Source: Duncaniella muris
GTDB lineage: Bacteria; Bacteroidota; Bacteroidia; Bacteroidales; Muribaculaceae
Assembly: GCF_003024805.1 (NCBI RefSeq)
Contig: NZ_PUEC01000022.1
Coordinates: forward strand, 1 to 62,118
Direction of reading: 5' to 3'
DNA: 62,118 nt
Below the pieces are notes generated by a model. That model did no database searches. It was not told the DNA's origin and was given only the letters and a program-made list of their open reading frames with translations. Shown piece after piece: positions 1 through 62,118 of the stretch. Position 1 is the first letter of the stretch. The number at the start of each line of letters is the position of its first letter. A program made the position numbers and the translations under genes.

Positions 1-28
1 AGATTTGACCGGCGAACCGATCTACCAT
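1..28 (-). CDS. Possible 5' end of a minus-strand gene leaving the window
   Basis: Only nine codons (MVDRFAGQI) are visible from an ATG at 28-26 to the window edge. The reason to list it is the strong minus-strand promoter at 89-120, whose transcript would start near position 84 and run off the left edge. The start is uncertain, because the same frame stays open upstream and a TTG at about position 78 would add further residues. No family can be recognised from so few residues. Confidence 0.25.
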
Positions 29-88
29 TTCCAGCGTTATATCTTCTATCAGTCTGCCGCTGCAGGCCTTGCTTCTCAAAAGCGAGTG

Positions 89-120
89 CAAAGGTAGACA
101 TTTCCCTAATTCCCTCCAAA
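89..120 (-). promoter_or_regulatory. Divergent Bacteroidetes-type promoter (minus strand)
   Basis: On the minus strand a -33 TTTG (117-120) is separated by 20 nt from a -7 TACCTTTG (89-96), which matches the Bacteroidetes primary sigma consensus TTTG-N19-21-TAnnTTTG. It drives transcription leftward out of the window, away from glmS. Confidence 0.6.
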
Positions 121-187
121 TTTTTCACGGCATTTTAACAGAATTTTAACACTTCAGTCAATCTTACATTATATAATAATAAATCAG

Positions 188-218
188 TTGGAAAATCGGC
201 TTAAATATCCTACCTTTG
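188..218 (+). promoter_or_regulatory. glmS promoter, followed by a ~230-nt leader
   Basis: A -33 TTG (188-190) and -7 TACCTTTG (211-218) with 20 nt between them precede glmS. Transcription would start near 223, leaving a long leader to 454. The leader holds a short GCTG-N4-CAGC stem (274-285) followed by a T run (287-292), which could be a weak attenuator. I see no glmS ribozyme core in it. Nothing else in 121-454 looks like a gene. Confidence 0.55.
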
Positions 219-454
219 CAAAATATTTGAGTTAAGTTCGGGTTCAGCATCCTTAGGTATGATTTCTCGATCCGCTGGCATCAGCATTTTTTAACCGTTA
301 TGCTCCGGAATACGCTGATTTCATCCCGTTCAGACTTTGGCTTCAATATTAATCATGTTTATAATTTAATTTCTTAATCAGTCAGATTATCACTGTCTCA
401 AAAAGGGGAATTTGTGAAAGACGACACTAAAACACAACTTTTTTTATACAACTT

Positions 455-2302
455 ATGTGCGGAATTGTTGGCTATATCGGTTCAAACCGAGCTTATGACA
501 TCCTGATTCAAGGTCTCAAGCGTCTTGAGTACCGTGGTTATGACAGCGCCGGCGTGGCTCTGGTGGATTGCGACGGAAAACTGAAGATACATAAATCACA
601 GGGCAAGGTGTCAAATCTTGAGAGCATTGCTTCCGGCGCTAACGTCGAAGGCCATCTCGGCATCGCCCATACCCGCTGGGCCACACACGGCGAACCCAAT
701 GACATCAATGCTCACCCCCACATGTCGCAGAGCGGCATGATCGCACTGGTACACAACGGTACGATCGAAAACTACGCCGTGCTGAAGAAGGTGCTCATGG
801 AGCATGGCTATGAATTCAAAAGCGAAACCGACACCGAAGTGCTGGTGCAGCTTATAGAATATATCAAACTCACCTCATCATGCACTCTGCTTGAAGCTGT
901 GCGCGAAGCCCTCCTTCAGGTTGACGGCGCGTATGCGATCGCTGTAGTAGAACAGAACGAGCCCGACACCCTGATAGTGGCCCGCAAAAGTTCTCCCCTG
1001 GTAATCGGTGTGGGCGAGGATGAAACATTCATCGCATCTGACGCCACACCCATAGTGGGCTATACAGACCAGGTGATCTATCTCAAGGACAACGAAATCG
1101 GCGTGATCCGTCGCGGCGAACCCGTGCAGGTGCTCTCACTGTTCAACAACGAGCCCTCCACAATCAATATCCAGAAGTTAAAACTGTCACTTGCCCAGCT
1201 TGAAAAGGGAGGCTATGACACGTTCATGCTTAAAGAAATTTTCGAGCAGCCCTCTACACTGCGCGACTGTCTGCGCGGACGTATCGTGGACAATTGCCGC
1301 CGGGTGACCCTCTCAGGAGTCGATCTCAACCAGGAGCGCTTCAAATCAGCCGAACGCATCACTCTCGTGGCCTGCGGAACATCATGGCATGCCGCACTGA
1401 TCGGCAAGCGTCTGATCCAGGACTTCTGCAAAATGCCTGTCGAAGTGGAATATGCTTCTGAATTCCGCTACGGCAATCCGGTGCTTAACGAAAAAGACAT
1501 CGTCATCTCCATCAGCCAGTCAGGCGAAACCGCCGACACTCTGGCTGCCATCGAGCTTGCCAAAGCCAAGGGTGCGTTTGTCTATGGCATCTGCAACGTG
1601 GTCGGAGCATCCATTCCCCGCACCACCGATTCAGGAACCTACATTCACGTAGGTCCGGAGATCGGCGTCGCATCAACCAAGGCATTCACCGGTCAGGTGA
1701 CAGTGCTGACGCTGCTCGCTCTTTCCGTGGGCCATCTCCGCGGGGCCATTGATGACGCCACACTCCATGAAGTACTCTCGGCTCTCGACAAAATCCCCGA
1801 AACCATCGAGGAGGCTCTTAAGGTGGATACGGAAGTTAAGAAACTCTCACGCATCTTCTCCTATGCCCACAATTTCCTCTATCTCGGCCGCGGCTACAAC
1901 TACCCCACTGCGCTCGAAGGCGCTCTGAAACTGAAAGAGATTTCCTACATCCACGCCGAGGGCTATCCCGCAGCCGAGATGAAGCACGGCCCGATCGCAC
2001 TGATCGACCATGACATGCCGAGTGTGATCATCGCTCCGAGCGACTCGCTCTATGACAAGATCATTTCGAATGTGCAGCAGGTGAAATCACGCGGAGGTGC
2101 TGTTGTGGCCATCGTTTCGAAGGGCAACAAGGCCATGAATGATATTGCCGACTTCTGCATCGAGATACCCGAAGTTCCCGAATGTCTCACTCCGCTCGTG
2201 GCTTCGATACCCTTGCAGCTGCTCGCCTACTACATTGCCGTCAACAAGGGCAAAGATGTAGACCAGCCCCGCAACCTTGCAAAATCAGTAACCGTGGAAT
2301 AA
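455..2302 (+). CDS. glmS: Glutamine-fructose-6-phosphate aminotransferase (isomerizing)
   Basis: This cytosolic enzyme makes glucosamine-6-phosphate from fructose-6-phosphate and glutamine, the first step towards UDP-GlcNAc for peptidoglycan and lipid A. The product is 615 aa, a normal GlmS length. It starts MCGIVGYIG, so Cys2 is the N-terminal nucleophile of the glutaminase (Ntn) domain (about 1-230); HTRWATHG and the downstream NGTIEN motif are glutaminase signatures. Two SIS isomerase domains follow (about 290-430 and 460-600), with SQSGETADT and a C-terminal DQPRNLAKSVTVE tail. The gene stands alone, with its own promoter (188-218) and terminator (2330-2376). Start and function are clear. 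Confidence 0.98.
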   Translation: MCGIVGYIGSNRAYDILIQGLKRLEYRGYDSAGVALVDCDGKLKIHKSQGKVSNLESIASGANVEGHLGIAHTRWATHGEPNDINAHPHMSQSGMIALVHNGTIENYAVLKKVLMEHGYEFKSETDTEVLVQLIEYIKLTSSCTLLEAVREALLQVDGAYAIAVVEQNEPDTLIVARKSSPLVIGVGEDETFIASDATPIVGYTDQVIYLKDNEIGVIRRGEPVQVLSLFNNEPSTINIQKLKLSLAQLEKGGYDTFMLKEIFEQPSTLRDCLRGRIVDNCRRVTLSGVDLNQERFKSAERITLVACGTSWHAALIGKRLIQDFCKMPVEVEYASEFRYGNPVLNEKDIVISISQSGETADTLAAIELAKAKGAFVYGICNVVGASIPRTTDSGTYIHVGPEIGVASTKAFTGQVTVLTLLALSVGHLRGAIDDATLHEVLSALDKIPETIEEALKVDTEVKKLSRIFSYAHNFLYLGRGYNYPTALEGALKLKEISYIHAEGYPAAEMKHGPIALIDHDMPSVIIAPSDSLYDKIISNVQQVKSRGGAVVAIVSKGNKAMNDIADFCIEIPEVPECLTPLVASIPLQLLAYYIAVNKGKDVDQPRNLAKSVTVE

Positions 2303-2329
2303 ATCCGGTCTACCACCTAATTATATAAA

Positions 2330-2376
2330 GAGCAACTGCCGCCGAGCCACCGGGCCGACGGCAGCTGCTCTTTTTT
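2330..2376 (+). terminator. glmS intrinsic terminator
   Basis: A GC-rich hairpin (left arm from 2330, right arm ending at 2370, with CTGCCG pairing CGGCAG) is followed by six T residues at 2371-2376. It lies just after the glmS stop codon. Confidence 0.85.
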
Positions 2377-2477
2377 GATCTCCCGACTCAACCTTTCTGT
2401 TACCGCGGAGGTTTATATAGGACAAGGAAATTTACAAACAAAACAACACACAACACTCAAAAACATATTATAATACT

Positions 2478-3062
2478 ATGGCTAAAAAAAGTATCAAAGG
2501 CACAGAAACCGAAAAAAATCTGGTGATAGCCTATATGGCTGAATCAAGCGCTTACACCCGCTACAACTTCTACGCATCACAGGCCGACAAGGAAAACTAT
2601 TTTCCGATCGGCGAGATTTTCCGCAATACAGCCGACAATGAGATGCGCCACGGCAAAGTTTTCTTCAAATTTCTTGAGGGCGGAGTTGTCGGCGCGAATA
2701 TGGATGTGGATGCCGGTGTCATAGGAAGCACCGCTGAAAATCTGGAGATCGCCATCAAGGAAGAACAGAACGAGGGCATCAAGATGTACACCAATGCAGC
2801 CAAGGTGGCCGACAAGGAAGGATTTCCGGAAATCGCGGAACATTTCCGTGCTATCGCAGAAATCGAAACCCGCCACAAAGCCCGCTTCGAGGCCTATCTG
2901 AAACAGGTCAAGGACGGCACAGTCTGGAAACGCGACCATAAGATCAAATGGCAGTGTCTGGTCTGCGGCTATGTGTTTGAAGGCAAGGAACCGCCCAAAG
3001 TATGTCCTGCCTGCGATCATCCCTATCAGCACTACATCGCACTTGACATGGACGAACTCTAA
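2478..3062 (+). CDS. Rubrerythrin
   Basis: This is a non-haem diiron peroxidase that reduces hydrogen peroxide in the cytosol of anaerobes, using electrons from its rubredoxin domain. The product is 194 aa, the usual size. Residues about 1-140 form the ferritin-like four-helix domain with Glu and ExxH ligands (NEMRHGK, IETRHKARFEAY). Residues about 155-194 form a rubredoxin-like iron site with two CxxC pairs (CLVCGY and CPACDHPY). The gene is monocistronic, between the glmS terminator and a bidirectional hairpin at 3105-3143. No clear TAnnTTTG promoter was found in 2377-2477. Confidence 0.96.
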   Translation: MAKKSIKGTETEKNLVIAYMAESSAYTRYNFYASQADKENYFPIGEIFRNTADNEMRHGKVFFKFLEGGVVGANMDVDAGVIGSTAENLEIAIKEEQNEGIKMYTNAAKVADKEGFPEIAEHFRAIAEIETRHKARFEAYLKQVKDGTVWKRDHKIKWQCLVCGYVFEGKEPPKVCPACDHPYQHYIALDMDEL

Positions 3063-3104
3063 GACCAGAGGCTTCCGGCTATAAATATACCGGCTATAAT
3101 ATAA

Positions 3105-3143
3105 AAGTCATGGCTATGCCCTATGCGGCACGGCCATGACTTT
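3105..3143. terminator. Bidirectional terminator between rubrerythrin and the sugar island
   Basis: AAGTCATGGC pairs with GCCATGACTT around a short loop, with A residues before and T residues after. It sits between convergent genes and can serve both strands. Confidence 0.75.
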
Positions 3144-3162
3144 ATAAGATGAAATATGTCCG

Positions 3163-3975
3163 TTACATGGCAAAGGCGTTGAAGCCGCCGTCGACCACTG
3201 CTACAGTTCCAGTGACAAAACTTGCGGCGTCAGAGATGAGATACTGGATGGTTCCACACAATTCTTCCGGCTTGCCGAAGCGCTTGAAGGGAGTCTGGCG
3301 AATTACATCGGCACCTCTCTGGGTCAGAGATCCGTCAGGGTTGGTCAGAAGCGCACGGTTCTGGTTGGTGAGGAAGAAGCCGGGAGCGATAGCATTGACG
3401 CGGATCGAGGGAGTGAACTTCGTGGCTACCTCATTTGCAAGGAAAGCAGTGAAGTTAGAGATTCCGGCCTTGGCTGCGGCATAGCCGAGTACACGGGTCA
3501 TCGGGCGGAATGCCGCCATCGACGAGAAGTTGACTATAGAGCCCTTACCGGCCTCTACCATCGGGCGCAGGAAAATCTGGGTGGGAAGCACCGTGCCTGT
3601 CAAGTTGAGATTGAGCACAGTCTTGAAGGCCTCGATCTCTACATCGAAGAAATTGCCGGTCGGAGCTATAGTGGCACCCGGCATATTCCCGCCGGCAGCG
3701 TTGAGAAGAGCATCGACACGACCATATTTCGCCATGATTTCGTCGCAGTTGGCCTGCAGGACTTCAGCGTTCATGACATCTGTCACAAGAAACATGGCTT
3801 CTCCGCCTTTGGCAGCGATTTCAGCTACGATCTCATCGCCCTCTTCCTTACGGCGACCGAGAATCACGACTTTGGCTCCTTCTGTGGCAAGATATTCGGC
3901 AATGCAGCGGCCGAGCACACCGGTGCCGCCGGTGATGACCACCACCTGGTCTTTTACTGAAAACAATTCGTTCAT
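3163..3975 (-). CDS. SDR oxidoreductase, likely D-fructuronate reductase (UxuB-like)
   Basis: This is a short-chain dehydrogenase of 270 aa. It has the nucleotide-binding motif TGGTGVLG near residue 16, an NAAGG motif near 92, and the catalytic Ser...YAAAK pair around 150-170. Its position directly downstream of uxuA (22-nt gap), with KDPG aldolase further upstream, suggests that it interconverts D-fructuronate and D-mannonate using NAD(H). In Bacteroidetes this step is often done by an SDR rather than by classical UxuB. The SDR family is certain; the substrate is inferred from context. It is the last gene of the island. Confidence 0.85.
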   Translation of the reverse strand: MNELFSVKDQVVVITGGTGVLGRCIAEYLATEGAKVVILGRRKEEGDEIVAEIAAKGGEAMFLVTDVMNAEVLQANCDEIMAKYGRVDALLNAAGGNMPGATIAPTGNFFDVEIEAFKTVLNLNLTGTVLPTQIFLRPMVEAGKGSIVNFSSMAAFRPMTRVLGYAAAKAGISNFTAFLANEVATKFTPSIRVNAIAPGFFLTNQNRALLTNPDGSLTQRGADVIRQTPFKRFGKPEELCGTIQYLISDAASFVTGTVAVVDGGFNAFAM

Positions 3976-3997
3976 TATCTTTTTCTTTATTTCTATG

Positions 3998-5161
3998 TTA
4001 GGTATTCTCTGTGTGGACTGTGGCCATTATGCCTGAAACCATTCCGAGAGCGAGCATACGTCCGTGGAAAGAGTAGCCGGCATTGTAGCCCATCTTTTCA
4101 TCACCGAGCATAAGCGGAGCGTGGTCAACACGCATCGGGACACCGGGACGCTCACGCTCGAAAGTGCGCACTACGTCGATCAGGCGCTGATCGAGATGGG
4201 TCGACTCTTTGAAATCGCCGTTGGGGAGCACGTTGCAGATCCGAGCATGGACAAAATGAGTGCGGGAGGCATATTTGCGGGCCAGAGCGGGGATATCGTT
4301 GTGGACACCGGCGCTGAGCGAGCCTGCGCAGAAAGTCAGACCGTTGTGCGAATCAGGCACGGCGTCAAGAAACGCCCGGATGTCTGCATCGCAGGTTACG
4401 ATTCGCGGCAGGCCGAGAATCGGCCGTGGGGGATCATCGGGATGCACGCACATGTTTATGTCATATTCACAGCAGACCGGCATGATGGCATTCAGGAAGT
4501 AGGCCATATTCTCACGGAGTTTGCCGGCGTCGATGCCGTCATAGAGGGCAAGAAGGTCACGGAATTTTTGCACGGGATCAAGATCGTTTTCAGAAATGTT
4601 TCCGTTGACAAAGCCCTGGGTTTTGACAATGATGTTGTCAACCAGGCGCTTCTTCCCTTCCGGTGTCATGACTTTGCGGAGTTCGTCGACACGGGCAAGA
4701 GTTACTTCATCATAATCGCGGGCAGCATCTTTGCGATGCAGAATATGGATATCGAAATAAGCGAATTCGCCGAGGTTGAAATAGAGATTGGAGGTTCCGT
4801 CGGGATTCGGATATTCAAGATCTGTACGCGCCCAGTCGAGGACAGGCATAAAGTTGTAGCAGACGGTCCTGATTCCCGATTTGCCGAGATTGCGCAGCGA
4901 TTCCTTGTAGTTTTCAATCAGCTGATCGCGGTCTTCACCGCCATATTTTATCGACTCTGAAACCGGAAGACTCTCGACCACGCTCCAGCGTAGACCTGCG
5001 GCCTCGATAAAGTCTTTCATCCGATTCACTTCGTCAAGTGACCACACCTCTCCGTTGGGAATATGATGGAGAGCGGTCACGATGCCCTCTACTCCGATCT
5101 GACGGAGCATTTCAAGAGTGATCTTGTCATTAGGGCCAAACCAACGCCATGTCTTTTCCAT
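3998..5161 (-). CDS. uxuA: Mannonate dehydratase
   Basis: UxuA removes water from D-mannonate to give 2-keto-3-deoxygluconate in hexuronate catabolism. The product is 387 aa, normal for the family, and starts with MEKTWRWFGPND, typical of UxuA TIM-barrel enzymes. Metal-ligand regions are visible: CVHPDDPPRPILGLPRI in the middle, FVHARICN, and RVDHAPLM near the C terminus. It lies upstream of the SDR gene and downstream of the KDPG aldolase gene, but a perfect 13-bp hairpin with a T run (5202-5255) separates it from the latter. It may therefore be expressed by read-through or from an unrecognised promoter. Glucuronate isomerase (uxaC) and KDG kinase (kdgK) are not in the window. Confidence 0.97.
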   Translation of the reverse strand: MEKTWRWFGPNDKITLEMLRQIGVEGIVTALHHIPNGEVWSLDEVNRMKDFIEAAGLRWSVVESLPVSESIKYGGEDRDQLIENYKESLRNLGKSGIRTVCYNFMPVLDWARTDLEYPNPDGTSNLYFNLGEFAYFDIHILHRKDAARDYDEVTLARVDELRKVMTPEGKKRLVDNIIVKTQGFVNGNISENDLDPVQKFRDLLALYDGIDAGKLRENMAYFLNAIMPVCCEYDINMCVHPDDPPRPILGLPRIVTCDADIRAFLDAVPDSHNGLTFCAGSLSAGVHNDIPALARKYASRTHFVHARICNVLPNGDFKESTHLDQRLIDVVRTFERERPGVPMRVDHAPLMLGDEKMGYNAGYSFHGRMLALGMVSGIMATVHTENT

Positions 5162-5201
5162 TAAATTACTTGTAAAAATTGTATTTCTATGAAACTCTTA
5201 A

Positions 5202-5255
5202 AAAACCCTGACGGCGTGTTCCGGATCGAAAATCCAACCAGAAACACGCCGTCAG
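5202..5255 (-). terminator. Intrinsic terminator after the KDPG aldolase gene
   Basis: A perfect 13-bp stem (5208-5220 with 5243-5255) is followed on the minus strand by a T run (A run at 5201-5205 on the plus strand). It separates eda from uxuA. Confidence 0.75.
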
Positions 5256-5283
5256 CGATATTGATGTCAGGAGATCATCTGAA

Positions 5284-5952
5284 TTATTTACGGGCTTCAG
5301 CCACATAAGAGAGGGCTTCGCGACATTTTTCGGTCACATATGCCCAGTCCTGAGCGGCTACGCGATCTTTCGGGAAGAGCTTGGATCCCATTCCGACACA
5401 CCATACGCCGGCCTTGATCCAACCTTCGATATTTTCCTTGGTCGGTTCAACGCCACCGGTGACCATGAGCTTGGTCCAGGGCATCGGAGCGAGAAGACCT
5501 TTGACAAACTTGGTGCCGAGAACGTCGCCGGGGAAGCACTTGCAGAGGTCACAGCCGGTTTCCTGAGCTGCACCGACTTCACTTACTGTGCCACAGCCGG
5601 GGGTGTAGGGAACGAGACGGCGGTTGCAGACGCGCGACACTTCGGGGTTGAAGAGCGGGCCGACAATGAAGCAGGCGCCAAGCTGGATATAGAGAGCGGC
5701 AGTGGCGGGATCAACGATAGAGCCTACACCCATTGCCATGTCAGGGCATTCCTTGGCAGCGAATTTAACAACTTCTGCAAAGACCTCGTGAGCAAAGTCG
5801 CCTCGGTTAGTGAATTCGAAAGCGCGCACGCCTCCGTCATAGCAGGCTTTCACTACTTGTTTTGCCACTTCAGCATCCTTGTGATAGAACACCGGGACAA
5901 CACCGGTCTCGCCCATCTTGGCGAGAACTGCGATTTTATCAAATTTAGCCAT
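5284..5952 (-). CDS. eda: KDPG/KHG aldolase
   Basis: This aldolase cleaves 2-keto-3-deoxy-6-phosphogluconate to pyruvate and glyceraldehyde-3-phosphate, the exit step of the hexuronate route started by uxuA. The product is 222 aa, a TIM-barrel class I aldolase of usual length. The Schiff-base lysine lies in CDLCKCFPGD (family pattern KxFP), and GVGSIVDP and VTGGVEPT match the phosphate-binding loops. It lies between the GH51 gene and uxuA, with terminator-like hairpins on both sides (6010-6050 and 5202-5255), so it may be its own transcription unit. Confidence 0.95.
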   Translation of the reverse strand: MAKFDKIAVLAKMGETGVVPVFYHKDAEVAKQVVKACYDGGVRAFEFTNRGDFAHEVFAEVVKFAAKECPDMAMGVGSIVDPATAALYIQLGACFIVGPLFNPEVSRVCNRRLVPYTPGCGTVSEVGAAQETGCDLCKCFPGDVLGTKFVKGLLAPMPWTKLMVTGGVEPTKENIEGWIKAGVWCVGMGSKLFPKDRVAAQDWAYVTEKCREALSYVAEARK

Positions 5953-6009
5953 TTTTGTGATTGAAGGTAATAATTGATTGTACGATTTGGTATAAATTCT
6001 TCCAAAGAA

Positions 6010-6050
6010 TAAAACGTAGGCAGGGAGCCTCTTATTGTAGCCTCCCTGCC
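6010..6050 (-). terminator. Intrinsic terminator after the GH51 gene
   Basis: GGCAGGGAG pairs with CTCCCTGCC (about 6018-6050), followed on the minus strand by a T-rich tract (ACGTTTTATT). It closes the GH51 gene on the minus strand. Confidence 0.7.
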
Positions 6051-6060
6051 AAATGATCTG

Positions 6061-7599
6061 TCAGTTCAGACTCAGAGTGACTATCGAGTGGGCCGGCATT
6101 GTCAGAGTGACCTTGCCGTTCTTGATTTTCGCACCAGAGAAAGGCTTCAGAGCCACCTTTTCAGCCTGCCCGAAATCGTTATAGTCATGCACGTCGGCCG
6201 CTGTCAGTACTTCGCCGCTGACCTTCGAGGCCTTGATGCCACCGAGATCAATGACTACTTCCTGCGGTTTGTCAAGCAGGACATTGACAAGAGACACAGT
6301 GGTCACACCGTCTTTGACCGAAGCCGAAGCCGTCAGCACGGGCACCGTACGGCCTTTTCTTACGGTCATCAGCCCGGCGTCAGTGGTGAGCGGCACCAGA
6401 CGGGCTCCCTGATGGGCGGCATAGCTCTTGAACACATAGAATGTGGGGGTCTTTACCATGAATTCATCCTTGGTCAGGAGCATGGCCTGAAGCACGTTGG
6501 CAAACTGGGCTATGTTGGCCATGCGCACACGGTCAGCGTGAGAGTTGAAGACGTTGAGCGACAGAGCTGCCACGAGCGCGTCGCGCATGGTGTTCTGCTG
6601 ATAGAGGTGTCCGGGATTTGTTCCGGGTTCCACTTCCCACCATGTGCCCCATTCGTCAACGAGGAGGCCTACACGCTTTTCCGGATCATACTTGTCCATG
6701 ATCTGCGAGTGGGCTCTGATAAGGGTATCGATATCAAATGCTTTGCCCATGAGCCAATAGTATCCATCCTGATCAAATTCGCGTGCCGCGCCTTTATTGG
6801 ACCAGTCGTCGACACAATAGTAGTGAAGCGAGATACCGTCCATCATGCGCCCGGCATTCTTCATGCAGACATCTGTCCAGTTGTAGTTATAGGCATCCGC
6901 ACCACAGCCGATCTTATAGAGCTGGTTGCCGTTGAAATTGCGGCAGTAGGTAGCGTAACGGCGATAGATATCCGAATAATATTCGGGAGTCATGTTGCCG
7001 CCGCAGCCCCAGGTTTCGTTGCCGATACCGAGATATTTGAGTTTCCAGGGCTTTTCGCGACCGTTTTCCTTGCGAAGTTTTGCCATAGGGCCGTCATTGG
7101 CTGTCATATATTCCACCCATTTGGCAAGTTCCTCGACCGAACCGCTTCCGACATTACCGCTGATATACGGCTCCACGCCGGTGAGTTCACAGAGATCAAG
7201 GAACTCATGGGTGCCGAATGAATTGTCCTCCACGGTGCCGCCCCAGTTGGTGTTGACCATTCTCGGACGCTGCTCGCGCGGACCGATTCCGTCCATCCAG
7301 TGATATTCATCGGCGAAACATCCGCCGGGCCAGCGCATCACGGGCACCTTGAGCTCACGGATGGCTTCCAGCACATCGTTGCGATAGCCTCTGGTATTGG
7401 GAATTTCAGAATCCTCCCCTACCCATATGCCGCCATAGATGCAACGGCCGAGATGTTCGGTGAACTGACCGTAGATTTCTGGTTCGATCACAGGAGCCGA
7501 GTCTGTGGGATTCAGGCTGACATTAACTTTTCCGGCCGCAGCGGCAGTCAGCGATAATGCGGCTGTGGCAAATGCTAATGATAATGATTTAATATTCAT
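6061..7599 (-). CDS. GH51 alpha-L-arabinofuranosidase, exported
   Basis: This glycoside hydrolase removes terminal alpha-L-arabinofuranosyl groups from arabinoxylan or arabinan. The product is 512 aa. A signal peptide is visible (residues 1-21, [20 protein letters not shown]...), with no lipobox Cys, so it probably acts in the periplasm. The GH51 (beta/alpha)8 domain covers about 25-370, with acid/base Glu in GIGNETW (about residue 195) and nucleophile Glu in VDEWGTWW (about 316). A C-terminal beta-sandwich follows, ending in the typical [12 protein letters not shown]. It lies between the MFS porter and KDPG aldolase genes. No SusC/SusD pair is in the window, so polymer import must be encoded elsewhere. 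Confidence 0.95.
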
Positions 7600-7663
7600 A
7601 ATCTTATTTAACTTTAGAAATTGTAACCCGTCAGAAAATTTAGAGGTTGTAAAAAAACTGTTC

Positions 7664-9145
7664 TTATTTGCCGTCGCGCTTGCGCCAGAGGTTTGTCATA
7701 TCCTCAAGAGTCTTGCCCTTGGTCTCAGGCACAAGAGAGGCAACAAACCATGCGGCTACGATACAGATCACACCGTAGAGCGCATAGGCGAACATATGGC
7801 CGAACTTGTCGCCCATGTCGCCGAGAGTCATGTTGTACATCGGAACGAATGTTGACGACACTATGAAGTTGAAGATCCACTGGAAGGCAACGGCGATAGC
7901 CACCGCAGCTGAGCGGATGGTGTTGGGAAAAATTTCGGCGATGAGCACCCAGCAGATCGGGCCCCATGAGAACATAAACGAAGCCGAGTAGACCATGATA
8001 GAAACCACGGGCACGAGCGGATTGACTTCCACAAGGTTGGAGGCAGCTACGCCGAACGCACCGACAGCCATGCCGATTGAGCCCCATATGAGCAGAGGCT
8101 TGCGGCCGAGTTTCTCGACGGAGAATACAGCGACAAGAGTGAAGGTGATGTTGACAATGCCCATGATGACGGTCTGAACCATCGGGTTACCCATGTTCAT
8201 CGATTCGAAAATACGCGGAGCATAGTAAAGCACAGCGTTGATACCTACGGCCTGCTGGAACACAGAAAGCATCACGCCGACAAAGATAACCATCACGCCG
8301 AAAGAGAAAAGCTTCTCGCTCTTGACCTCGACGGTCTGCTTGATCTGACTGAGAACCTCTTTGGCCTTTTCATAACCGTTGATATGCGAAAGCACCATAA
8401 GGGCCTTTTCGTCTTTGCCTACGAGCGCGAGATAGCGGGGCGACTCAGGGACCAGACACACAAGTATGGTGAAGATGCCGGCTACAAAAGCCTCGCTGCC
8501 GAACATGTAGCGCCATCCGGTCTGAATGGTCCAGAGGTCTGATTTGTCAGAAACCTGATAGATTGTCTCGCTGATTTTCTCAATGATGGGCTGAGTGTGT
8601 TCGCCGAGGATGAGGAAGTTGACAAAATATACTACAAGCTGACCGAAGATGATGGCAAACTGGTTCCACGACACGAGTGTGCCTCGGATATTCGAAGGAG
8701 CGACTTCGGCTATATACATCGGGCAGATGGCCGAGGCCAAACCCACGCCGATACCGCCGAGAATACGATAAAAATTAAAAGCGACCAGCAGACTTGCCGA
8801 AGGAACGCCATGATCAAAAAGCATGAATTCCGGGTAATAGCTGCCGAGCGCCGAAAGGAAAAAGAACACTCCGGCTATTGCAAGCGAGCGCTTGCGGCCG
8901 AAATAAGATGCGAAGAAGCCGGAAATGGCACTGCCTATGATACAGCCCAACAACGCGCTTGACGAAGTGATGCCGTGAATTGTGTCTGTATAAACAAAAT
9001 CTTTTGCTCCGAGGAAAAATGCCTGAAGACCTTTTTCAGCTCCTGAAATAACGGCTGTGTCATAGCCGAAAAGCAGGCCTCCGAGCACTGCGACAAGTAC
9101 TATCGAAAAAAGATAAGTCTTGCTTCCATTCTGGGGATAATTCAT
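7664..9145 (-). CDS. Sugar:proton symporter, MFS sugar porter family (XylE-like)
   Basis: This inner-membrane protein of 493 aa has the twelve-helix MFS sugar-porter pattern. Signatures include [14 protein letters not shown] in helix 1, [10 protein letters not shown] after helix 2, PESPRYL in the central loop, [14 protein letters not shown] in helix 7, and [11 protein letters not shown] after helix 12. It is 97 nt downstream of xylA, with a terminator-like hairpin between them (9173-9223), and 64 nt upstream of the GH51 gene. Context suggests uptake of xylose and perhaps arabinose. The family is certain; the exact sugar is inferred. Confidence 0.94.
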
Positions 9146-9172
9146 GGTGTGGTAAGAAGTTTTGGATGAAGA

Positions 9173-9223
9173 GAATAAGGGAAATGCCCGTGTGGCGTCC
9201 TAAAAGCCACACGAACATTCCCT
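9173..9223 (-). terminator. Terminator or processing hairpin after xylA
   Basis: On the minus strand GGGAATG..CGTGTGGC pairs with GCCACACG..CATTTCCC (about 9179-9223), followed by a short T-rich stretch. It lies between xylA and the porter gene and may lower porter expression relative to xylA. Confidence 0.6.
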
Positions 9224-9242
9224 GAAAATCTGGTCGGGCCTA

Positions 9243-10559
9243 TCAGCAGTACATTGCCACGATAGCCTCGTAGAGTTCCTGCTTGCCGGAAGTGCGCTTG
9301 GGTTCGCCTACTTCCTTGCCGTAAGCATATACGTCTTCGAGAGTCAGCTTGCCTTCTTCGAAGTCCTTGCCCTTGCCGGCATCGAATGATGCGTAGCGTT
9401 CGCGGAGCATATCCTTGTAGGGTGATTCTTCGAGAAGAGCGGCTGCGCTTTCAAGTGCGCGGGCCATAGCATCCATGCCTGCGATGTGGGCGATGAAGAT
9501 GTCTTCGAGATCGGTAGAGTTGCGACGGGTCTTTGCGTCGAAGTTTGTACCGCCGTTGCCGAGACCGCCGTTGCGGATGATCTGCATCATGGCCTGGATG
9601 AGTTCGAAGTTGTCGATGGGGAACTGGTCGGTATCCCAGCCGTTCTGATAGTCGCCGCGGTTTGCGTCGATCGAGCCGAGCATACCGTTGTCCACAGCCA
9701 CTGCGAGTTCGTGTTCAAATGTGTGGCCGGCGAGAGTTGCGTGGTTAACTTCGATGTTGAGCTTGAAGTCCTTGTCAAGACCGTGCTGCTTGAGGAAGCC
9801 GATAACAGTTTCGCTGTCAACGTCATACTGGTGCTTGCTGGGTTCCATAGGCTTGGGCTCGATGAGGAATGTGCCGGTGAAGCCTTTTGAACGGGCATAG
9901 TCGCGGGCCAGACGGAGCATGGTTGCGAGGTGTTCCTTTTCACGCTTCTGATCGGTGTTGAGGAGGCTCATGTAACCTTCGCGGCCACCCCAGAACACGT
10001 AGTTTGTACCGCCGAGTTCGATAGTGGCATCGATAGCGTTCTTGATCTGGACAGCTGCGCGGGCCACAACGTCGAAGTCAGGGTTGGTAGCTGCACCGTT
10101 CATGTAACGGCCGTTGCTGAACACATTTGCAGTACCCCAGAGGTTCTTGATGCCGGTTTCGGCCATCTTGCCCTTGAGATAAGCTACGATTTCCTTCATG
10201 TTGTGCTCATATTCCTCTACAGAGCAGCCTTCATCTACGAGGTCTACGTCATGGAAGCAGAAATATTCGATGCCCATCTTCTGCATGAACTCGAAACCTG
10301 CGTCAGCCTTCTGCTTTGCGATTGTCAAAGCGTCAGCACCTTCGTTCCAGGGGAATTTCTTTGAAGATCCGCCGAACTGGTCGCCTCCTTCAGCACAGAG
10401 AGTGTGCCACCAGGCCATCGCAAACTTGAGCCATTCTTTCATGGGCTTGCCGAGGATCACTTTTTCAGCGTCATAATAACGGTAGGCCATAGGATTCTTT
10501 GATTCCTTGCCTTCGAACTTGATTTTTCCGATACCGGGAAAATATTCTTTTACTGCCAT
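9243..10559 (-). CDS. xylA: Xylose isomerase
   Basis: XylA converts D-xylose to D-xylulose in the cytosol. The product is 438 aa, typical of the longer class II enzymes. Visible motifs are FCFHDVDL (catalytic His), VFWGGREGY, the metal-ligand stretch [17 protein letters not shown], and [16 protein letters not shown]. It is preceded by xylB (76-nt gap) and followed by a hairpin and the MFS porter gene. The codon choice looks strongly biased, as expected for an abundant enzyme. Confidence 0.98.
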
Positions 10560-10635
10560 AATAATAAGGTAATTGGATGATTTTTATTTATTGATTTCTG
10601 TTTTTTGATTTTCAGTCTGAAAGAAGGACGTTTTT

Positions 10636-12120
10636 TTAAAGCTCACGCATCAGGCGTTCTTTCCAGAGGGCATAAGCCTCGACGTAGGCCTGGCGGTCAG
10701 CGGCCACCGGTTCGATGACCTCGATTTTTTCCAGCGAAGCGAAAGCCTCGTTGTTGTCCTTATAGATTCTGGCACCCATTCCGGCGCCCTTTGCGGCGCC
10801 TACAGAGCCGTCTGTGTCATAAAGCTCGATTGTGGCTCCGCTGACTCCGGCAAGAGTGTTGCGGAAAAGCGGGCTGAGGAACATGTTGGCGTGTCCGGCG
10901 TGGATCTTGTTGATCGGCATGCCCATCTGCTCCATGATCTCCATGCCATACATGAATGAGAACACGATGCCCTCCTGAGCGGCGCGAAGCAGATGCGATT
11001 TGTTGTGGGTAAGGAAGTTCACGCCGTGGATCGAGCAGTTGACTTCCTTGTTCTGCAGCACTCGCTCGGCTCCGTTGCCGAAAGGAATCACCGACACACC
11101 GGCGGCACCGATAGGAGCCTGGGCGGCTACATCGTTCATCTCGGCATAGCCGATGCCTTCAGGGGCCACAGTGCGCTTGCTCCATGAGTTGAGGATGCCG
11201 GTTCCGTTGATGCAGAGCAGCACTCCGAGGCGGGTCCGGTCATTGGTATGGTTGACATGGGCAAAGGTGTTGACGCGGCTCTTCAGGTCGTAGTTAACCT
11301 CGCCGAGCACGCCGTAGACTACTCCGGATGTTCCTGCTGTAGAAGCAATTTCACCGGGGTTGAACACGTTGAGCGACAGAGCGTTGTTGGGCTGGTCGCC
11401 GGCACGGTAGCTGACGGGGATTCCCTCGGCCAGACCGAGCTCGGCTGCGGCTTCCGCGCTCACAAGGCCCTGGACAGAGAATGTCGGCACTATCTCAGGT
11501 ATTATGTCGGCGTCATATCCGAAATATTCCAGCAGGAAGTCTGCCACCTTGCCTTCTTTGAAGTCCCAGAGCATCATTTCCGAAAGGCCTGACACAGTGG
11601 TGCAGATGCGGTCGGTCAGACGCATGGCCACGTAGTCGCCGGGAAGCATTATCTTATAGATCTTCTCGAAGAGTTCAGGCTCGTTTTCTTTCACCCAGGC
11701 CAGTTTTGTGGCTGTGAAGTTGCCCGGAGAGTTGAGTATGTGGCTCAGACATTTTTCTTCGCCGAGTGCTCCGAAGGCCTTTTCGCCATAGGGCACACCG
11801 CGCGAGTCACACCAGATGATGGCCGGACGCAGGGGCTGCTTGTCTTTGTCTACGAGCACAAGGCCGTGCATCTGATAGGAAATGCCGATGGCTTTGATTT
11901 CTTTGGGGTCGATTCCTGAACTTGCCATGATGCTTGCGGTGGCGTGTTTCAGGCAATCCCACCACTGCTGGGGGCGCTGTTCGGCCCATCCGGCCTTGAC
12001 GGCTATTATCTCGGCTTCTGTCTTGGGATAGAAATCAGAAGCTACGGTCTTGCCGGTCTCGGCATTGACGAGGCTCGCTTTCACTGACGAGCTGCCTATG
12101 TCATATCCTAATAGATACAT
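10636..12120 (-). CDS. xylB: Xylulokinase (FGGY family)
   Basis: XylB phosphorylates D-xylulose to xylulose-5-phosphate, which enters the pentose phosphate pathway. The product is 494 aa. The N-terminal ATPase motif YLLGYDIGSSSVKASL, the catalytic region ISYQMHGLVLVD and IIWCDSRG, AGDQPNNALSLNVF, and the C-terminal FGGY-like region are present. It is the first enzyme gene of the island, 80 nt downstream of the Nudix-type regulator, and probably shares that promoter, since I found no TAnnTTTG box in 12121-12200. Confidence 0.95.
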   Translation of the reverse strand: MYLLGYDIGSSSVKASLVNAETGKTVASDFYPKTEAEIIAVKAGWAEQRPQQWWDCLKHATASIMASSGIDPKEIKAIGISYQMHGLVLVDKDKQPLRPAIIWCDSRGVPYGEKAFGALGEEKCLSHILNSPGNFTATKLAWVKENEPELFEKIYKIMLPGDYVAMRLTDRICTTVSGLSEMMLWDFKEGKVADFLLEYFGYDADIIPEIVPTFSVQGLVSAEAAAELGLAEGIPVSYRAGDQPNNALSLNVFNPGEIASTAGTSGVVYGVLGEVNYDLKSRVNTFAHVNHTNDRTRLGVLLCINGTGILNSWSKRTVAPEGIGYAEMNDVAAQAPIGAAGVSVIPFGNGAERVLQNKEVNCSIHGVNFLTHNKSHLLRAAQEGIVFSFMYGMEIMEQMGMPINKIHAGHANMFLSPLFRNTLAGVSGATIELYDTDGSVGAAKGAGMGARIYKDNNEAFASLEKIEVIEPVAADRQAYVEAYALWKERLMREL

Positions 12121-12200
12121 AATCGTTTCCTGTCTGTGTTTTTTATTAATTGGTGATTTACGTTAAATTTTTCTGTGTCTGAGAAGGCTGCGGCTGGGTT

Positions 12201-12914
12201 CTATCTCATCACGGTGTAAGCCTTCCGGTCGAAGCGGTAGAAGCGGGCTGCGCGGTGCGAGACTCCCTGCTGCTTTTCGTCAAGAGGCACTATGTAAGGC
12301 ATCTGGGCTATCTTTTTGTGAAAATTTCTAACATCAAGAGTCTTTCCGTTGATGATCTCCGAGAGTTTGCGCAGCTGCGAGGCCGTGAATTTCTTAGGCA
12401 GCAGATCGAAAAGCAGAGCCCTGTTGTTGTCAGCTTCACGGCGTATGGCTTTCCGGGCCTCCTCTATAATAAGGTTATGGTCAAAAGCCAGAGGTCCTAT
12501 GTCATCGATCCGGCACCACTGTGCCTGGGCGGGGTCCACTGTTTTCTCCAAAGCTTTGTCGAGTTTCACAAGCGCGAAATAGGCTATGGTGACAATCAGC
12601 TCCACATGCTCTTTCTGCGCTCTCTCAAGCCAGAGCACATCGCGGGGATTGCTGGTGCGGTCTTTCGAGCCGAAGGCCTTGAACTGCGTCAGGCTCAGAT
12701 CTTTGATTCCTGTCAGCTCTTCGAGCACACGGCCTGCGGCTTCATCAAGGTCTTCATCACGATAAATAAGACTGCCGGGGAGTTTCATATCATTGTAGTC
12801 TCCGCCATCGTCACTTCCACTGCGCTTCACAAGGAGCACACGCAGATCAGTGCCGTCGAATCCGAAAACCACGCAGTCAACAGAGATATGATTGTTTGCC
12901 AGAGGAGTTGACAT
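12201..12914 (-). CDS. Nudix-related transcriptional regulator of pentose use
   Basis: This is a 237-aa protein with an N-terminal Nudix fold (about 8-150) and a C-terminal winged helix (about 160-225, KKFTASQLRKLSEIINGKTL). The Nudix box is degenerate: GSLIYRDEDLDEAAGRVLEELTGI lacks the catalytic RE pair (RV instead), so hydrolysis is unlikely and the domain probably senses a sugar ligand. Nudix-type regulators of this layout (the NrtR/AraR group) control arabinose or xylose genes in Bacteroides. It is directly upstream of xylBA in the same direction. Its promoter (12956-12963) and a palindrome at 12998-13011 suggest autoregulation. Confidence 0.9.
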   Translation of the reverse strand: MSTPLANNHISVDCVVFGFDGTDLRVLLVKRSGSDDGGDYNDMKLPGSLIYRDEDLDEAAGRVLEELTGIKDLSLTQFKAFGSKDRTSNPRDVLWLERAQKEHVELIVTIAYFALVKLDKALEKTVDPAQAQWCRIDDIGPLAFDHNLIIEEARKAIRREADNNRALLFDLLPKKFTASQLRKLSEIINGKTLDVRNFHKKIAQMPYIVPLDEKQQGVSHRAARFYRFDRKAYTVMR

Positions 12915-12955
12915 GTTTTCTATAGGCTTTTGATTAGGTTTTTAGCTTACACTGA

Positions 12956-13011
12956 CAAAAGTACAAATTTTCCAACAATAAAATTTCCCGGAAAAATATG
13001 TTTTAAAACAT
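12956..13011 (-). promoter_or_regulatory. Regulator/xyl promoter with candidate operator palindrome
   Basis: A minus-strand -7 box TACTTTTG lies at 12956-12963. Upstream of it, at 12998-13011, is the perfect 14-bp palindrome ATGTTTTAAAACAT, centred about 40 bp from the -7 box and thus placed near or just upstream of the -33 region. It is a candidate binding site for the Nudix-type regulator. The box is seen; the operator role is inferred. Confidence 0.45.
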
Positions 13012-13391
13012 TAAAATCTATCCTTTTAGTTTTCTTAACCATGACAATATCCCCGTTCTTCGTGTGCCCGTTACAATAAGACCTGCCGGCCAACACGGCC
13101 GCTGCCTCAAAATCACTGTCTGCCGTGCGCTTAGATAGCTTACGCCGCCCGCAGGCTTAGGGTATATTTGACAATAAGCCTCCCGCGGCCTCTGCCCCGC
13201 AAGCCGACTGTTAAACTTTGCTAATCCCCGGCCGGATTCAGCCACGTCTATATTTATAGATATAACGAAGTCCATCAAATCAGCCGTCCCTGTCACAACC
13301 GGAATTTTCAAACCATCTCACCCCATAGGTTGTTTATAAGATAAAACGACCAAAAAACTCTACTCAACATCAACTAAAAACAGCAAAGGAT
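13012..13391. other. Intergenic region between the regulator and the OmpA gene
   Basis: No convincing gene was found in these 380 bases. A 97-codon minus-strand frame (13018-13311) is Arg- and Gly-rich, resembles no family I know, and is probably spurious. No clear TAnnTTTG box precedes the OmpA gene; the nearest A/T-rich stretch is about 13330-13350. Confidence 0.4.
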
Positions 13392-14516
13392 ATGAAAAAA
13401 TTCTTAGTTGCAACAGCCCTTGCCGGCTGTGTAATGGGAGCCTCGGCACAAAACATTATCGAGCGCCCTACATTCGGTGATAACTGGAATATCGGCATTG
13501 ACGTCGGTGCGACAACTCCACTGAAGGGTCACTCCTTCTTCCAGAACATGCGTCCTACAGTAGGTCTCCACTTCGGCAAACAGCTCACTCCCCTCTTCGG
13601 GGTAGGCGTTGAAGGTATATTCGGGATCAACACCTCATCGGTCAACGGACACCGCCACAGCCACACCGCATTTGACAACTCCTATGTAGGCGGCTACGGA
13701 ACCTTCAATCTCACAAACGCATTCCTGGGATTCAGCTGTGACCCGCGCCCCTTCGGACTTGAAGCCGTGGCCGGCATCGGATGGAGCCGCGACTACATCG
13801 CAAACCACCACGACCCCAACGACATCTCGACCAAGTTCGGCCTCAACTTCAACTTCAATGTTTCCGAAAACGTCTCCATCGCCCTCAAGCCGAGCGTGCT
13901 ATTCAACCTGACGGGCAACAATTCGGAATACAAAAACATGGGATTCAACGCCCGACGCGCCAACTTCAACATCGCAGTGGGATTCAACTACAACTTCGGC
14001 CCCGGCTTCGAATGTGTGGTTCCGGTCGACAACTCTGCTGAAATCGCCGCCCTCAACGACCGAGTCAACACCCTCCGCGCCGATATCGACGGACGTGACG
14101 CAGCCCTCGCCGCAGCCAACGCCAAGAACGCCGAACTCACTGCAGCCCTCGCGGCAGCCAATGCAAAACCCGCAAAGGTTGTAAAGGAAAACACCCTTTC
14201 GTCCGTGCGCTACGTCTTCTTCAAGATCGGTTCAAGCAAGATCACTGCCGACCAGATGCCTAACGTCGAAATGATCGCCGCTTACCTCAAGAACCACCCG
14301 AAAGCAAAAGTCCAGATCCGCGGCTACGCTTCTCCCGACGGTTCACTCGAATTCAACGAACGCCTCGCTGCAGCCCGCGCCGAATCAGTGAAGAATTCTC
14401 TTATCAAGAAATACAACATTCCCTCTGACCGCATCGACGCCAAGGGCGAAGGTATCGGCAACATGTTTGCCGAAGAGTCCTGGAACCGTGTATCCATCTG
14501 TACTCTCGAAGAATAA
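13392..14516 (+). CDS. OmpA-family outer membrane protein
   Basis: This abundant-type porin-like protein anchors the outer membrane to peptidoglycan. The product is 374 aa with a signal peptide (1-20, cleavage after ASAQ), an N-terminal 8-strand beta barrel (about 25-205), an Ala-rich coiled-coil linker (about 215-260, repeating AALAAANAK), and a C-terminal OmpA-like peptidoglycan-binding domain (about 270-374, with VQIRGYASPDGSLEFNERLAAARA). It lacks a lipobox. It stands alone, closed by a strong terminator (14549-14587) that directly abuts the capsid-locus promoter module. Confidence 0.94.
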   Translation: MKKFLVATALAGCVMGASAQNIIERPTFGDNWNIGIDVGATTPLKGHSFFQNMRPTVGLHFGKQLTPLFGVGVEGIFGINTSSVNGHRHSHTAFDNSYVGGYGTFNLTNAFLGFSCDPRPFGLEAVAGIGWSRDYIANHHDPNDISTKFGLNFNFNVSENVSIALKPSVLFNLTGNNSEYKNMGFNARRANFNIAVGFNYNFGPGFECVVPVDNSAEIAALNDRVNTLRADIDGRDAALAAANAKNAELTAALAAANAKPAKVVKENTLSSVRYVFFKIGSSKITADQMPNVEMIAAYLKNHPKAKVQIRGYASPDGSLEFNERLAAARAESVKNSLIKKYNIPSDRIDAKGEGIGNMFAEESWNRVSICTLEE

Positions 14517-14548
14517 TCTCTCTGAAATATAGCGAAACACAATCACTG

Positions 14549-14587
14549 CCCCTCGCACCCGCCAGCCGGATGCGAGGGGATTTTTTT
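14549..14587 (+). terminator. ompA intrinsic terminator
   Basis: A perfect 9-bp stem, CCCCTCGCA (14549-14557) with TGCGAGGGG (14571-14579), is followed by seven T residues (14581-14587). It insulates the capsid locus, whose promoter module starts 2 bp later. Confidence 0.9.
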
Positions 14588-14588
14588 G

Positions 14589-14652
14589 AAAAAATTTCAT
14601 CCCTCCCCGCATTATCGCACCAAAACCGCCTCCACCCGGCCTTAACTTTGCA
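14589..14652 (+). promoter_or_regulatory. Shared virion-gene promoter module, copy A
   Basis: This 64-bp block is nearly the same as the block at 40155-40218 (minus strand) in front of the adaptor-portal genes: 54 of 64 positions agree with no gap. It contains AAAAAATTTCAT at its start, an invariant 15-mer ATTATCGCACCAAAA (14611-14625), then 17 nt, then the -7 box TAACTTTG (14643-14650). There is no TTTG at -33; the 15-mer occupies that place, which suggests an activator-dependent promoter. The leader 14653-14761 is C-rich with only 8 G in 109 nt. The sequence match is direct; the regulatory role is inferred. Confidence 0.8.
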
Positions 14653-14761
14653 TTGTCAACCACACACAGCCCCTCTGACACAACTCCCGACTCCCGCACC
14701 CTCCCCCCCAAAAAAAATTCACCCGCATCTCAACTCCACCAAAAAAACCGATCATCAGCTC

Positions 14762-15010
14762 ATGGAAACAACTCAGACACCCCCACCGAACCCCGACACC
14801 GCCTCACCTGCTGCAGCCGCCATCTCCGTTCAGCCCGAACCGGCTCCTGCGCCTTTGCCTGACACCGCTCCCTCATCCCCGCCACCCACGCGGCGCCACT
14901 ACACCCTCTGGGAACTCGTGCGCCACGAGGACCACGACCGTCCCGCCCCACAGTCCGACCCCACAGACTCCGTCCTCGCATCAATGCGTCCGAGCGCATG
15001 GCCCGACTGA
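14762..15010 (+). CDS. Small Pro-rich protein upstream of the capsid gene
   Basis: This is an 82-aa product with a Pro/Ala-rich, probably disordered first half (about 1-42) and a short conserved-looking C-terminal part (RRHYTLWELVRHEDHD, then SVLASMRPSAWPD). I chose the ATG at 14762 because it lies downstream of the module promoter; the frame opens further upstream, but that extension would start inside the ompA terminator. It sits 34 nt ahead of the capsid gene in the same transcript. By position it could be a scaffolding, decoration or regulatory partner of the capsid protein, but no family is recognised. Confidence 0.6.
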   Translation: METTQTPPPNPDTASPAAAAISVQPEPAPAPLPDTAPSSPPPTRRHYTLWELVRHEDHDRPAPQSDPTDSVLASMRPSAWPD

Positions 15011-15044
15011 ACCATCCACTTTTTTTCACCTTTAACCCATCTCT

Positions 15045-16241
15045 ATGGAACCCAACATTCTCACCACCACCCTCTCAAATGAGATCTCACCCGAACTCCT
15101 GCGCAACGAAATCGACAGCCGCATTGTAAAAATCCGCCCCTCCTCCACCCCTCTTGACCAGATCTCACGCCTCGGCACCGCCCGCCACGCCGGCTCGATG
15201 CGAGTGGAATACTATTCGGTCGACACCAAGGAAGGCAGCACCAACATCACCGAAGGCAACCGCTCGCTGTCAGTCGAAACCGGCAAACAGTTCTCGATCA
15301 GAGTTGCCAACAGCGCCATCTTCTCCGAAACCGAAACAGTGCTGCTCCCCACCCTCTCCGTGACTACCGGCAGCTACAAAGGCCAGGCCCTCGTGGGCTA
15401 CATCACCGAAATCAGCGCCGACACCCTGACCGTCATTCCCGTCAACGCCGACAGCACTCCCGCCACATTCGACCTGAAAGTAGGAGATCCCGTGGTCCGC
15501 ATGGGCCGTGCCGCCCGCGAGCTCGACGTGCAGACCACCCAGTTCATCGCCCTCCCGCGCAAAGACTACAACTTCTGCCAGATCTTCAAAAGCCAGGTTG
15601 AAGAAAGTCTCTATCAGCGACTTGCCGACAAGGAAGTGGGCTGGGAATTCACCGACCAGGAAGAAGTGGCTATAATGGACATGCGTCTCGGCATGGAAAA
15701 ATCATTCCTCTTCGGCGCCCGCTCCCGCATCGAACTCGCAGCCACGGGTGACGAAGTCTTTCTCACCGGAGGCATCTGGAACCAGACCGACAACACCTTC
15801 ACCTACTCCCCTGCCGATTTCGACGAGACCGCCATTGTCAGGCTCGCCCGAAAAGCCTTCACCGGACACTCCGGATCGGCCCGCAAAGTACTGATAGCCG
15901 GCTCAGGACTAATCGAAGCCCTCAACACCTTCAAAGCCGTCCGCACCGTAAGCGCCACCGAGAAGAAAACCATCTGGGGCATAGACTTCCACCTCATAGT
16001 CACCAAATTCGGCACCCTCTACGTGCACCACTCCGAAGTCTTCGACCTATGCGGAATGCCTGACAACGGCATGGTCATCGACCCCGAATATCTCACCAAA
16101 TACAGCCATGTCCCCTTCTCGGCCGAGCGCATCAGCTTCCGCAAACAGGGGTTGCGCAACACCGAAGGAGTAGTCCTCACCGAAGCCTCCTGCCTTGTGC
16201 TCCGCCATCCCAACGCCCACATGCGCATCACCGCCCGCTGA
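15045..16241 (+). CDS. Phage-type major capsid protein (SU10-like, HK97 fold)
   Basis: This 398-aa protein resembles the SU10/DUF5309 type of major capsid protein. Family-like features are an early IRPSSTPLDQISRLGTARHAGSMRVEYYSVD segment (about 30-60), a helix-rich middle with VEESLYQRLADKEVGWEF and GMEKSFLFGARSRIE (about 185-230), the KVLIAGSGLIEALNTF region (about 285-300), WGIDFHLIVTKFGTLYVHHS (about 308-328), and a C-terminal RHPNAHMRIT stretch. It has no signal peptide. Base composition looks like neighbouring host genes. It follows the small Pro-rich gene and ends at a strong terminator (16261-16299). No protease, terminase or tail gene is adjacent. An encapsulin is less likely, because portal and adaptor genes share its promoter. 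Confidence 0.75.
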   Translation: MEPNILTTTLSNEISPELLRNEIDSRIVKIRPSSTPLDQISRLGTARHAGSMRVEYYSVDTKEGSTNITEGNRSLSVETGKQFSIRVANSAIFSETETVLLPTLSVTTGSYKGQALVGYITEISADTLTVIPVNADSTPATFDLKVGDPVVRMGRAARELDVQTTQFIALPRKDYNFCQIFKSQVEESLYQRLADKEVGWEFTDQEEVAIMDMRLGMEKSFLFGARSRIELAATGDEVFLTGGIWNQTDNTFTYSPADFDETAIVRLARKAFTGHSGSARKVLIAGSGLIEALNTFKAVRTVSATEKKTIWGIDFHLIVTKFGTLYVHHSEVFDLCGMPDNGMVIDPEYLTKYSHVPFSAERISFRKQGLRNTEGVVLTEASCLVLRHPNAHMRITAR

Positions 16242-16260
16242 TCCCGCCGCCCAAAAAAAT

Positions 16261-16299
16261 CCGGAGAGCCCCCGCATCGGGAGCCCTCCGGCATTTTTT
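16261..16299. terminator. Terminator after the capsid gene
   Basis: A hairpin with CCGGAG..CCCCG pairing CGGG..CTCCGG (16261-16291) is followed by six T residues (16294-16299). It lies between the convergent capsid and FKBP genes, with A residues on its left side (16253-16259), so it may act on both strands. Confidence 0.85.
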
Positions 16300-16316
16300 C
16301 TTTTTATAAAGCCTTG

Positions 16317-17228
16317 TTATTTGGCAGGTGTCACGTCAGAAGTCTCAACCTCAAACACAAGCATCGCATTGGGAGCGATACCGGCCTGCGGATTGCCATC
16401 CACACCGTAAGCAAGCTTGCCGGGGATATAAAGCACATACTTCGAACCGTTCTTCATCATTGAAAGACCTTCGCCGAAACCGGGCACAACACGGTTGGGG
16501 TTCATAACCACACCCTCGGAATTGCTGTCGAACTCCTTACCGTCGATGAGTTTGCCCACGTATTTAACCTTTGCGCTGCCGTTGGCACCTACAGCCTCAC
16601 CTTCGCCGGCCTTGATCACCTTATAGGCGAGACCCGACTCAGTAACCTTGATTTCAGGATCTTTAGCCATCTGATCCTTCAGATAAGCCTCACCCTTGGC
16701 CACGTTTTCCTTGGCCTCAGGGCTGTTCTCCTTAGCCTCGCGGGCAGCAGCTTCCTGCTTCTGATAGTATTCCATCATCTTCTGCTGGGCCTGCTGGGCA
16801 AGAGCCTGGAACTCGGTCTGGAGCTCGCGCATCTGATCTGAATCAACAGAATCGGCAGAGAACGCCTTGGCATAAGCCTCATAGAGCTTGTTGCGGTCAA
16901 TGGGCACACCGGCCTCCTCATAGCGGAGAATCTGGCCGAACAGCTGCATACCGAACTGGAAACCGGTCAGATATCCCTGCTGGGTAGTGTCGGTCATAAG
17001 AGCCTGCTTGAGACCGCGGAGAATATCGTCTTTCTTGTAGTTGGCCTGCTGCTCTTCGGGAAGTGTCATATATTCCGAAAGAAGACGGCTGCCCTGGGCA
17101 GAACCCATCGCAACAGAGAGAGAGTCGCCAAAACCTTGGTTGGCATTGTCAGAAGAAGATGTCTTGTTGCATGAAGTAGCACCAAACATCATAGCGGCGA
17201 CGCCGCATACCATGAGAAGTTTTTTCAT
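16317..17228 (-). CDS. FKBP-type peptidyl-prolyl isomerase, lipoprotein
   Basis: This cell-envelope protein-folding helper has 303 aa. The lipoprotein signal (residues 1-20, ending FGATSC) places it in the periplasm or on the outer membrane. An N-terminal dimerisation-like helical part (about 30-180) contains a long Gln/Glu/Ala-rich helix, and the C-terminal FKBP domain (about 195-300) shows VKYVGKLIDGKEFDSN, VVPGFGEGLSMMKNGSKYVLYIPG and LAYG. It is the last of three tandem FKBP genes on the minus strand, 52 nt after the second. Confidence 0.95.
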   Translation of the reverse strand: MKKLLMVCGVAAMMFGATSCNKTSSSDNANQGFGDSLSVAMGSAQGSRLLSEYMTLPEEQQANYKKDDILRGLKQALMTDTTQQGYLTGFQFGMQLFGQILRYEEAGVPIDRNKLYEAYAKAFSADSVDSDQMRELQTEFQALAQQAQQKMMEYYQKQEAAAREAKENSPEAKENVAKGEAYLKDQMAKDPEIKVTESGLAYKVIKAGEGEAVGANGSAKVKYVGKLIDGKEFDSNSEGVVMNPNRVVPGFGEGLSMMKNGSKYVLYIPGKLAYGVDGNPQAGIAPNAMLVFEVETSDVTPAK

Positions 17229-17280
17229 AAACTTTGTAATTGTTATTTTAATATGGTGTTGTTTCTATTCCAAATACGCA

Positions 17281-18111
17281 TCACAGCTGAGAGCGGTCGA
17301 CCGAAAGCAGCCTGACGGTAAACTCGATAGCCGCACCCGGAGGAATCACATCGCCCACACCGCGCTCGCCATAGCCCAGAGAGGCCGGAAGCACAATCCG
17401 GTATTCACCGCCGGGACGCATCATCTGCAGCCCCTCGCGGAAACCCGGAACAAGGCGCACCAGATCGAAGCTCACAGGCTCCTCGGTCTTGTCGAAGACA
17501 CTCCCGTTGCTCAGACGGCCGGTGTACTCAATATTGACCTTGTCGGCAGCGCCCGGAAAATCGCCCTCGCCCTCGGTGATCACCTCGAACACGAGCCCTG
17601 AAGGAGTTGTCACCGCCCCCTTCTTTCCGGCGGCCTCCGCAAGGAAAGCAGCCTGGCTCTCAGGAGTGAAAGCCGAAGAATCGTAGCCGCCCACGAGCGG
17701 AACGATCTGACGGTCAATGAACTCACCCGCGCTACCGGCCGTGAAACCGACACTGCCTCCATTGAGCACAGTGACTACAGCCTTGGCAAACGCCTCGCGG
17801 TCAACCTTCATGCCCAGCGACTCCATTTCACGCAGACCGGACAGGAAATTCATTCCCACTCCGATCCCGTTGCGGTAGGCGCTGCTTGCCGAAGTAGTAT
17901 CGGTCAGAGCCGCCTCCACACCCTCAAGAAAACGGAGATTCTCGGCAGGACTAAGCCTCTCGGTCTTCACCGAAGTGCCCCAGAACGTAGCCAGCGCCCG
18001 CGTAAGCGAATCGGAAGCCGCAGTCTGAGCCTCAGCCGTAAAAGCAAGCGTCAGCACGGCCGCCAGAACCAGCCCCCGAACTGCTCGCATTGCAATACCT
18101 TTTATCTGCAT
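17281..18111 (-). CDS. FKBP-type peptidyl-prolyl isomerase, exported
   Basis: This 276-aa protein has a signal peptide (about 1-28, ...LAFTAEAQ) and no lipobox, so it is probably a soluble periplasmic foldase. The N-terminal helical part (about 30-165) is followed by an FKBP domain (about 180-275) with VNIEYTGRLSNGSVFD, LVPGFREGLQMMRPGGEYRIVLP and LGYGERGVGDVIPPGAAIEF. It is the middle gene of the trio, between two paralogues, and probably arose by tandem duplication followed by divergence. The start at 18111 gives a good signal peptide. Confidence 0.93.
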   Translation of the reverse strand: MQIKGIAMRAVRGLVLAAVLTLAFTAEAQTAASDSLTRALATFWGTSVKTERLSPAENLRFLEGVEAALTDTTSASSAYRNGIGVGMNFLSGLREMESLGMKVDREAFAKAVVTVLNGGSVGFTAGSAGEFIDRQIVPLVGGYDSSAFTPESQAAFLAEAAGKKGAVTTPSGLVFEVITEGEGDFPGAADKVNIEYTGRLSNGSVFDKTEEPVSFDLVRLVPGFREGLQMMRPGGEYRIVLPASLGYGERGVGDVIPPGAAIEFTVRLLSVDRSQL

Positions 18112-18148
18112 ATCGCATTGTCAGTCATCTCAGGCAGAGACGGCCGTC

Positions 18149-18775
18149 TTACTTTTTGATGACCTTCAGAAGTTCGACATCGAAAATCAAGGTCGAGTTC
18201 GGACCGATCATGCCGCCTGCACCCTGAGGGCCGTAAGCCAGCTGAGAGGGAATGAACAGACGCCACTTCGAACCGGCCTTCATCAGCTGAAGAGCCTCGA
18301 CCCAGCCGGGAATCACCTGAGTGACACCGAAAGTAGCCGGAACACCACGCTCAACAGAACTGTCAAACACAGTGCCGTCGATCAGCTTGCCGGTATAGTG
18401 CACCTCAACCTGATCCTGAGCGGTAGGCATCTCGCCGTCACCATCCTCGATCACCTCATACTGCAGACCCGAAGCAGTGGTCTTGACCTCCACACGCTTG
18501 CCGTTCTCTTCAAGGAACTGCTTGCCCGCAGCGGCATTAACATCGGCCATCTTCGCAGCCTCGGCGCGCTGCTTCTCTTCAAGAGCAGTGAAATATTTCT
18601 GAATCTCAGCCTTAGCCTCGTCATAAGTCATCTTGGGCTCACTTCCGTAGAACACAGCGGCAACGCCATCGGCAAAATCCTCAACGTTGATTTCCTGAAT
18701 TCCGCTCGCACGGAAATTATTGCCCATGCTCAGTCCGAGAGCATAGCTGATACGGTCTAATTCTTTATTTTCCAT
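18149..18775 (-). CDS. FKBP-type peptidyl-prolyl isomerase, likely cytosolic (FklB-like)
   Basis: This is a 208-aa two-domain FKBP without a visible signal peptide, so it probably acts in the cytosol. An N-terminal dimerisation domain (about 1-85, LDRISYALGLSMGNNF) and a long helix lead to the FKBP domain (about 115-205) with VEVHYTGKLIDGTVFDSS, VIPGWVEALQLMKAGSKWRLFIP and LAYGPQGAGGMIGPNSTLIFDVEL. It is the first gene of the trio, with a promoter at 18810-18817. The three products probably serve different compartments. Confidence 0.94.
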   Translation of the reverse strand: MENKELDRISYALGLSMGNNFRASGIQEINVEDFADGVAAVFYGSEPKMTYDEAKAEIQKYFTALEEKQRAEAAKMADVNAAAGKQFLEENGKRVEVKTTASGLQYEVIEDGDGEMPTAQDQVEVHYTGKLIDGTVFDSSVERGVPATFGVTQVIPGWVEALQLMKAGSKWRLFIPSQLAYGPQGAGGMIGPNSTLIFDVELLKVIKK

Positions 18776-18809
18776 AATTATATAAGTTCGTTTGTTGTCA
18801 TCAAGTCTG

Positions 18810-18817
18810 CAAAGATA
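18810..18817 (-). promoter_or_regulatory. Promoter -7 box of the FKBP trio
   Basis: TATCTTTG on the minus strand matches TAnnTTTG and lies 35 nt before the first FKBP start codon. The 160 bases between it and the riboflavin synthase stop (18818-18978) show no gene. Confidence 0.55.
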
Positions 18818-18978
18818 GGCTATTTTACGGCTACCCCTTTAATATTTTTAATTTAAAAAAGTTAAATCAGCAGCCATAAGCCTTCATCAAGAGAAACATC
18901 AGCCTGCCGAAAGGCCCGGCCGGCACATCCTTCAGACTTATAACGCCCTACAGCACCAATAGTTGGACTGACAGCGGC

Positions 18979-19581
18979 TTAAAACTCGTTAAGACGCGCA
19001 AGATACTTGCCTATGATATCGAACTCGATGTTCACACGGCTGCCCGGACGGATATCCTTGAAATTGGTATGCTCGAATGTATAGGGAATGATCGCCACAC
19101 GGAAAGAGAACTGCTCCGAATCGCAAACAGTCAGACTCACGCCGTTGACCGTCACAGAACCCTTCTCCACAGTCACATAACCCTTTGCGGCCATGCGCGG
19201 ATCAACCTCATAGCTGAACTTATAGTAGCGGCTTCCCTCCACCTCTTCAATCTCCTCGCAGACAGCCGTGCAGTCCACATGGCCCTGCACTATATGCCCG
19301 TCAAGACGGCCGTTCATAAGCATAGAACGTTCGAGGTTCACACGGCTCCCGGCCTCAAGCAGACCGAGATTACTGCGGTCAAGCGTCTCCTGGATCGCAG
19401 TCACGGTATAAGTCCCGTCGCCGGGCAGAGCAACCACAGTCAGACACACACCATTGTGGGCCACACTCTGGTCAATCTTCAGCTCATCAGTGAAACTGCA
19501 TCTGACGCGCAGATCCACATTGCCCTCACGGCGCACAACTTCAACCACTTCGGCTGCTTCTTCAACGATTCCTGAAAACAT
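18979..19581 (-). CDS. ribE: Riboflavin synthase, alpha chain
   Basis: This enzyme dismutates two 6,7-dimethyl-8-ribityllumazine molecules to riboflavin. The product is about 200 aa, the normal length, and consists of two lumazine-binding repeats (about 1-95 and 96-195). MFSGIVEEAAEV marks the N terminus, and LDGHIVQGHVD and TVEKGSVTVNGVSLTV mark the second repeat. The start is set at 19581 because the family begins with MFSGIVEE; an in-frame ATG two codons upstream (19587) is also possible. It is monocistronic or follows the small membrane ORF at 19643-19891. Confidence 0.97.
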   Translation of the reverse strand: MFSGIVEEAAEVVEVVRREGNVDLRVRCSFTDELKIDQSVAHNGVCLTVVALPGDGTYTVTAIQETLDRSNLGLLEAGSRVNLERSMLMNGRLDGHIVQGHVDCTAVCEEIEEVEGSRYYKFSYEVDPRMAAKGYVTVEKGSVTVNGVSLTVCDSEQFSFRVAIIPYTFEHTNFKDIRPGSRVNIEFDIIGKYLARLNEF

Positions 19582-19642
19582 ATCCAATATTTGTTTTTAT
19601 GATTCTGATAATTCTGAACTATTGATGCATCCGGACCCCGGA

Positions 19643-19891
19643 TCATCCACACAGGCCACCGCCCGCGTCACCCGCAAGCAGTCGAAACCCGCGCAAATGT
19701 ACAAATTTTACCCCGTATTTCAAATCATCCTGCACCATGTTCTGGATCATCTTCAGCGACGGACCTGAGGCACTCGAATAATTTTTCACATCGACAAGCC
19801 CGCGCGAAAGCCCGGCCTCGGCAATGCCGCCGGCCAGAAACGTCAGAATCAGCAACAGAAATACGCCTAAAAAGTCAGGACGTCTGGACAT
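19643..19891 (-). CDS. Possible small membrane protein upstream of ribE
   Basis: This is an 82-aa frame with a hydrophobic segment at about residues 8-28 (LGVFLLLILTFLAGGIAEA) that could be a membrane anchor or signal peptide, then a short polar tail. A minus-strand -7 box TAATTTTG (19960-19967) lies about 70 nt upstream. No family is recognised, and the last third is Gly-rich and looks less protein-like. It could be a genuine small gene or just the leader of ribE. The bases 19892-20094 hold this box and nothing else I can name. Confidence 0.35.
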   Translation of the reverse strand: MSRRPDFLGVFLLLILTFLAGGIAEAGLSRGLVDVKNYSSASGPSLKMIQNMVQDDLKYGVKFVHLRGFRLLAGDAGGGLCG

Positions 19892-20094
19892 GGGATCAGG
19901 ATGATGTATATATATTATATATAGGTGGGATTTAAGGTATGCCTGTGACGGGTGTAGCTCAAAATTACAACCTTTTTCAGAACTTTAATACTTTTATGAC
20001 AATTTTTATAAACCATTTTTGCGACATTTGCATTTAAGAGGTTGTTATTTAAACAGCATCTTAAATCCGGAATCTTCACTGTCAACAGCATAAA

Positions 20095-20676
20095 ATGAAA
20101 AAAAGTCTTCTATATACGCGCACCGGCGATGCCGGAATGACCTCGCTGGTCGGTGGCAAGCGAGTGGCCAAAAACTCGCCCCGCGTAAATGCCTACGGCA
20201 CTCTTGACGAGCTGAACGCCCACATCGGTCTTGTCCAGGCCCACTGCGCGCAGCTCGACAACTTCGTCACCGCCACTCTTCTGAGCATCAACAACACGCT
20301 CTTCAATCTGGGAGCCTATCTGGCCACACCTCCGGCACCCGCCCCTGCCGATGACAGCGAGCTGCCGCAGTCGCTTAGGGTGATCCCCGACCGCATTGCC
20401 GAACTCGAACAGCAGATCGACACTCTCGATGGCTCAGTGCCCGAACAGCGCACTTTCATTCTGCCGGGCGGAAGCATCGGGGCTGCCCATGCCCATGTGG
20501 CCCGCACTGTGTGTCGCCGCGCCGAACGCGAGATACTCAATCTTGCCGACACAGGCGAGGCTGTGGCGCCGATTGTGCTCACCTACATAAACCGCCTGAG
20601 CGACTATCTCTTCATCCTCGCCCGCTACATCAACCACTTCACCGGCACCCCTGACATCCCCTGGCAGCAGTCATGA
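20095..20676 (+). CDS. Cob(I)alamin adenosyltransferase, PduO type
   Basis: This enzyme transfers the adenosyl group of ATP to reduced cobalamin to make coenzyme B12. The product is 193 aa, typical of the PduO/MMAB trimeric family. The N-terminal ATP-binding motif LYTRTGDAGMTSLVGGKRVAKNSPRV and the downstream YGTLDELNAHIG, RTVCRRAERE and YINRLSDYLFILARY signatures are all present. It is about 75 nt upstream of a cobalamin-riboswitch leader that controls the next gene; no riboswitch precedes this gene itself. Confidence 0.96.
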   Translation: MKKSLLYTRTGDAGMTSLVGGKRVAKNSPRVNAYGTLDELNAHIGLVQAHCAQLDNFVTATLLSINNTLFNLGAYLATPPAPAPADDSELPQSLRVIPDRIAELEQQIDTLDGSVPEQRTFILPGGSIGAAHAHVARTVCRRAEREILNLADTGEAVAPIVLTYINRLSDYLFILARYINHFTGTPDIPWQQS

Positions 20677-20735
20677 TCAGCGCCGGGGATAGCTTTTTTC
20701 TTTGCAGAATTTGATCTCGTTCCAACTATTCTTCT

Positions 20736-20743
20736 TAACTTTG
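20736..20743 (+). promoter_or_regulatory. Promoter -7 box of the B12-riboswitch leader
   Basis: TAACTTTG matches TAnnTTTG. It lies 7 bp upstream of the riboswitch P1 stem, so the transcript begins almost at the aptamer. Confidence 0.6.
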
Positions 20744-20750
20744 CACCATA

Positions 20751-20968
20751 AATTTCGGTGATCCTTATGCCGGACAGAGGTCCGGACAGGATTGAAAAGG
20801 GAACCGGGTGAGAATCCCGGACAGACCCGCTACTGTAAGTCCGCCACAAGGCCATGAGCCTGTGGCAGTAGCTTCACGGCAACTTTTTTTACGGTCACTG
20901 CAAAAGCCCACTCAGGGCTGCGGGAAGGCCGCCGCGAAAGCCGGATAAGTCAGGAAACCTGCCGAAAT
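20751..20968 (+). ncRNA. Cobalamin riboswitch
   Basis: The aptamer is bounded by a P1 stem (AATTTCGG at 20751 with CCGAAAT at 20962-20968). Inside it are the hallmark GGGAACCGGGTGAGAATCCC stretch, GACCCGCTACTGT, a CACTG...GGGAAGGC block, and the B12-box-like AAGTCAGGAAACCTGCC near the 3' end. It lies between the adenosyltransferase gene and the 1003-aa secreted protein and reads into the latter. Downstream (about 21030-21075) GGCCGG and CCGGCC form a strong hairpin that could be the expression platform. Repression by B12 is the family norm and is inferred here. Confidence 0.92.
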
Positions 20969-21207
20969 AGACATCCTGATTGCAGCTTTCGTGGACTAAA
21001 GCCGGCATCACTGATTCTGATCTCATCCGCACCTCCCCCTGGCCGGGCCTATCCGGCCGGATGCGCATTTTCCTCGTTTCCATAGCCCTCCGGGCCGGAA
21101 ATGCGGTCCGGGCGCATTGCGGACGGTTTATGAATAGCCGTCACCCCGACTGTCTGACATTCAGGCGTCTGAGTGACTTCTTTTTATTTTAACCAATCAT
21201 AAACCGA
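20969..21207 (+). other. Long leader between riboswitch and surface-protein gene
   Basis: These 239 nt hold a GC-rich hairpin around 21030-21075 (GGCCGG/CCGGCC with a weak T tract after it) and a second hairpin near 21120-21140 (GACGG/CCGTC). Either may act as the riboswitch-controlled terminator. No gene is visible. Confidence 0.45.
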
Positions 21208-24200
21208 ATGAAGATCAAATCTTTACTTCCTCTGACCACACTCTTAGGACTGATGTGGACAGCCGGAGTTTCGGCCACAGAAGTGACCGTAACGCTCAAC
21301 ACCATCAGCAAATCAATGACCGTGGTCCCTGCAGCCGGAGGCGAGACCGTAAACATCGGCGAGCCTTCAGCGGATTCAAACCCTGTCTACACCTTCAACT
21401 GCGATCCGGGCGACTACGTAATGAACCTCTTCGATGCCAAAGGTACTCCGACAGGCTCTATCTCCGTCTCCGTCTCAGGCGAAACCGACAATGTAAGGCT
21501 CTACAACATTTCGCTTTACGCTACAAACAAGACCGACGGCATCGAATGGCAGCTCGGCAAAGACTATGACGTTCCCTTTGACCGGATCAACGTATCCTCC
21601 CAGAAAGGCGAAAACCATCCGGTGACTCCTGTGGTCTATGCCAACAGCACCCGCAAGGTGATTACCTTTCCGGTTATAATCGGCGATTCATTTACCGCCA
21701 CCCTCTTCCCTTCAGGAGACTATGCCGAAGACTATGCCGAGGTCACAATAACACGGACCGTAACATTCGATGTCTCCGCGTCATGCACTTTCGAGCCCTA
21801 TGTCACTTTCTCTCTGACCGCGCCAAAGGATGCCGAAGTCAAAGTGGCTCAGAAGATCGGATCGCGCCACTACGTGCCTTTCACCTACTACGATCCGGCA
21901 ACGGCTGTCGAATCAGGCAACGACATGGTCTATACCTATCGTCTGCCCAAGAGCTCCAACTACAACTACCGCGTGTCACGTCCGGGCAGCATCACCAATG
22001 CCGGTATCTTTGACCCGTCAAAAGGCGACATCACTATCACAGACGCCCAACTCAACGCCTATCCGTCAGACTATTATAATCATGACGTGGCAGCCAACAG
22101 CGGCTACAACTATGCCGACATATATCTCAACATCAATCCGCAGGGGCATCTCCACATGCAGCCTGACAGCAAGTTCCACATCGTCAACCTGCGCACCTGG
22201 CAGCTGACCAACACCGTTACAGCCAACTATTTTATCGAACCCGACTATCACTACACCGTGCTCGGCACTGACTTCAAGCCCGACAATTCGGTGATCGACA
22301 TCACGACTGAAGGCCTCATCACCGCAAAGAAGCAAGGCACCGCAATTGTGCAGGTACGCTATGACGCCATGTCGGTCGATGTAGCCGGAGGCAATCTCTG
22401 GAGCTCGATCTGGGCTGAGAATGTCGGCACCTTCGTGGTCACTGTCGGCGACAAGGCCGAAGGAATCAGAAGCAACATGAAGCTTCCCTACACTCATGAA
22501 AACCGCACCGGCGAGATTGATGCCGAACATGATGTCTTCTACTACATGAAGGGTGAAGACGGTTTCGACTACACCTTCACCCCTGAAGGCGTGGCTTCCG
22601 TGAGCGTGGCCACTCCGCTTGTCGACCTTGAGAAAAACACCCTGTCGTATCCCAGTGGGTTCTCGACCGAAAAAGTCAGCAAAAACGCCGACGGCTCATA
22701 TACCGTCCGGCTGGCATTCGGACGCAACATCGTCTGTCTGACTGACGCCGCAGGCAACAGCGTCTACCAGGTAATGTCGGCAAAACCGGCCTCCTACAGT
22801 GTGTCCAAGGCCAAAGATGTCCGTAATGACAGCTACAACCTGCCCGGCGACGTCCTTGAGGTAAACTTCAGCGGCCTCTACCACAATGCAGGAAAGCTGG
22901 CCGCAATCTACAACCAGGGATGCTCTCCTCTCTATTCATCCATCCCTGAAGGCTATGACAGCAACAGCGTCAAAGGCTCAGGCGGCCAATACAATTTCCC
23001 CGTTCAGCAGAAAGTGACCGTAACACTCAAAAACGACCAGCAGCCCATCGATTTCGACCTCAGCGGCGGATGCCTGACCTTCGGCGGTTTCGGCGACAAG
23101 CTCGGCGGTCACCGCGACATAGACTATTTCACAGGCCGCAATCCCAACTTCACGGCTGCGTCTCAGTATCAGCTTTCCGGCGTTATTCCTGACGTATCGT
23201 TCAGAACCGATGCCTTTGCTGACGGCATGGAACTCTCCATGAGCCTCGAATTCGGCAAAAGTGCCACTCCCGTCTCACTCGCCGCCTGCAAACTGTTCCT
23301 CGGCGAAGAAATGACCGTCACAAGCTCTGACAAATCAATCGCCACCGTCGACAAGAACGGCAAAGTGACAGCCGTAGCTGACGGAAACGCCGTAATCACC
23401 TATGCCAATGCCGACGGCACAAAGAGATTCACCTGCTCTGTCGAGGTGTGGAGCATAAAAGTGGAAGGCATTGCCTTCAAAGACGAGGTTGTAGAAGCCA
23501 TTGCATCCACAAAGGGAACCCGCATCATCTCGACAGCCCTGATATGGACCCCGGCCAAACCCTCAAACCAGAATGTGACCTATGAACTCTCCAATCCTGA
23601 TGTGGTCAGTCTTAAGAACAACCGCTTATACACAATAGCCGGCAAGGCAGGAGAAACAGATGTCACAGTAACCACTGCTGACGGCGGCTATAAAGCCACA
23701 TGCCATGTCATAGTCCGTATGGCTCTCGAAAAACTTGCCTTTGAAGAATCAGCCGAAGAACTGACCGAGGGTGAAAGCCTTTCTCTTAAACCGGTCTACA
23801 CTCCTGAAAACACTGATTTCAAGGAACTCATCTGGGTTTCCACCAACCCTGAGATTGCAAGCGTTGATGAAAACGGCCTCGTCACTGCGCTTAAGGAAGG
23901 AACCGCGTCCATAAAAGCTACCTCAACCAAATATTCCTACATCAGCGCCACCTGCAATGTGACCGTCAAAGCGAAAGACCAGTCCGGAATCGAAACCGTC
24001 GGCATAGCCGGAGTGAAGGCCTATCCCAATCCGTTCACCGACTATATCATGGTGCAGACACCGGTTGCCACAAGCACGTCAGTCTATAGCCTGCAGGGAT
24101 CGCTGCTGATCAGCGCATCTCTGGAAGCCGGTCAGAACCGCATTGACACCTCGGCCCTCCCCTCCGGACTCTATCTTGTCCGCATCGGCTCTGAAACCGT

Positions 24201-24219
24201 CAAGATGATCCGCAAGTAA
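21208..24219 (+). CDS. B12-riboswitch-controlled secreted Ig-like (BIG2) protein with T9SS sorting domain
   Basis: This is a 1003-aa exported protein. A signal peptide (1-23, ...GVSA) is followed by beta-rich regions. Bacterial Ig-like (BIG2) domains are recognisable at about 355-400 (ITTEGLITAKKQGTAIVQVRY), 695-740 (IATVDKNGKVTAVADGNAVITY), and 845-925 (IASVDENGLVTALKEGTASIKA). The last 75 residues are a type IX secretion sorting domain (YPNPFTDYIMV...LPSGLYLVRI...VKMIRK). It is probably exported through the T9SS and displayed on or released from the surface. The cobalamin riboswitch upstream suggests a role in B12 capture, which no domain here proves. No TonB receptor gene follows. Confidence 0.85.
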   Translation: MKIKSLLPLTTLLGLMWTAGVSATEVTVTLNTISKSMTVVPAAGGETVNIGEPSADSNPVYTFNCDPGDYVMNLFDAKGTPTGSISVSVSGETDNVRLYNISLYATNKTDGIEWQLGKDYDVPFDRINVSSQKGENHPVTPVVYANSTRKVITFPVIIGDSFTATLFPSGDYAEDYAEVTITRTVTFDVSASCTFEPYVTFSLTAPKDAEVKVAQKIGSRHYVPFTYYDPATAVESGNDMVYTYRLPKSSNYNYRVSRPGSITNAGIFDPSKGDITITDAQLNAYPSDYYNHDVAANSGYNYADIYLNINPQGHLHMQPDSKFHIVNLRTWQLTNTVTANYFIEPDYHYTVLGTDFKPDNSVIDITTEGLITAKKQGTAIVQVRYDAMSVDVAGGNLWSSIWAENVGTFVVTVGDKAEGIRSNMKLPYTHENRTGEIDAEHDVFYYMKGEDGFDYTFTPEGVASVSVATPLVDLEKNTLSYPSGFSTEKVSKNADGSYTVRLAFGRNIVCLTDAAGNSVYQVMSAKPASYSVSKAKDVRNDSYNLPGDVLEVNFSGLYHNAGKLAAIYNQGCSPLYSSIPEGYDSNSVKGSGGQYNFPVQQKVTVTLKNDQQPIDFDLSGGCLTFGGFGDKLGGHRDIDYFTGRNPNFTAASQYQLSGVIPDVSFRTDAFADGMELSMSLEFGKSATPVSLAACKLFLGEEMTVTSSDKSIATVDKNGKVTAVADGNAVITYANADGTKRFTCSVEVWSIKVEGIAFKDEVVEAIASTKGTRIISTALIWTPAKPSNQNVTYELSNPDVVSLKNNRLYTIAGKAGETDVTVTTADGGYKATCHVIVRMALEKLAFEESAEELTEGESLSLKPVYTPENTDFKELIWVSTNPEIASVDENGLVTALKEGTASIKATSTKYSYISATCNVTVKAKDQSGIETVGIAGVKAYPNPFTDYIMVQTPVATSTSVYSLQGSLLISASLEAGQNRIDTSALPSGLYLVRIGSETVKMIRK

Positions 24220-24283
24220 CAAGTGAGAGGTCGTTAAAAGCACGACCCTCTAAGCACACTCGGCCATACCGAGTATTACGCCA

Positions 24284-24328
24284 AAGGGCGCTGCCATGAG
24301 CGAAAAATCTCGCCATGACAGCGCCCTT
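24284..24328 (+). terminator. Strong hairpin after the surface-protein gene
   Basis: AAGGGCGCTG (24284-24293) pairs perfectly with CAGCGCCCTT (24319-24328), with further pairing inside. No long T run follows, so it may be a transcript end, a processing site, or the edge of an inserted segment. Confidence 0.45.
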
Positions 24329-24364
24329 ATCAACACCTCCCCCGGATCTGCCAGCCCCCGAAAT

Positions 24365-24478
24365 CCTGGAAAACGGCAAAAATCGCCCGAAAAATCTTGG
24401 AAAAACGGCAAAAACAAGCAAAATCACCTTGGAAAAACGGCAAAAATCGCCCAAAAAGCCTTGGAAAAACGGCAAAAA
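24365..24478 (+). repeat. Four tandem copies of a 19-bp repeat upstream of the DUF4143 ATPase gene
   Basis: CTTGGAAAAACGGCAAAAA occurs at 24396-24414, 24428-24446 and 24460-24478, with a near copy (one base shorter, one change) at 24365-24382. Start-to-start spacing is 31, 32 and 32 bp, close to three helical turns, so the copies lie on one DNA face. The spacers alternate between two types (ATCGCCC-like and CAAGCAAAATCAC-like). The TTG of the last copy (24461-24463) is 20 nt upstream of the -7 box at 24484-24491. Confidence 0.85.
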
Positions 24479-24491
24479 CAAATTATTTTTG
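24461..24491 (+). promoter_or_regulatory. Promoter of the DUF4143 ATPase gene, inside the last repeat
   Basis: The -33 TTG (24461-24463, part of repeat copy 4) is followed after 20 nt by the -7 box TATTTTTG (24484-24491). The start codon chosen for the ATPase is 18 nt downstream. Confidence 0.55.
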
Positions 24492-24509
24492 CAAAAAAGC
24501 AGATTCAGC

Positions 24510-25859
24510 ATGGCACTATTCCGACACCTAAACAGTTATTTAAAAGATTTTTATGCATCGCAAAAGACTGCATTGCTACTCACCGGAGCCAGACAGACAG
24601 GAAAAACATATGCAATCCGTCAGTTAGGCAAGCAGTTCAAGTCTTTTGTCGAGATAAATTTCATCGAAAAACCGGAAGCTATACAGCTTTTCAAAGATGC
24701 AAGTTCTGTAGATGATATATTGCTCAGAATTTCAGCCATCAGCCAACAGCCTCTTTATAAAGGGGAGACTCTGATTTTTTTTGACGAGGTACAGTGCTGC
24801 GAGAACATTGTGACCGCCATAAAGTTTCTTGTTGATGAAGGGAGCTACAGATACGCTCTTAGCGGATCACTGCTCGGAGTGGAACTATCAGAAATACGTT
24901 CAGTTCCGGTAGGATATTTAAGTATCAAGGAGACATATCCGCTGGATTTTGAAGAATTCATACTGAACTTAGGCGTCGCACAGCGCATAATTGACAGCGT
25001 AAGAGAATGCTGGACCGATTGCAGGCCTGTCGACCCGGTGATTCATGAGAAACTGCTCGAATTATACCGCCTTTATACTATAATCGGAGGTATGCCGGCA
25101 GCTGTGGAACAATACGTGACCACAAACAATCTCAACATTGTCAGCCGGACTCAATCAGACATTGTTGCCCTTTACCGCAAAGATATCTCGCAATATGCAG
25201 AGAAAGACAAGCTCAAGATTAAGGAAATTTTTGATCTCATCCCGTCTGAACTTGACGCTAAAAACAAGCGCTTCATTTTTAAACGGCTTAACGAACACGC
25301 AAAGTTTGACAGATTTCAGAACGACTTTCTATGGCTTAAAAATGCAGGCGTAGCGATTCCGGTCTACAATGTCGAGGAACCTAAGATGCCGCTGAAACTG
25401 GCTGCCACACGCAATCTGTTCAAACTGTTTTCAAATGATGTGGGTCTGCTGACGGCCCAGTATGCCGATGGCATTCAAGCCAAAATTCTGTCGGGAGATC
25501 TGACAATCAATTTCGGTGCGATATACGAGAATGTTGTGGCCCAGGAATTATTGAGCCATGACTATCAACCGTATTACTATAACAATAAGCGGATGGGCGA
25601 GCTGGATTTTGTGATCTCAGACCTCAACGGAGTTGTACCGATTGAAGTGAAATCAGGCAAAGACTACGAAAGACACAATGCTCTCAGCAATGTGTTGGCT
25701 TGCAAGGACTACGATATTGAGAAAGCCTATGTACTGTGCAACGGAAATATCCGGCGCAGCGGACCTGTGATCTATGCGCCTGTATATATGACCATGTTTA
25801 TCCGTCGGCAGACTGACTGCGGAGGTGTTTTCCAGGTGGATCTGAGCGGACTGGTTTAG
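24510..25859 (+). CDS. AAA ATPase with DUF4143 domain
   Basis: This is a 449-aa cytosolic protein with an N-terminal AAA_14 ATPase domain (Walker A TGARQTGKTYA near residue 30; Walker B IFFDEVQ near 90) and a C-terminal DUF4143 domain (about 230-400). The latter's ELDFVISDLNG...PIEVKSGKDY motif resembles a PD-(D/E)xK nuclease core. The family is widespread in Bacteroidales and its role is unclear. I chose the ATG at 24510 because the longer frame would run through the tandem repeats and promoter. Its A/T-richer composition compared with the flanks suggests a separate origin. It converges on the 344-aa gene. Confidence 0.9.
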   Translation: MALFRHLNSYLKDFYASQKTALLLTGARQTGKTYAIRQLGKQFKSFVEINFIEKPEAIQLFKDASSVDDILLRISAISQQPLYKGETLIFFDEVQCCENIVTAIKFLVDEGSYRYALSGSLLGVELSEIRSVPVGYLSIKETYPLDFEEFILNLGVAQRIIDSVRECWTDCRPVDPVIHEKLLELYRLYTIIGGMPAAVEQYVTTNNLNIVSRTQSDIVALYRKDISQYAEKDKLKIKEIFDLIPSELDAKNKRFIFKRLNEHAKFDRFQNDFLWLKNAGVAIPVYNVEEPKMPLKLAATRNLFKLFSNDVGLLTAQYADGIQAKILSGDLTINFGAIYENVVAQELLSHDYQPYYYNNKRMGELDFVISDLNGVVPIEVKSGKDYERHNALSNVLACKDYDIEKAYVLCNGNIRRSGPVIYAPVYMTMFIRRQTDCGGVFQVDLSGLV

Positions 25860-25865
25860 GAGGTC

Positions 25866-25898
25866 GGAAATTGGGGAGGGACACCCGGTTTCCTTTTT
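25866..25898 (+). terminator. Terminator after the DUF4143 ATPase gene
   Basis: GGAAA..GGG pairs with CCC..TTTCC (25866-25893), followed by five T residues (25894-25898). Confidence 0.6.
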
Positions 25899-25957
25899 CT
25901 CTTTCACTGCATATCAGGGCTCTTTCATTTAAGCACAGAATAACGACAAAAATCACT

Positions 25958-26992
25958 TTAAAAAGAGAGAATGAAGATTTTGGGGTAGTGCTGTCCGTTA
26001 AGGCCGTTCATTTCTGTATCTACATTATGGTTAAGGAGAGCAAAAAACAGGTCCTTGTCATCGGGAAAGATCATATCGGCAAACGATGATTTTTCCGGCC
26101 AATAACGACGTTCGATTTTTTGGGATTCTACGCGCAGAATTTCGGCTTTCTGTTTAAGGATCTCCTTTTCCGGTTCTCCATCGGCAGGAATGTTTTCAAA
26201 TCTCTTGAAAGCCTCTATATTGCCGGTCCTTTTCACTGCTTCGGCTATGATGGATTCACGAATCTGGCTGATATATCCGCTATAAAGCTGCTGATTGGAG
26301 ACGTTTGCCTTAATAAACGAGATCCTGTCGAGACAACCGGCCAGGAAAGGATATTTCGAAAGGAAGCCATATCTTTCCTTTGAGACATCCTCACAAAGAT
26401 TCCTGATACAATCGAGAAAAGATCGGCATAAAAGATCCGGCTTGAATATCAATGTATTCAGATCTCGTTCTTTAGCATAAGGCTCCACAGACCGAGAACA
26501 CAAATGTTTTTCGGCCACATCGACCTCTATATTGTAGTTCCTCAATAGAAGAAGGAGCTTATGGATTTGATTGTATTTCTCCTTACTATGAAAAAAGGCT
26601 TCCGGGTGAAGCACTTCAAGATCAATTGTGAGTTTTCGAAAATGCTCCTCGGAAGGATAGTGGGAAGAGAATCGTCCTTTAAGTTTTTCAGTCACGGAAA
26701 TGATGACCACAAGATTTGTATAGAAATGACGGATATAATCGACCAGCAGGCCAATCTGTCCCTCCTTTGTAATTTTCATCGTGTTCCGTTCCGTGCGTTT
26801 TTGCCATACAGCCATAAGCCATGCTATTACCAAAGAGATAAAGGCAATCACGATAGCCAGCCAGTCCCAAAGATCTAAACCTCCGTCACGTGCGAGACGT
26901 TCCACATACGAACGAATCACACTGATTGAAGCTGAATCAGAGGCTGAGTGATTCTGAACTTGTAATAAAAGATGAATATAGAGATTCGTCAT
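25958..26992 (-). CDS. Orphan membrane-anchored protein of unknown function
   Basis: This is a 344-aa product with one clear transmembrane helix at about residues 43-63 (WLAIVIAFISLVIAWLMAVW). The large remainder is soluble, charged and mostly helical. No catalytic motif or family is recognised. The layout (short N-terminal part, one helix, cytosolic helical domain) resembles putative phage-abortive or signalling membrane proteins, but that is only a resemblance. The composition is A/T-rich like the ATPase gene, with which it is convergent. It has its own well-formed promoter (27059-27088). Confidence 0.75.
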   Translation of the reverse strand: MTNLYIHLLLQVQNHSASDSASISVIRSYVERLARDGGLDLWDWLAIVIAFISLVIAWLMAVWQKRTERNTMKITKEGQIGLLVDYIRHFYTNLVVIISVTEKLKGRFSSHYPSEEHFRKLTIDLEVLHPEAFFHSKEKYNQIHKLLLLLRNYNIEVDVAEKHLCSRSVEPYAKERDLNTLIFKPDLLCRSFLDCIRNLCEDVSKERYGFLSKYPFLAGCLDRISFIKANVSNQQLYSGYISQIRESIIAEAVKRTGNIEAFKRFENIPADGEPEKEILKQKAEILRVESQKIERRYWPEKSSFADMIFPDDKDLFFALLNHNVDTEMNGLNGQHYPKIFILSF

Positions 26993-27058
26993 ACTTTATG
27001 AGATGTTTGAATAAATGGGAAGAAGTCACCGCAAGGGACGCCAATACTTCGATAAGTG

Positions 27059-27088
27059 CAAAATTACGTTTTTTCGTAAGAATCCCAA
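27059..27088 (-). promoter_or_regulatory. Promoter of the orphan membrane-protein gene
   Basis: On the minus strand a -33 TTG (27086-27088) is 19 nt from the -7 box TAATTTTG (27059-27066). The leader to the ATG is about 60 nt. Confidence 0.6.
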
Positions 27089-27330
27089 TAAAATAAGCTA
27101 CTTAGTTTTATCCTAAATAGCTAATTGCGTTATTATTGAATAGCAATTTTCTTATATCGAACTCACGTTATGTAGCTACTGATGCACATTATATCGGTTA
27201 ATTTTGAAGAGCTGCCAATGATGCGGGGGGTGGAAAGGGTGATGGGGGAGTGAAGTGTTATAATTGCTTTATTAAGAGATTGTTCAGAGAGTTTGACTTG
27301 TTTTTATTCGGCAGTTACGGAGCTTTTTTG
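27089..27330. other. A/T-rich intergenic region before trpS
   Basis: There is no gene here. AGCTA-containing short repeats and a small hairpin (AATTGC with GCAATT around 27120-27155) are visible, followed by a G-rich patch (27220-27255). With the flanking promoters it forms the right border of the A/T-richer segment. Confidence 0.4.
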
Positions 27331-27338
27331 TAAATTTG
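27331..27338 (+). promoter_or_regulatory. trpS promoter -7 box
   Basis: TAAATTTG matches TAnnTTTG and lies 60 nt before the trpS ATG. No convincing -33 TTTG precedes it at the normal distance. Confidence 0.5.
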
Positions 27339-27398
27339 TAGCCAAATTGCCCGCCTTAGGGCCAACAGCATTACTAACAATCTAACCATCACCATATT

Positions 27399-28460
27399 AT
27401 GAACGATAAAGAAGTGGTTCTCTCCGGCATACGCGCCACCGGAAACCTTCATCTCGGAAACTATTACGGAGCTTTGAGCAAGTTCGTCAAAATGCAGAAC
27501 GACTATGATTGCCTGTTCTTCATCGCCGACCTCCACGCCCTGACCACCAATCCGGACCCCGACGCGCTGCATGAGAACGTAAAGAATATCCTTGCCGAAT
27601 ATCTCGCCGCCGGCATCGACCCCGAAAAGGCGACTATCTTCGTGCAGAGCGACGTGCCCGAAATCTCGGAAATGTATCTCCTGCTCAACATGCACGTGGG
27701 CATCGGCGAACTCCTGCGCACAGCCTCTTTCAAAGACAAGGCCCGCAAGCAGCTCGGACTCGGAGCCGCCGGCGCTGACGACGATATCGAGAAGCAGATC
27801 ATCGGCTCGGACACCAACAAGCGCGTCAACGCCGGCCTGCTCACCTACCCCACCCTCATGGCCGTCGACATTCTGATACAGAAGGCCCACAAGGTGCCCG
27901 TAGGCAAAGACCAGGAACAGCACCTGGAGCTCACACGCCGTTTCGCCCGCAGATTCAACTCGTTCTACGGCGTAGACCTCTTCCCCGAACCCGAAAATTT
28001 CAACTTCGGTGACCACGCCGTAAAAGTGCCCGGCCTCGACGGCTCAGGCAAGATGGGCAAGAGCGAAGGCAACTGCGTCTATCTTATCGACGAGGAAAAG
28101 GTGCTCCGCAAGAAAGTGATGCGCTCCGTGACCGACGAAGGTCCCAAGGAACCCAACCAGCCCATCTCACAGCCGGTTGAAAATCTGCTCACCCTCATGG
28201 AGCTGACCTCCGCTCCGGAAATCGTGCAGAGCTACCGCGACGCATATGCCGACTGCTCGATCCGCTACGGCGATATGAAAAAGCAGCTCGCCGAAGACAT
28301 ACTCAAAGTCACAACCCCCATCCGCGAACGCTATCATGACATCCGCAACGACGAGGCCTACATCTCGCGCGTAGTGCGCCAGGGAGCGGAACGTGCCCGC
28401 GAACGCGCAGCCAAGACTCTCGAAGAAGTGCGTCAGGTAATGGGTATCCGCAAATTCTAA
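27399..28460 (+). CDS. trpS: Tryptophanyl-tRNA synthetase
   Basis: This class I aminoacyl-tRNA synthetase charges tRNA-Trp. The product is 353 aa, a normal bacterial length. The HIGH-type motif is in TGNLHLGNYYGAL (near residue 15) and the KMSKS-type motif is in GKMGKSEGN (near residue 215). The Rossmann core contains DLHALTT and LTYPTLMAVDILIQKA. It is the first gene of a four-gene plus-strand run (trpS, GT117, deacetylase, queG), 75 nt before the next gene. Confidence 0.97.
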   Translation: MNDKEVVLSGIRATGNLHLGNYYGALSKFVKMQNDYDCLFFIADLHALTTNPDPDALHENVKNILAEYLAAGIDPEKATIFVQSDVPEISEMYLLLNMHVGIGELLRTASFKDKARKQLGLGAAGADDDIEKQIIGSDTNKRVNAGLLTYPTLMAVDILIQKAHKVPVGKDQEQHLELTRRFARRFNSFYGVDLFPEPENFNFGDHAVKVPGLDGSGKMGKSEGNCVYLIDEEKVLRKKVMRSVTDEGPKEPNQPISQPVENLLTLMELTSAPEIVQSYRDAYADCSIRYGDMKKQLAEDILKVTTPIRERYHDIRNDEAYISRVVRQGAERARERAAKTLEEVRQVMGIRKF

Positions 28461-28535
28461 TCCCCTCCAGACTATCTCCCCACCGGAAATCCTCTTTAGC
28501 TCTCCCCTCCTCCACATCATTTCACAAACTCAAAA

Positions 28536-31500
28536 ATGAAGAGATACAACCTCATCAACAACTCGCTCGGCTGGCTCTGCTTTGTGATCGCAGCGGTGAC
28601 CTACCTGCTCACCATCGAGCCTACAGCAAGTTTCTGGGACTGCCCGGAATTTATCTCGCAAGGCTACAAACTTGAGGTCGGACACCCGCCGGGCAACCCG
28701 ATCTTCATGCTTGCCGCCCGCTTCTTTGTCAACTTCGCCTTCGGCGATGTCAGCAAGGTAGCCGTAATGGTCAACTCCATGTCGGCTCTGCTCTCGGCAG
28801 GCACCATACTGCTGCTGTTCTGGACCATCACCCATCTTGTCAAGCGGCTGACAGTCAAGGATGACGCCACTGAAATCAGCCTCGTGCAAATGATGGTGAT
28901 CTTTGGATCGGGCATCTGTGGCGCATTAGCCTACACCTGGAGTGACACCTTCTGGTTTTCGGCAGTCGAGGGTGAGGTCTACGCCTTCTCCTCGTTCTGC
29001 ACCGCCCTGGTGTTCTGGCTCATTCTGAAATGGGAAAACCGCGCCGAACAGCCTCATAGCGACAAATATCTGATACTCATAGCCTACGTGATAGGCATCT
29101 CGATAGCTGTCCACCTGCTGAACCTTCTGTGTATCCCCGCCATCGGCCTGGTGATCTACTACCGTCTGTGGAAGAACACCACCGCCAAGGGCTCGCTGAT
29201 CACTCTGGCCTTCTCGGCCATCGTGGTGGGCCTGATCCTCTACGGCCTCGTGCCGGGCTTCATCGAAGTGTCGCAGTATTTCGAACTCTTCTTCGTCAAT
29301 GTGATCGGATGCAGCTACAATGTCGGTGTACTGATCTACGCTATCCTCGCCGTCAGCTGTTTCATCTGGGCCATCAGCGAGCTCTACAAGCAGAAGAGCG
29401 TGGGCAAGATACGCCTGAGCGTCATTCTCAGTATCTTCTTCTCAGGCATCCCCTTCATCGGCGACAACATGCTGATACCGGTGATCATCATGGCCGGAGT
29501 CATAGCATATCTCTTCCTCGCGAAGAAACTTCCGGTGCGCATTCTGAACCTTGTGGTGATGAGCATCTTCGTGATCTTCATAGGCTACTCGTCATATGCC
29601 CTGCTGCTCATACGCGCCAGCGCCAACCCGCCTATGAACCAGAACGCACCTGACAACGTCTTCGCCCTCGCCTCCTACCTCAACCGCGAGCAGTATGGCG
29701 AACGCCCGCTCTTCTATGGCCAGACCCACCAGTCGCGCGTGGTCTATGACGTTAAAGACAACGGCGAGGTCACACCTATGTATAAAGAAGGCCGTCCGAT
29801 CTACGCCAAGACTGTCAAGACATCCGAAGACCAGCCGGACCACTATGAGATCACCGGCTACAAGAAAGACTATGTGATGGCTCCTGAGCTGAACATGCTC
29901 TTCCCGCGCATCTACAGCGGAGCGCATGCCGCAGCTTACAGCGACTGGATCGGCGGGCTGCACGGCAAACCGGTAGAAGCAACCAAATATATGCGCAACG
30001 GACAGCCGCTGCAGACAGAGATGCTCGTGAAACCGACTATGGGCGAAAGCCTCCGCTTCTTCCTGGTCTACCAGCTCAACCATATGTACTGGCGCTACTT
30101 CATGTGGAACTTCGCAGGACGCCAGAACGACATCCAGGGCAACGGCGAGGTCAACCACGGCAACTGGATCTCAGGCATCCCCTTCATTGACAATCCGCGC
30201 CTCGGCGACCAGAGCCTGCTGCCTTACAGCGACGGCGAGGGCAACAAGGGCCACAACGTCTTCTTCATGCTTCCGCTCATCATGGGCATCATAGGCCTCG
30301 GCTGGCAGGCATTCACATCGAAGCGAGGCATAGAGCAGTTCTGGGTGATCTTCTTCCTCTTCTTCATGACGGGTATCGCTATTGTGCTCTATCTGAACCA
30401 GACTCCGACCCAGCCGCGCGAACGCGACTACGCATTCGCCGGATCATTCTACGCCTTCGCCATCTGGGTAGGCATGGGTGTGGCCGGCCTGTGGGCGCTT
30501 CTCAACGAACTGCTCAAAGACAAGAAAACGGCAGGAACCGGAGCCCAAAAGCAGTTGGGCACCGCGATTTTCGCCTGCTTCGTAGGCCTTGCAGTGCCCT
30601 TGCAGATGGTTTCGCAGACCTGGGATGACCATGACCGCTCAGGCCGCTACGTGACACGCGACTTCGGCATGAACTACCTTGACTCCGTTGACGAGAACGG
30701 CATCATATTCACCAACGGCGACAACGACACCTTCCCCCTCTGGTATGCCCAGGAAGTAGAAGGCCACCGCACGGACGTGAAAGTGGTCAACCTCTCGTAT
30801 CTGACCACCGACTGGTATGCCAACCAGGTCAAGCACCCCTCCTACGAGGCTGCCGGAATCGAGACCCTGGCCAAGCCTGAAGACTACGGCTATGACCGCA
30901 TGAACTTCAACTACTTCTCGGCCGAATGTGACACCACACCGGTCCACATCTTCACCGCCTTGCGCCAGCTCTATGACAAGAAGTCGAGCGAGAATCCTTG
31001 GGGCGCCCCGATGATGGACTACAACAACTTCATCATCCCCGTCGACATCCCCGCCGCAGTCAAGGCCGGCCGCATCTCCGAGCATGAGGCAGACATGGCA
31101 GACACTGCCATCCAGGCCAACATGACCAATGACCGTGAGGCAATGCGCCACGGCGGTCTGACCCTCAGCCAGGTACTTTCGCTCGACATGCTCGCCACTT
31201 CGGTGAAAAACGGATGGAAAAACCCGATCTACTTCGCATCGACCGTGCCTTCGGACTATTATCTGGCCCTCCAGCCCTATATGCGCTCGACAGGTATGGC
31301 CTATGAGGTGACACCGGTGCGCAACGACGAGAACAGCGACTATGAGATCTCGGCTGTCAACACCGACAAGGCCTACCGCAACATCACCGAAAAATTCCGC
31401 TGGGGAGGTCTGGACAAGGTGACAGATCCGAGCCAGATCTATCTCGACGAGACCGTGCGCAAGATGGTGACCACAACCCGCTCCTACATCATCTCTGCAG

Positions 31501-31991
31501 CCACCGGCATGATCAACGAGGCCGCAATGGCAGAGAGAGCCGACACTGTGGCCGAGCTTGATGACAAAGCGCGCCAGGGACTCGCCGAGTTCAAGGCCGA
31601 CCGCTACGCCAAGGCGCTCAATCTGCTGAAGCTCATGGAAGAGAAGCTGCCCGAAGCAGCATCGCCCTACGCCATACAGGTGCCACAGAGAATGGCCCAG
31701 ATCTATGCCCGCATCGGCATAGCCACCGGCAACAAGGAGGCATCGGCCCGTGCGGTAGAGCTGCTTGAGAACGAGCTCATGCGCTATGGCAAGAACGTGA
31801 AGTATTACCAAAGCCTCAACCCCTGGCAATACTCCACACTGCCGCAGACCGACAAGTTCATAGAGACCTATTATATGGTATATCTGCTTCAGGACCTGAG
31901 CGATGCCGGCGGTGACACCGAGAAAATGGTAGACCGTCTGACCGATCTTGGTATCAACTTCGACCGCATCGTCTCGATACTTCAGAAGTAA
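28536..31991 (+). CDS. DUF2723 / GT117 membrane glycosyltransferase-like protein
   Basis: This is a large inner-membrane protein of 1151 aa. The N-terminal part (about 1-400, and again about 570-700) has many transmembrane helices with the family's acidic loop SFWDCPEF just after helix 1. A large exported domain then follows, ending in a TPR-like region (about 1030-1120). The family (DUF2723, CAZy GT117, relatives of eukaryotic TMEM260) is thought to add mannose or another sugar to exported proteins and is typical of Bacteroidetes. Substrate and sugar donor are unknown here. It lies between trpS and a polysaccharide deacetylase gene. Confidence 0.9.
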   Translation: MKRYNLINNSLGWLCFVIAAVTYLLTIEPTASFWDCPEFISQGYKLEVGHPPGNPIFMLAARFFVNFAFGDVSKVAVMVNSMSALLSAGTILLLFWTITHLVKRLTVKDDATEISLVQMMVIFGSGICGALAYTWSDTFWFSAVEGEVYAFSSFCTALVFWLILKWENRAEQPHSDKYLILIAYVIGISIAVHLLNLLCIPAIGLVIYYRLWKNTTAKGSLITLAFSAIVVGLILYGLVPGFIEVSQYFELFFVNVIGCSYNVGVLIYAILAVSCFIWAISELYKQKSVGKIRLSVILSIFFSGIPFIGDNMLIPVIIMAGVIAYLFLAKKLPVRILNLVVMSIFVIFIGYSSYALLLIRASANPPMNQNAPDNVFALASYLNREQYGERPLFYGQTHQSRVVYDVKDNGEVTPMYKEGRPIYAKTVKTSEDQPDHYEITGYKKDYVMAPELNMLFPRIYSGAHAAAYSDWIGGLHGKPVEATKYMRNGQPLQTEMLVKPTMGESLRFFLVYQLNHMYWRYFMWNFAGRQNDIQGNGEVNHGNWISGIPFIDNPRLGDQSLLPYSDGEGNKGHNVFFMLPLIMGIIGLGWQAFTSKRGIEQFWVIFFLFFMTGIAIVLYLNQTPTQPRERDYAFAGSFYAFAIWVGMGVAGLWALLNELLKDKKTAGTGAQKQLGTAIFACFVGLAVPLQMVSQTWDDHDRSGRYVTRDFGMNYLDSVDENGIIFTNGDNDTFPLWYAQEVEGHRTDVKVVNLSYLTTDWYANQVKHPSYEAAGIETLAKPEDYGYDRMNFNYFSAECDTTPVHIFTALRQLYDKKSSENPWGAPMMDYNNFIIPVDIPAAVKAGRISEHEADMADTAIQANMTNDREAMRHGGLTLSQVLSLDMLATSVKNGWKNPIYFASTVPSDYYLALQPYMRSTGMAYEVTPVRNDENSDYEISAVNTDKAYRNITEKFRWGGLDKVTDPSQIYLDETVRKMVTTTRSYIISAATGMINEAAMAERADTVAELDDKARQGLAEFKADRYAKALNLLKLMEEKLPEAASPYAIQVPQRMAQIYARIGIATGNKEASARAVELLENELMRYGKNVKYYQSLNPWQYSTLPQTDKFIETYYMVYLLQDLSDAGGDTEKMVDRLTDLGINFDRIVSILQK

Positions 31992-32034
31992 CAGAGGCTT
32001 ATCGGATAAGCTACAAGAAGCTGACAGAGCGCAT

Positions 32035-32652
32035 ATGTGGATCGAACAACCGCCATTTTTCTACCGCCTGCTGTTCACAGAGGCCATATGGCGTATATTG
32101 CAACGCGGGAAGAAGGTCGTCTATCTGACTTTTGACGACGGCCCGATTCCCGAAGAGACCCCTTGGGTGCTTGATGTGCTTGACCGCTACGGAGTCAAGG
32201 CGACGTTTTTCATGGTTGGCGACAACGTACGCCGATATCCAGAACTTTTCGAGGAAGTGAAACGCCGCGGCCACTCCTACGGCAATCACACCATGCACCA
32301 CCTGCAGGGGCTTAAGGTCGATGCCAAGACTTTTTTCCGTGACATAACGGAAGCTGACAGGCTTATCGGCTCGATACTCTTCCGGCCGCCCCACGGCATC
32401 ATATCGCCGCTGCAGACGAGCCTGATCAAGCGCCACTACAATATAATAATGTATGATCTTGTGACGCGCGACTATTCGAAACGTGTAAGCGGCGAGGAGG
32501 TGCTCGACAATGTCAAGCGCTATGCCCGCAACGGGTCGATAATCGTGTTTCACGATTCAAAGAAAGCGCATGTCAACATGCGCTATGCGCTTCCGCGAGC
32601 TATCGAATGGCTCAAGGAACAGGGCTATGAGTTCCTGCCGCTGCCTATGTAA
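32035..32652 (+). CDS. Polysaccharide deacetylase (NodB homology, CE4)
   Basis: This is a 205-aa metal-dependent deacetylase that removes N-acetyl groups from a polysaccharide such as peptidoglycan or a glycan intermediate. The NodB motifs are complete: VYLTFDDGPIP (metal Asp), GNHTMHH (metal His pair), and FRPPHG. I chose the ATG at 32035 (MWIEQPPFFYRL) because the longer frame overlaps the upstream gene. There is no classical signal peptide, though a hydrophobic N terminus could anchor it. It is 43 nt after the GT117 gene and 9 nt before queG. Confidence 0.92.
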   Translation: MWIEQPPFFYRLLFTEAIWRILQRGKKVVYLTFDDGPIPEETPWVLDVLDRYGVKATFFMVGDNVRRYPELFEEVKRRGHSYGNHTMHHLQGLKVDAKTFFRDITEADRLIGSILFRPPHGIISPLQTSLIKRHYNIIMYDLVTRDYSKRVSGEEVLDNVKRYARNGSIIVFHDSKKAHVNMRYALPRAIEWLKEQGYEFLPLPM

Positions 32653-32661
32653 GAACATCAT

Positions 32662-33666
32662 ATGACCAAGGCCGAGATCAAAGAGCTTCTTGCCGGAGCC
32701 GGGGTGTTTCGCTCGGCTGTGGCTCAGGTGTGTCAGGTAGACGAGGCCTCTGCCGATGATTATCGCGCGTGGATTTCCGAAGGGAAGCACGGTGAGATGG
32801 CTTATCTTGAAAAATATGACGATCTGCGCTCCGATCCCCGCCGTCTGCTCGACGGGGCCCGGAGCGTGATTTCATGTGCTTTCAATTATCATTGGGGTAA
32901 TGGCGGCGCTACCGCTGACAGCTCCGGCGGAGACCTCGACGGCTCCAGAGTGATGCGCCCGCTGCTGTGGGCGGAATATGCCTTGGGCGATGACTACCAT
33001 GATGTGGTCAGGAAGCGGCTGTCAGAGGTGGCGGAGAAGATCAGTAGTGCTACGGGTGCGGAATGCCGCGTGTGTGTCGACACGGCTCCTCTCAGAGAGC
33101 GCTACTGGGCGGTGAAGACCGGACTCGGTTTCATCGGGCTTAACAATCAGCTGATTCTTCCGGGAGCCGGATCGCGCTTCTTTCTCGGCGAGATTCTTAC
33201 CACTCTGCCTCTGGAGCCTGACGAGCCTGCGGCTCCGGGAAGCTGCGAAGGCTGCGGACGCTGTCTGAAATCCTGTCCGGGCAAGGCTCTGAGCGCGGGG
33301 GCCGACGGGAGGGTGACGCTTGATGCCCGCAGGTGTCTGTCGTATCTTACAATAGAATATCGCGGCGAACTGCCGGAGGATGTGCGTCTGGGGCGTCATG
33401 TGTATGGCTGCGACGAGTGCCAGCGTGTATGCCCGCACAATCGTGTCTCGCCGCTGAGCGAAATCGTGGAGTTCAGGCCCCGCGAGGCTGTGGTCGCTCT
33501 GAGCGCGGAGCGGATCGCAGAGATGACGCAGGAGGAGTTTTCAGCGATTTTCCGCCGTTCGGCCATCAAGCGGACCAAGCTTTCAGGGCTGCAGCGCAAT
33601 GCGTTGAGGATTATTGAAGAGGAGACAAGGCGTCGGTCTCGCGAAGACGACGGTCAGGAGGGGTGA
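32662..33666 (+). CDS. queG: Epoxyqueuosine reductase
   Basis: QueG is a cobalamin- and iron-sulfur-dependent enzyme that carries out the last step of queuosine tRNA modification. The product is 334 aa. The catalytic-domain signature VDTAPLRERYWAVKTGLGFIG is present (about 135-155). Two 4Fe-4S sites follow: CEGCGRCLKSCPGKAL (about 195-210) and CDECQRVCPHN (about 250-260). It is the last gene of the trpS run, and its 3' end overlaps the oppositely oriented tatD-like gene by 56 nt. Confidence 0.96.
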   Translation: MTKAEIKELLAGAGVFRSAVAQVCQVDEASADDYRAWISEGKHGEMAYLEKYDDLRSDPRRLLDGARSVISCAFNYHWGNGGATADSSGGDLDGSRVMRPLLWAEYALGDDYHDVVRKRLSEVAEKISSATGAECRVCVDTAPLRERYWAVKTGLGFIGLNNQLILPGAGSRFFLGEILTTLPLEPDEPAAPGSCEGCGRCLKSCPGKALSAGADGRVTLDARRCLSYLTIEYRGELPEDVRLGRHVYGCDECQRVCPHNRVSPLSEIVEFRPREAVVALSAERIAEMTQEEFSAIFRRSAIKRTKLSGLQRNALRIIEEETRRRSREDDGQEG

Positions 33667-34222
33667 GGGCGAAAGATTCGGGATTGTATTTCGCTCCGAA
33701 CGAGAGGTAGAATCCGTCAGCAAGGAGCTGACGCGCGAGTTGCGGTCTGCCACGGAAGCCGTGTATGATCCAAGGCTGTGCGGGTTTCCATTTACGGCGG
33801 AGTCCGATGATTTCAGGGTAGGTTCTGACGATATGGAGCAGGAGGGGTTTGCACCAGAGTTCACTCAATTCAAAATGCAGGTGAAGCAGGTCGGTCTGGA
33901 GACTGATCAGGCTTACTCTGTTTGCAATGTTGAGGTCCGCGTTGTCAGGATTCTGCCGCAGAGGGTCAAGGCCGCATTCGCCAATGGCTTTGACCTGCGG
34001 CTGGGCTACAAGGGCGCGGAGGAGGCGCAGGTCGGCAGGGGCAACGCGAGTGGCGTTCCAGGGGTGGATGCCGACCGAATAGCTGTAGCCGGGGCGCAGA
34101 AGAGGTATGGCTTGAAGATCCAGCTGACGCGCAAACGCGCTGCAGGGAGTCCGATGATCTACGGGATCAAGATCGACGAGGGCGTTGCGGCGCAGGATGT
34201 GGGTGTGGACATCGAAATTCAT
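33611..34222 (-). CDS. TatD-family metal-dependent hydrolase, short C terminus
   Basis: This is a 203-aa TIM-barrel hydrolase (TatD-type DNase family). Motifs are MNFDVHTH (metal His), GIHPWN, IGECGLD (metal Glu), LLLHIVRTY, WIIHGFRGRP and the final RLRETDA. The usual length is about 210-260 aa; here the protein ends only six residues after ETDA, and its last codons overlap queG on the other strand. The ETD aspartate is kept, so it may still be active. It is the last gene of the DUF4271-hemD-rnpA-yidD-tatD minus-strand operon. Confidence 0.88.
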   Translation of the reverse strand: MNFDVHTHILRRNALVDLDPVDHRTPCSAFARQLDLQAIPLLRPGYSYSVGIHPWNATRVAPADLRLLRALVAQPQVKAIGECGLDPLRQNPDNADLNIANRVSLISLQTDLLHLHFELSELWCKPLLLHIVRTYPEIIGLRRKWKPAQPWIIHGFRGRPQLARQLLADGFYLSFGAKYNPESFALTPPDRRLRETDALSPLQ

Positions 34223-34228
34223 AGCCTT

Positions 34229-34546
34229 TCAGGGTACAGGATCATAGCCTGAGCCTCCCCAGGGATGACAACGGCCAATGCGCTTTATGGCGAGCCAGAG
34301 GCCGCGGACGGGGCCATGTCGGGTTATCGCCTCGACAGCATATTGGCTGCATGTGGGCGTGAACCGACAGGCTGCAGGAAACATGGGGGAGATACACAGC
34401 TGATAGAAGCGGATCGGCAATATGAGGAGGCGACGGATCAAGGGTCTGATTTCAGGAGTTTGCTGATTCGCCTTGGCCGGCTGAGGCGGCGAGGGCCTGG
34501 GAGATACGTGAGAGGATGCGGACCACTGATTTTTCGACTGTGGCAT
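34229..34546 (-). CDS. yidD: Membrane protein insertion efficiency factor YidD
   Basis: This is a small membrane-associated helper of YidC. The conserved core begins at about residue 38 ([34 protein letters not shown]) and includes the family's CRFxPTCS and [12 protein letters not shown] motifs. From the ATG at 34546 the product is 105 aa, longer than the usual 70-85, and overlaps rnpA by 95 nt. A non-ATG start nearer the core (about 34440) is equally possible. Linkage to rnpA is the classical arrangement. Confidence 0.93.
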
Positions 34547-34868
34547 AGGTCTGAAGGTCAGAGGCTACGTAGACAAAGGCAATGTCAAGCGGGAGGTCGC
34601 GCGGAATGAGGTGGCGGTTCAGCCGGTAGGCTTCGCGGATGCGGCGGCGCATGTAGACTCGTTCCACGGCATGGCGCAGCTTTTTCTTTGGCACTGCGAT
34701 CAGAAATTGAGGGCATGAGGCCGAGCTGCGGGCTTTGTTGACTGTCCAGACAGCCCTCAGGGGGTAGGCCATAACAGACAATGCAGCGGGATTGCTGCGG
34801 TCAAAGAGCTGACCGATTGCAATCTCGCTGCGGAGTTTTTCTATCTTATAAAGCCTGAGGCCGAGCAT
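34452..34868 (-). CDS. rnpA: Ribonuclease P protein component
   Basis: RnpA is the protein subunit that helps the RNase P RNA process tRNA precursors. The product is 138 aa, basic, starting [22 protein letters not shown] as in Bacteroidales RnpA, with the RNR signature in [16 protein letters not shown] and a C-terminal tail that overlaps yidD. It follows hemD by 32 nt. The RNase P RNA gene is not in this window. Confidence 0.95.
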
Positions 34869-34900
34869 AAGTGCGAATTGAATTGGAGAGGAGGGGGTTG

Positions 34901-35650
34901 TTATCCGTTCTTGGCATCCTCTTTCAGGAAGTTGTCAAGCGCTGCGGTCATCGAGGGTGCTTTCACCGAGGGAGCTTCGAGGTCGAGGCGCAGACCAGCG
35001 TCGCGCACAGCCTGTGCGGTTGTTCCGCCGAAGCATCCGATGCGGATGTCGTTCTGCTCGAATCCGGGGAAGTTTTTAAGCAGGGAGTTGATTCCCGAAG
35101 GGCTGAAGAAGAGGAGCATGTCATAGTCGAATTTCTCGTCAGGGCCGAAGTCGTTCGAGACTGTACGGTACATGACTGCTTTTGTGTAGTTGATACCGTT
35201 GCTGTCGAGGATGCTTGTGTCTTCCTTGTGTACATCCGAGACGATGTAGAGGAAGCGTTCTTTCTTGTGCTTGATCAGCAATGACATGAGACCGTCGAGC
35301 TTGCCGGTCTCGCCGTGGAAGATCTTGCGTTTGCGGTAGACGATGTATTTCTGCAGATATAGAGCTATCGACTCTGTGGTGCAGAAATATTTCATGGTGT
35401 CAGGGATGGTGACTCTCATTTCCTCACAGAGGCGGAAGAAATGGTCAATCGCAGTGCGGGCTGTAAAGATAATTGCCGAAAAATCGGTAATTGCTATCTT
35501 AGACTGACGAAATTCCTTAGCTGTAAGCCCTTCTACTTTGATAAAAGGCCGGAATACAATTTCAACCCCATACTTTTCTGCTATATCATAGTAGGGAGAT
35601 TTGTCGGAAGCAGGCTTCGGCTGGGAAACTAATACTTTTTTTACTTTCAC
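34901..35650 (-). CDS. hemD: Uroporphyrinogen-III synthase
   Basis: HemD closes hydroxymethylbilane to uroporphyrinogen III in haem and corrinoid synthesis. The product is 249 aa, with the diverged two-domain fold typical of the family. The N terminus VKKVLVSQPKPASDKSPYYDIAEKYG and the mid region AIIFTARTAIDHFF, FFSPSGINSLL and IGCFGGTTAQAVRDAGLR match Bacteroidetes HemD proteins. It lies between the DUF4271 gene (90-nt gap) and rnpA. Confidence 0.92.
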   Translation of the reverse strand: MKVKKVLVSQPKPASDKSPYYDIAEKYGVEIVFRPFIKVEGLTAKEFRQSKIAITDFSAIIFTARTAIDHFFRLCEEMRVTIPDTMKYFCTTESIALYLQKYIVYRKRKIFHGETGKLDGLMSLLIKHKKERFLYIVSDVHKEDTSILDSNGINYTKAVMYRTVSNDFGPDEKFDYDMLLFFSPSGINSLLKNFPGFEQNDIRIGCFGGTTAQAVRDAGLRLDLEAPSVKAPSMTAALDNFLKEDAKNG

Positions 35651-35740
35651 TGTCGGATAGTGCTTGTTTAACGTAGGTTAGGACTGCATAGTAGTATTTT
35701 GCAGCGAATTGTCTCCATCGGAAGCTTAAACCTCTCAATT

Positions 35741-36547
35741 TCAAGCTTCCAACTGGCTGAAACGGCCGATACAGCGGAAAATCAGTACCACGGGCACGAT
35801 TTCGAGCGTGCAAAGATACAAAATAAAATAAAGCAATGAGCCAAAATTATCGTAAAAAAGCCTAAAGCCCTTGAAAATAAATATCAGTCGGGCTATCAGA
35901 TAGCAGACAATTCCGATTGAGGCCACGGCTGCTGCGCCGCCGGGGTTGAAGAGCACTATGAGGGCCGGGATGGTGAGCAGCAGGCCGAGCAGGGCCTGGG
36001 AGGCATTGAAGCCCTTGATCCACTGCCGGGCCGAGAGTTTGTCGGTAAACACATAGCCCACAATGCGGTAGGCACACAGCTGCCAGAGATAGTAGACTCC
36101 GGCCACCACAAAAAAAGCGGCTATCTCAGGGAAAGTAGCCAGTGGGGTCGACAGTCCGTGGGAGGTCAGGGCGGCGTTTATTATTATTCCCTCGCAGAGG
36201 CAGGTGAGCAACACGATGGAGATCTGGATTCCGGTCTCGCTGAAGGTGCGGACGGTGAATGTGCTGTCTGTGCGGCGCACCGACCAGAGGTCGTAGGAAA
36301 AGTTTTTGATGTAGGTGGAGCAGTGGCGCAGATTGAAGGCGAGAATCAGAAACACGGCTATCAGCAGGCAGAGCACTCCGGAGTCATAGCCCGGCAGAAG
36401 GGTGCGCGACGCCGGGCGCATGCCGAGTGTGTAGGGGACGGTGCCTATGGTCATTCCGGAAGTCTCCGAGACCGGTGCTTCCCACCGGTGGCAGAGCTTC
36501 GGGGCAAAGGGCGCTACAGAATCCTGGCTGAATGAAAGCGGGTTCAT
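35741..36547 (-). CDS. DUF4271 membrane protein
   Basis: This 268-aa inner-membrane protein has about seven hydrophobic helices between residues 55 and 255 and a poorly conserved N-terminal part. Its place directly upstream of hemD is the typical position of DUF4271 in Bacteroidales. The function is unknown. Its start overlaps the LOG-family gene by 4 nt, so translation is probably coupled. Confidence 0.85.
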   Translation of the reverse strand: MNPLSFSQDSVAPFAPKLCHRWEAPVSETSGMTIGTVPYTLGMRPASRTLLPGYDSGVLCLLIAVFLILAFNLRHCSTYIKNFSYDLWSVRRTDSTFTVRTFSETGIQISIVLLTCLCEGIIINAALTSHGLSTPLATFPEIAAFFVVAGVYYLWQLCAYRIVGYVFTDKLSARQWIKGFNASQALLGLLLTIPALIVLFNPGGAAAVASIGIVCYLIARLIFIFKGFRLFYDNFGSLLYFILYLCTLEIVPVVLIFRCIGRFSQLEA

Positions 36548-37116
36548 TTTTCCGACTCTTCTACGTGGTTTCCGATGAGTGAAAGAGCCTCCTCCGGAGT
36601 GGTGGCAACCAGCGCGGGAATAAGTCCGTCGCGCATGAAACCGAGTTCGGTCATGCGGCGGAACATATCGAGTAAGGGATCATAATATCCGTCGGTGTTC
36701 ACTATTATGACCGGCCCTGTGAACAGTCCGAGCTGATGCCAGGTCATGATCTCGGCGAGTTCGTCGAGGGTGCCAATGCCGCCGGGAAGGGCTATTGCCG
36801 CACATGACATGGAGGCCATTGTCATCTTGCGCGAGTGCATCGAGTCGGTCACGATGCAGTGCGAGAGCCGCGGATGGTTCCAGCGCTTCCGCATCATGAA
36901 TTCCGGGAGAACGCCAACGGCCTCTCCCCCGGCTTCAACGGCACCTTCAATAGCTGCCGCCATCATGCCGCCGGCACCTCCGCCGCAAACCAGCGGCCGG
37001 CCCGACGAGGCTATCAGGCTACCCGTCTGACGGGCCACCTGCAGATATTTCTGATCAATTTCGGATGAGGAGGCGCAGTAGACAACCACGCCATTGCGTT
37101 CTGACTTGGAATTCAT
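36544..37116 (-). CDS. LOG-family nucleoside 5'-monophosphate phosphoribohydrolase
   Basis: This Rossmann-fold protein of about 190 aa belongs to the family that releases a base from (cytokinin-type) nucleoside 5'-monophosphates. The motifs GGGAGGMMAAAIEGA and PGGIGTLDELAEIMTW (the PGGxGTxxE signature) are complete. I chose the ATG at 37116 (MNSKSERNGVV) because the -7 box TAATTTTG at 37122-37129 lies immediately upstream; the longer frame to 37161 would start before the promoter. It is the first gene of the LOG-DUF4271-hemD-rnpA-yidD-tatD operon. Confidence 0.9.
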   Translation of the reverse strand: MNSKSERNGVVVYCASSSEIDQKYLQVARQTGSLIASSGRPLVCGGGAGGMMAAAIEGAVEAGGEAVGVLPEFMMRKRWNHPRLSHCIVTDSMHSRKMTMASMSCAAIALPGGIGTLDELAEIMTWHQLGLFTGPVIIVNTDGYYDPLLDMFRRMTELGFMRDGLIPALVATTPEEALSLIGNHVEESEK

Positions 37117-37121
37117 GAGTG

Positions 37122-37129
37122 CAAAATTA
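37122..37129 (-). promoter_or_regulatory. Promoter -7 box giving a near-leaderless LOG transcript
   Basis: TAATTTTG on the minus strand ends 5 nt before the chosen ATG (37116). Transcription would start at or next to the start codon. Confidence 0.5.
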
Positions 37130-37188
37130 GCAAGATTCTTCAAGAGAAACAAATGATGCACCCATGATGGTCATGCAAAAAAATAGTA

Positions 37189-37710
37189 TTACATAAACCG
37201 TTGCCTTACGAAGGGGGCTGCGGGGGCGCGCAGGAGTGCTGTCAGGGAGTCAAGGGCCGTGCGGAGCTTCGAGGCGTAGGCGCCGGCAAGTTCACAGGCC
37301 GATGCTCCGCCTGCGGCGAGCAGGGCGGTGTGGATGACGCGGCTGACTACCGTCATTTCCAGCTGACGCCTTATCAGCCCGTGGATTCCGGCCGGACGCT
37401 CCCCGCCCGGAGTCGCAGGCACCCGCAGAACGATCTGCATCAGATGGTCGGCAGAATCGTCGGCCGGGTGCTCTCCGGGAGAGACTGCGGGCTTCTCGCC
37501 GTCGAGATCGGCATCGTCGACATATGGCATCAGATCAAGCACTGTCTCGGCAAAGGCGTTCTTGATCATCAGAGTCAGCATCCCCCGCCGCTCCGGATCG
37601 AGGAGCGGCGAGAGAGCGGTGCGGGTTGGTTCAGAAGCCGAAAGAAGTTCCAGGGCCACAAGCGCATGGACCGTGTCGGCTATAACCTGTGTTGAAAGTG
37701 AGTAGAGCAT
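37189..37710 (-). CDS. Hypothetical protein of the portal locus (173 aa)
   Basis: This is a 173-aa, mostly helical protein without signal peptide or membrane helix. Visible parts are an N-terminal helix pair (LSTQVIADTVHALVALELL), a central acidic Pro-rich loop (about 65-95) and an Ala-rich C-terminal helix (HTALLAAGGASACELAGAYASKL). No family is recognised. It follows the 135-aa gene by 15 nt and ends 60 nt before the LOG promoter, so it closes the portal locus. By position it may be a virion assembly factor (for example head completion), but no motif proves this. Confidence 0.6.
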   Translation of the reverse strand: MLYSLSTQVIADTVHALVALELLSASEPTRTALSPLLDPERRGMLTLMIKNAFAETVLDLMPYVDDADLDGEKPAVSPGEHPADDSADHLMQIVLRVPATPGGERPAGIHGLIRRQLEMTVVSRVIHTALLAAGGASACELAGAYASKLRTALDSLTALLRAPAAPFVRQRFM

Positions 37711-37725
37711 AGCGGGTGGTGACTG

Positions 37726-38133
37726 TTAGGGAATTACAATACGGCGTGATTTTTGGTCGAAAGAGTTGCGCAGCAGGTCCATAGCCCTTGCGGGAGAGAT
37801 GAAAAACTGCGAGGCTCGGCCGGAGGCAAGCACGTCGGCGAGAGCATCGCCCAGACGGCAGCCACGGCGCTCCATCAGGCGCGAGGCCCGCGAGTTGAGT
37901 TCTTCCCAGAGGGCCAGACGGCGGTCATTGCGCAGCTTCAGCCGTCCGTGGCGCAACACGCGCAGCATGCGCAGGGCATATTCAAACGTGCAGTAGTAGC
38001 AGGGAGCGGGCTCAAGAGCTGTGAGCGAGGCAAGATGTTCGAGGCTCACCGGGCGACCGGCGGGAAGAGTGGAGAGAACTCGGCGTGCGGCTTCGAGAAA
38101 ATGGCGGTTGCGGAGGGTTACTAATGAATACAT
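37726..38133 (-). CDS. Hypothetical basic protein of the portal locus (135 aa)
   Basis: This is a 135-aa, Arg-rich, helical protein. It has a possible helix-turn-helix-like stretch (GRPVSLEHLASLTALEPAP), a CYYCTFEYALRMLRVLRHGR segment, and a C-terminal ASQFFISPARAMDLLRNSF motif. I cannot assign a family. It lies 122 nt downstream of the portal gene and has its own promoter box (38219-38226). A DNA-binding or packaging role is possible from its charge, but this is speculation. Confidence 0.6.
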   Translation of the reverse strand: MYSLVTLRNRHFLEAARRVLSTLPAGRPVSLEHLASLTALEPAPCYYCTFEYALRMLRVLRHGRLKLRNDRRLALWEELNSRASRLMERRGCRLGDALADVLASGRASQFFISPARAMDLLRNSFDQKSRRIVIP

Positions 38134-38218
38134 AAGGTCAGGAGCGGGGGAAAAGGTGTGTGTGCGTGTGTGTGAATGATTAGTAAATGTGCTTCGGAAA
38201 CGTGAGGTTTTCCATAGG

Positions 38219-38226
38219 CAAAATTA
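38219..38226 (-). promoter_or_regulatory. Internal promoter of the portal locus
   Basis: TAATTTTG on the minus strand lies about 85 nt before the 135-aa gene. Its immediate surroundings, CGGACTTAATTTTGC, resemble the end of the 64-bp modules (CGG, one base, CTTAACTTTGC). The rest of the module, including the 15-mer, is absent. The leader is again C-rich. Confidence 0.5.
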
Positions 38227-38255
38227 AGTCCGGAGCCAGGCAGAAAGCGGGCACA

Positions 38256-39533
38256 TCAGTGTGAAATTGTGTTAATCATCTCAGCAGCGATACTGTCACG
38301 GACACAGCGGAAAGAGTTGAACGACTCATAGATGTCGAGCAGGGCTATGGCCGAGTTATTTATCTGGCTTTCATAGAGCGAGGCCGAGACATTTGAAGCC
38401 TGCAACTGCCCCTGGAGCGCTCCGGAGACTCCTGAAATCTGCTGGAATAGCTTCATTTCGGCATCAAGAAGCTGCGAGGCGTCGCGTGAGGCTCCTGAGG
38501 AAACGCTTACCTCCTGAGGCATCATCCGCGCGGCGGGGTTGACAGGAATGACACCGCCCGGACGACTCCAGACGCGGCTGACGTCACGGATGTCGGATTC
38601 AGGCATGATGGCATCCATAGGCATCAGCAGCACACCCTTGGCACTGTTGGCCAAAATGTGATCTATCATGGTGATGAGGATGTTGATGTGTTTCTGCTGC
38701 CCTATCAGATCCTCGATGAAGGGATGGACCTTGCCGTCGGTCAGAGGATAGAACTTGAAGGCATAGGGATGTCCGCCTGAGGGAAGAGTGGAGCGGGTCT
38801 CGTCAAGCACGGTGCCGTTGGGAGCCATGAAGCGGCAGTGCCAGTGGGGATCATCAGCCGGAGCGGCGGGGTCGATGTCAAAGTTCCAGACTTCAGCCAC
38901 GTGGCAGACCGCGGCGTGGTCCGTGGCGTTGAATCCCGAAGAATTGGCATAGCAGCGTTCGAGCATGGCACAGCGCGAGGCCGATCCGTGACCGAAGCGA
39001 AGTTTCAGCTCGGCGAGGCTGACGCGGAAAAAGTGTCCGATGATGCGCACATCGGCCCCGCGCGGATCGGAGAAGCGGTTGACGAAGAAATCGTCAGGGC
39101 AAATATTGTCGGCCCATACGGCAAGCGGCGAACCGGGGCGGCGTTCGCAGACGAGTTTCTGGATGACGCAACCTGAGATAAGAAACTCCTCCAGGCAGCG
39201 GCTGTCGAGCTCGTCGAGCTGATTGGCCTTGCGGAAAGCCGTCAGTTCCTCGCTTCCGTCCGGCTTCTCAGCGGCGGAGAGATTGTAGCGGAAACGGCCC
39301 ACGATGCTCTTGACAAGCGAGCGCAGAAGATTGTTTGTCAGCGGACGCATACCCGATTCCAGAGCGTGGTCATACTCGGAAAGTATGCGGCCGTCATCGG
39401 TTGTAATAAGGTCGGACCACTGACGGCCATAGGTGTGTTCCATCAGCCTCAGGCGCAAGGCACGCAGACGCGAAAGCCCGCGATGGGCATCGACCGCACG
39501 GCGGTAGAGACCCGGATTGTATTTCAGCTTCAT
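38256..39533 (-). CDS. Phage-type portal protein
   Basis: This 425-aa protein resembles portals of podovirus-like Bacteroidetes phages. It has an N-terminal helical part with YGRQWSDLI (about 35), the clip/wing-like LPSGGHPYAFKFYPLTDGKVHPFIEDLIGQQKHINILITMIDHIL region (about 250-295), and the C-terminal stem helix with LFQQISGVSGALQGQ followed by a long Ser/Ala/Asn-rich helix. The portal forms the dodecameric DNA gate of a capsid. The length is somewhat short for podoviral portals. Its ATG overlaps the adaptor's TGA stop by 4 nt, so translation is coupled. No terminase is adjacent. Confidence 0.78.
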   Translation of the reverse strand: MKLKYNPGLYRRAVDAHRGLSRLRALRLRLMEHTYGRQWSDLITTDDGRILSEYDHALESGMRPLTNNLLRSLVKSIVGRFRYNLSAAEKPDGSEELTAFRKANQLDELDSRCLEEFLISGCVIQKLVCERRPGSPLAVWADNICPDDFFVNRFSDPRGADVRIIGHFFRVSLAELKLRFGHGSASRCAMLERCYANSSGFNATDHAAVCHVAEVWNFDIDPAAPADDPHWHCRFMAPNGTVLDETRSTLPSGGHPYAFKFYPLTDGKVHPFIEDLIGQQKHINILITMIDHILANSAKGVLLMPMDAIMPESDIRDVSRVWSRPGGVIPVNPAARMMPQEVSVSSGASRDASQLLDAEMKLFQQISGVSGALQGQLQASNVSASLYESQINNSAIALLDIYESFNSFRCVRDSIAAEMINTISH

Positions 39534-40069
39534 GACTCGCAGGTGTAGTTGTGAAGGCAGGCAAGTGCCGAATCATCGAATTCATAGAGGCCGTCCTCGC
39601 AGACAGCGCAGTCAAGCGAGAGAAGACGGTCAGCGGCCGTGACGGCCGGATAGAGCCTGAGTTCACCGCCGCTGAAGAAGGCCACAGGCGATGCGGCGGT
39701 GGCGCGGGTGAAGCGATGGAGCTGGAGCGGCAGCTGCGGAGACGAAGGGTCGGTGATCACCTCGGCAGGACGCAGCCAGGAGGCAAGACGCACCTCCAGA
39801 ACGCGGACGGTCCCGGCGGGAAGGGACAAGACTGTGGAAGCGTCGGCCGACGGCGGGGGCAAGGGCAGATCGAGCCTGCTGGGCGCAAGCATGGAGGCGG
39901 GGGCTTCGCGAAGCAGTCGGCTGTACCAGCGGTTGATGGCGGCGATGTAGACGGCGGTACTGTCGATTCCGTCGTTACGGCGGAACACAGCATCGGCCAG
40001 CGGAGGAGATCCGGCGTAATGCAGGCGCCAGAGATCAAGCATTTCGGATAAATCGAGTGTCAGTTTCAT
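39530..40069 (-). CDS. Phage-type head-tail adaptor (SU10-like)
   Basis: This 179-aa protein has the pattern of phage head-tail adaptor proteins: an N-terminal helix bundle (LDLSEMLDLWRLHY; YIAAINRWYSRLLREAP), a beta-rich middle where LPAGTVRVLEVRL and SGGELRLYPAV match the (xlP...v..v.l) and (g..l.lyP) landmarks, and a C-terminal helix (FDDSALACLHNYTCES). Such proteins bind below the portal and connect it to the tail. It is the first gene after promoter module B and overlaps the portal gene by 4 nt. The family assignment is by pattern and somewhat less sure than the portal. Confidence 0.65.
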   Translation of the reverse strand: MKLTLDLSEMLDLWRLHYAGSPPLADAVFRRNDGIDSTAVYIAAINRWYSRLLREAPASMLAPSRLDLPLPPPSADASTVLSLPAGTVRVLEVRLASWLRPAEVITDPSSPQLPLQLHRFTRATAASPVAFFSGGELRLYPAVTAADRLLSLDCAVCEDGLYEFDDSALACLHNYTCES

Positions 40070-40154
40070 AGTGCGGGAGAATGGAGGGGTGATGTGTGGA
40101 GGGTAAATGGTTACGGTGCGGAGGGGGTGTGGAGGGGGGGTGGTGTGGATTCAC

Positions 40155-40218
40155 TGCAAAGTTAAGACCGCAGGCAAGCGATTTTGGTGCGATAATACGG
40201 AGAGGCATGAAATTTTTT
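40155..40218 (-). promoter_or_regulatory. Shared virion-gene promoter module, copy B
   Basis: Read on the minus strand, this is the second copy of the 64-bp block at 14589-14652 (54 of 64 identical, ungapped). The invariant 15-mer lies at 40182-40196 and the -7 box TAACTTTG at 40157-40164, again with 17 nt between. The leader to the adaptor ATG (40154-40070) is C-rich with about 5 G in 85 nt. The module also lies directly upstream of the divergent bioB promoter, so one factor could touch both. Confidence 0.8.
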
Positions 40219-40222
40219 TTAT

Positions 40223-40230
40223 TAATTTTG
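40223..40230 (+). promoter_or_regulatory. bioB promoter -7 box, divergent from module B
   Basis: TAATTTTG lies 27 nt before the bioB ATG. Its -33 region falls inside promoter module B and has no TTTG. Confidence 0.5.
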
Positions 40231-40257
40231 TCAATACATTATCAAGACTCCAATCCT

Positions 40258-41247
40258 ATGACACCGGATGCAATAAACAATCTGAAGGAAAAAATACTTG
40301 CCGGGGGCAGCCTGAGCACCGTGGAAGCCATGAGTCTCATAGACCTCAGCCCGCAGGAAGAAGATGCCCTGATCGAAGCCGCCGCCGAGGTCACAGAGCG
40401 CTTCGGAAGCCGCGATTTCGACTCGTGTTCAATCATCAACGCCCGTTCGGGCCGTTGCAGCGAAGACTGCAAATGGTGTGCACAGTCAGCTCATTACAAG
40501 ACCGGAACGATGTCCTATCCGCTCGTAGACCATGACACCTGCATGGCTCTTGCCGCCTACAACCGCTCGCGCGGCATAGGGCGCTTCTCGCTCGTGACAA
40601 GCGGACGCGCTCTCAGCGGCGAAGCCCTCGAAACTCTCTGCGGCTACTACCGCGAGCTGCGCCTGGCAGGCGGCATGGGGCTATGCGCCTCGATGGGCCT
40701 GCTCGACGCCGAAGCCCTCGCCAGGCTCAGAGACGCCGGGGTAGAGCGCTACCACTGCAACCTCGAATCGGCACCCTCTCACTTCTCCACCCTCTGCTCC
40801 ACCCACTCCATCGAAGACAAGATCAAGACCATAGAAGCCGCCCGCGCCACAGGCATGGAGATATGCAGCGGAGGCATCATAGGCATGGGCGAAAGCCGCG
40901 CCCAGAGAGTGGAATTCGCCCTGACGCTCAGAAGAGTAAATCCGGTGTCGATACCAATCAACATACTCGTGCCCATTCCCGGCACTCCGCTTGAAAACAC
41001 CGAGCCACTGAGCGGACGCGAGATTCTGCTGACGGTGGCCATCTTCCGCATGATCCACCCCCACGCCGTGTTGCGCTTCGCCGGGGGACGGGCCTCGATC
41101 GCCAAGGAAATACAGCGCGAATCGCTCCGCATAGGCATCAACGGCAGCATCATGGGCGACCTGCTGACAACCATCGGCTCGCAGATCGACGAAGACATAG
41201 AGCTGATACGCTCTTGCGGCTATAACTTCAAAACTCCACAGCAATGA
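40258..41247 (+). CDS. bioB: Biotin synthase
   Basis: BioB is a radical-SAM enzyme that inserts sulfur into dethiobiotin. The product is 329 aa, normal length. The radical-SAM cluster motif is CSEDCKWC (CxxxCxxC), followed by the biotin-synthase signatures YNRSRGIGRFSLVTSGR, YHCNLESA, CSGGIIGMGES and LRFAGGRASIAKEIQRESL. I chose the ATG at 40258 (MTPDAINNL); the longer frame from 40096 runs backwards through promoter module B. No other bio genes are in the window. The stop overlaps the next start (ATGA). Confidence 0.96.
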   Translation: MTPDAINNLKEKILAGGSLSTVEAMSLIDLSPQEEDALIEAAAEVTERFGSRDFDSCSIINARSGRCSEDCKWCAQSAHYKTGTMSYPLVDHDTCMALAAYNRSRGIGRFSLVTSGRALSGEALETLCGYYRELRLAGGMGLCASMGLLDAEALARLRDAGVERYHCNLESAPSHFSTLCSTHSIEDKIKTIEAARATGMEICSGGIIGMGESRAQRVEFALTLRRVNPVSIPINILVPIPGTPLENTEPLSGREILLTVAIFRMIHPHAVLRFAGGRASIAKEIQRESLRIGINGSIMGDLLTTIGSQIDEDIELIRSCGYNFKTPQQ

Positions 41248-42020
41248 GCAATTCACTGCCTGATCTGGACCGCGGACAGCAGACCCGCTACCGCGGCCAC
41301 CTGTCGCTCTGCGAGATTGACTTCGCCGGCCAGAAAGCACTGGCCGCCTCACGGGTACTCGTGGTAGGCGCCGGAGGGCTCGGAAGCCCCGTGAGCCTTT
41401 ATCTGGCGGCTGCCGGCGTAGGCACCATAGCCCTGATGGACGCCGACACCGTGAGCCTCAGCAACCTCCAGCGCCAGATAATCCACTCCACCCCTGATCT
41501 CGGAAGGCTGAAAACAGACTCCGCGGCCGAAAAACTGCGGGCGCTTAATCCGGAGGTCAGCATCATCACCATCAACAGTCGCCTCAGCGAAGAAAACGCC
41601 GAAAGCATAATGGCAGGCTATGACCTTATAATGGACTGTACCGACAATCTGCCCACACGACTGCTGATCAACGACTGCTGCGTCAGACTGGGCAAAAAAA
41701 TGGTGTTCGGCGCCGTGTCGCGTTTCTCCGGCCAGGTGTTCAGCCATGTGCCCGGAAGCGCCTGCTACCGCTGCATCTTCGACCCCTCGTCGATCAGCGG
41801 CGACGGCGAGGAACTGCCATGTGCAATCAACGGAATCCTCAACACCGTGGTTGGCGTCATCGGCTCCCTCCAGGCTACCGAGGCCATCAAACTGCTCGTA
41901 GGCACAGGCGATCCGCTCGTCAACCGCATGCTGACGTTCGATGCCATCACAATGGACTTCAACATCTTTGCAATCAGCCCGATGGAGGGCTGCGGGTGCG
42001 CCTCTGTTAGCAAATTTTAA
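41244..42020 (+). CDS. ThiF/MoeB-family adenylyltransferase
   Basis: This is a 258-aa E1-like enzyme that adenylates the C-terminal Gly of a ubiquitin-like sulfur carrier (ThiS or MoaD type). The ATP motif GAGGLGSPVSLYLAAAGVG (about 33-51), the DNLPTRLLIND stretch and zinc-binding Cys pairs (CYRC and CGC) are present. There is no C-terminal rhodanese domain. Coupling to bioB by a 4-nt overlap is unusual, because thiS or moaD genes are absent from the window, so whether it serves thiamine, molybdopterin or sulfur supply for BioB is open. Confidence 0.9.
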   Translation: MSNSLPDLDRGQQTRYRGHLSLCEIDFAGQKALAASRVLVVGAGGLGSPVSLYLAAAGVGTIALMDADTVSLSNLQRQIIHSTPDLGRLKTDSAAEKLRALNPEVSIITINSRLSEENAESIMAGYDLIMDCTDNLPTRLLINDCCVRLGKKMVFGAVSRFSGQVFSHVPGSACYRCIFDPSSISGDGEELPCAINGILNTVVGVIGSLQATEAIKLLVGTGDPLVNRMLTFDAITMDFNIFAISPMEGCGCASVSKF

Positions 42021-42053
42021 CTTCCAATCTTAAAAAATCGAAAAATTTATAGC

Positions 42054-42061
42054 TACCTTTG
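42054..42061 (+). promoter_or_regulatory. Promoter -7 box of the short MetE gene
   Basis: TACCTTTG matches TAnnTTTG, 78 nt before the ATG at 42139. Confidence 0.55.
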
Positions 42062-42138
42062 CACCGCGGAAACACTGTCACTCACCTCTTCTCTGACAAC
42101 CAATCAAGTGACACAGTATCAAAAACCACAGATTTATC

Positions 42139-43257
42139 ATGACTCAAGCGATCAACATGCCCCGCGTTGAAATAGTGGGCAGCTTCCTCCCTCCCGAAGA
42201 ACTTGAAAATGCTTTGAACGAAAAAATCCGCGGCAATCTCAGCGAGGCTGACTATCATGCCGTTGAAGACCGCGTAATCGACCGCCTGATCGACCGCGAG
42301 ATCGAAGCCGGACTCCAGATTGTGACCGACGGCGAAATGCGCCGCAAAAGCTGGGACCGCGACTTCTGGGAAGGATTCGAAGGTATGAGCCGCGAACGCA
42401 TTGACACCGGCAACATCTATCAGGACGACATCCTGCGCCATGACCTGCTCCGTTTCAGCGGAAAGATCGAATTCAATCCCGCCCACCCCTTCTTTGACAA
42501 GTTTGTCCACATGCAGGAACTGACTGCAGGCCGCGCCGAAGTCCGCCAGACCATCCCCTCGCCCGGCCAGCTCTACATGCGCATGTTCCTCTCGTCAAAC
42601 GGAGATCCCGGCAAATTCTATGCCACTCCTGACACCCTAATCGATGATATAGTGGAGGCCTACAGCCGCACAATTGCCGAATTCTACCGCCTCGGATGCC
42701 GCCACATACAGCTCGACACCGAAGTCTGGGGCCGACTGAGCAGTCCTGAATTCGACCGAATGCTCCTGCTCGGAGGCGCTGACGTCAACGAGATCACCCG
42801 CCTGCTTCTCGACCTGATCAACCGATCCATAGCAACCCGCCCGGCCGACCTGGAAATCACCTTCAACATCGCAGCCAACGAACAGGCCGTGCCCCGCTGG
42901 TATGACGAAAAGGAACTCGCCAACCTGCGCCTGATGCTTGAGACCATTGACGCCGACGCCTTCCTGCTCCCATTCGAGATCAGTTCTCCGGAGGCCATCA
43001 ATGCTCTGCGCTGGCTCCCGGCCGGAAAGCGCGTGATCCTCGGACTGGTTGACGGCAGCCTGCCCAACCTCGAAAGCGTGAATGACATCGTCACAGCTGT
43101 CAGAATGGCCCGCCGCTACGTGCCGATGGAAAAACTTTCAATCAGCCCGACCTGCGGCTTCAAGGTCCGCGACCGCGAGCGCCAGGGTCTGAACTACGAG
43201 ACCCAGTGGACCAAGATAGCCCTCCTGCGCCAGGCAGCCGAACTCGCAGCCGAATAA
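42139..43257 (+). CDS. Short cobalamin-independent methionine synthase-like protein (MetE C-terminal family)
   Basis: This is a 372-aa protein of the MetE catalytic-domain family (UROD/MetE-like TIM barrel), like YxjG/YxjH, without the N-terminal MetE half. Seen are VEIVGSFLPP at the start, the IVTDGEMRRKSW segment, CRHIQLDTEVWG, ITFNIAANEQA, and the C-terminal ISPTCGFKVR with the zinc Cys. It probably transfers a methyl group to homocysteine; the methyl donor is uncertain because short forms cannot all use methyl-THF. It is monocistronic with its own promoter. Confidence 0.88.
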   Translation: MTQAINMPRVEIVGSFLPPEELENALNEKIRGNLSEADYHAVEDRVIDRLIDREIEAGLQIVTDGEMRRKSWDRDFWEGFEGMSRERIDTGNIYQDDILRHDLLRFSGKIEFNPAHPFFDKFVHMQELTAGRAEVRQTIPSPGQLYMRMFLSSNGDPGKFYATPDTLIDDIVEAYSRTIAEFYRLGCRHIQLDTEVWGRLSSPEFDRMLLLGGADVNEITRLLLDLINRSIATRPADLEITFNIAANEQAVPRWYDEKELANLRLMLETIDADAFLLPFEISSPEAINALRWLPAGKRVILGLVDGSLPNLESVNDIVTAVRMARRYVPMEKLSISPTCGFKVRDRERQGLNYETQWTKIALLRQAAELAAE

Positions 43258-43388
43258 GAGGGTGTCAGACTGAACAGCCTCTAAGAGCCGACAGGACAAC
43301 AGACACATCCGGTCTGCACCGGAAACCCGCACAATATATACACACAATGCCACCCCTCGATCTGCCATGACAGGGAATGTGAGCATTG

Positions 43389-43445
43389 TGTGTTATATTT
43401 TAACACAGCTTTACAACCTCAGTTTCCTGATTTTTATTAACTTTG
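43389..43445 (+). promoter_or_regulatory. Promoter of the exopolysaccharide locus with inverted repeat
   Basis: The -7 box TAACTTTG is at 43438-43445. Upstream, TGTGTTA (43389-43395) and TAACACA (43401-43407) form a 7-5-7 inverted repeat, about 30 bp before the -7 box, that could bind a regulator. No UpxY/UpxZ-type antiterminator gene is present. Confidence 0.5.
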
Positions 43446-43517
43446 TAGCTCATTCAAAATAGTAGCTTACAACCCTAATAAAGCCGGATTTCCACAAACC
43501 CCGGCACTTCTCCGATC

Positions 43518-44306
43518 ATGAAACACTTCTCATCACAAACTAAAAACGCACTTCTCTCACTGATCGTTGCCACCGGCGCGCTTCTGGCGTCATGCGGTCC
43601 GGCGAAAGATATCGCCTACATGCAGGACCTCCCTGACAACGCCGTGCTCACCCTCCAGGAAAACGGCGAACTCCGTCTGCAGCCCGGCGACAAGCTCCGC
43701 ATCAAGGTCCACAGCCGCGACGAGGAGATGGTCAAGATGTTCAATCTCTCGCAGACAAGCAACTCAGGCTCCGTGGAGCATGACATGTACACCGTCGACA
43801 AGAACGGAAAGATCGACGTCCCGGTGCTCGGACAGCTCTCGGTCGAAGGCATGACACGCCTCGATGTGGCCCAGATGATAAAATACCGTCTGCTTGCCGG
43901 AAGCCTGCTCCGCGACCCGATAGTCACCGTGGAGTTTCCGCAGATGGCCTATTACGTGATCGGCGAATCAGGCGTGGGGCGCCATGAGTTCCCGGCCGAC
44001 AAGCTCAACATCATGGAGGCCCTCTCGATCTCCGGCGACCTCGCTATCAGCGGAAAGCGCACCAACATTCTGGTGCTCCGCACCGAAAACGGCAAGCAGG
44101 TGCCCTATCGCGTGGACCTCACAAGAGCCGACGGCGTATATGCCTCGCCGGCCTACTACCTCAAGCAGAACGACATGATCTACATCGAGCCAACCCAGGT
44201 CAAGGCCAACCAGTCGACAGCCAACGGCAACAGCTACATGACCCCTTCGTTCTGGATCTCGATGTTCTCCTTCGCCACCACAATAGCGGTGCTTCTCACA
44301 AAGTAA
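43518..44306 (+). CDS. Polysaccharide export outer-membrane lipoprotein (OPX, Wza-like)
   Basis: This 262-aa protein forms the outer part of the polysaccharide export channel. The lipobox LLASC is at about residue 26. The polysaccharide-export domain follows (LRLQPGDKLRIKVHSRDEE, about 50-140), then an SLBB-type domain (about 150-215) and a C-terminal hydrophobic segment (FWISMFSFATTIAVLLT) that could be the membrane helix of short OPX proteins. It is the first gene of the locus, 43 nt before wzc. Confidence 0.94.
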   Translation: MKHFSSQTKNALLSLIVATGALLASCGPAKDIAYMQDLPDNAVLTLQENGELRLQPGDKLRIKVHSRDEEMVKMFNLSQTSNSGSVEHDMYTVDKNGKIDVPVLGQLSVEGMTRLDVAQMIKYRLLAGSLLRDPIVTVEFPQMAYYVIGESGVGRHEFPADKLNIMEALSISGDLAISGKRTNILVLRTENGKQVPYRVDLTRADGVYASPAYYLKQNDMIYIEPTQVKANQSTANGNSYMTPSFWISMFSFATTIAVLLTK

Positions 44307-44349
44307 CAGATACCACACCTAACCTCCTAACGCCAATTCTTCTCGACTG

Positions 44350-46794
44350 ATGCAACGAAATCTCAACCAATCACCCGCCACAGGGACCGAAACTGCCGCA
44401 CAGGCCGCATCGTTCCGGCAGAATGCTGAAGGCTTCGCCAAGATAAAAGACATAATCTTTCTGATGCTCGGCCACTGGAAATGGTTTGTCCTCTCCCTGG
44501 CCGTGGCCTTCGGAGCGGCATACTATTACCTGCAGATCACCCCCAAAGTCTACACAGCCTCTGCCGCCATACTCGTCAAAAGCGATGAAAAGAACTCCGG
44601 ATCGGAAGATATGCTGCTCGACCTCGGAATCAAAGCCCAGAAAGTAAATATCACAAACGAGATAATGTCGATGCTCACCGGCTCGGTGGCCGATGAGATA
44701 ACCCGCCGCCTGCAGCTCAACACCGAGTACTACCATCCCGGAACTTTCCACAAGGCCGTGGCCTACGGTGTGGAACTGCCAGTTACCGTCGAACTGCCCG
44801 ACCTCGGACAGGCCGAAAGCGCAAGCTTCAGCCTCCAGCTGCGCAAAGACAGCACCATAAGGATCTCTTCTATGGTGCTCAATGACAAAGCTCTTGACGG
44901 CTCTCTGACCTTCAGCATGGGCAAGCCGGTGAAGACTCCGCTCGGCATCATGACCGTCAAGCCTTCGCCCTACTACCGCGAGGGATTTCAGGACGAACTG
45001 ACAATAAGCCGCATCCCGTTCAGCACCGCATCGGCCCAGATCAGATCATCGATCGACGCACGTCAGCGCAACAACCGCGCGTCAATAATCGACATCACCT
45101 ACAGCGACCAGTCGCGCACACGCGCCGAGGACATCCTCTCGACCCTCGTGGCCGTCTACAATGAAAACTGGATCAAAGACCGCAACCAGGTGACGGCAAG
45201 CACCACGGAGTTCATCAAGGAACGCCTGTCGATCATCGAAAGCGAACTCGGCAACGTGGACAGCGACATCTCAGACTACAAATCGCGCAACCTCGTCACC
45301 GATGTCAGTGCGATGGGCGGCATAGCGCTCTCGCAGATGAACTCATCGCAGGAAGCCGGACGCGAACTTGACAACCGCGTCTACATGACCAAATATCTCC
45401 GCAACTACCTGACCGACGGAATGCACGAGAAAGAACAGCTTCCGGCCAACTCCGGCATAGACAATCCCAGCATCGAGGCCCAGATCCAGGCCTACAACCA
45501 GCTCCTGCTCCAGCGCAACAACCACCTGTCAATCTCCTCCGAACAGAATCCGCTCGTCATGGACATAGACCAGAAGCTGTCGACAATGAAGGGCAGCATC
45601 CTCGGATCGCTCGACAATGAGCTGACCATGCTCTCCACCCAGAAAAGAGCCATTTCATCGGCCCAGTCGCAGGCGGTGTCGAAAATCGCAGCCAATCCGC
45701 AGCAGGCCAAGTATCTTCTCTCGGTCGAGCGCCAGCAGAAGGTCAAGGAGTCGCTCTACCTCTTCCTGCTCCAGAAGCGCGAGGAAAATGAACTTTCGCA
45801 GGCCTTCACCGCCTACAATACCCGCCTGATCGAACATCCTACGGCATCACCGGTGCCCGTCACCCCGATACCCTCCCGGATCATGACCTTCGCTCTGATA
45901 GCAGGTCTGTTTGTTCCGGCCGGCATCATAATGCTCATCGAGTCGTTCAACACCGCCGTGCGTGGCCGCAAAGACCTCCAGGACCTCCATGCGCCCTTCG
46001 TCGGTGAAATTCCGCTGGCCACCCAGCGCAAAGGCAAGCGCCGTGTGGCCCGTGAGGTCTCAGACAACCGTGTGGTGGTCAAATCAGGCAGCCGGAGCAT
46101 CATGAACGAAGCCTTCCGCGTGGTGCGCACCAATCTGGAATTCATCCTCGGCTTTGACGGCGGCCACCATGTGGTGATGCTCTCGTCAATGAATCCCGGC
46201 AGCGGCAAGACCTTCACCTGCGCCAACCTGTCGACAGCTCTTGCCATCAAAGGCAAGAAAGTAATAGCCGTTGACCTCGACCTGCGCCGCGCTTCGCTCT
46301 CGGCCTATGTCGACAATCCCGCCCAGGGTGTGTCAAACTACCTCAGCGGGCAGGTAGCCGACTATCATGACGTGATAGTGCGCCTTGGAGAGCTCGATGT
46401 GCTCCCCGTAGGCACAATTCCGCCCAACCCTACGGAACTTTTCTTCCATCCGCGCTTTGCCCGCATGATGGAGGAGCTGAAAGAAAACTATGACTATGTG
46501 ATCCTCGACTGCCCGCCTGTGGAGATCGTGGCCGACGCCGCCATCATCTCCCGCTATGCCGAGATGACTCTCTTCATAATCCGCGCCCACCTCATGGACC
46601 GCTCTTTCCTCGCCGACATCGAAAACTGGTATCAGGAGCGCCGCTACCCGAACATCTCCGTGATCCTCAACGGCACCCGCAGCGAGTTCTCGCACTACGG
46701 AGGCAGCCGCTACGGCTATCAGCGCTACGGCTACCACTACGGCCACTACGGCGAGTACACAGATTCAGCCGAGGAATCCGAAAAAAGATCCTGA
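44350..46794 (+). CDS. Wzc-like chain-length regulator / bacterial tyrosine kinase
   Basis: This 814-aa inner-membrane protein controls polymer length and export. There is a Wzz domain with the first helix (about 38-58), a periplasmic coiled-coil part, a second helix (about 510-535), then a cytosolic BY-kinase domain (about 570-800). Walker A is MNPGSGKTF, Walker A' is VIAVDLDLRR, and Walker B is YVILDCPP. The tail carries the tyrosine cluster HYGGSRYGYQRYGYHYGHYG, the usual autophosphorylation site. It fuses the Wzz and kinase parts in one chain. Confidence 0.95.
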   Translation: MQRNLNQSPATGTETAAQAASFRQNAEGFAKIKDIIFLMLGHWKWFVLSLAVAFGAAYYYLQITPKVYTASAAILVKSDEKNSGSEDMLLDLGIKAQKVNITNEIMSMLTGSVADEITRRLQLNTEYYHPGTFHKAVAYGVELPVTVELPDLGQAESASFSLQLRKDSTIRISSMVLNDKALDGSLTFSMGKPVKTPLGIMTVKPSPYYREGFQDELTISRIPFSTASAQIRSSIDARQRNNRASIIDITYSDQSRTRAEDILSTLVAVYNENWIKDRNQVTASTTEFIKERLSIIESELGNVDSDISDYKSRNLVTDVSAMGGIALSQMNSSQEAGRELDNRVYMTKYLRNYLTDGMHEKEQLPANSGIDNPSIEAQIQAYNQLLLQRNNHLSISSEQNPLVMDIDQKLSTMKGSILGSLDNELTMLSTQKRAISSAQSQAVSKIAANPQQAKYLLSVERQQKVKESLYLFLLQKREENELSQAFTAYNTRLIEHPTASPVPVTPIPSRIMTFALIAGLFVPAGIIMLIESFNTAVRGRKDLQDLHAPFVGEIPLATQRKGKRRVAREVSDNRVVVKSGSRSIMNEAFRVVRTNLEFILGFDGGHHVVMLSSMNPGSGKTFTCANLSTALAIKGKKVIAVDLDLRRASLSAYVDNPAQGVSNYLSGQVADYHDVIVRLGELDVLPVGTIPPNPTELFFHPRFARMMEELKENYDYVILDCPPVEIVADAAIISRYAEMTLFIIRAHLMDRSFLADIENWYQERRYPNISVILNGTRSEFSHYGGSRYGYQRYGYHYGHYGEYTDSAEESEKRS

Positions 46795-46800
46795 TCACCA

Positions 46801-47973
46801 ATGAACGGCTCCGGACGCAGAAAAATACTGTTTGTGATCGACTCCTTCAATATCGGAGGGGCCGAACGCAGTCTCTGCACCCTTCTCGGCCTCCTTCCGG
46901 CTGAGAAGTTTGACATCAGCGTGATGCTCGCCTCCGGCGGTGGCCCGCTTGAAAAATATCTTCCGCCGGATGTCAGGCTCAGCGAGATTCCGCTCTGCGC
47001 CGATGACCTGAAATCGCGGCTCCGCTTCCGCTTCCATCATCTGCGCCACGCCCTCATCTCCCGCATGGCCCGGCAAAGGAACCTCAGGAGCAATCCCGTG
47101 GAGCTTTACTGGACAGAGATGGGATGTCTGGCTCCCGCGCCGGCCGAATCATATGATGTGGCCATAGCCTACCATCAGGGCTTCCCTACTTACTTTGTGG
47201 CTGAAAAGGTGAAAGCCGCGCGGAAAATTGCCTGGATCAACGCCGACATCGTACGCGACAACTACAGCGAGGCTTTCAACCTCCGCTTCTACCACCTATA
47301 TAACAAGGTAGTGACAGCCTCCGCACGCTTGCGCGATCTGCTGCTCGATGCCTGGCACTTCCGGCCGGAGCAACTGCTCCCCATACGCGACATTGTCTCC
47401 TCCGCACTGCTGCGCCGTCTTGCCGGCGGTGATGACAGCGCGCCCGGACAGCACTCCGGCCCACTGCGCCTGCTCACAGTGGGGCGGCTCGCCCCCGTCA
47501 AAGGCTATGACCTGCTCATAGCCACCGCCGCACTGCTGCGTGACCGTGGATTTTCATTCCGCTGGGACATCATAGGCGACGGCCCCATGCGCGAGGAGAT
47601 CCGCCGGCTCATCTCCCGACACTCTCTGGAAGAACATGTCACACTGCTCGGCCCGATCGACAACCCATATCCCTGGATGCGCTCTTGCGACATCTATATA
47701 CAGCCCTCACGCTCCGAAGGCTACGGAATAGCCGTCTGCGAAGCCAAAGCCTTCTGCCGCCCGGTCATAGTCACTGACTTCAAGGTAGCGCCGGAGCTCA
47801 TTGACCACGGCCGCGACGGACTTATTGCATCAATGACCGCCGAGTCGCTTGCCGATGCCGTCACCCGGCTGGCATCGCCTCAGCTCAGAGAAAAAATATC
47901 GTCCCGGATAGCCGCCTCTGACTCCGATGACACCTCCGAAAGCCTCCGCCTCGTGCTTGAACTTCTTGACTGA
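46801..47973 (+). CDS. GT4 glycosyltransferase
   Basis: This 390-aa GT-B enzyme adds a sugar to the growing repeat unit. The N-terminal half starts with ILFVIDSFNIGGAERSL (the GGAE loop), and the C-terminal GT4 domain (about 220-370) has TVGRLAPVKGYDLLI, IGDGPMREEIRRL and the retaining-GT4 motif QPSRSEGYGIAVCEAKA. The start is 7 nt after the wzc stop. The sugar is unknown. Confidence 0.93.
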   Translation: MNGSGRRKILFVIDSFNIGGAERSLCTLLGLLPAEKFDISVMLASGGGPLEKYLPPDVRLSEIPLCADDLKSRLRFRFHHLRHALISRMARQRNLRSNPVELYWTEMGCLAPAPAESYDVAIAYHQGFPTYFVAEKVKAARKIAWINADIVRDNYSEAFNLRFYHLYNKVVTASARLRDLLLDAWHFRPEQLLPIRDIVSSALLRRLAGGDDSAPGQHSGPLRLLTVGRLAPVKGYDLLIATAALLRDRGFSFRWDIIGDGPMREEIRRLISRHSLEEHVTLLGPIDNPYPWMRSCDIYIQPSRSEGYGIAVCEAKAFCRPVIVTDFKVAPELIDHGRDGLIASMTAESLADAVTRLASPQLREKISSRIAASDSDDTSESLRLVLELLD

Positions 47974-48018
47974 CACAAAAACTGCCTGCTGACCGCATCT
48001 CCCCGCCCGACATAACCC

Positions 48019-49212
48019 ATGAAACGAATCTTCATCGCAATGCACTATCTCGAAATCGGGGGCGCCGAAAACGCTCTCATCGGCCTGCTGCATGCCCTTG
48101 ACTATTCCGAAGTGTCGGTCGACCTCTTCCTCTACGCACGCCGGGGCGAAATGCTCCCCTTGGTGCCGCCGGAAGTCTGCATACTGCCCGAAATCCCGGC
48201 CTACGCCCACATCGAATCACCGCTGAAAGACGCCTTTCTCCACGGCCACATCCGCGTGGGACTCGGACGCCTGCACGCGAAAGCCCTCGCCGTCATGCGC
48301 CGCGGCAAAACCACAGCCGGAAGCGACCACACGGCCATTTTCTCCTACATAGGCCGCTGCGTCACCCCAGCCCTTCCCCCGGTCACCGACCGTGTCTATG
48401 ATCTGGCTGTCTCCTTCCTCACCCCGCATGACATTGTGCTCTCAAAAGTCAGGGCACACAAAAAAGTCTGCTGGATCCACACCGACTACTCCCGCATCTC
48501 CCTCGACCCTGCTTTCGAGCTTCCGGTCTGGCAGGCCTATGACCATATCGTCTCCATCTCGCCTGACGTAAGCCGTGGCTTCATAAAAGTCTTCCCCTCT
48601 CTCGCCCCGAAAATCACCGAGATAGCCAACATACTCCCCGAAACCCTCATCCGCGGGAGAGCCGGGTCAGGCTCGGCACCCGAACTGCAGCCCGGCCGCC
48701 TCAATCTGCTCTCCGTGGGGCGCTTCACCCATGCCAAGAACTTCGACAACATCCCCGACATAGCCCGCCGCCTGCGCGACGACCACCATGCAGCCCCTTT
48801 CCACTGGTATCTGATAGGCTACGGCAGCGACGAGGCTCTGATTCGACGCCGCATCGCAGAGTCCGGCACGAATGACTGCGTCACCATACTCGGCAAGCGC
48901 GCCAACCCCTACCCCTACATCAGCGGCTGCGACATCTACGTGCAGCCCTCGCGCTATGAAGGCCGCTGCGTCACCGTCCGTGAAGCCCAGCTCCTCGGCA
49001 AGCCGGTGGTCATCGCCGCCTATCCCACCGCCTCATCCCAGGTCAGCGACGGCAAAGACGGCTTCATTCTCCCCTCTGACAACAGCGGCTTCGCTGCCGG
49101 ACTCGCCAGCCTCGCCGCCTCTCCTGACTGCCTCGAAGAAATTGCCCGCAACCTGCTCTCCGCCGATTACTCCGACCGCACCGAAGCCCGCAAACTCGTC
49201 TCTCTCATCTGA
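48019..49212 (+). CDS. GT4 glycosyltransferase
   Basis: This 397-aa GT-B enzyme is related to the previous one in layout: FIAMHYLEIGGAENALIGL at the N terminus, SVGRFTHAKNFDNIPDIA, IGYGSDEALIRRRI and QPSRYEGRCVTVREAQLLG in the GT4 half. The two adjacent genes may be an old duplication. It is 45 nt downstream of the first GT4. Donor and acceptor cannot be read from the sequence. Confidence 0.93.
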   Translation: MKRIFIAMHYLEIGGAENALIGLLHALDYSEVSVDLFLYARRGEMLPLVPPEVCILPEIPAYAHIESPLKDAFLHGHIRVGLGRLHAKALAVMRRGKTTAGSDHTAIFSYIGRCVTPALPPVTDRVYDLAVSFLTPHDIVLSKVRAHKKVCWIHTDYSRISLDPAFELPVWQAYDHIVSISPDVSRGFIKVFPSLAPKITEIANILPETLIRGRAGSGSAPELQPGRLNLLSVGRFTHAKNFDNIPDIARRLRDDHHAAPFHWYLIGYGSDEALIRRRIAESGTNDCVTILGKRANPYPYISGCDIYVQPSRYEGRCVTVREAQLLGKPVVIAAYPTASSQVSDGKDGFILPSDNSGFAAGLASLAASPDCLEEIARNLLSADYSDRTEARKLVSLI

Positions 49213-49224
49213 TCAACCCGCCCG

Positions 49225-49962
49225 ATGTCAATACCCCGCATAATCCACTACTGCTGGTTCGGAAGCAAGCCATTGCCGCCGAGCGCTCTCCGTTGCATCG
49301 ACTCCTGGCGCCGCAACTTCCCCGGATGGGAAATCCGCCGCTGGGACGAAAGCAATTTCGACATCAACGCCATCACCTATACCCGCCAGGCGGCATCCAC
49401 CGGCAAGTGGGCCTTTGTCAGCGACTATGCCCGCTTCCTGATTCTCTACCGCCACGGAGGAATCTATTTCGACACCGATGTGGAGGTAATCCGCCCGATG
49501 GACCACATCACAGCCGCCGGCGCCTTCATGGGCTTTGAAAAAAGCCACACCGGCATCGGAGTGGCCTCCGGACTCGGCATAGGCGCACCCGCCGGACATC
49601 CGTTCTATAAAAAAATCATAGACCTCTACTCCACTCTCACCTATCTCGACAGCGAGGGCCGACCCCTGCCGGGCACAGTCGTGGCCCACGTCACCCGCCT
49701 CTTCCTTGAAGCAGGACTCCGGGAAGAAGACCGCCTCCAGACCGTAGAAGGCATAACGGTCTACCCCAACGAATTCTTCAACCCCCTCGACGATGCCACC
49801 GGACGCCTGCGCGTGACACCATGCACATGCTCCATACACCACTACGACAAGACCTGGTGCGACAACTACGGCCCGTTGCGCACCCGACTGACGCGCCTCC
49901 TCCACCGCCTGTTCGGAGTCACCACCTTCACCCGCCTCCGCAAACTCATAACCCGCAACTGA
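49225..49962 (+). CDS. GT32-type glycosyltransferase (capsular polysaccharide synthesis family)
   Basis: This 245-aa enzyme has the GT32/OCH1-like pattern: IPRIIHYCWFGSKPLPPSALRCIDSWRRNFPGWEIRRW at the start, the FVSDYARFLILYRHGGIYFDTDVEV block with the DxD nucleotide-sugar motif (about residue 90), and the C-terminal IHHYDKTWCD. It follows the second GT4 by 12 nt and ends 2 nt before the proposed start of the EpsG gene. Confidence 0.93.
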   Translation: MSIPRIIHYCWFGSKPLPPSALRCIDSWRRNFPGWEIRRWDESNFDINAITYTRQAASTGKWAFVSDYARFLILYRHGGIYFDTDVEVIRPMDHITAAGAFMGFEKSHTGIGVASGLGIGAPAGHPFYKKIIDLYSTLTYLDSEGRPLPGTVVAHVTRLFLEAGLREEDRLQTVEGITVYPNEFFNPLDDATGRLRVTPCTCSIHHYDKTWCDNYGPLRTRLTRLLHRLFGVTTFTRLRKLITRN

Positions 49963-49964
49963 CA

Positions 49965-51071
49965 TTGGAAGCATCTCTATACGAACCGATCTATCTGACC
50001 CTGATCAGCCTGCTCTCGCTCGTCACAGGCATGAGGCTGATAATCTCCGGAGGCAACACTCTTGCCATCGGCGAGCACAACCGCGGCAATTCCCTCGGTC
50101 CGCTGATCCTCTGCCTCATCCTGGCCATATGGATCGGCCTGCGTCCGGTTTCATTCCTCTTCGGCGATACGGTCAACTACGCGATGGTCTACAACGCCAT
50201 CGAGCCCGGCAACCTGCATGACTACCGCATATCATCAGAATGGCTCTGGGACATCTTCACCTACCTCTGCCGCACGGCCGGACTCTCGGTCAACGTCTAC
50301 TTCATGCTGATTGACCTGGTCTACATACTCGTATCTTTCGCCGCGGTCAAAAAATTCGTACCCACCTCCCCCTGGCTCGGCACCCTCTTCCTCATCGGAG
50401 CCCTCTTCTTCTTCTCATTCGGCACCAACGGCCTGCGCAACGGTGTGGCCTGCAGCATAGTGCTTCTCATCATGGCCTACATGCTCGAAGAGCGTTATGT
50501 CTCAGCGGTTATCCTCTCACTCATAGCCCTGAGCATCCACCGCAGCTCCGCCCTTCCGCTCGGAGGCGCCATCCTCGCCCTGACAGTGCTCAAGAATCCG
50601 CGCTACGCCCTCTATGGCTGGATCACCTGCATCCTCCTGTCACTCATAGCCGGAAACTACTGGACCGAACTGATAGCCGACATCGGTTTTGACGACCGTC
50701 TGGCCCAATACACCGACACCTCCGATGAAAACCTCAGCACCTGGGGCTCCACAAGCTCCTTCCGTTGGGACTTCCTCGCCTACAGCGCCATTCCTGTCAT
50801 ATATTTCTTCTATATCTGCAGCCGGGGGCTGCGCGACGGATGGTTCAACACTCTGGCCACAACCTATCTCGTGGCCAACTCTTTCTGGGTACTGATGATC
50901 CGCGCGGCTTTCTCAAACCGTTTCGCCTACCTCTCCTGGTTTCTCATTCCGGTGATATTCGTCTACCCACTCTGCAACATGAAGGTATGGAAAGACCAGA
51001 ACTTCGTGGCCGGAATGCTGCTGATAGCCTATGTATCCATCACTGTAATCTTCCTTTCACTGATATGGTAA
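49965..51071 (+). CDS. EpsG-family polysaccharide polymerase-like membrane protein
   Basis: This 368-aa inner-membrane protein has about ten hydrophobic helices and the EpsG-like middle SFGTNGLRNGVACSIVLLIMAYMLEERY followed by IHRSSALP. It is the best candidate for the repeat-unit polymerase (Wzy role). The start is proposed at a TTG (49965), 2 nt after the GT32 stop; an ATG further in (about 50030) would cut the first helix, and the ATG at 49821 would add a Pro/His-rich part over the GT32 gene that looks spurious. Confidence 0.8.
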   Translation: MEASLYEPIYLTLISLLSLVTGMRLIISGGNTLAIGEHNRGNSLGPLILCLILAIWIGLRPVSFLFGDTVNYAMVYNAIEPGNLHDYRISSEWLWDIFTYLCRTAGLSVNVYFMLIDLVYILVSFAAVKKFVPTSPWLGTLFLIGALFFFSFGTNGLRNGVACSIVLLIMAYMLEERYVSAVILSLIALSIHRSSALPLGGAILALTVLKNPRYALYGWITCILLSLIAGNYWTELIADIGFDDRLAQYTDTSDENLSTWGSTSSFRWDFLAYSAIPVIYFFYICSRGLRDGWFNTLATTYLVANSFWVLMIRAAFSNRFAYLSWFLIPVIFVYPLCNMKVWKDQNFVAGMLLIAYVSITVIFLSLIW

Positions 51072-51970
51072 CCCGACTCACTGTCTTCACACCTACATAT
51101 AACCGCGCCCACACTCTGCGCCGCGTCTACGAAAGCCTCTGCACACAGACCGTGCGCGAGGGCTTCGAATGGCTCGTGATCGATGACGGCTCCACTGACT
51201 TCACCCGTCAGCTCGTTGAGGGCTTCATCAGCGAAAAGCGCATCCCCATACGCTATATATATAAGGAAAACGGAGGTCTCCACACCGGCTACAATACAGC
51301 CTATGCAAACATCGACTCCGAACTCTGCGTCTGCATCGACTCAGACGACTTCATGCCCGACGATGCCGTGGAGCTGATCCTGAAAAAATGGGATTCGGAA
51401 GGCTCCTCCAAATATGCCGGGCTCGTAGGCCTCGACTACTACCTCGACTCCGACACTCCCATAGGCGGCAAACTCCCCGACGATATGGCCAGTTGCTGGC
51501 TCAACGAACTGGAAACACGCGGCATACACCGCGGCGACATGAAGCAGGTGATGCGTACCGAACTGATGAAGGAAGTGGCCCCGCAGATCGGTTACCCCGG
51601 CGAAAAAAACTTCAATCCGGTCTATATGCTCCTCCAGGTCTGCGACCGCCTGCCACTGCTTGTCATCAACCGCAACCTCTGCTACGTAGACTATCAGACC
51701 GGAATCGACAGCATGTCTGAACGCATCTTCCTCCAATATCTCGACTCGCCCCGCAGCTTCGCCAAACTCCGCCGCCTCGAAATGACGCTCCGCCACACCT
51801 CAGCGGTCCGGCGTTTTCGCGTAGCCATCCACTACGTGTCGAGCTGCATCATTGCCCGTGACAGCCGCTGGCTCGCCGACTCTCCTAAAAAACTGCTGAC
51901 GCTTCTGGCTGCTCCGGCCGGTTATCTCCTCTCCCGCTACATACGCCACAAGGCAAAACAATTCACATGA
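51065..51970 (+). CDS. GT2 glycosyltransferase
   Basis: This 301-aa GT-A enzyme starts MVTRLTVFTPTYNRAHTLRRVYESL and shows EWLVIDDGSTD and the DxD-like CVCIDSDDFMPDDA. I chose the ATG at 51065, which overlaps the EpsG stop by 7 nt; the longer frame to 50765 is EpsG shadow. The C-terminal part has weak hydrophobicity and may touch the membrane. Confidence 0.93.
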   Translation: MVTRLTVFTPTYNRAHTLRRVYESLCTQTVREGFEWLVIDDGSTDFTRQLVEGFISEKRIPIRYIYKENGGLHTGYNTAYANIDSELCVCIDSDDFMPDDAVELILKKWDSEGSSKYAGLVGLDYYLDSDTPIGGKLPDDMASCWLNELETRGIHRGDMKQVMRTELMKEVAPQIGYPGEKNFNPVYMLLQVCDRLPLLVINRNLCYVDYQTGIDSMSERIFLQYLDSPRSFAKLRRLEMTLRHTSAVRRFRVAIHYVSSCIIARDSRWLADSPKKLLTLLAAPAGYLLSRYIRHKAKQFT

Positions 51971-51989
51971 CACAATAAAATGTGACACT

Positions 51990-53078
51990 ATGAAAATCCT
52001 ACACGTAATAACCTCCATGCGCACCGGCGGGGCCGAAAAGCTGGTATGCGACATGCTGCCTCTGATGCGCGATCAGGGTCATCAGGTCGAACTCGCTGTC
52101 TTTGACGGCACTCCGGGCCATCTGCTGGAGTCTGTCAGGCAGCACGGAATCACTGTCCACATTTTCGGACACGGGCTGAAATCCATCTACAACCCACAAC
52201 ATATCTATAAGTTAAAATCAACAATAGGGAGAGTCAACATTGTCCATTCCCACAACACATCGGCCCAGCTGTTCACCGCACTCGCAGCTCCGGCCGGAAC
52301 CACACTCGTAACCACCGAGCACAACACCGACAACCGCCGACGCCACCTACGACTGCTGCGGCCTCTGGATATCCGGCTCTATCGCCGCTACAAAGCCATA
52401 GCCTGCTGCAGCGAAGCTGTGGCATCATCTCTGCTCAACTATCTCGGGCCGGAATTCGCAGACCGCACAAGCGTGATTGAAAACGGGATTGACCTTTCGA
52501 CATATTCTGCCGCAGCTTCCGGCACACCAGCCGCCTCCAATGAGACCGACATCCTGATGGTGGCCGCTTTCCGCCCGCAGAAAGACCACCTGACCGCACT
52601 CCGCGCCCTCCCGCTCCTGCCCTCGGAAACAACTCTCTCATTTGCCGGAGAAGGCTCCACACGCCCGCAGATCGAAGCCGAGGTCCGCAGACTCGGTCTT
52701 GAAAAGCGGGTCAGATTTCTCGGTCCGGTCAGCAATGTGGCCGAAAGACTGCAAGCCGCCGGAATAGCCCTGCTGTCGACCCACTACGAAGGCCTGTCAC
52801 TGTCAAGCATCGAGGCAATGGCTTCAGGCACACCGCTTGTGGCCTCTGACGTGAGCGGAGTCCGTGAAGTCTGCGGAGGCGCCGCACTTCTCTTCCCCGA
52901 AGGCGATGCCGAAGCTCTCGCCGCAATCCTCGCCGACCTGCTTAAAGACCCCGCCTTGCGCCGCCAGACAGCCGACCGCTGCCGCAAACGCGCCGCCCGC
53001 TTCGACATCCGCACAACCACCCAAGCCTATCTCGACCTCTACACCCGCCTCCTCCAGGCCCCCGAAATAGTGCGATAA
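51990..53078 (+). CDS. GT4 glycosyltransferase
   Basis: This is a 362-aa GT-B enzyme. The N terminus ILHVITSMRTGGAEKLVCDML, IVHSHNTSAQLF, and the C-terminal MVAAFRPQKDHLTALRA, FAGEGSTRPQIEA and STHYEGLSLSSIEAMASG mark the family. It is the last gene of the first block of the locus, 19 nt after the GT2 gene. Then 203 nt without a gene follow before DUF5683. Confidence 0.94.
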   Translation: MKILHVITSMRTGGAEKLVCDMLPLMRDQGHQVELAVFDGTPGHLLESVRQHGITVHIFGHGLKSIYNPQHIYKLKSTIGRVNIVHSHNTSAQLFTALAAPAGTTLVTTEHNTDNRRRHLRLLRPLDIRLYRRYKAIACCSEAVASSLLNYLGPEFADRTSVIENGIDLSTYSAAASGTPAASNETDILMVAAFRPQKDHLTALRALPLLPSETTLSFAGEGSTRPQIEAEVRRLGLEKRVRFLGPVSNVAERLQAAGIALLSTHYEGLSLSSIEAMASGTPLVASDVSGVREVCGGAALLFPEGDAEALAAILADLLKDPALRRQTADRCRKRAARFDIRTTTQAYLDLYTRLLQAPEIVR

Positions 53079-53206
53079 TTCGAAGACACCACATCCGGAG
53101 CGGTAAAACGGTGTCCTGACGGACATCACCAAACGCCCTGTAGGAAACGCCCCGCTGTCATTTTCAATTTTATTGACATTTTTGACTTTGTATCCGAATT
53201 TTTCTG

Positions 53207-53214
53207 TACTTTTG
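53207..53214 (+). promoter_or_regulatory. Promoter -7 box of the DUF5683 gene
   Basis: TACTTTTG lies 67 nt before the ATG at 53282. A TTTG at 53182-53185 is 21 nt upstream and could be the -33 element. Confidence 0.5.
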
Positions 53215-53281
53215 TGCTTTGCATACATTGCTGATTCATTCGACTATTCTTCTCATACAACACTCTAACCGATCAATCTTT

Positions 53282-54208
53282 ATGAAAACCTTTGCACGTT
53301 TGCTGGCTTTGTTTGTGCTCCTTTCCGCCACATGCGCCTCAGTCTCGGCGCAGGACAAACCACGCTGGATCACCAAAGGAGTGGCCTCGCTTGAAAAAGA
53401 GCGCAGCAACGACTCATATACCTTCCGCGAATTCGAAATTTTCGGCGGTGACATCGACCTCTTGCGCAAAGAGCGCTTCAATCCGCTCGTAGGCTATCTC
53501 GCAAACACCTTCGGGGCCGATTCCGCATCAGCGCAGGTAACGCTGCTTTCCGCATCATCACCGAGGCCCGCCACTCTCAATGATGCCGAAGGCGACCGCT
53601 CGGTGCAGGCCGAATATCGGGTGACATTCTCCGCCCCGACGCCAATGACCTTCTATGCCAAGCTCGTCGACGAATATGTGAGCTTCGATGAAAACGTTGA
53701 CATGAGCTTCGACTATACACTATATCAGCTCTTCGCCATCTCGTCAACAGCTGACGGAGCCGTGCCGCAGTTCGATGACTATTCATACTCCCGCAAATAC
53801 AATACCCGCGCGCTTGCCCTCTCGATCGTCCCCGGCCTCGGCCAGATGTACAAGGGCCACAACGCAAAAGGCTGGGTTATCATTGGCGGCGAAGTCGTGT
53901 TCGTAGGCGCGGCTATCTATTCGCAGATCCGCCAGCACAACTATAGCGACGATGCCAAAAACGCCTCCGATGCGGTAGCCCCAAGCTACCGCAGCAAGTC
54001 GAAAAGCTGGCGTCAGGTGCGCGATGTGGCAATAGTGGGAGCATGCGGACTCTACGTCTACAACCTTCTTGACGCAGCCCTCTCGAAAGGCGCCCGCCAG
54101 GTGGTCGTGAACAAGGCTTCCGGCACCCGTCTGGCCTTATCGCCCTCCGTGATGGCTGACCCTATGGCCTCGCCCGCACCGGCCGTAACCATGTCACTTT
54201 CATTCTGA
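53282..54208 (+). CDS. DUF5683-domain exported protein
   Basis: This is a 308-aa protein with a signal peptide (MKTFARLLALFVLLSATCASVSAQ) and a C-terminal region with hydrophobic segments and ALSIVPGLGQMYKGHNAKGWVIIGGEVVFVG, the mark of DUF5683. The family is of unknown function and common in Bacteroidetes. I chose the ATG at 53282 over 53219 because it starts a good signal peptide and lies after the promoter. Whether it belongs to the polysaccharide pathway is unclear. Confidence 0.85.
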   Translation: MKTFARLLALFVLLSATCASVSAQDKPRWITKGVASLEKERSNDSYTFREFEIFGGDIDLLRKERFNPLVGYLANTFGADSASAQVTLLSASSPRPATLNDAEGDRSVQAEYRVTFSAPTPMTFYAKLVDEYVSFDENVDMSFDYTLYQLFAISSTADGAVPQFDDYSYSRKYNTRALALSIVPGLGQMYKGHNAKGWVIIGGEVVFVGAAIYSQIRQHNYSDDAKNASDAVAPSYRSKSKSWRQVRDVAIVGACGLYVYNLLDAALSKGARQVVVNKASGTRLALSPSVMADPMASPAPAVTMSLSF

Positions 54209-54223
54209 AACCCGGCAACGAAA

Positions 54224-55354
54224 GTGGCGGTCAAGATCATACGCATGGCCACTATCGGGCTTTCGCTCGACACCTTCTGTCGCGGACTGCTGCAGGAACT
54301 TTCGGCTGACTATGAGGTGGTGGCGCTTTCATCGCCTGACAGCCACCTCGACAGCCTCGGAAAGCGCGAAGGAGTGCGCACCATAGGCGTGGAGATGAAG
54401 CGCGAGATAGCCCCTCTGGCAGATCTCCGCTCCCTGATCAGGCTGGTCAGAGAGTTCAGGCGCGAACGTCCGCAGATGGTCCACACAATGACACCCAAGG
54501 CCGGCCTGCTCGGCATGATGGCCGCACGGATTGCCGGAGTGCCCCTGCGGGTCCACACATTCACCGGACTGCTATTTCCCACAGCCACCGGACTGAAAAA
54601 ACAGATACTGCGCCTGACCGACCGCCTGACATGCGCCTGCGCCACTCACATCATCCCTGAAGGCGAGGGAGTCAGAAACGATCTTATTGCCGGAGGCATC
54701 ACCCGAAAGCCCCTGCGCGTTCTCGGCCACGGCAATGTCCGCGGAGTGGACCTTGACCATTACAGGCCATCGGAATCCATTGACGCTCAAGCCGCAGAGC
54801 TCAGACGTAGGTTCGGAATCCGGCCCGGCGACAAAGTGCTGCTCTATGCCGGACGTGCCGACCGCGACAAAGGCATAGCCGAGCTGACCAAAGCATTCCG
54901 CACCCTCGGCCGCAAGGACACCCACCTGCTTTTGGCAGGCGACTTCAAAGACTCTCCACTACTGCCCGCCGACATGAGCAACATCCACCTTTCCGACGGA
55001 TGGACAGCCGACATACTCCCCTGGATGCGTGCCGCCGACATCTTCATTCTCCCAAGCTACCGCGAGGGCTTCCCCAACACCGTGCTTGAAGCCGGAGCGA
55101 TGTGCCGCCCATCGGTTGTCACTGACATCAACGGCTCGCGGGAGATAATAACCGACGGTGTTAACGGACTGATTGTGGAACCACGGACCGTGGCTCCTCT
55201 GCGCGAGGCAATTCTGAAACTCATATCCGACCCGGCGCTCTGCCACGAAATGGGGCTGCGGGCACGTGAAAACGTAGAGCGTAAATTTTCGCAGCCATAT
55301 GTCAGATCCTGCCTGAAAGAATTTTACCGGACCATTATCCCGACAGCACAATGA
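54224..55354 (+). CDS. GT4 glycosyltransferase (CapM/PglA-like)
   Basis: This 376-aa GT-B enzyme resembles transferases that add the second sugar to an undecaprenyl-linked one: MVHTMTPKAGLLGMMAARIAGVPLRVHTFTGL and LPSYREGFPNTVLEAGAMCRPSV. The start is a GTG at 54224, 15 nt after the DUF5683 stop; an ATG at 54245 is an alternative. The stop overlaps the acetyltransferase start (ATGA). Confidence 0.93.
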   Translation: MAVKIIRMATIGLSLDTFCRGLLQELSADYEVVALSSPDSHLDSLGKREGVRTIGVEMKREIAPLADLRSLIRLVREFRRERPQMVHTMTPKAGLLGMMAARIAGVPLRVHTFTGLLFPTATGLKKQILRLTDRLTCACATHIIPEGEGVRNDLIAGGITRKPLRVLGHGNVRGVDLDHYRPSESIDAQAAELRRRFGIRPGDKVLLYAGRADRDKGIAELTKAFRTLGRKDTHLLLAGDFKDSPLLPADMSNIHLSDGWTADILPWMRAADIFILPSYREGFPNTVLEAGAMCRPSVVTDINGSREIITDGVNGLIVEPRTVAPLREAILKLISDPALCHEMGLRARENVERKFSQPYVRSCLKEFYRTIIPTAQ

Positions 55355-55950
55355 CAGGCTTCCTTATCAGCATAAAACACCGCTTCCCGGCCATCTGGCG
55401 CGCCGTAGAGTGGGCCAACGGCAAAGCCATGCGCCTGCGCTACCCCCGTCTCGGCATGATAGCCACTGAGAAAGCCTCGTCCGTCTCACTCGCCGGATTC
55501 CGCTTCTCGCCCCTGCAGGAAACAGATCTGACTGATCTTCACCGCTTTCTGATGACACTCCCGGAGGACAGCGTGGCCTACTTCAACCCCCATGCCTTCA
55601 CGCTGCCCGCCCTGCGCAGACTTCACCGCAGCGGATCGTTCGTCATGCTCGGAGTCAGACAGGGAGACACACTTGTAGGCTACCACTTTCTGCGCTGTTT
55701 CGCCAGCGGACGCTGCTTCCACGGGCTCGTGGTCAGCCCCTCGGCGCAGGGCCGTGGCATCGGCACCGCCATGTGGGATCTCGGAGCCCGCATAGCCACA
55801 GCCGCAGGCCTCGCCATGTTTGCCACCATATCCGAACACAACCACCCCTCACTGACATCCTGCACCCGCGGCTGCCACACCACCATCGCCGACCGCCTCC
55901 CCGGCTCCTACCTCCTCATCCGCTGCCAACCGAAAAAACACAAAGCATAA
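55351..55950 (+). CDS. GNAT-family acetyltransferase
   Basis: This 199-aa protein has a GNAT fold with the acetyl-CoA motif VVSPSAQGRGIGTAMWDLG (about 128-146). By position it may N-acetylate the 4-amino sugar made by the PglE/PglF-like pair, replacing PglD. That role is inferred. It overlaps the GT4 gene by 4 nt. Confidence 0.85.
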   Translation: MTGFLISIKHRFPAIWRAVEWANGKAMRLRYPRLGMIATEKASSVSLAGFRFSPLQETDLTDLHRFLMTLPEDSVAYFNPHAFTLPALRRLHRSGSFVMLGVRQGDTLVGYHFLRCFASGRCFHGLVVSPSAQGRGIGTAMWDLGARIATAAGLAMFATISEHNHPSLTSCTRGCHTTIADRLPGSYLLIRCQPKKHKA

Positions 55951-56014
55951 ACACGGCATCAAAGGCACAATTTTATCCATTTTTTTCACATGAGCCATTT
56001 TTATGTTAAATCTC

Positions 56015-56045
56015 TTTGTGAGATTTTTGGAATTTAGTATTTTTG
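56015..56045 (+). promoter_or_regulatory. Consensus promoter before the initiating sugar transferase
   Basis: TTTG (56015-56018), 19 nt, then TATTTTTG (56038-56045): a near-perfect Bacteroidetes promoter. It would give the PglC/PglE/PglF block its own transcript. Confidence 0.7.
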
Positions 56046-56112
56046 CGAACTTGGATGAATTATCTTCTACTGCTTTAACAATCCGGCATTCAACTGATTC
56101 TTATATAACGCC

Positions 56113-56859
56113 TTGATTCATCCTTGTCTTATTGATAGTAAACGCGATTCTTCTTTAAAAAACACAGTTAATTTAACCTTGCTGACAAAAGAAATCTTTG
56201 ACCGCTTTGCAGGCTTTATCGGCCTTGCTGTAGCCATCCCTGTCATTTTGCTGACATGGATAGCGATAGCGATCGTCATGCCCGGCGCTCCGGCCATCTT
56301 CCGGCAGAAGCGCGTAGGCAAGGACGGCAGACTGTTCACGCTGGTCAAATTCCGCACCATGCGTCCGGCTCACGGAGGCTCTTCGGTCAGCGTGGCCGGC
56401 GAAAGCCGCATCACTCCTCTCGGAGCCGTGCTGCGCCGGTGGAAGATCGACGAACTGCCGGAACTGTGGAATGTAATCAAGGGCGACATGAGTTTCGTGG
56501 GCCCAAGACCCGACGTGCCCGGCTATGCCGACTGCCTCGAAGGAGACTGCAGACGCATACTCAGTCTCAAACCCGGCATCACCGGAGCCGCGACTCTACG
56601 CTACCGATATGAAGAAGAAATACTCGCCTCTCAGGAAGATCCGCAGACATACAACGACAGCGTGATCTACCCTGACAAGGTGCGTCTGAACCTGCTCTAT
56701 CTTGATAGCCGCTCGTTCGGACTTGACCTGCGGATGATACTCTCCACCGCTCTCCCCTCGCTCCAAAGCCGCCTTCTCCCCTCTGAATTCCATGCAATCA
56801 TGCCCGGAAGCGAACTGAACACCCCGACCACACAATCAGTCAACATATATGCAAACTAA
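56113..56859 (+). CDS. Initiating phosphoglycosyl transferase (PglC/WcaJ-type)
   Basis: This monotopic membrane enzyme moves a sugar-1-phosphate from UDP-sugar to undecaprenyl phosphate, the first step of repeat-unit assembly. The product is up to 248 aa. One hydrophobic segment (about 35-57) precedes the PF02397 domain with PAIFRQKRVGKDGRLFTLVKFRTMR, KIDELPELWNVIKGDMSFVGPRP and LKPGITG. The start is uncertain: a TTG at 56113 (given) or one at 56179, since no good ATG is available. Confidence 0.92.
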   Translation: MIHPCLIDSKRDSSLKNTVNLTLLTKEIFDRFAGFIGLAVAIPVILLTWIAIAIVMPGAPAIFRQKRVGKDGRLFTLVKFRTMRPAHGGSSVSVAGESRITPLGAVLRRWKIDELPELWNVIKGDMSFVGPRPDVPGYADCLEGDCRRILSLKPGITGAATLRYRYEEEILASQEDPQTYNDSVIYPDKVRLNLLYLDSRSFGLDLRMILSTALPSLQSRLLPSEFHAIMPGSELNTPTTQSVNIYAN

Positions 56860-58009
56860 GAAAATACATCTTTGCCTCGCCCATATGAGCGGAGCCGAAC
56901 AGCGCTTTATCGATGAAGCTTTCGCCGACAGTTGGGTTGTACCCCTCGGCCCGAATGTGGACGGTTTTGAAGAAGATCTCAAAAAGTTCCTTACTGACGG
57001 AGATCCCCGGTCAGAAGGAAAAGAAATAGCCGCCCTCTCGGCAGGCACAGCCGCCATCCATCTTGCCCTTGTGCTTCTCGGTGTGGGCCAGGATGATGAA
57101 GTGATCTGCCAGAGCTTCACGTTTGCTGCCTCGGCCAATCCCGTGGTCTACCAGGGAGCCAAACCGGTGTTTGTCGACAGCGAGGCCGGATCATGGAACA
57201 TGGATCCCGACCTGCTCGACGCTGCCATTGCCGACCGCATCGAAAAAACCGGACGCAAGCCGAAAGCCATCATTGCCGTGCATCTCTACGGAATGCCCGC
57301 GCAGATGGACCGCATCTGCGCCGTGGCCGACAAATGGGGCATACCCGTTGTGGAAGATGCCGCCGAAGCCCTCGGATCGAAATATCAGGGCCGCATGTGC
57401 GGAACTTTTGGCCACTTCGGCATACTGAGTTTCAACGGCAACAAGATGATCACCACCTCAGGTGGCGGAGCACTTGTGTGCCCCAATGCCGAGAGCAAGA
57501 AACGCGCACTCTTTTTCGCCACCCAGGCCCGCGAGCCATTCCCCTACTACCAGCATGAGCATATAGGCTACAACTACCGGCTGAGCAACATTTCAGCCGG
57601 AATAGGTCGCGGACAGATGACGATTCTCGACGAGCACATAGCCCATCACCGCCGTCTGGCAGCACTCTATCAGGAACTGTTCGCCGAAATTGACGGCATC
57701 AGCTACCACGCCAATCCGTCAGCCGAAAGTGACAGCAACTACTGGCTGAGCACCATCGAGATCGACCCTCAGGTGACCGGCAAGACCCCGGAGGACCTGC
57801 GCCTGCACCTTGCCGCCATCAACGTGGAGACCCGCCCGCTCTGGAAGCCGATGCACCTGCAGCCGGTATTCGCCCAGGCCCCGGCCTATGTCAACGGCGT
57901 CAGCGAAGCCCTCTTCGGCCGCGGCCTCTGCCTCCCCTCCGGCCCCTGCGTCAGCGAAGACGATGTCAGAATGATCGTGAACGAAATCAGAAACTGCATC
58001 AACGGCTGA
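56849..58009 (+). CDS. DegT/DnrJ/EryC1-type sugar aminotransferase (PglE-like)
   Basis: This 386-aa PLP enzyme aminates a UDP-4-keto-6-deoxy sugar. Motifs are ALSAGTAAIHLAL, FTFAASANPVVYQGAKPVFVDSE, VVEDAAEALGSKYQGR, and the PLP-lysine region SFNGNKMITTSGGG. Its start overlaps the sugar transferase by 11 nt. With the PglF-like dehydratase downstream it would make a UDP-4-amino-4,6-dideoxy-GlcNAc (bacillosamine precursor). Confidence 0.93.
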   Translation: MQTKKIHLCLAHMSGAEQRFIDEAFADSWVVPLGPNVDGFEEDLKKFLTDGDPRSEGKEIAALSAGTAAIHLALVLLGVGQDDEVICQSFTFAASANPVVYQGAKPVFVDSEAGSWNMDPDLLDAAIADRIEKTGRKPKAIIAVHLYGMPAQMDRICAVADKWGIPVVEDAAEALGSKYQGRMCGTFGHFGILSFNGNKMITTSGGGALVCPNAESKKRALFFATQAREPFPYYQHEHIGYNYRLSNISAGIGRGQMTILDEHIAHHRRLAALYQELFAEIDGISYHANPSAESDSNYWLSTIEIDPQVTGKTPEDLRLHLAAINVETRPLWKPMHLQPVFAQAPAYVNGVSEALFGRGLCLPSGPCVSEDDVRMIVNEIRNCING

Positions 58010-58067
58010 CCCTTCCGCACCTAACAAGACTCACACCAGGCAACACCACATAACAACACACACCACC

Positions 58068-59732
58068 GTGAACCGGACACTGCTGACAAGAGAATTTGCG
58101 CGCCACAATCTGTCGAGATGGATTGTGCTGCTTCTCGACTGCTCGATGGTCTATCTATCGGGACTTGTGGCATGTGTGGTGAACCACGGACTGGCCAACA
58201 CCGTCAGCAATCTCGGCCTTATACTTCAGACCATGCTGATCTATCTCAGCCCCTTTGCCGCCGGTTTCCTCCTGTGCGGGACCTACCGCAACATCTTCCG
58301 CCGCACCTCTTTCCCCGACCTTGTCCGCGTCTGCATGGCTCTTGCGTTTGCCGTAACAGTCATCATGCTGCTGCGCATATTCCTCCACGCCGACAATGTG
58401 CTCTTTGCCATCCGCCTGCGCGACCTGATTCTGCTCTCGCTTCTTGCAGTCACCACCATCTGCGGAATGCGAGTCGGAGTCAAGACCCTCTATGACCTCT
58501 ATCTGCGCTACACCACCAGCGGCGGAGCCTATGGCTACAGTGAGCGCCAGCTCATCGACCTCGAAATGGCCGATCTGCTTGACCGCAACCCTATAGAAGT
58601 TGACATGGACGAAATCCGCGCCAAACTTTCAGGGCGCCGCATTCTCGTCACCGGCGCAGCCGGAAGCATAGGCAGCGAACTTGCCCTGCAGCTCGCATCG
58701 CTTCGCCCGCAGAGACTCATTCTTATAGACCAGGCCGAGTCGCCGCTCCATAACCTGCGGCTCGAACTGGAGCGTCTGTATCCCAAAACAGACTGCGTCT
58801 ACATAGTAGCCGACATCTGCAACGGCCCGCGCATGGAGCGCATTTTCGCCTCGGAAAGCCCTGAAATCGTATTCCACGCCGCAGCTTACAAGCATGTGCC
58901 CCTTATGGAGGAGAATCCGGTTGAAAGTGTGACCAACAACGTGGGCGGAACCCGCCTCATAGCCGATCTTGCCGTAAGTTACAAGGTGGAGAAATTCATA
59001 CTTGTCAGCACCGACAAGGCCGTAAACCCGACCAATGTGATGGGCTGCACGAAACGTATCTGCGAGATGTACTGCCAGAGTCTTTCAAGCAACCGCCCCG
59101 ACGGCTGCCGCTTCATCACCACCCGCTTCGGTAACGTGCTCGGCTCACAAGGCTCGGTGATACCGACCTTCCGCAGCCAGATACGCCGCGGAGGTCCGGT
59201 AATGGTGACCCACCCCGACATAATCCGCTACTTCATGCTCATACCCGAAGCCTGCGCGCTCGTGCTCGAAGCCGCTATCCTCGGCAAAGGCGGCGAAATA
59301 TTCGCCTTCGACATGGGCAAACCGGTCAAGATCGTAGAACTCGTCCGCCGTATGATAGCCCTCAGCGGCCGTTTTGATGTAAAGATAGAATACTGCGGAC
59401 TGCGCCCCGGCGAAAAGCTCTATGAGGAACTCCTCACTGAAAAAGAACAGGTGATACCGTCGTCGCATCCAAAAATCAAGATTGCAAAGGTCGAGCCAAG
59501 CGACAAACGCCGAGTGTCAGCCCAGGTCAACGAACTTCTCGCCACGGCCCACACATTCAACGCCATCGCCACCGTGAGGTCCATGAAACGCATGGTGCCG
59601 GAGTATATCTCAAACAACTCACCCTACTCCGCCCTCGATCCCTCACCTTCGGGTCCGCAACCTTCGCTCGAAGTAAGCCCGACAACAACCGATATATATC
59701 ATAACAAACCTGAAATCCAACCTATCGCATAA
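58068..59732 (+). CDS. UDP-sugar 4,6-dehydratase, membrane type (PglF/CapD-like), shortened
   Basis: This 554-aa protein has four transmembrane helices (about 15-140), then directly the SDR dehydratase domain (about 185-500) with the GAAGSIGSELALQLA motif, AAAYKHVPLMEENP, and STDKAVNPTNVMGCTKR. The family is normally about 600-650 aa, with a separate Rossmann (CoA-binding-like) domain between membrane part and dehydratase. That domain is missing here: only about 40 residues link the two. The start is a GTG (58068). Confidence 0.9.
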   Translation: MNRTLLTREFARHNLSRWIVLLLDCSMVYLSGLVACVVNHGLANTVSNLGLILQTMLIYLSPFAAGFLLCGTYRNIFRRTSFPDLVRVCMALAFAVTVIMLLRIFLHADNVLFAIRLRDLILLSLLAVTTICGMRVGVKTLYDLYLRYTTSGGAYGYSERQLIDLEMADLLDRNPIEVDMDEIRAKLSGRRILVTGAAGSIGSELALQLASLRPQRLILIDQAESPLHNLRLELERLYPKTDCVYIVADICNGPRMERIFASESPEIVFHAAAYKHVPLMEENPVESVTNNVGGTRLIADLAVSYKVEKFILVSTDKAVNPTNVMGCTKRICEMYCQSLSSNRPDGCRFITTRFGNVLGSQGSVIPTFRSQIRRGGPVMVTHPDIIRYFMLIPEACALVLEAAILGKGGEIFAFDMGKPVKIVELVRRMIALSGRFDVKIEYCGLRPGEKLYEELLTEKEQVIPSSHPKIKIAKVEPSDKRRVSAQVNELLATAHTFNAIATVRSMKRMVPEYISNNSPYSALDPSPSGPQPSLEVSPTTTDIYHNKPEIQPIA

Positions 59733-59736
59733 AGCT

Positions 59737-61620
59737 ATGTACCTTCTCAAGCTCAAGACTTTAAAGCGTTTGCTCTATCCCGCGCTGTCACTGGCTGCCC
59801 TGTGTCCGGGCTTCACAGCCGCCGCGCAGGCTCCCTCGTCATATGAGGACTTTGACCGGCAGTACAAAGACTACCGGACAGTCTATTCAGACACTACTGA
59901 CACCGACTTGCCTACCCGCACCGAGGTTGTCAAGGAAACAAACCAGCCATTCGGAGTGGTTACAAACAAGTTCGGCAAAAACTGGTTTGTATTCGCCACA
60001 GCCGGAGCCCACACATTCCGCGGCGACTACTCCGGACGCGGAAAGTTCGGCGGCACCATCTCGCCTGACTTCGGTATCGGCGTTGGAAAATGGTTCACTC
60101 CGGGCGTAGGCGTGAAATTGGAATTCATCCGCTCCGACTCCAAGGGCTACACCGAATACCTCACCGGCCACTATGGCTACGGGGGTATCATGCAGGCTCC
60201 TGACGGAACACCCTACCGCAAGATGAGAACCCGCTGGTGGGATATCGGCGCAAGTGTCATCTTCAACCTCTCGCGCCTTATCTATGGCTATGAAGGAGCT
60301 GACAGCCCCAAACTCATGAACCAGTTCATGCTCAACGCCGGTATCGGCGGTGTGCACCACATGGGCTATGGCCACAGCCACGGATCAGACAACGAGCTCA
60401 GCGCACATCTGGAGCTGCAATACAGCCGCTTCTTCACCCGCTCGAAGCGTTTCTCGCTCGACTTCAAGCTCCGCGCTCTTCTCTATCAGACCAACTTCGA
60501 CCTCGAATACGGCCAGGCTAATCATGCGGCCAACAAGTGGGACTCGAATCTCGGCGCCGATCTCGGCTTCACATTCTATCTCGGCTCAAAACGTGCCCGC
60601 AGCTGGCGCATGGGCGCTACCCACACCTACACCCGCGACTACCGCGAACGTCAGATCCGCGAAGTTCGCGTCAAGGAGGGCGATCCCGCCAAGTTCACCG
60701 AAATCACATTCTACGTCTTCTACCCCAACAACTATTCCGGACGTAACGATGCCCCGACCATCGCTTCAAGCTCTGTCAACGCCATTGACTACCTGACAGG
60801 GGGTATCTACACCCAGCGCCGCTTCGAGGACAACGGTGATGTGGCCTCGCGCCTCGTGGCCGGACGCACTCTCAAGGGTCTGCCCACCGAAGACTTGCCC
60901 ACCGAACCGGCTGACCGCGACTTCGCCATCACCTCAGTGCCCCGCGGATATGAAATGGGAGAAGGTCCGATCTCTCTGAGCCTCGCTCCTTCCGACATGT
61001 CTGACTTCCGCCAGAGCGCAGGCTTCTACTACGCTCCGATCTATGGCGACCAGCACCTCTGGCACTACCGTATCGACGATGCCACCCGCTCTCAGAAGCT
61101 TCTGAGCGAAGACAACTACTATGAGACCCAGACCTTCGGCCTCAACGCCCACAAGGGTCTTGAAACCATCCGTGAATACTTCGACATAGACCGCAGCGAA
61201 TATCTCGTCAGTCTTGCCGACATCTATGCGGCCGTGAAGTCAAACCAGGGCCATATAGCCAAGCATGCCGATCAGGAGACTGTCGATGACATCCGCCACA
61301 TTATTGAAAACGGTGTGATCACAGGCATTCTGGTGGAAGGTCTCGCCACAAGCCAGGACAACTTCACCGGTCCTGACGCCAAGCAGGTGGGTCTCGACCG
61401 TAACACAACCCTCTCGGACAACCGCGCCACCACGGTGCTCAACTGGCTCCGCGAGTCAGGCAAGTTTGACGGTGTAGACTCCAAGACATACCGTGTCAAC
61501 TCATTCAAGAACGCAGTGCGCGGCATAGGCCGTGTGGACGATCCTTCTACCCGCGGCATTGAAGCCAAGATGAACCGCTGCGTGAAGGTGCACCTGCAGT
61601 ACATCCTCCCGCAGAAATAA
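59737..61620 (+). CDS. Outer-membrane beta-barrel protein with C-terminal OmpA-like domain
   Basis: This 627-aa exported protein has a signal peptide (about 1-31, ...FTAAAQ), a barrel-like region (about 65-300) and, after a linker, a degenerate OmpA-like domain (about 470-625: ILVEGLATSQDN..LSDNRATTVLNWL). It ends the polysaccharide locus, 4 nt after the PglF-like gene. Possible roles are anchoring or secretion of the polymer at the outer membrane. Confidence 0.82.
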   Translation: MYLLKLKTLKRLLYPALSLAALCPGFTAAAQAPSSYEDFDRQYKDYRTVYSDTTDTDLPTRTEVVKETNQPFGVVTNKFGKNWFVFATAGAHTFRGDYSGRGKFGGTISPDFGIGVGKWFTPGVGVKLEFIRSDSKGYTEYLTGHYGYGGIMQAPDGTPYRKMRTRWWDIGASVIFNLSRLIYGYEGADSPKLMNQFMLNAGIGGVHHMGYGHSHGSDNELSAHLELQYSRFFTRSKRFSLDFKLRALLYQTNFDLEYGQANHAANKWDSNLGADLGFTFYLGSKRARSWRMGATHTYTRDYRERQIREVRVKEGDPAKFTEITFYVFYPNNYSGRNDAPTIASSSVNAIDYLTGGIYTQRRFEDNGDVASRLVAGRTLKGLPTEDLPTEPADRDFAITSVPRGYEMGEGPISLSLAPSDMSDFRQSAGFYYAPIYGDQHLWHYRIDDATRSQKLLSEDNYYETQTFGLNAHKGLETIREYFDIDRSEYLVSLADIYAAVKSNQGHIAKHADQETVDDIRHIIENGVITGILVEGLATSQDNFTGPDAKQVGLDRNTTLSDNRATTVLNWLRESGKFDGVDSKTYRVNSFKNAVRGIGRVDDPSTRGIEAKMNRCVKVHLQYILPQK

Positions 61621-61651
61621 CATATTTCCCCGCACATAAAAACAATAGAAA

Positions 61652-61685
61652 AAAACTCCGGACGGAAGCTTCCATCCGGAGTTTT
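61652..61685 (+). terminator. Terminator of the polysaccharide locus
   Basis: AAAACTCCGGA (61652-61662) pairs with TCCGGAGTTTT (61675-61685), with an inner GGAAGCTTCC; a T-rich stretch ends it. Confidence 0.85.
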
Positions 61686-61747
61686 CTATTATGCAGTCTG
61701 AGAGATACTATAATTACATTTATCTGATGATATATAGTCAATTATTA

Positions 61748-62118
<371 letters not shown>

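Follow-up and report, generated by a model that had tools for sequence, protein, structure and literature searches.

The 64-bp block that precedes the capsid gene in the Duncaniella muris window (the whole 62,118-nucleotide stretch analysed here) is probably one copy of a regulon promoter. The regulon would be what remains, dispersed over the chromosome, of a phage that was domesticated and has since been inherited vertically; it is most likely a gene transfer agent (GTA). Muribaculaceae may carry, in other words, a tamed virus that could move bacterial DNA between cells.

Two promoter blocks and their operons

The sequence-only reading had described two similar 64-bp blocks on opposite strands of the window, one before a capsid gene and the other before an adaptor-portal operon (Table 1). 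Recomputation gives the same 54 identical positions of 64, ungapped, and no further 64-bp stretch on either strand of the window reaches at least 34 matches with the first block. The pattern ATTATCGCACCAAAA-N17-TAACTTTG occurs twice in the window at up to 3 mismatches and never in 100 shuffles; with gaps of 15-19 nt it is found exactly twice in the whole 3.27-Mb assembly (reversed control, 0). The supposed invariance of the 15-mer held only in part: ATTATCGCAC is kept in relatives, but the AAAA is usually TTTT or ATTT there. The conserved portion is shorter than 64 bp, consisting of ATTATCGCAC and the -7 box TAAcTTTG, 22 (rarely 21) nt apart. The primary sigma factor of Bacteroidetes recognises TAnnTTTG at -7 and TTTG near -33, according to the available part of PMC7366714. 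The -7 box of the module fits the first of these elements (logo of 122 sites, partly ascertained by the search pattern). Around the presumed -33 position, many genomes have a T-rich stretch after the core, often AAAA in G000, the window genome.

The downstream genes are those that had been claimed: an SU10-type major capsid protein (MCP) on one side, an adaptor-like ORF and a P22-type portal on the other. Neither Pfam nor PHROG gives a match for the 82-aa ORF before the MCP. The 179-aa ORF 5' of the portal is predicted to fold like podovirus adaptor/tail-ring proteins. Its AlphaFold model (pLDDT 92.7) finds its best PDB match in the phicrAss001 tail barrel (E 3.2e-4), with weaker matches to the SU10 and T7 gp11 tail adaptors; unlike the 179-aa protein, these are phage virion parts, and the TM-scores are only 0.3-0.5. 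By profile it also matches gp13 of phage BS-TP4 (E 4.7e-7, small database). Ten genes between the two operons were examined, and nine match host-looking families (including FKBP isomerases, cobalamin adenosyltransferase, a class I tRNA synthetase and QueG) while one matches none. Two ORFs without a match lie 3' of the portal, followed by host-type families such as HEM4 and TatD. The window also encodes, at 21208-24219, a 1,003-aa protein that combines Big_2 domains with a Por secretion tail.

Table 1. Positions in the window of the two promoter modules and the genes that follow them
Feature	Position	Strand	Basis or detail
Promoter module, capsid operon	14589..14652	+	core ATTATCGCAC 14611-14620; -7 box TAACTTTG 14643-14650
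Proline-rich ORF, 82 aa, in scaffold-gene position	14762..15010	+	related short ORFs 5' of MCP in relatives
Major capsid protein (MCP), SU10/HK97 type	15045..16241	+	Pfam SU10_MCP 2.1e-55; PHROG major head protein 2e-10
Portal protein, P22 type, shortened, 425 aa	38256..39533	-	Pfam P22_portal 9.8e-10; PHROG portal 1.2e-26
Predicted head-tail adaptor / tail-ring protein, 179 aa	39530..40069	-	AlphaFold fold comparison
Promoter module, adaptor-portal operon	40155..40218	-	core 40187-40196; -7 box 40157-40164

The module across genomes and a putative common regulator

The reduced pattern ATTATCGCAC-N22-TAACTTTG, searched at up to 2 mismatches, has 294 sites across the genus (27 genomes, each with 0 to 37), against 1 for the reversed pattern used as control. 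Sites are present in 23 of these genomes, and the window genome has 6 copies of the module at up to 3 mismatches. The site-less genomes (G001, G003, G006 and G018) carry diverged forms 5' of the MCP or portal where upstream DNA is available. In G008, 10 sites span 402 to 3,015 kb of one contig. Upstream of the MCP, a module score of at least 16/23 is reached in 20 of 30 loci vs 34 of 900 shuffled upstream regions, and for 3 of the 10 loci below this score no more than 201 bp of sequence is available upstream. Coordinates place a module site within about 0.9 kb on the 5' side of 19 of the genus's 26 portal genes. No site is listed at the portal of G001, G002, G003, G006, G011 (contig end), G018 or G023, and the sequence of the G002 portal region contains no module. 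The two-gene operon of the large terminase, TerL, follows a module (up to 2 mismatches) in 13 of the 20 loci examined, all 13 being among the 17 from the genus; in 10 of those 17, TerL has an M16-peptidase-like or rimP-like gene (named by eye) on its 3' side. No module is visible at the G000 TerL operon, which begins 164 bp from a contig end.

Downstream genes were classified for 125 of the 294 sites, picked genome by genome from 18 genomes; since certain MCP, portal and TerL loci were targeted deliberately, the class shares are not a random sample. The classes are the MCP operon (8), adaptor-portal (9), a tail-like protein with TerL (13), endolysin (8), holin (3, or 4 with site L227, left out of the 125), DUF6808 (2), a RepA-like ATPase (4), DUF6291-like genes (34) and others (44, including L350 of G019, an MCP operon truncated where its contig ends). 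The earlier proposal that copies before terminase, tail or lysis genes would establish a dispersed regulon is borne out in relatives, where the module lies 5' of TerL operons and of endolysin, holin and DUF6808 genes. Among the module-downstream genes of G000, holin and DUF6808 were not seen. The TerL of G000 is a terminase by PHROG (1.4e-22). The holin (PF05105) and the DUF6808 protein (3e-27) score above their Pfam cut-offs, the endolysin is an Amidase_2 by Pfam with additional PHROG support, and an AAA_25 Pfam match also occurs among the module-downstream genes. The tail-like protein matches no PHROG or Pfam family; its profile matches gp26 of BS-TP4 and one protein encoded by the C1 prophage (E about 6e-13, small database). 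No TerS, receptor-binding protein or injection protein was identified in this analysis.

Many unrelated downstream genes had been named as a sign against a regulon. Virion and lysis genes do follow the module, but so do a multicopy family and four housekeeping genes (one site each before gyrA-, dnaB-, fba- and xseA-like genes, named by eye), and some sites have no gene, so that the set is not exclusive to the virion. The multicopy DUF6291-like family scores below the 27.2-bit Pfam cut-off of DUF6291 (PF19808). Ten of 31 members match PF19808 at E up to 0.01 (best 6.5e-4), mean column identity over the 31 aligned members is 23%, and no solved structure is a convincing relative (best E 0.19). 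The RepA-like ATPase was rejected as a core component because of its patchy presence (10 of 61 genomes). Within the class of other sites, some precede a second repeated family (G022, G012 and L201 of G014, by eye), 4 of 5 copies in G021 stop at contig ends, and others have no gene or are aimed into a convergent gene. Near-identical copies of module plus small gene occur with the DUF6291-like family in G025 and with the second family in G022 and G012, those of G021 being mostly at contig ends. One orphan module (L072:5001-5040, minus strand; L358:966-1005, plus strand) is directed into an lpxB-like gene, convergent with it, at that gene's 3' end, with the same core in two species and an altered spacer.

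The 34 DUF6291-like sites, the orphan sites and the near-identical copies in G021, G022, G025 and G012 would suit a mobile promoter or repeat that spread on its own, with the virion genes incidental. This explanation is highly improbable, as the same operons carry the module species after species and other genera place a different motif at the same position. Moreover, core and box are better kept between sister species than spacer and flanks, which bears on the earlier concern that conservation might not exceed that of ordinary intergenic DNA. At nine orthologous sites of G000 and G019, picked by pattern in both genomes and so favouring core and box, the core is identical at 90/90 positions and the -7 box at 72/72, compared with 171/198 for the spacer, 184/225 upstream and 199/225 downstream. 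The different motifs of other genera, common to MCP and TerL promoters by eye, are TAAATCGGAC...CGTCC in G029, AAAATCGCAGT in G036 and AATTCT(C)ACC in G033; the MCP and TerL promoters of G032 have no clear common motif by eye.

The 5 nt before the core change in concert. Within-genome identity of this prefix is 0.876 vs 0.474 in shuffled sets (maximum 0.525, 0/2000), and 0.848 vs 0.475 for the 48 virion/lysis sites alone (0/2000). The prefix is mostly YCCGC in G000 and G019, TTTGY in G005, G008 and G025, GCGAC in G009, G010 and G014, TTTTC in G020 and GCTAC in G007. Uniformity within genomes together with difference between them supports the shared activator or unusual sigma factor that the sequence-only reading had suggested, and such a factor probably acts at the sites. 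The concerted change would be explained most simply by a single factor co-evolving with them. The putative trans-acting factor, for which this analysis found no gene, would read ATTATCGCAC and the short species-specific prefix, at about -44 to -35 given conventional placement of the -7 box, and direct RNA polymerase to the ordinary Bacteroidetes box TAAcTTTG. With the primary sigma factor on the -7 box, a regulator beside or over -33 may supply the rest, in the manner of GafA at the promoters of RcGTA (PMC9638019). T4 MotA-type middle promoters have a good -10-like box and an activator motif replacing the upstream box; the module resembles them in layout only, as an analogy.

Long inverted repeats are centred just past the -7 box at L178 (17 paired bases), L368, L222, L213 and other sites. 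Inverted repeats over the box with a score of at least 9 are found at 8 of 34 DUF6291-like, 5 of 47 virion/lysis and 0 of 42 unassigned sites, and an inverted repeat serving as common operator was rejected as not general by these per-class counts. The sites concerned are some DUF6291-like promoters and a few virion promoters.

Presence, inheritance and integrity of the particle genes

MCP and portal were searched for in 61 genomes, 27 of the genus, 10 of other family members and 24 from outside the family. MCP matches occur in 39 (27/27, 9/10 and 3/24, respectively, one of the last being marginal) and portal matches in 38 (26/27, 10/10 and 2/24); the MCP is partial in G012, G024 and G026. Named records with the MCP are labelled Muribaculaceae, Duncaniella or Paramuribaculum, or bear older or broader labels (Porphyromonadaceae, Bacteroides, Barnesiella, Bacteroidales); one metagenome-assembled genome is labelled Staphylococcus. 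The two genes adjoin in 7 of the 9 family genomes of other genera that have both and lie on separate contigs in G028 and G030, and 33 of 48 named loci have an adaptor ORF directly 3' of the MCP. Most simply read, the particle genes were clustered first and then came apart in this genus.

With the TerL of phage BS-TP4 as query, a diverged second TerL, besides prophage copies of at least about 980 bits, is found in 25 of the genus's 27 genomes (absent from G004 and G007) and in 8 of 10 other family members (absent from G027 and G031), partial in G003 and G024. A Terminase_6N (PF03237) probe was discarded, since it matched in 2 of 27 genomes and at neither location coincided with that genome's P0001-type TerL. 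The family-wide sample comprised 118 genomes of 20 genera at a completeness of at least 95%, queried with the G000 TerL. Any match, prophage-type copies included, occurs in 112 genomes and all 20 genera; 27 of these 112 have solely weaker, split, short or prophage-like matches, and G004, G031, G088, G103, G129 and G159 have none. Matches of at least 460 bits occur in 85 of the 118 genomes and in every genus except g40, g42 and g48 (17 of 20). This cut for the domesticated TerL was set after second copies had been seen at 313-386 bits in the same genomes; the odds given to the domesticated reading were left unchanged because the majority of the genomes and genera sampled retain TerL. Genus g48 has no strong TerL match and only weak, short or prophage-like ones, those in G086, G107, G120, G137, G141 and G153 being short or partial at 47-53% identity. 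The pattern looks as if the system were decaying there.

Inheritance was tested by distance correlations inside the genus. The rank correlation with host GyrA distances is 0.78 for MCP (20 genomes), 0.74 for TerL (15) and 0.60 for portal (21). Between genes it is 0.74 for MCP-TerL, 0.59 for portal-TerL and 0.49 for MCP-portal, and each of these values was reached by 0/2000 permutations. The wide presence is consistent with vertical descent. Capsid and portal are under purifying selection: dN/dS is 0.107 for MCP and 0.008 for portal between G000 and G019 (gyrA 0.023), and 0.033 and 0.038 between G006 and G018 (gyrA 0.012).

These data bear on ordinary decay, in which an old prophage was scattered by rearrangement and its promoters have yet to erode. 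Some genomes do have stops, splits or truncations. The TerL of sister species G019 is interrupted by two in-frame stops and divided between contigs, G091 and G092 have one stop each in TerL, the portal has stops in G021 and G022, and the MCP of G012 is split with stops. TerL is weak or missing in 33 of 118 family genomes, and in some species the pieces share one chromosome region. Nevertheless, all 20 aligned TerL sequences retain Walker A together with the acidic residues of Walker B and of the nuclease (motif III is altered in G001), dN/dS of capsid and portal is low, TerL is strong in 17 of 20 genera and the sites change in concert, which makes decay improbable as the general explanation.

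A probable gene transfer agent and its relatives

The best phage matches are the Bacteroides temperate phages BS-TP4, BKO1-TP3 and BF1-TP2, with 34-37% identity for MCP and 30-32% for portal; the TerL and adaptor of BS-TP4 are homologous as well. Unlike the dispersed loci, these phages have a compact genome, and BS-TP4 carries an integrase and giant ORFs. A related prophage resides at G000:C1:1-69800 (L214, L168, L169, L215), with giant ORFs over 2,400 aa, a 668-aa portal, a 510-aa capsid and its own TerL. At up to 3 core mismatches, no module was found in the fetched C1 prophage pieces or in BS-TP4, and the single exact match in IMG/VR lies inside an unrelated ORF and is chance-like; derivation of the module from a resident phage was dropped on these grounds.

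According to the available text of PMC9662315, GTAs are endogenized, often at multiple loci, mostly inherited vertically and encoded by a genome that one particle cannot take up in full, and they carry mostly random host DNA and deliver it to other cells. The virion genes described here are homologous to those of caudoviricetes. They are fully endogenized, in that the capsid, portal, TerL and lysis genes each occupy a locus of their own surrounded by host genes, and are mostly inherited vertically, co-diversifying with the host (distance correlations in the genus; TerL survey of the family). By site coordinates the loci are tens to hundreds of kb apart. As the particle genes are spread over the chromosome, self-movement as a phage is unlikely, and packaging of host DNA is the likely reason for their upkeep. 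From this gene set we infer co-expression, an activator, particle assembly, packaging and transfer. The ancestor would have been a podovirus-like temperate phage related to BS-TP4, BKO1-TP3 and BF1-TP2. Muribaculaceae would have domesticated it early, and in this genus its late genes would have separated, each piece retaining its promoter. One signal would switch on the dispersed genes together: capsid with the ORF in scaffold position, adaptor with portal, tail-like protein with TerL and, under the same signal, holin, endolysin, the DUF6808 protein and the multicopy DUF6291-like family. A short-tailed particle would assemble and be filled with host DNA by TerL via the portal; lysis through the holin, the endolysin and the DUF6808 protein would release it, presumably from the few cells that make the agent.

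A domesticated particle might instead do another job: it could kill cells in the way of PBSX, or its capsid could interfere with related phages. Related prophages inhabit some of the same genomes, the search identified no receptor-binding or injection protein, and PBSX packages host DNA yet kills (PMC7667829, in its available part). However, the retention of TerL, portal and lysis genes speaks for DNA packaging and no result singles out killing or interference; such a role is unlikely. A more ambitious version of the GTA reading, with a functional family-wide agent exploded into a genome-wide regulon, would have the DUF6291-like and RepA-like proteins, which resemble phage replication proteins, amplify host DNA at many places for packaging; it is conceivable, though doubtful.

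RcGTA has a siphovirus-like main cluster and a capsid lineage different from the present one, and most loci of the Muribaculaceae genus, unlike those of RcGTA, hold one or two genes. The two are alike in vertical inheritance, in genes at several loci (five in RcGTA, Rhodogtaviriformidae) and, given the putative factor, in a single activator (GafA in RcGTA) at several promoters (PMC9662315 and PMC9638019, as far as their available text goes). FpGTA of Faecalibacterium, as described in the accessible portion of PMC12946183, likewise belongs to a gut bacterium and has short-tailed-phage-like genes, with TerL-portal-capsid plus a separate locus containing lysis genes. It differs in its Gram-positive host and its two compact operons about 125 kb apart, and that portion describes no common promoter set; FpGTA particles have been shown, whereas those of Muribaculaceae are putative. 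The literature search, with preprints and most subscription papers outside its scope, found no description of this regulon and no paper on a GTA in Muribaculaceae.

Muribaculaceae rank among the major families in the gut microbiota of mice. Of the 186 mobilised contigs with transduction patterns in particles from the mouse gut, 83 belong to Bacteroidetes, and 46 contigs show generalised-transduction or GTA-like patterns, a figure taken here irrespective of phylum (PMC7667829, same part). If working, the system would be a dedicated gene-exchange vehicle in Muribaculaceae, not found in print, and one explanation for these patterns. It also offers a setting in which to watch a regulator and scattered sites co-evolve, and the promoter motif can be used to find further members. 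In G057, from another family of the order, homologues of MCP, portal and TerL lie on three different contigs, perhaps a second dispersed set outside Muribaculaceae.
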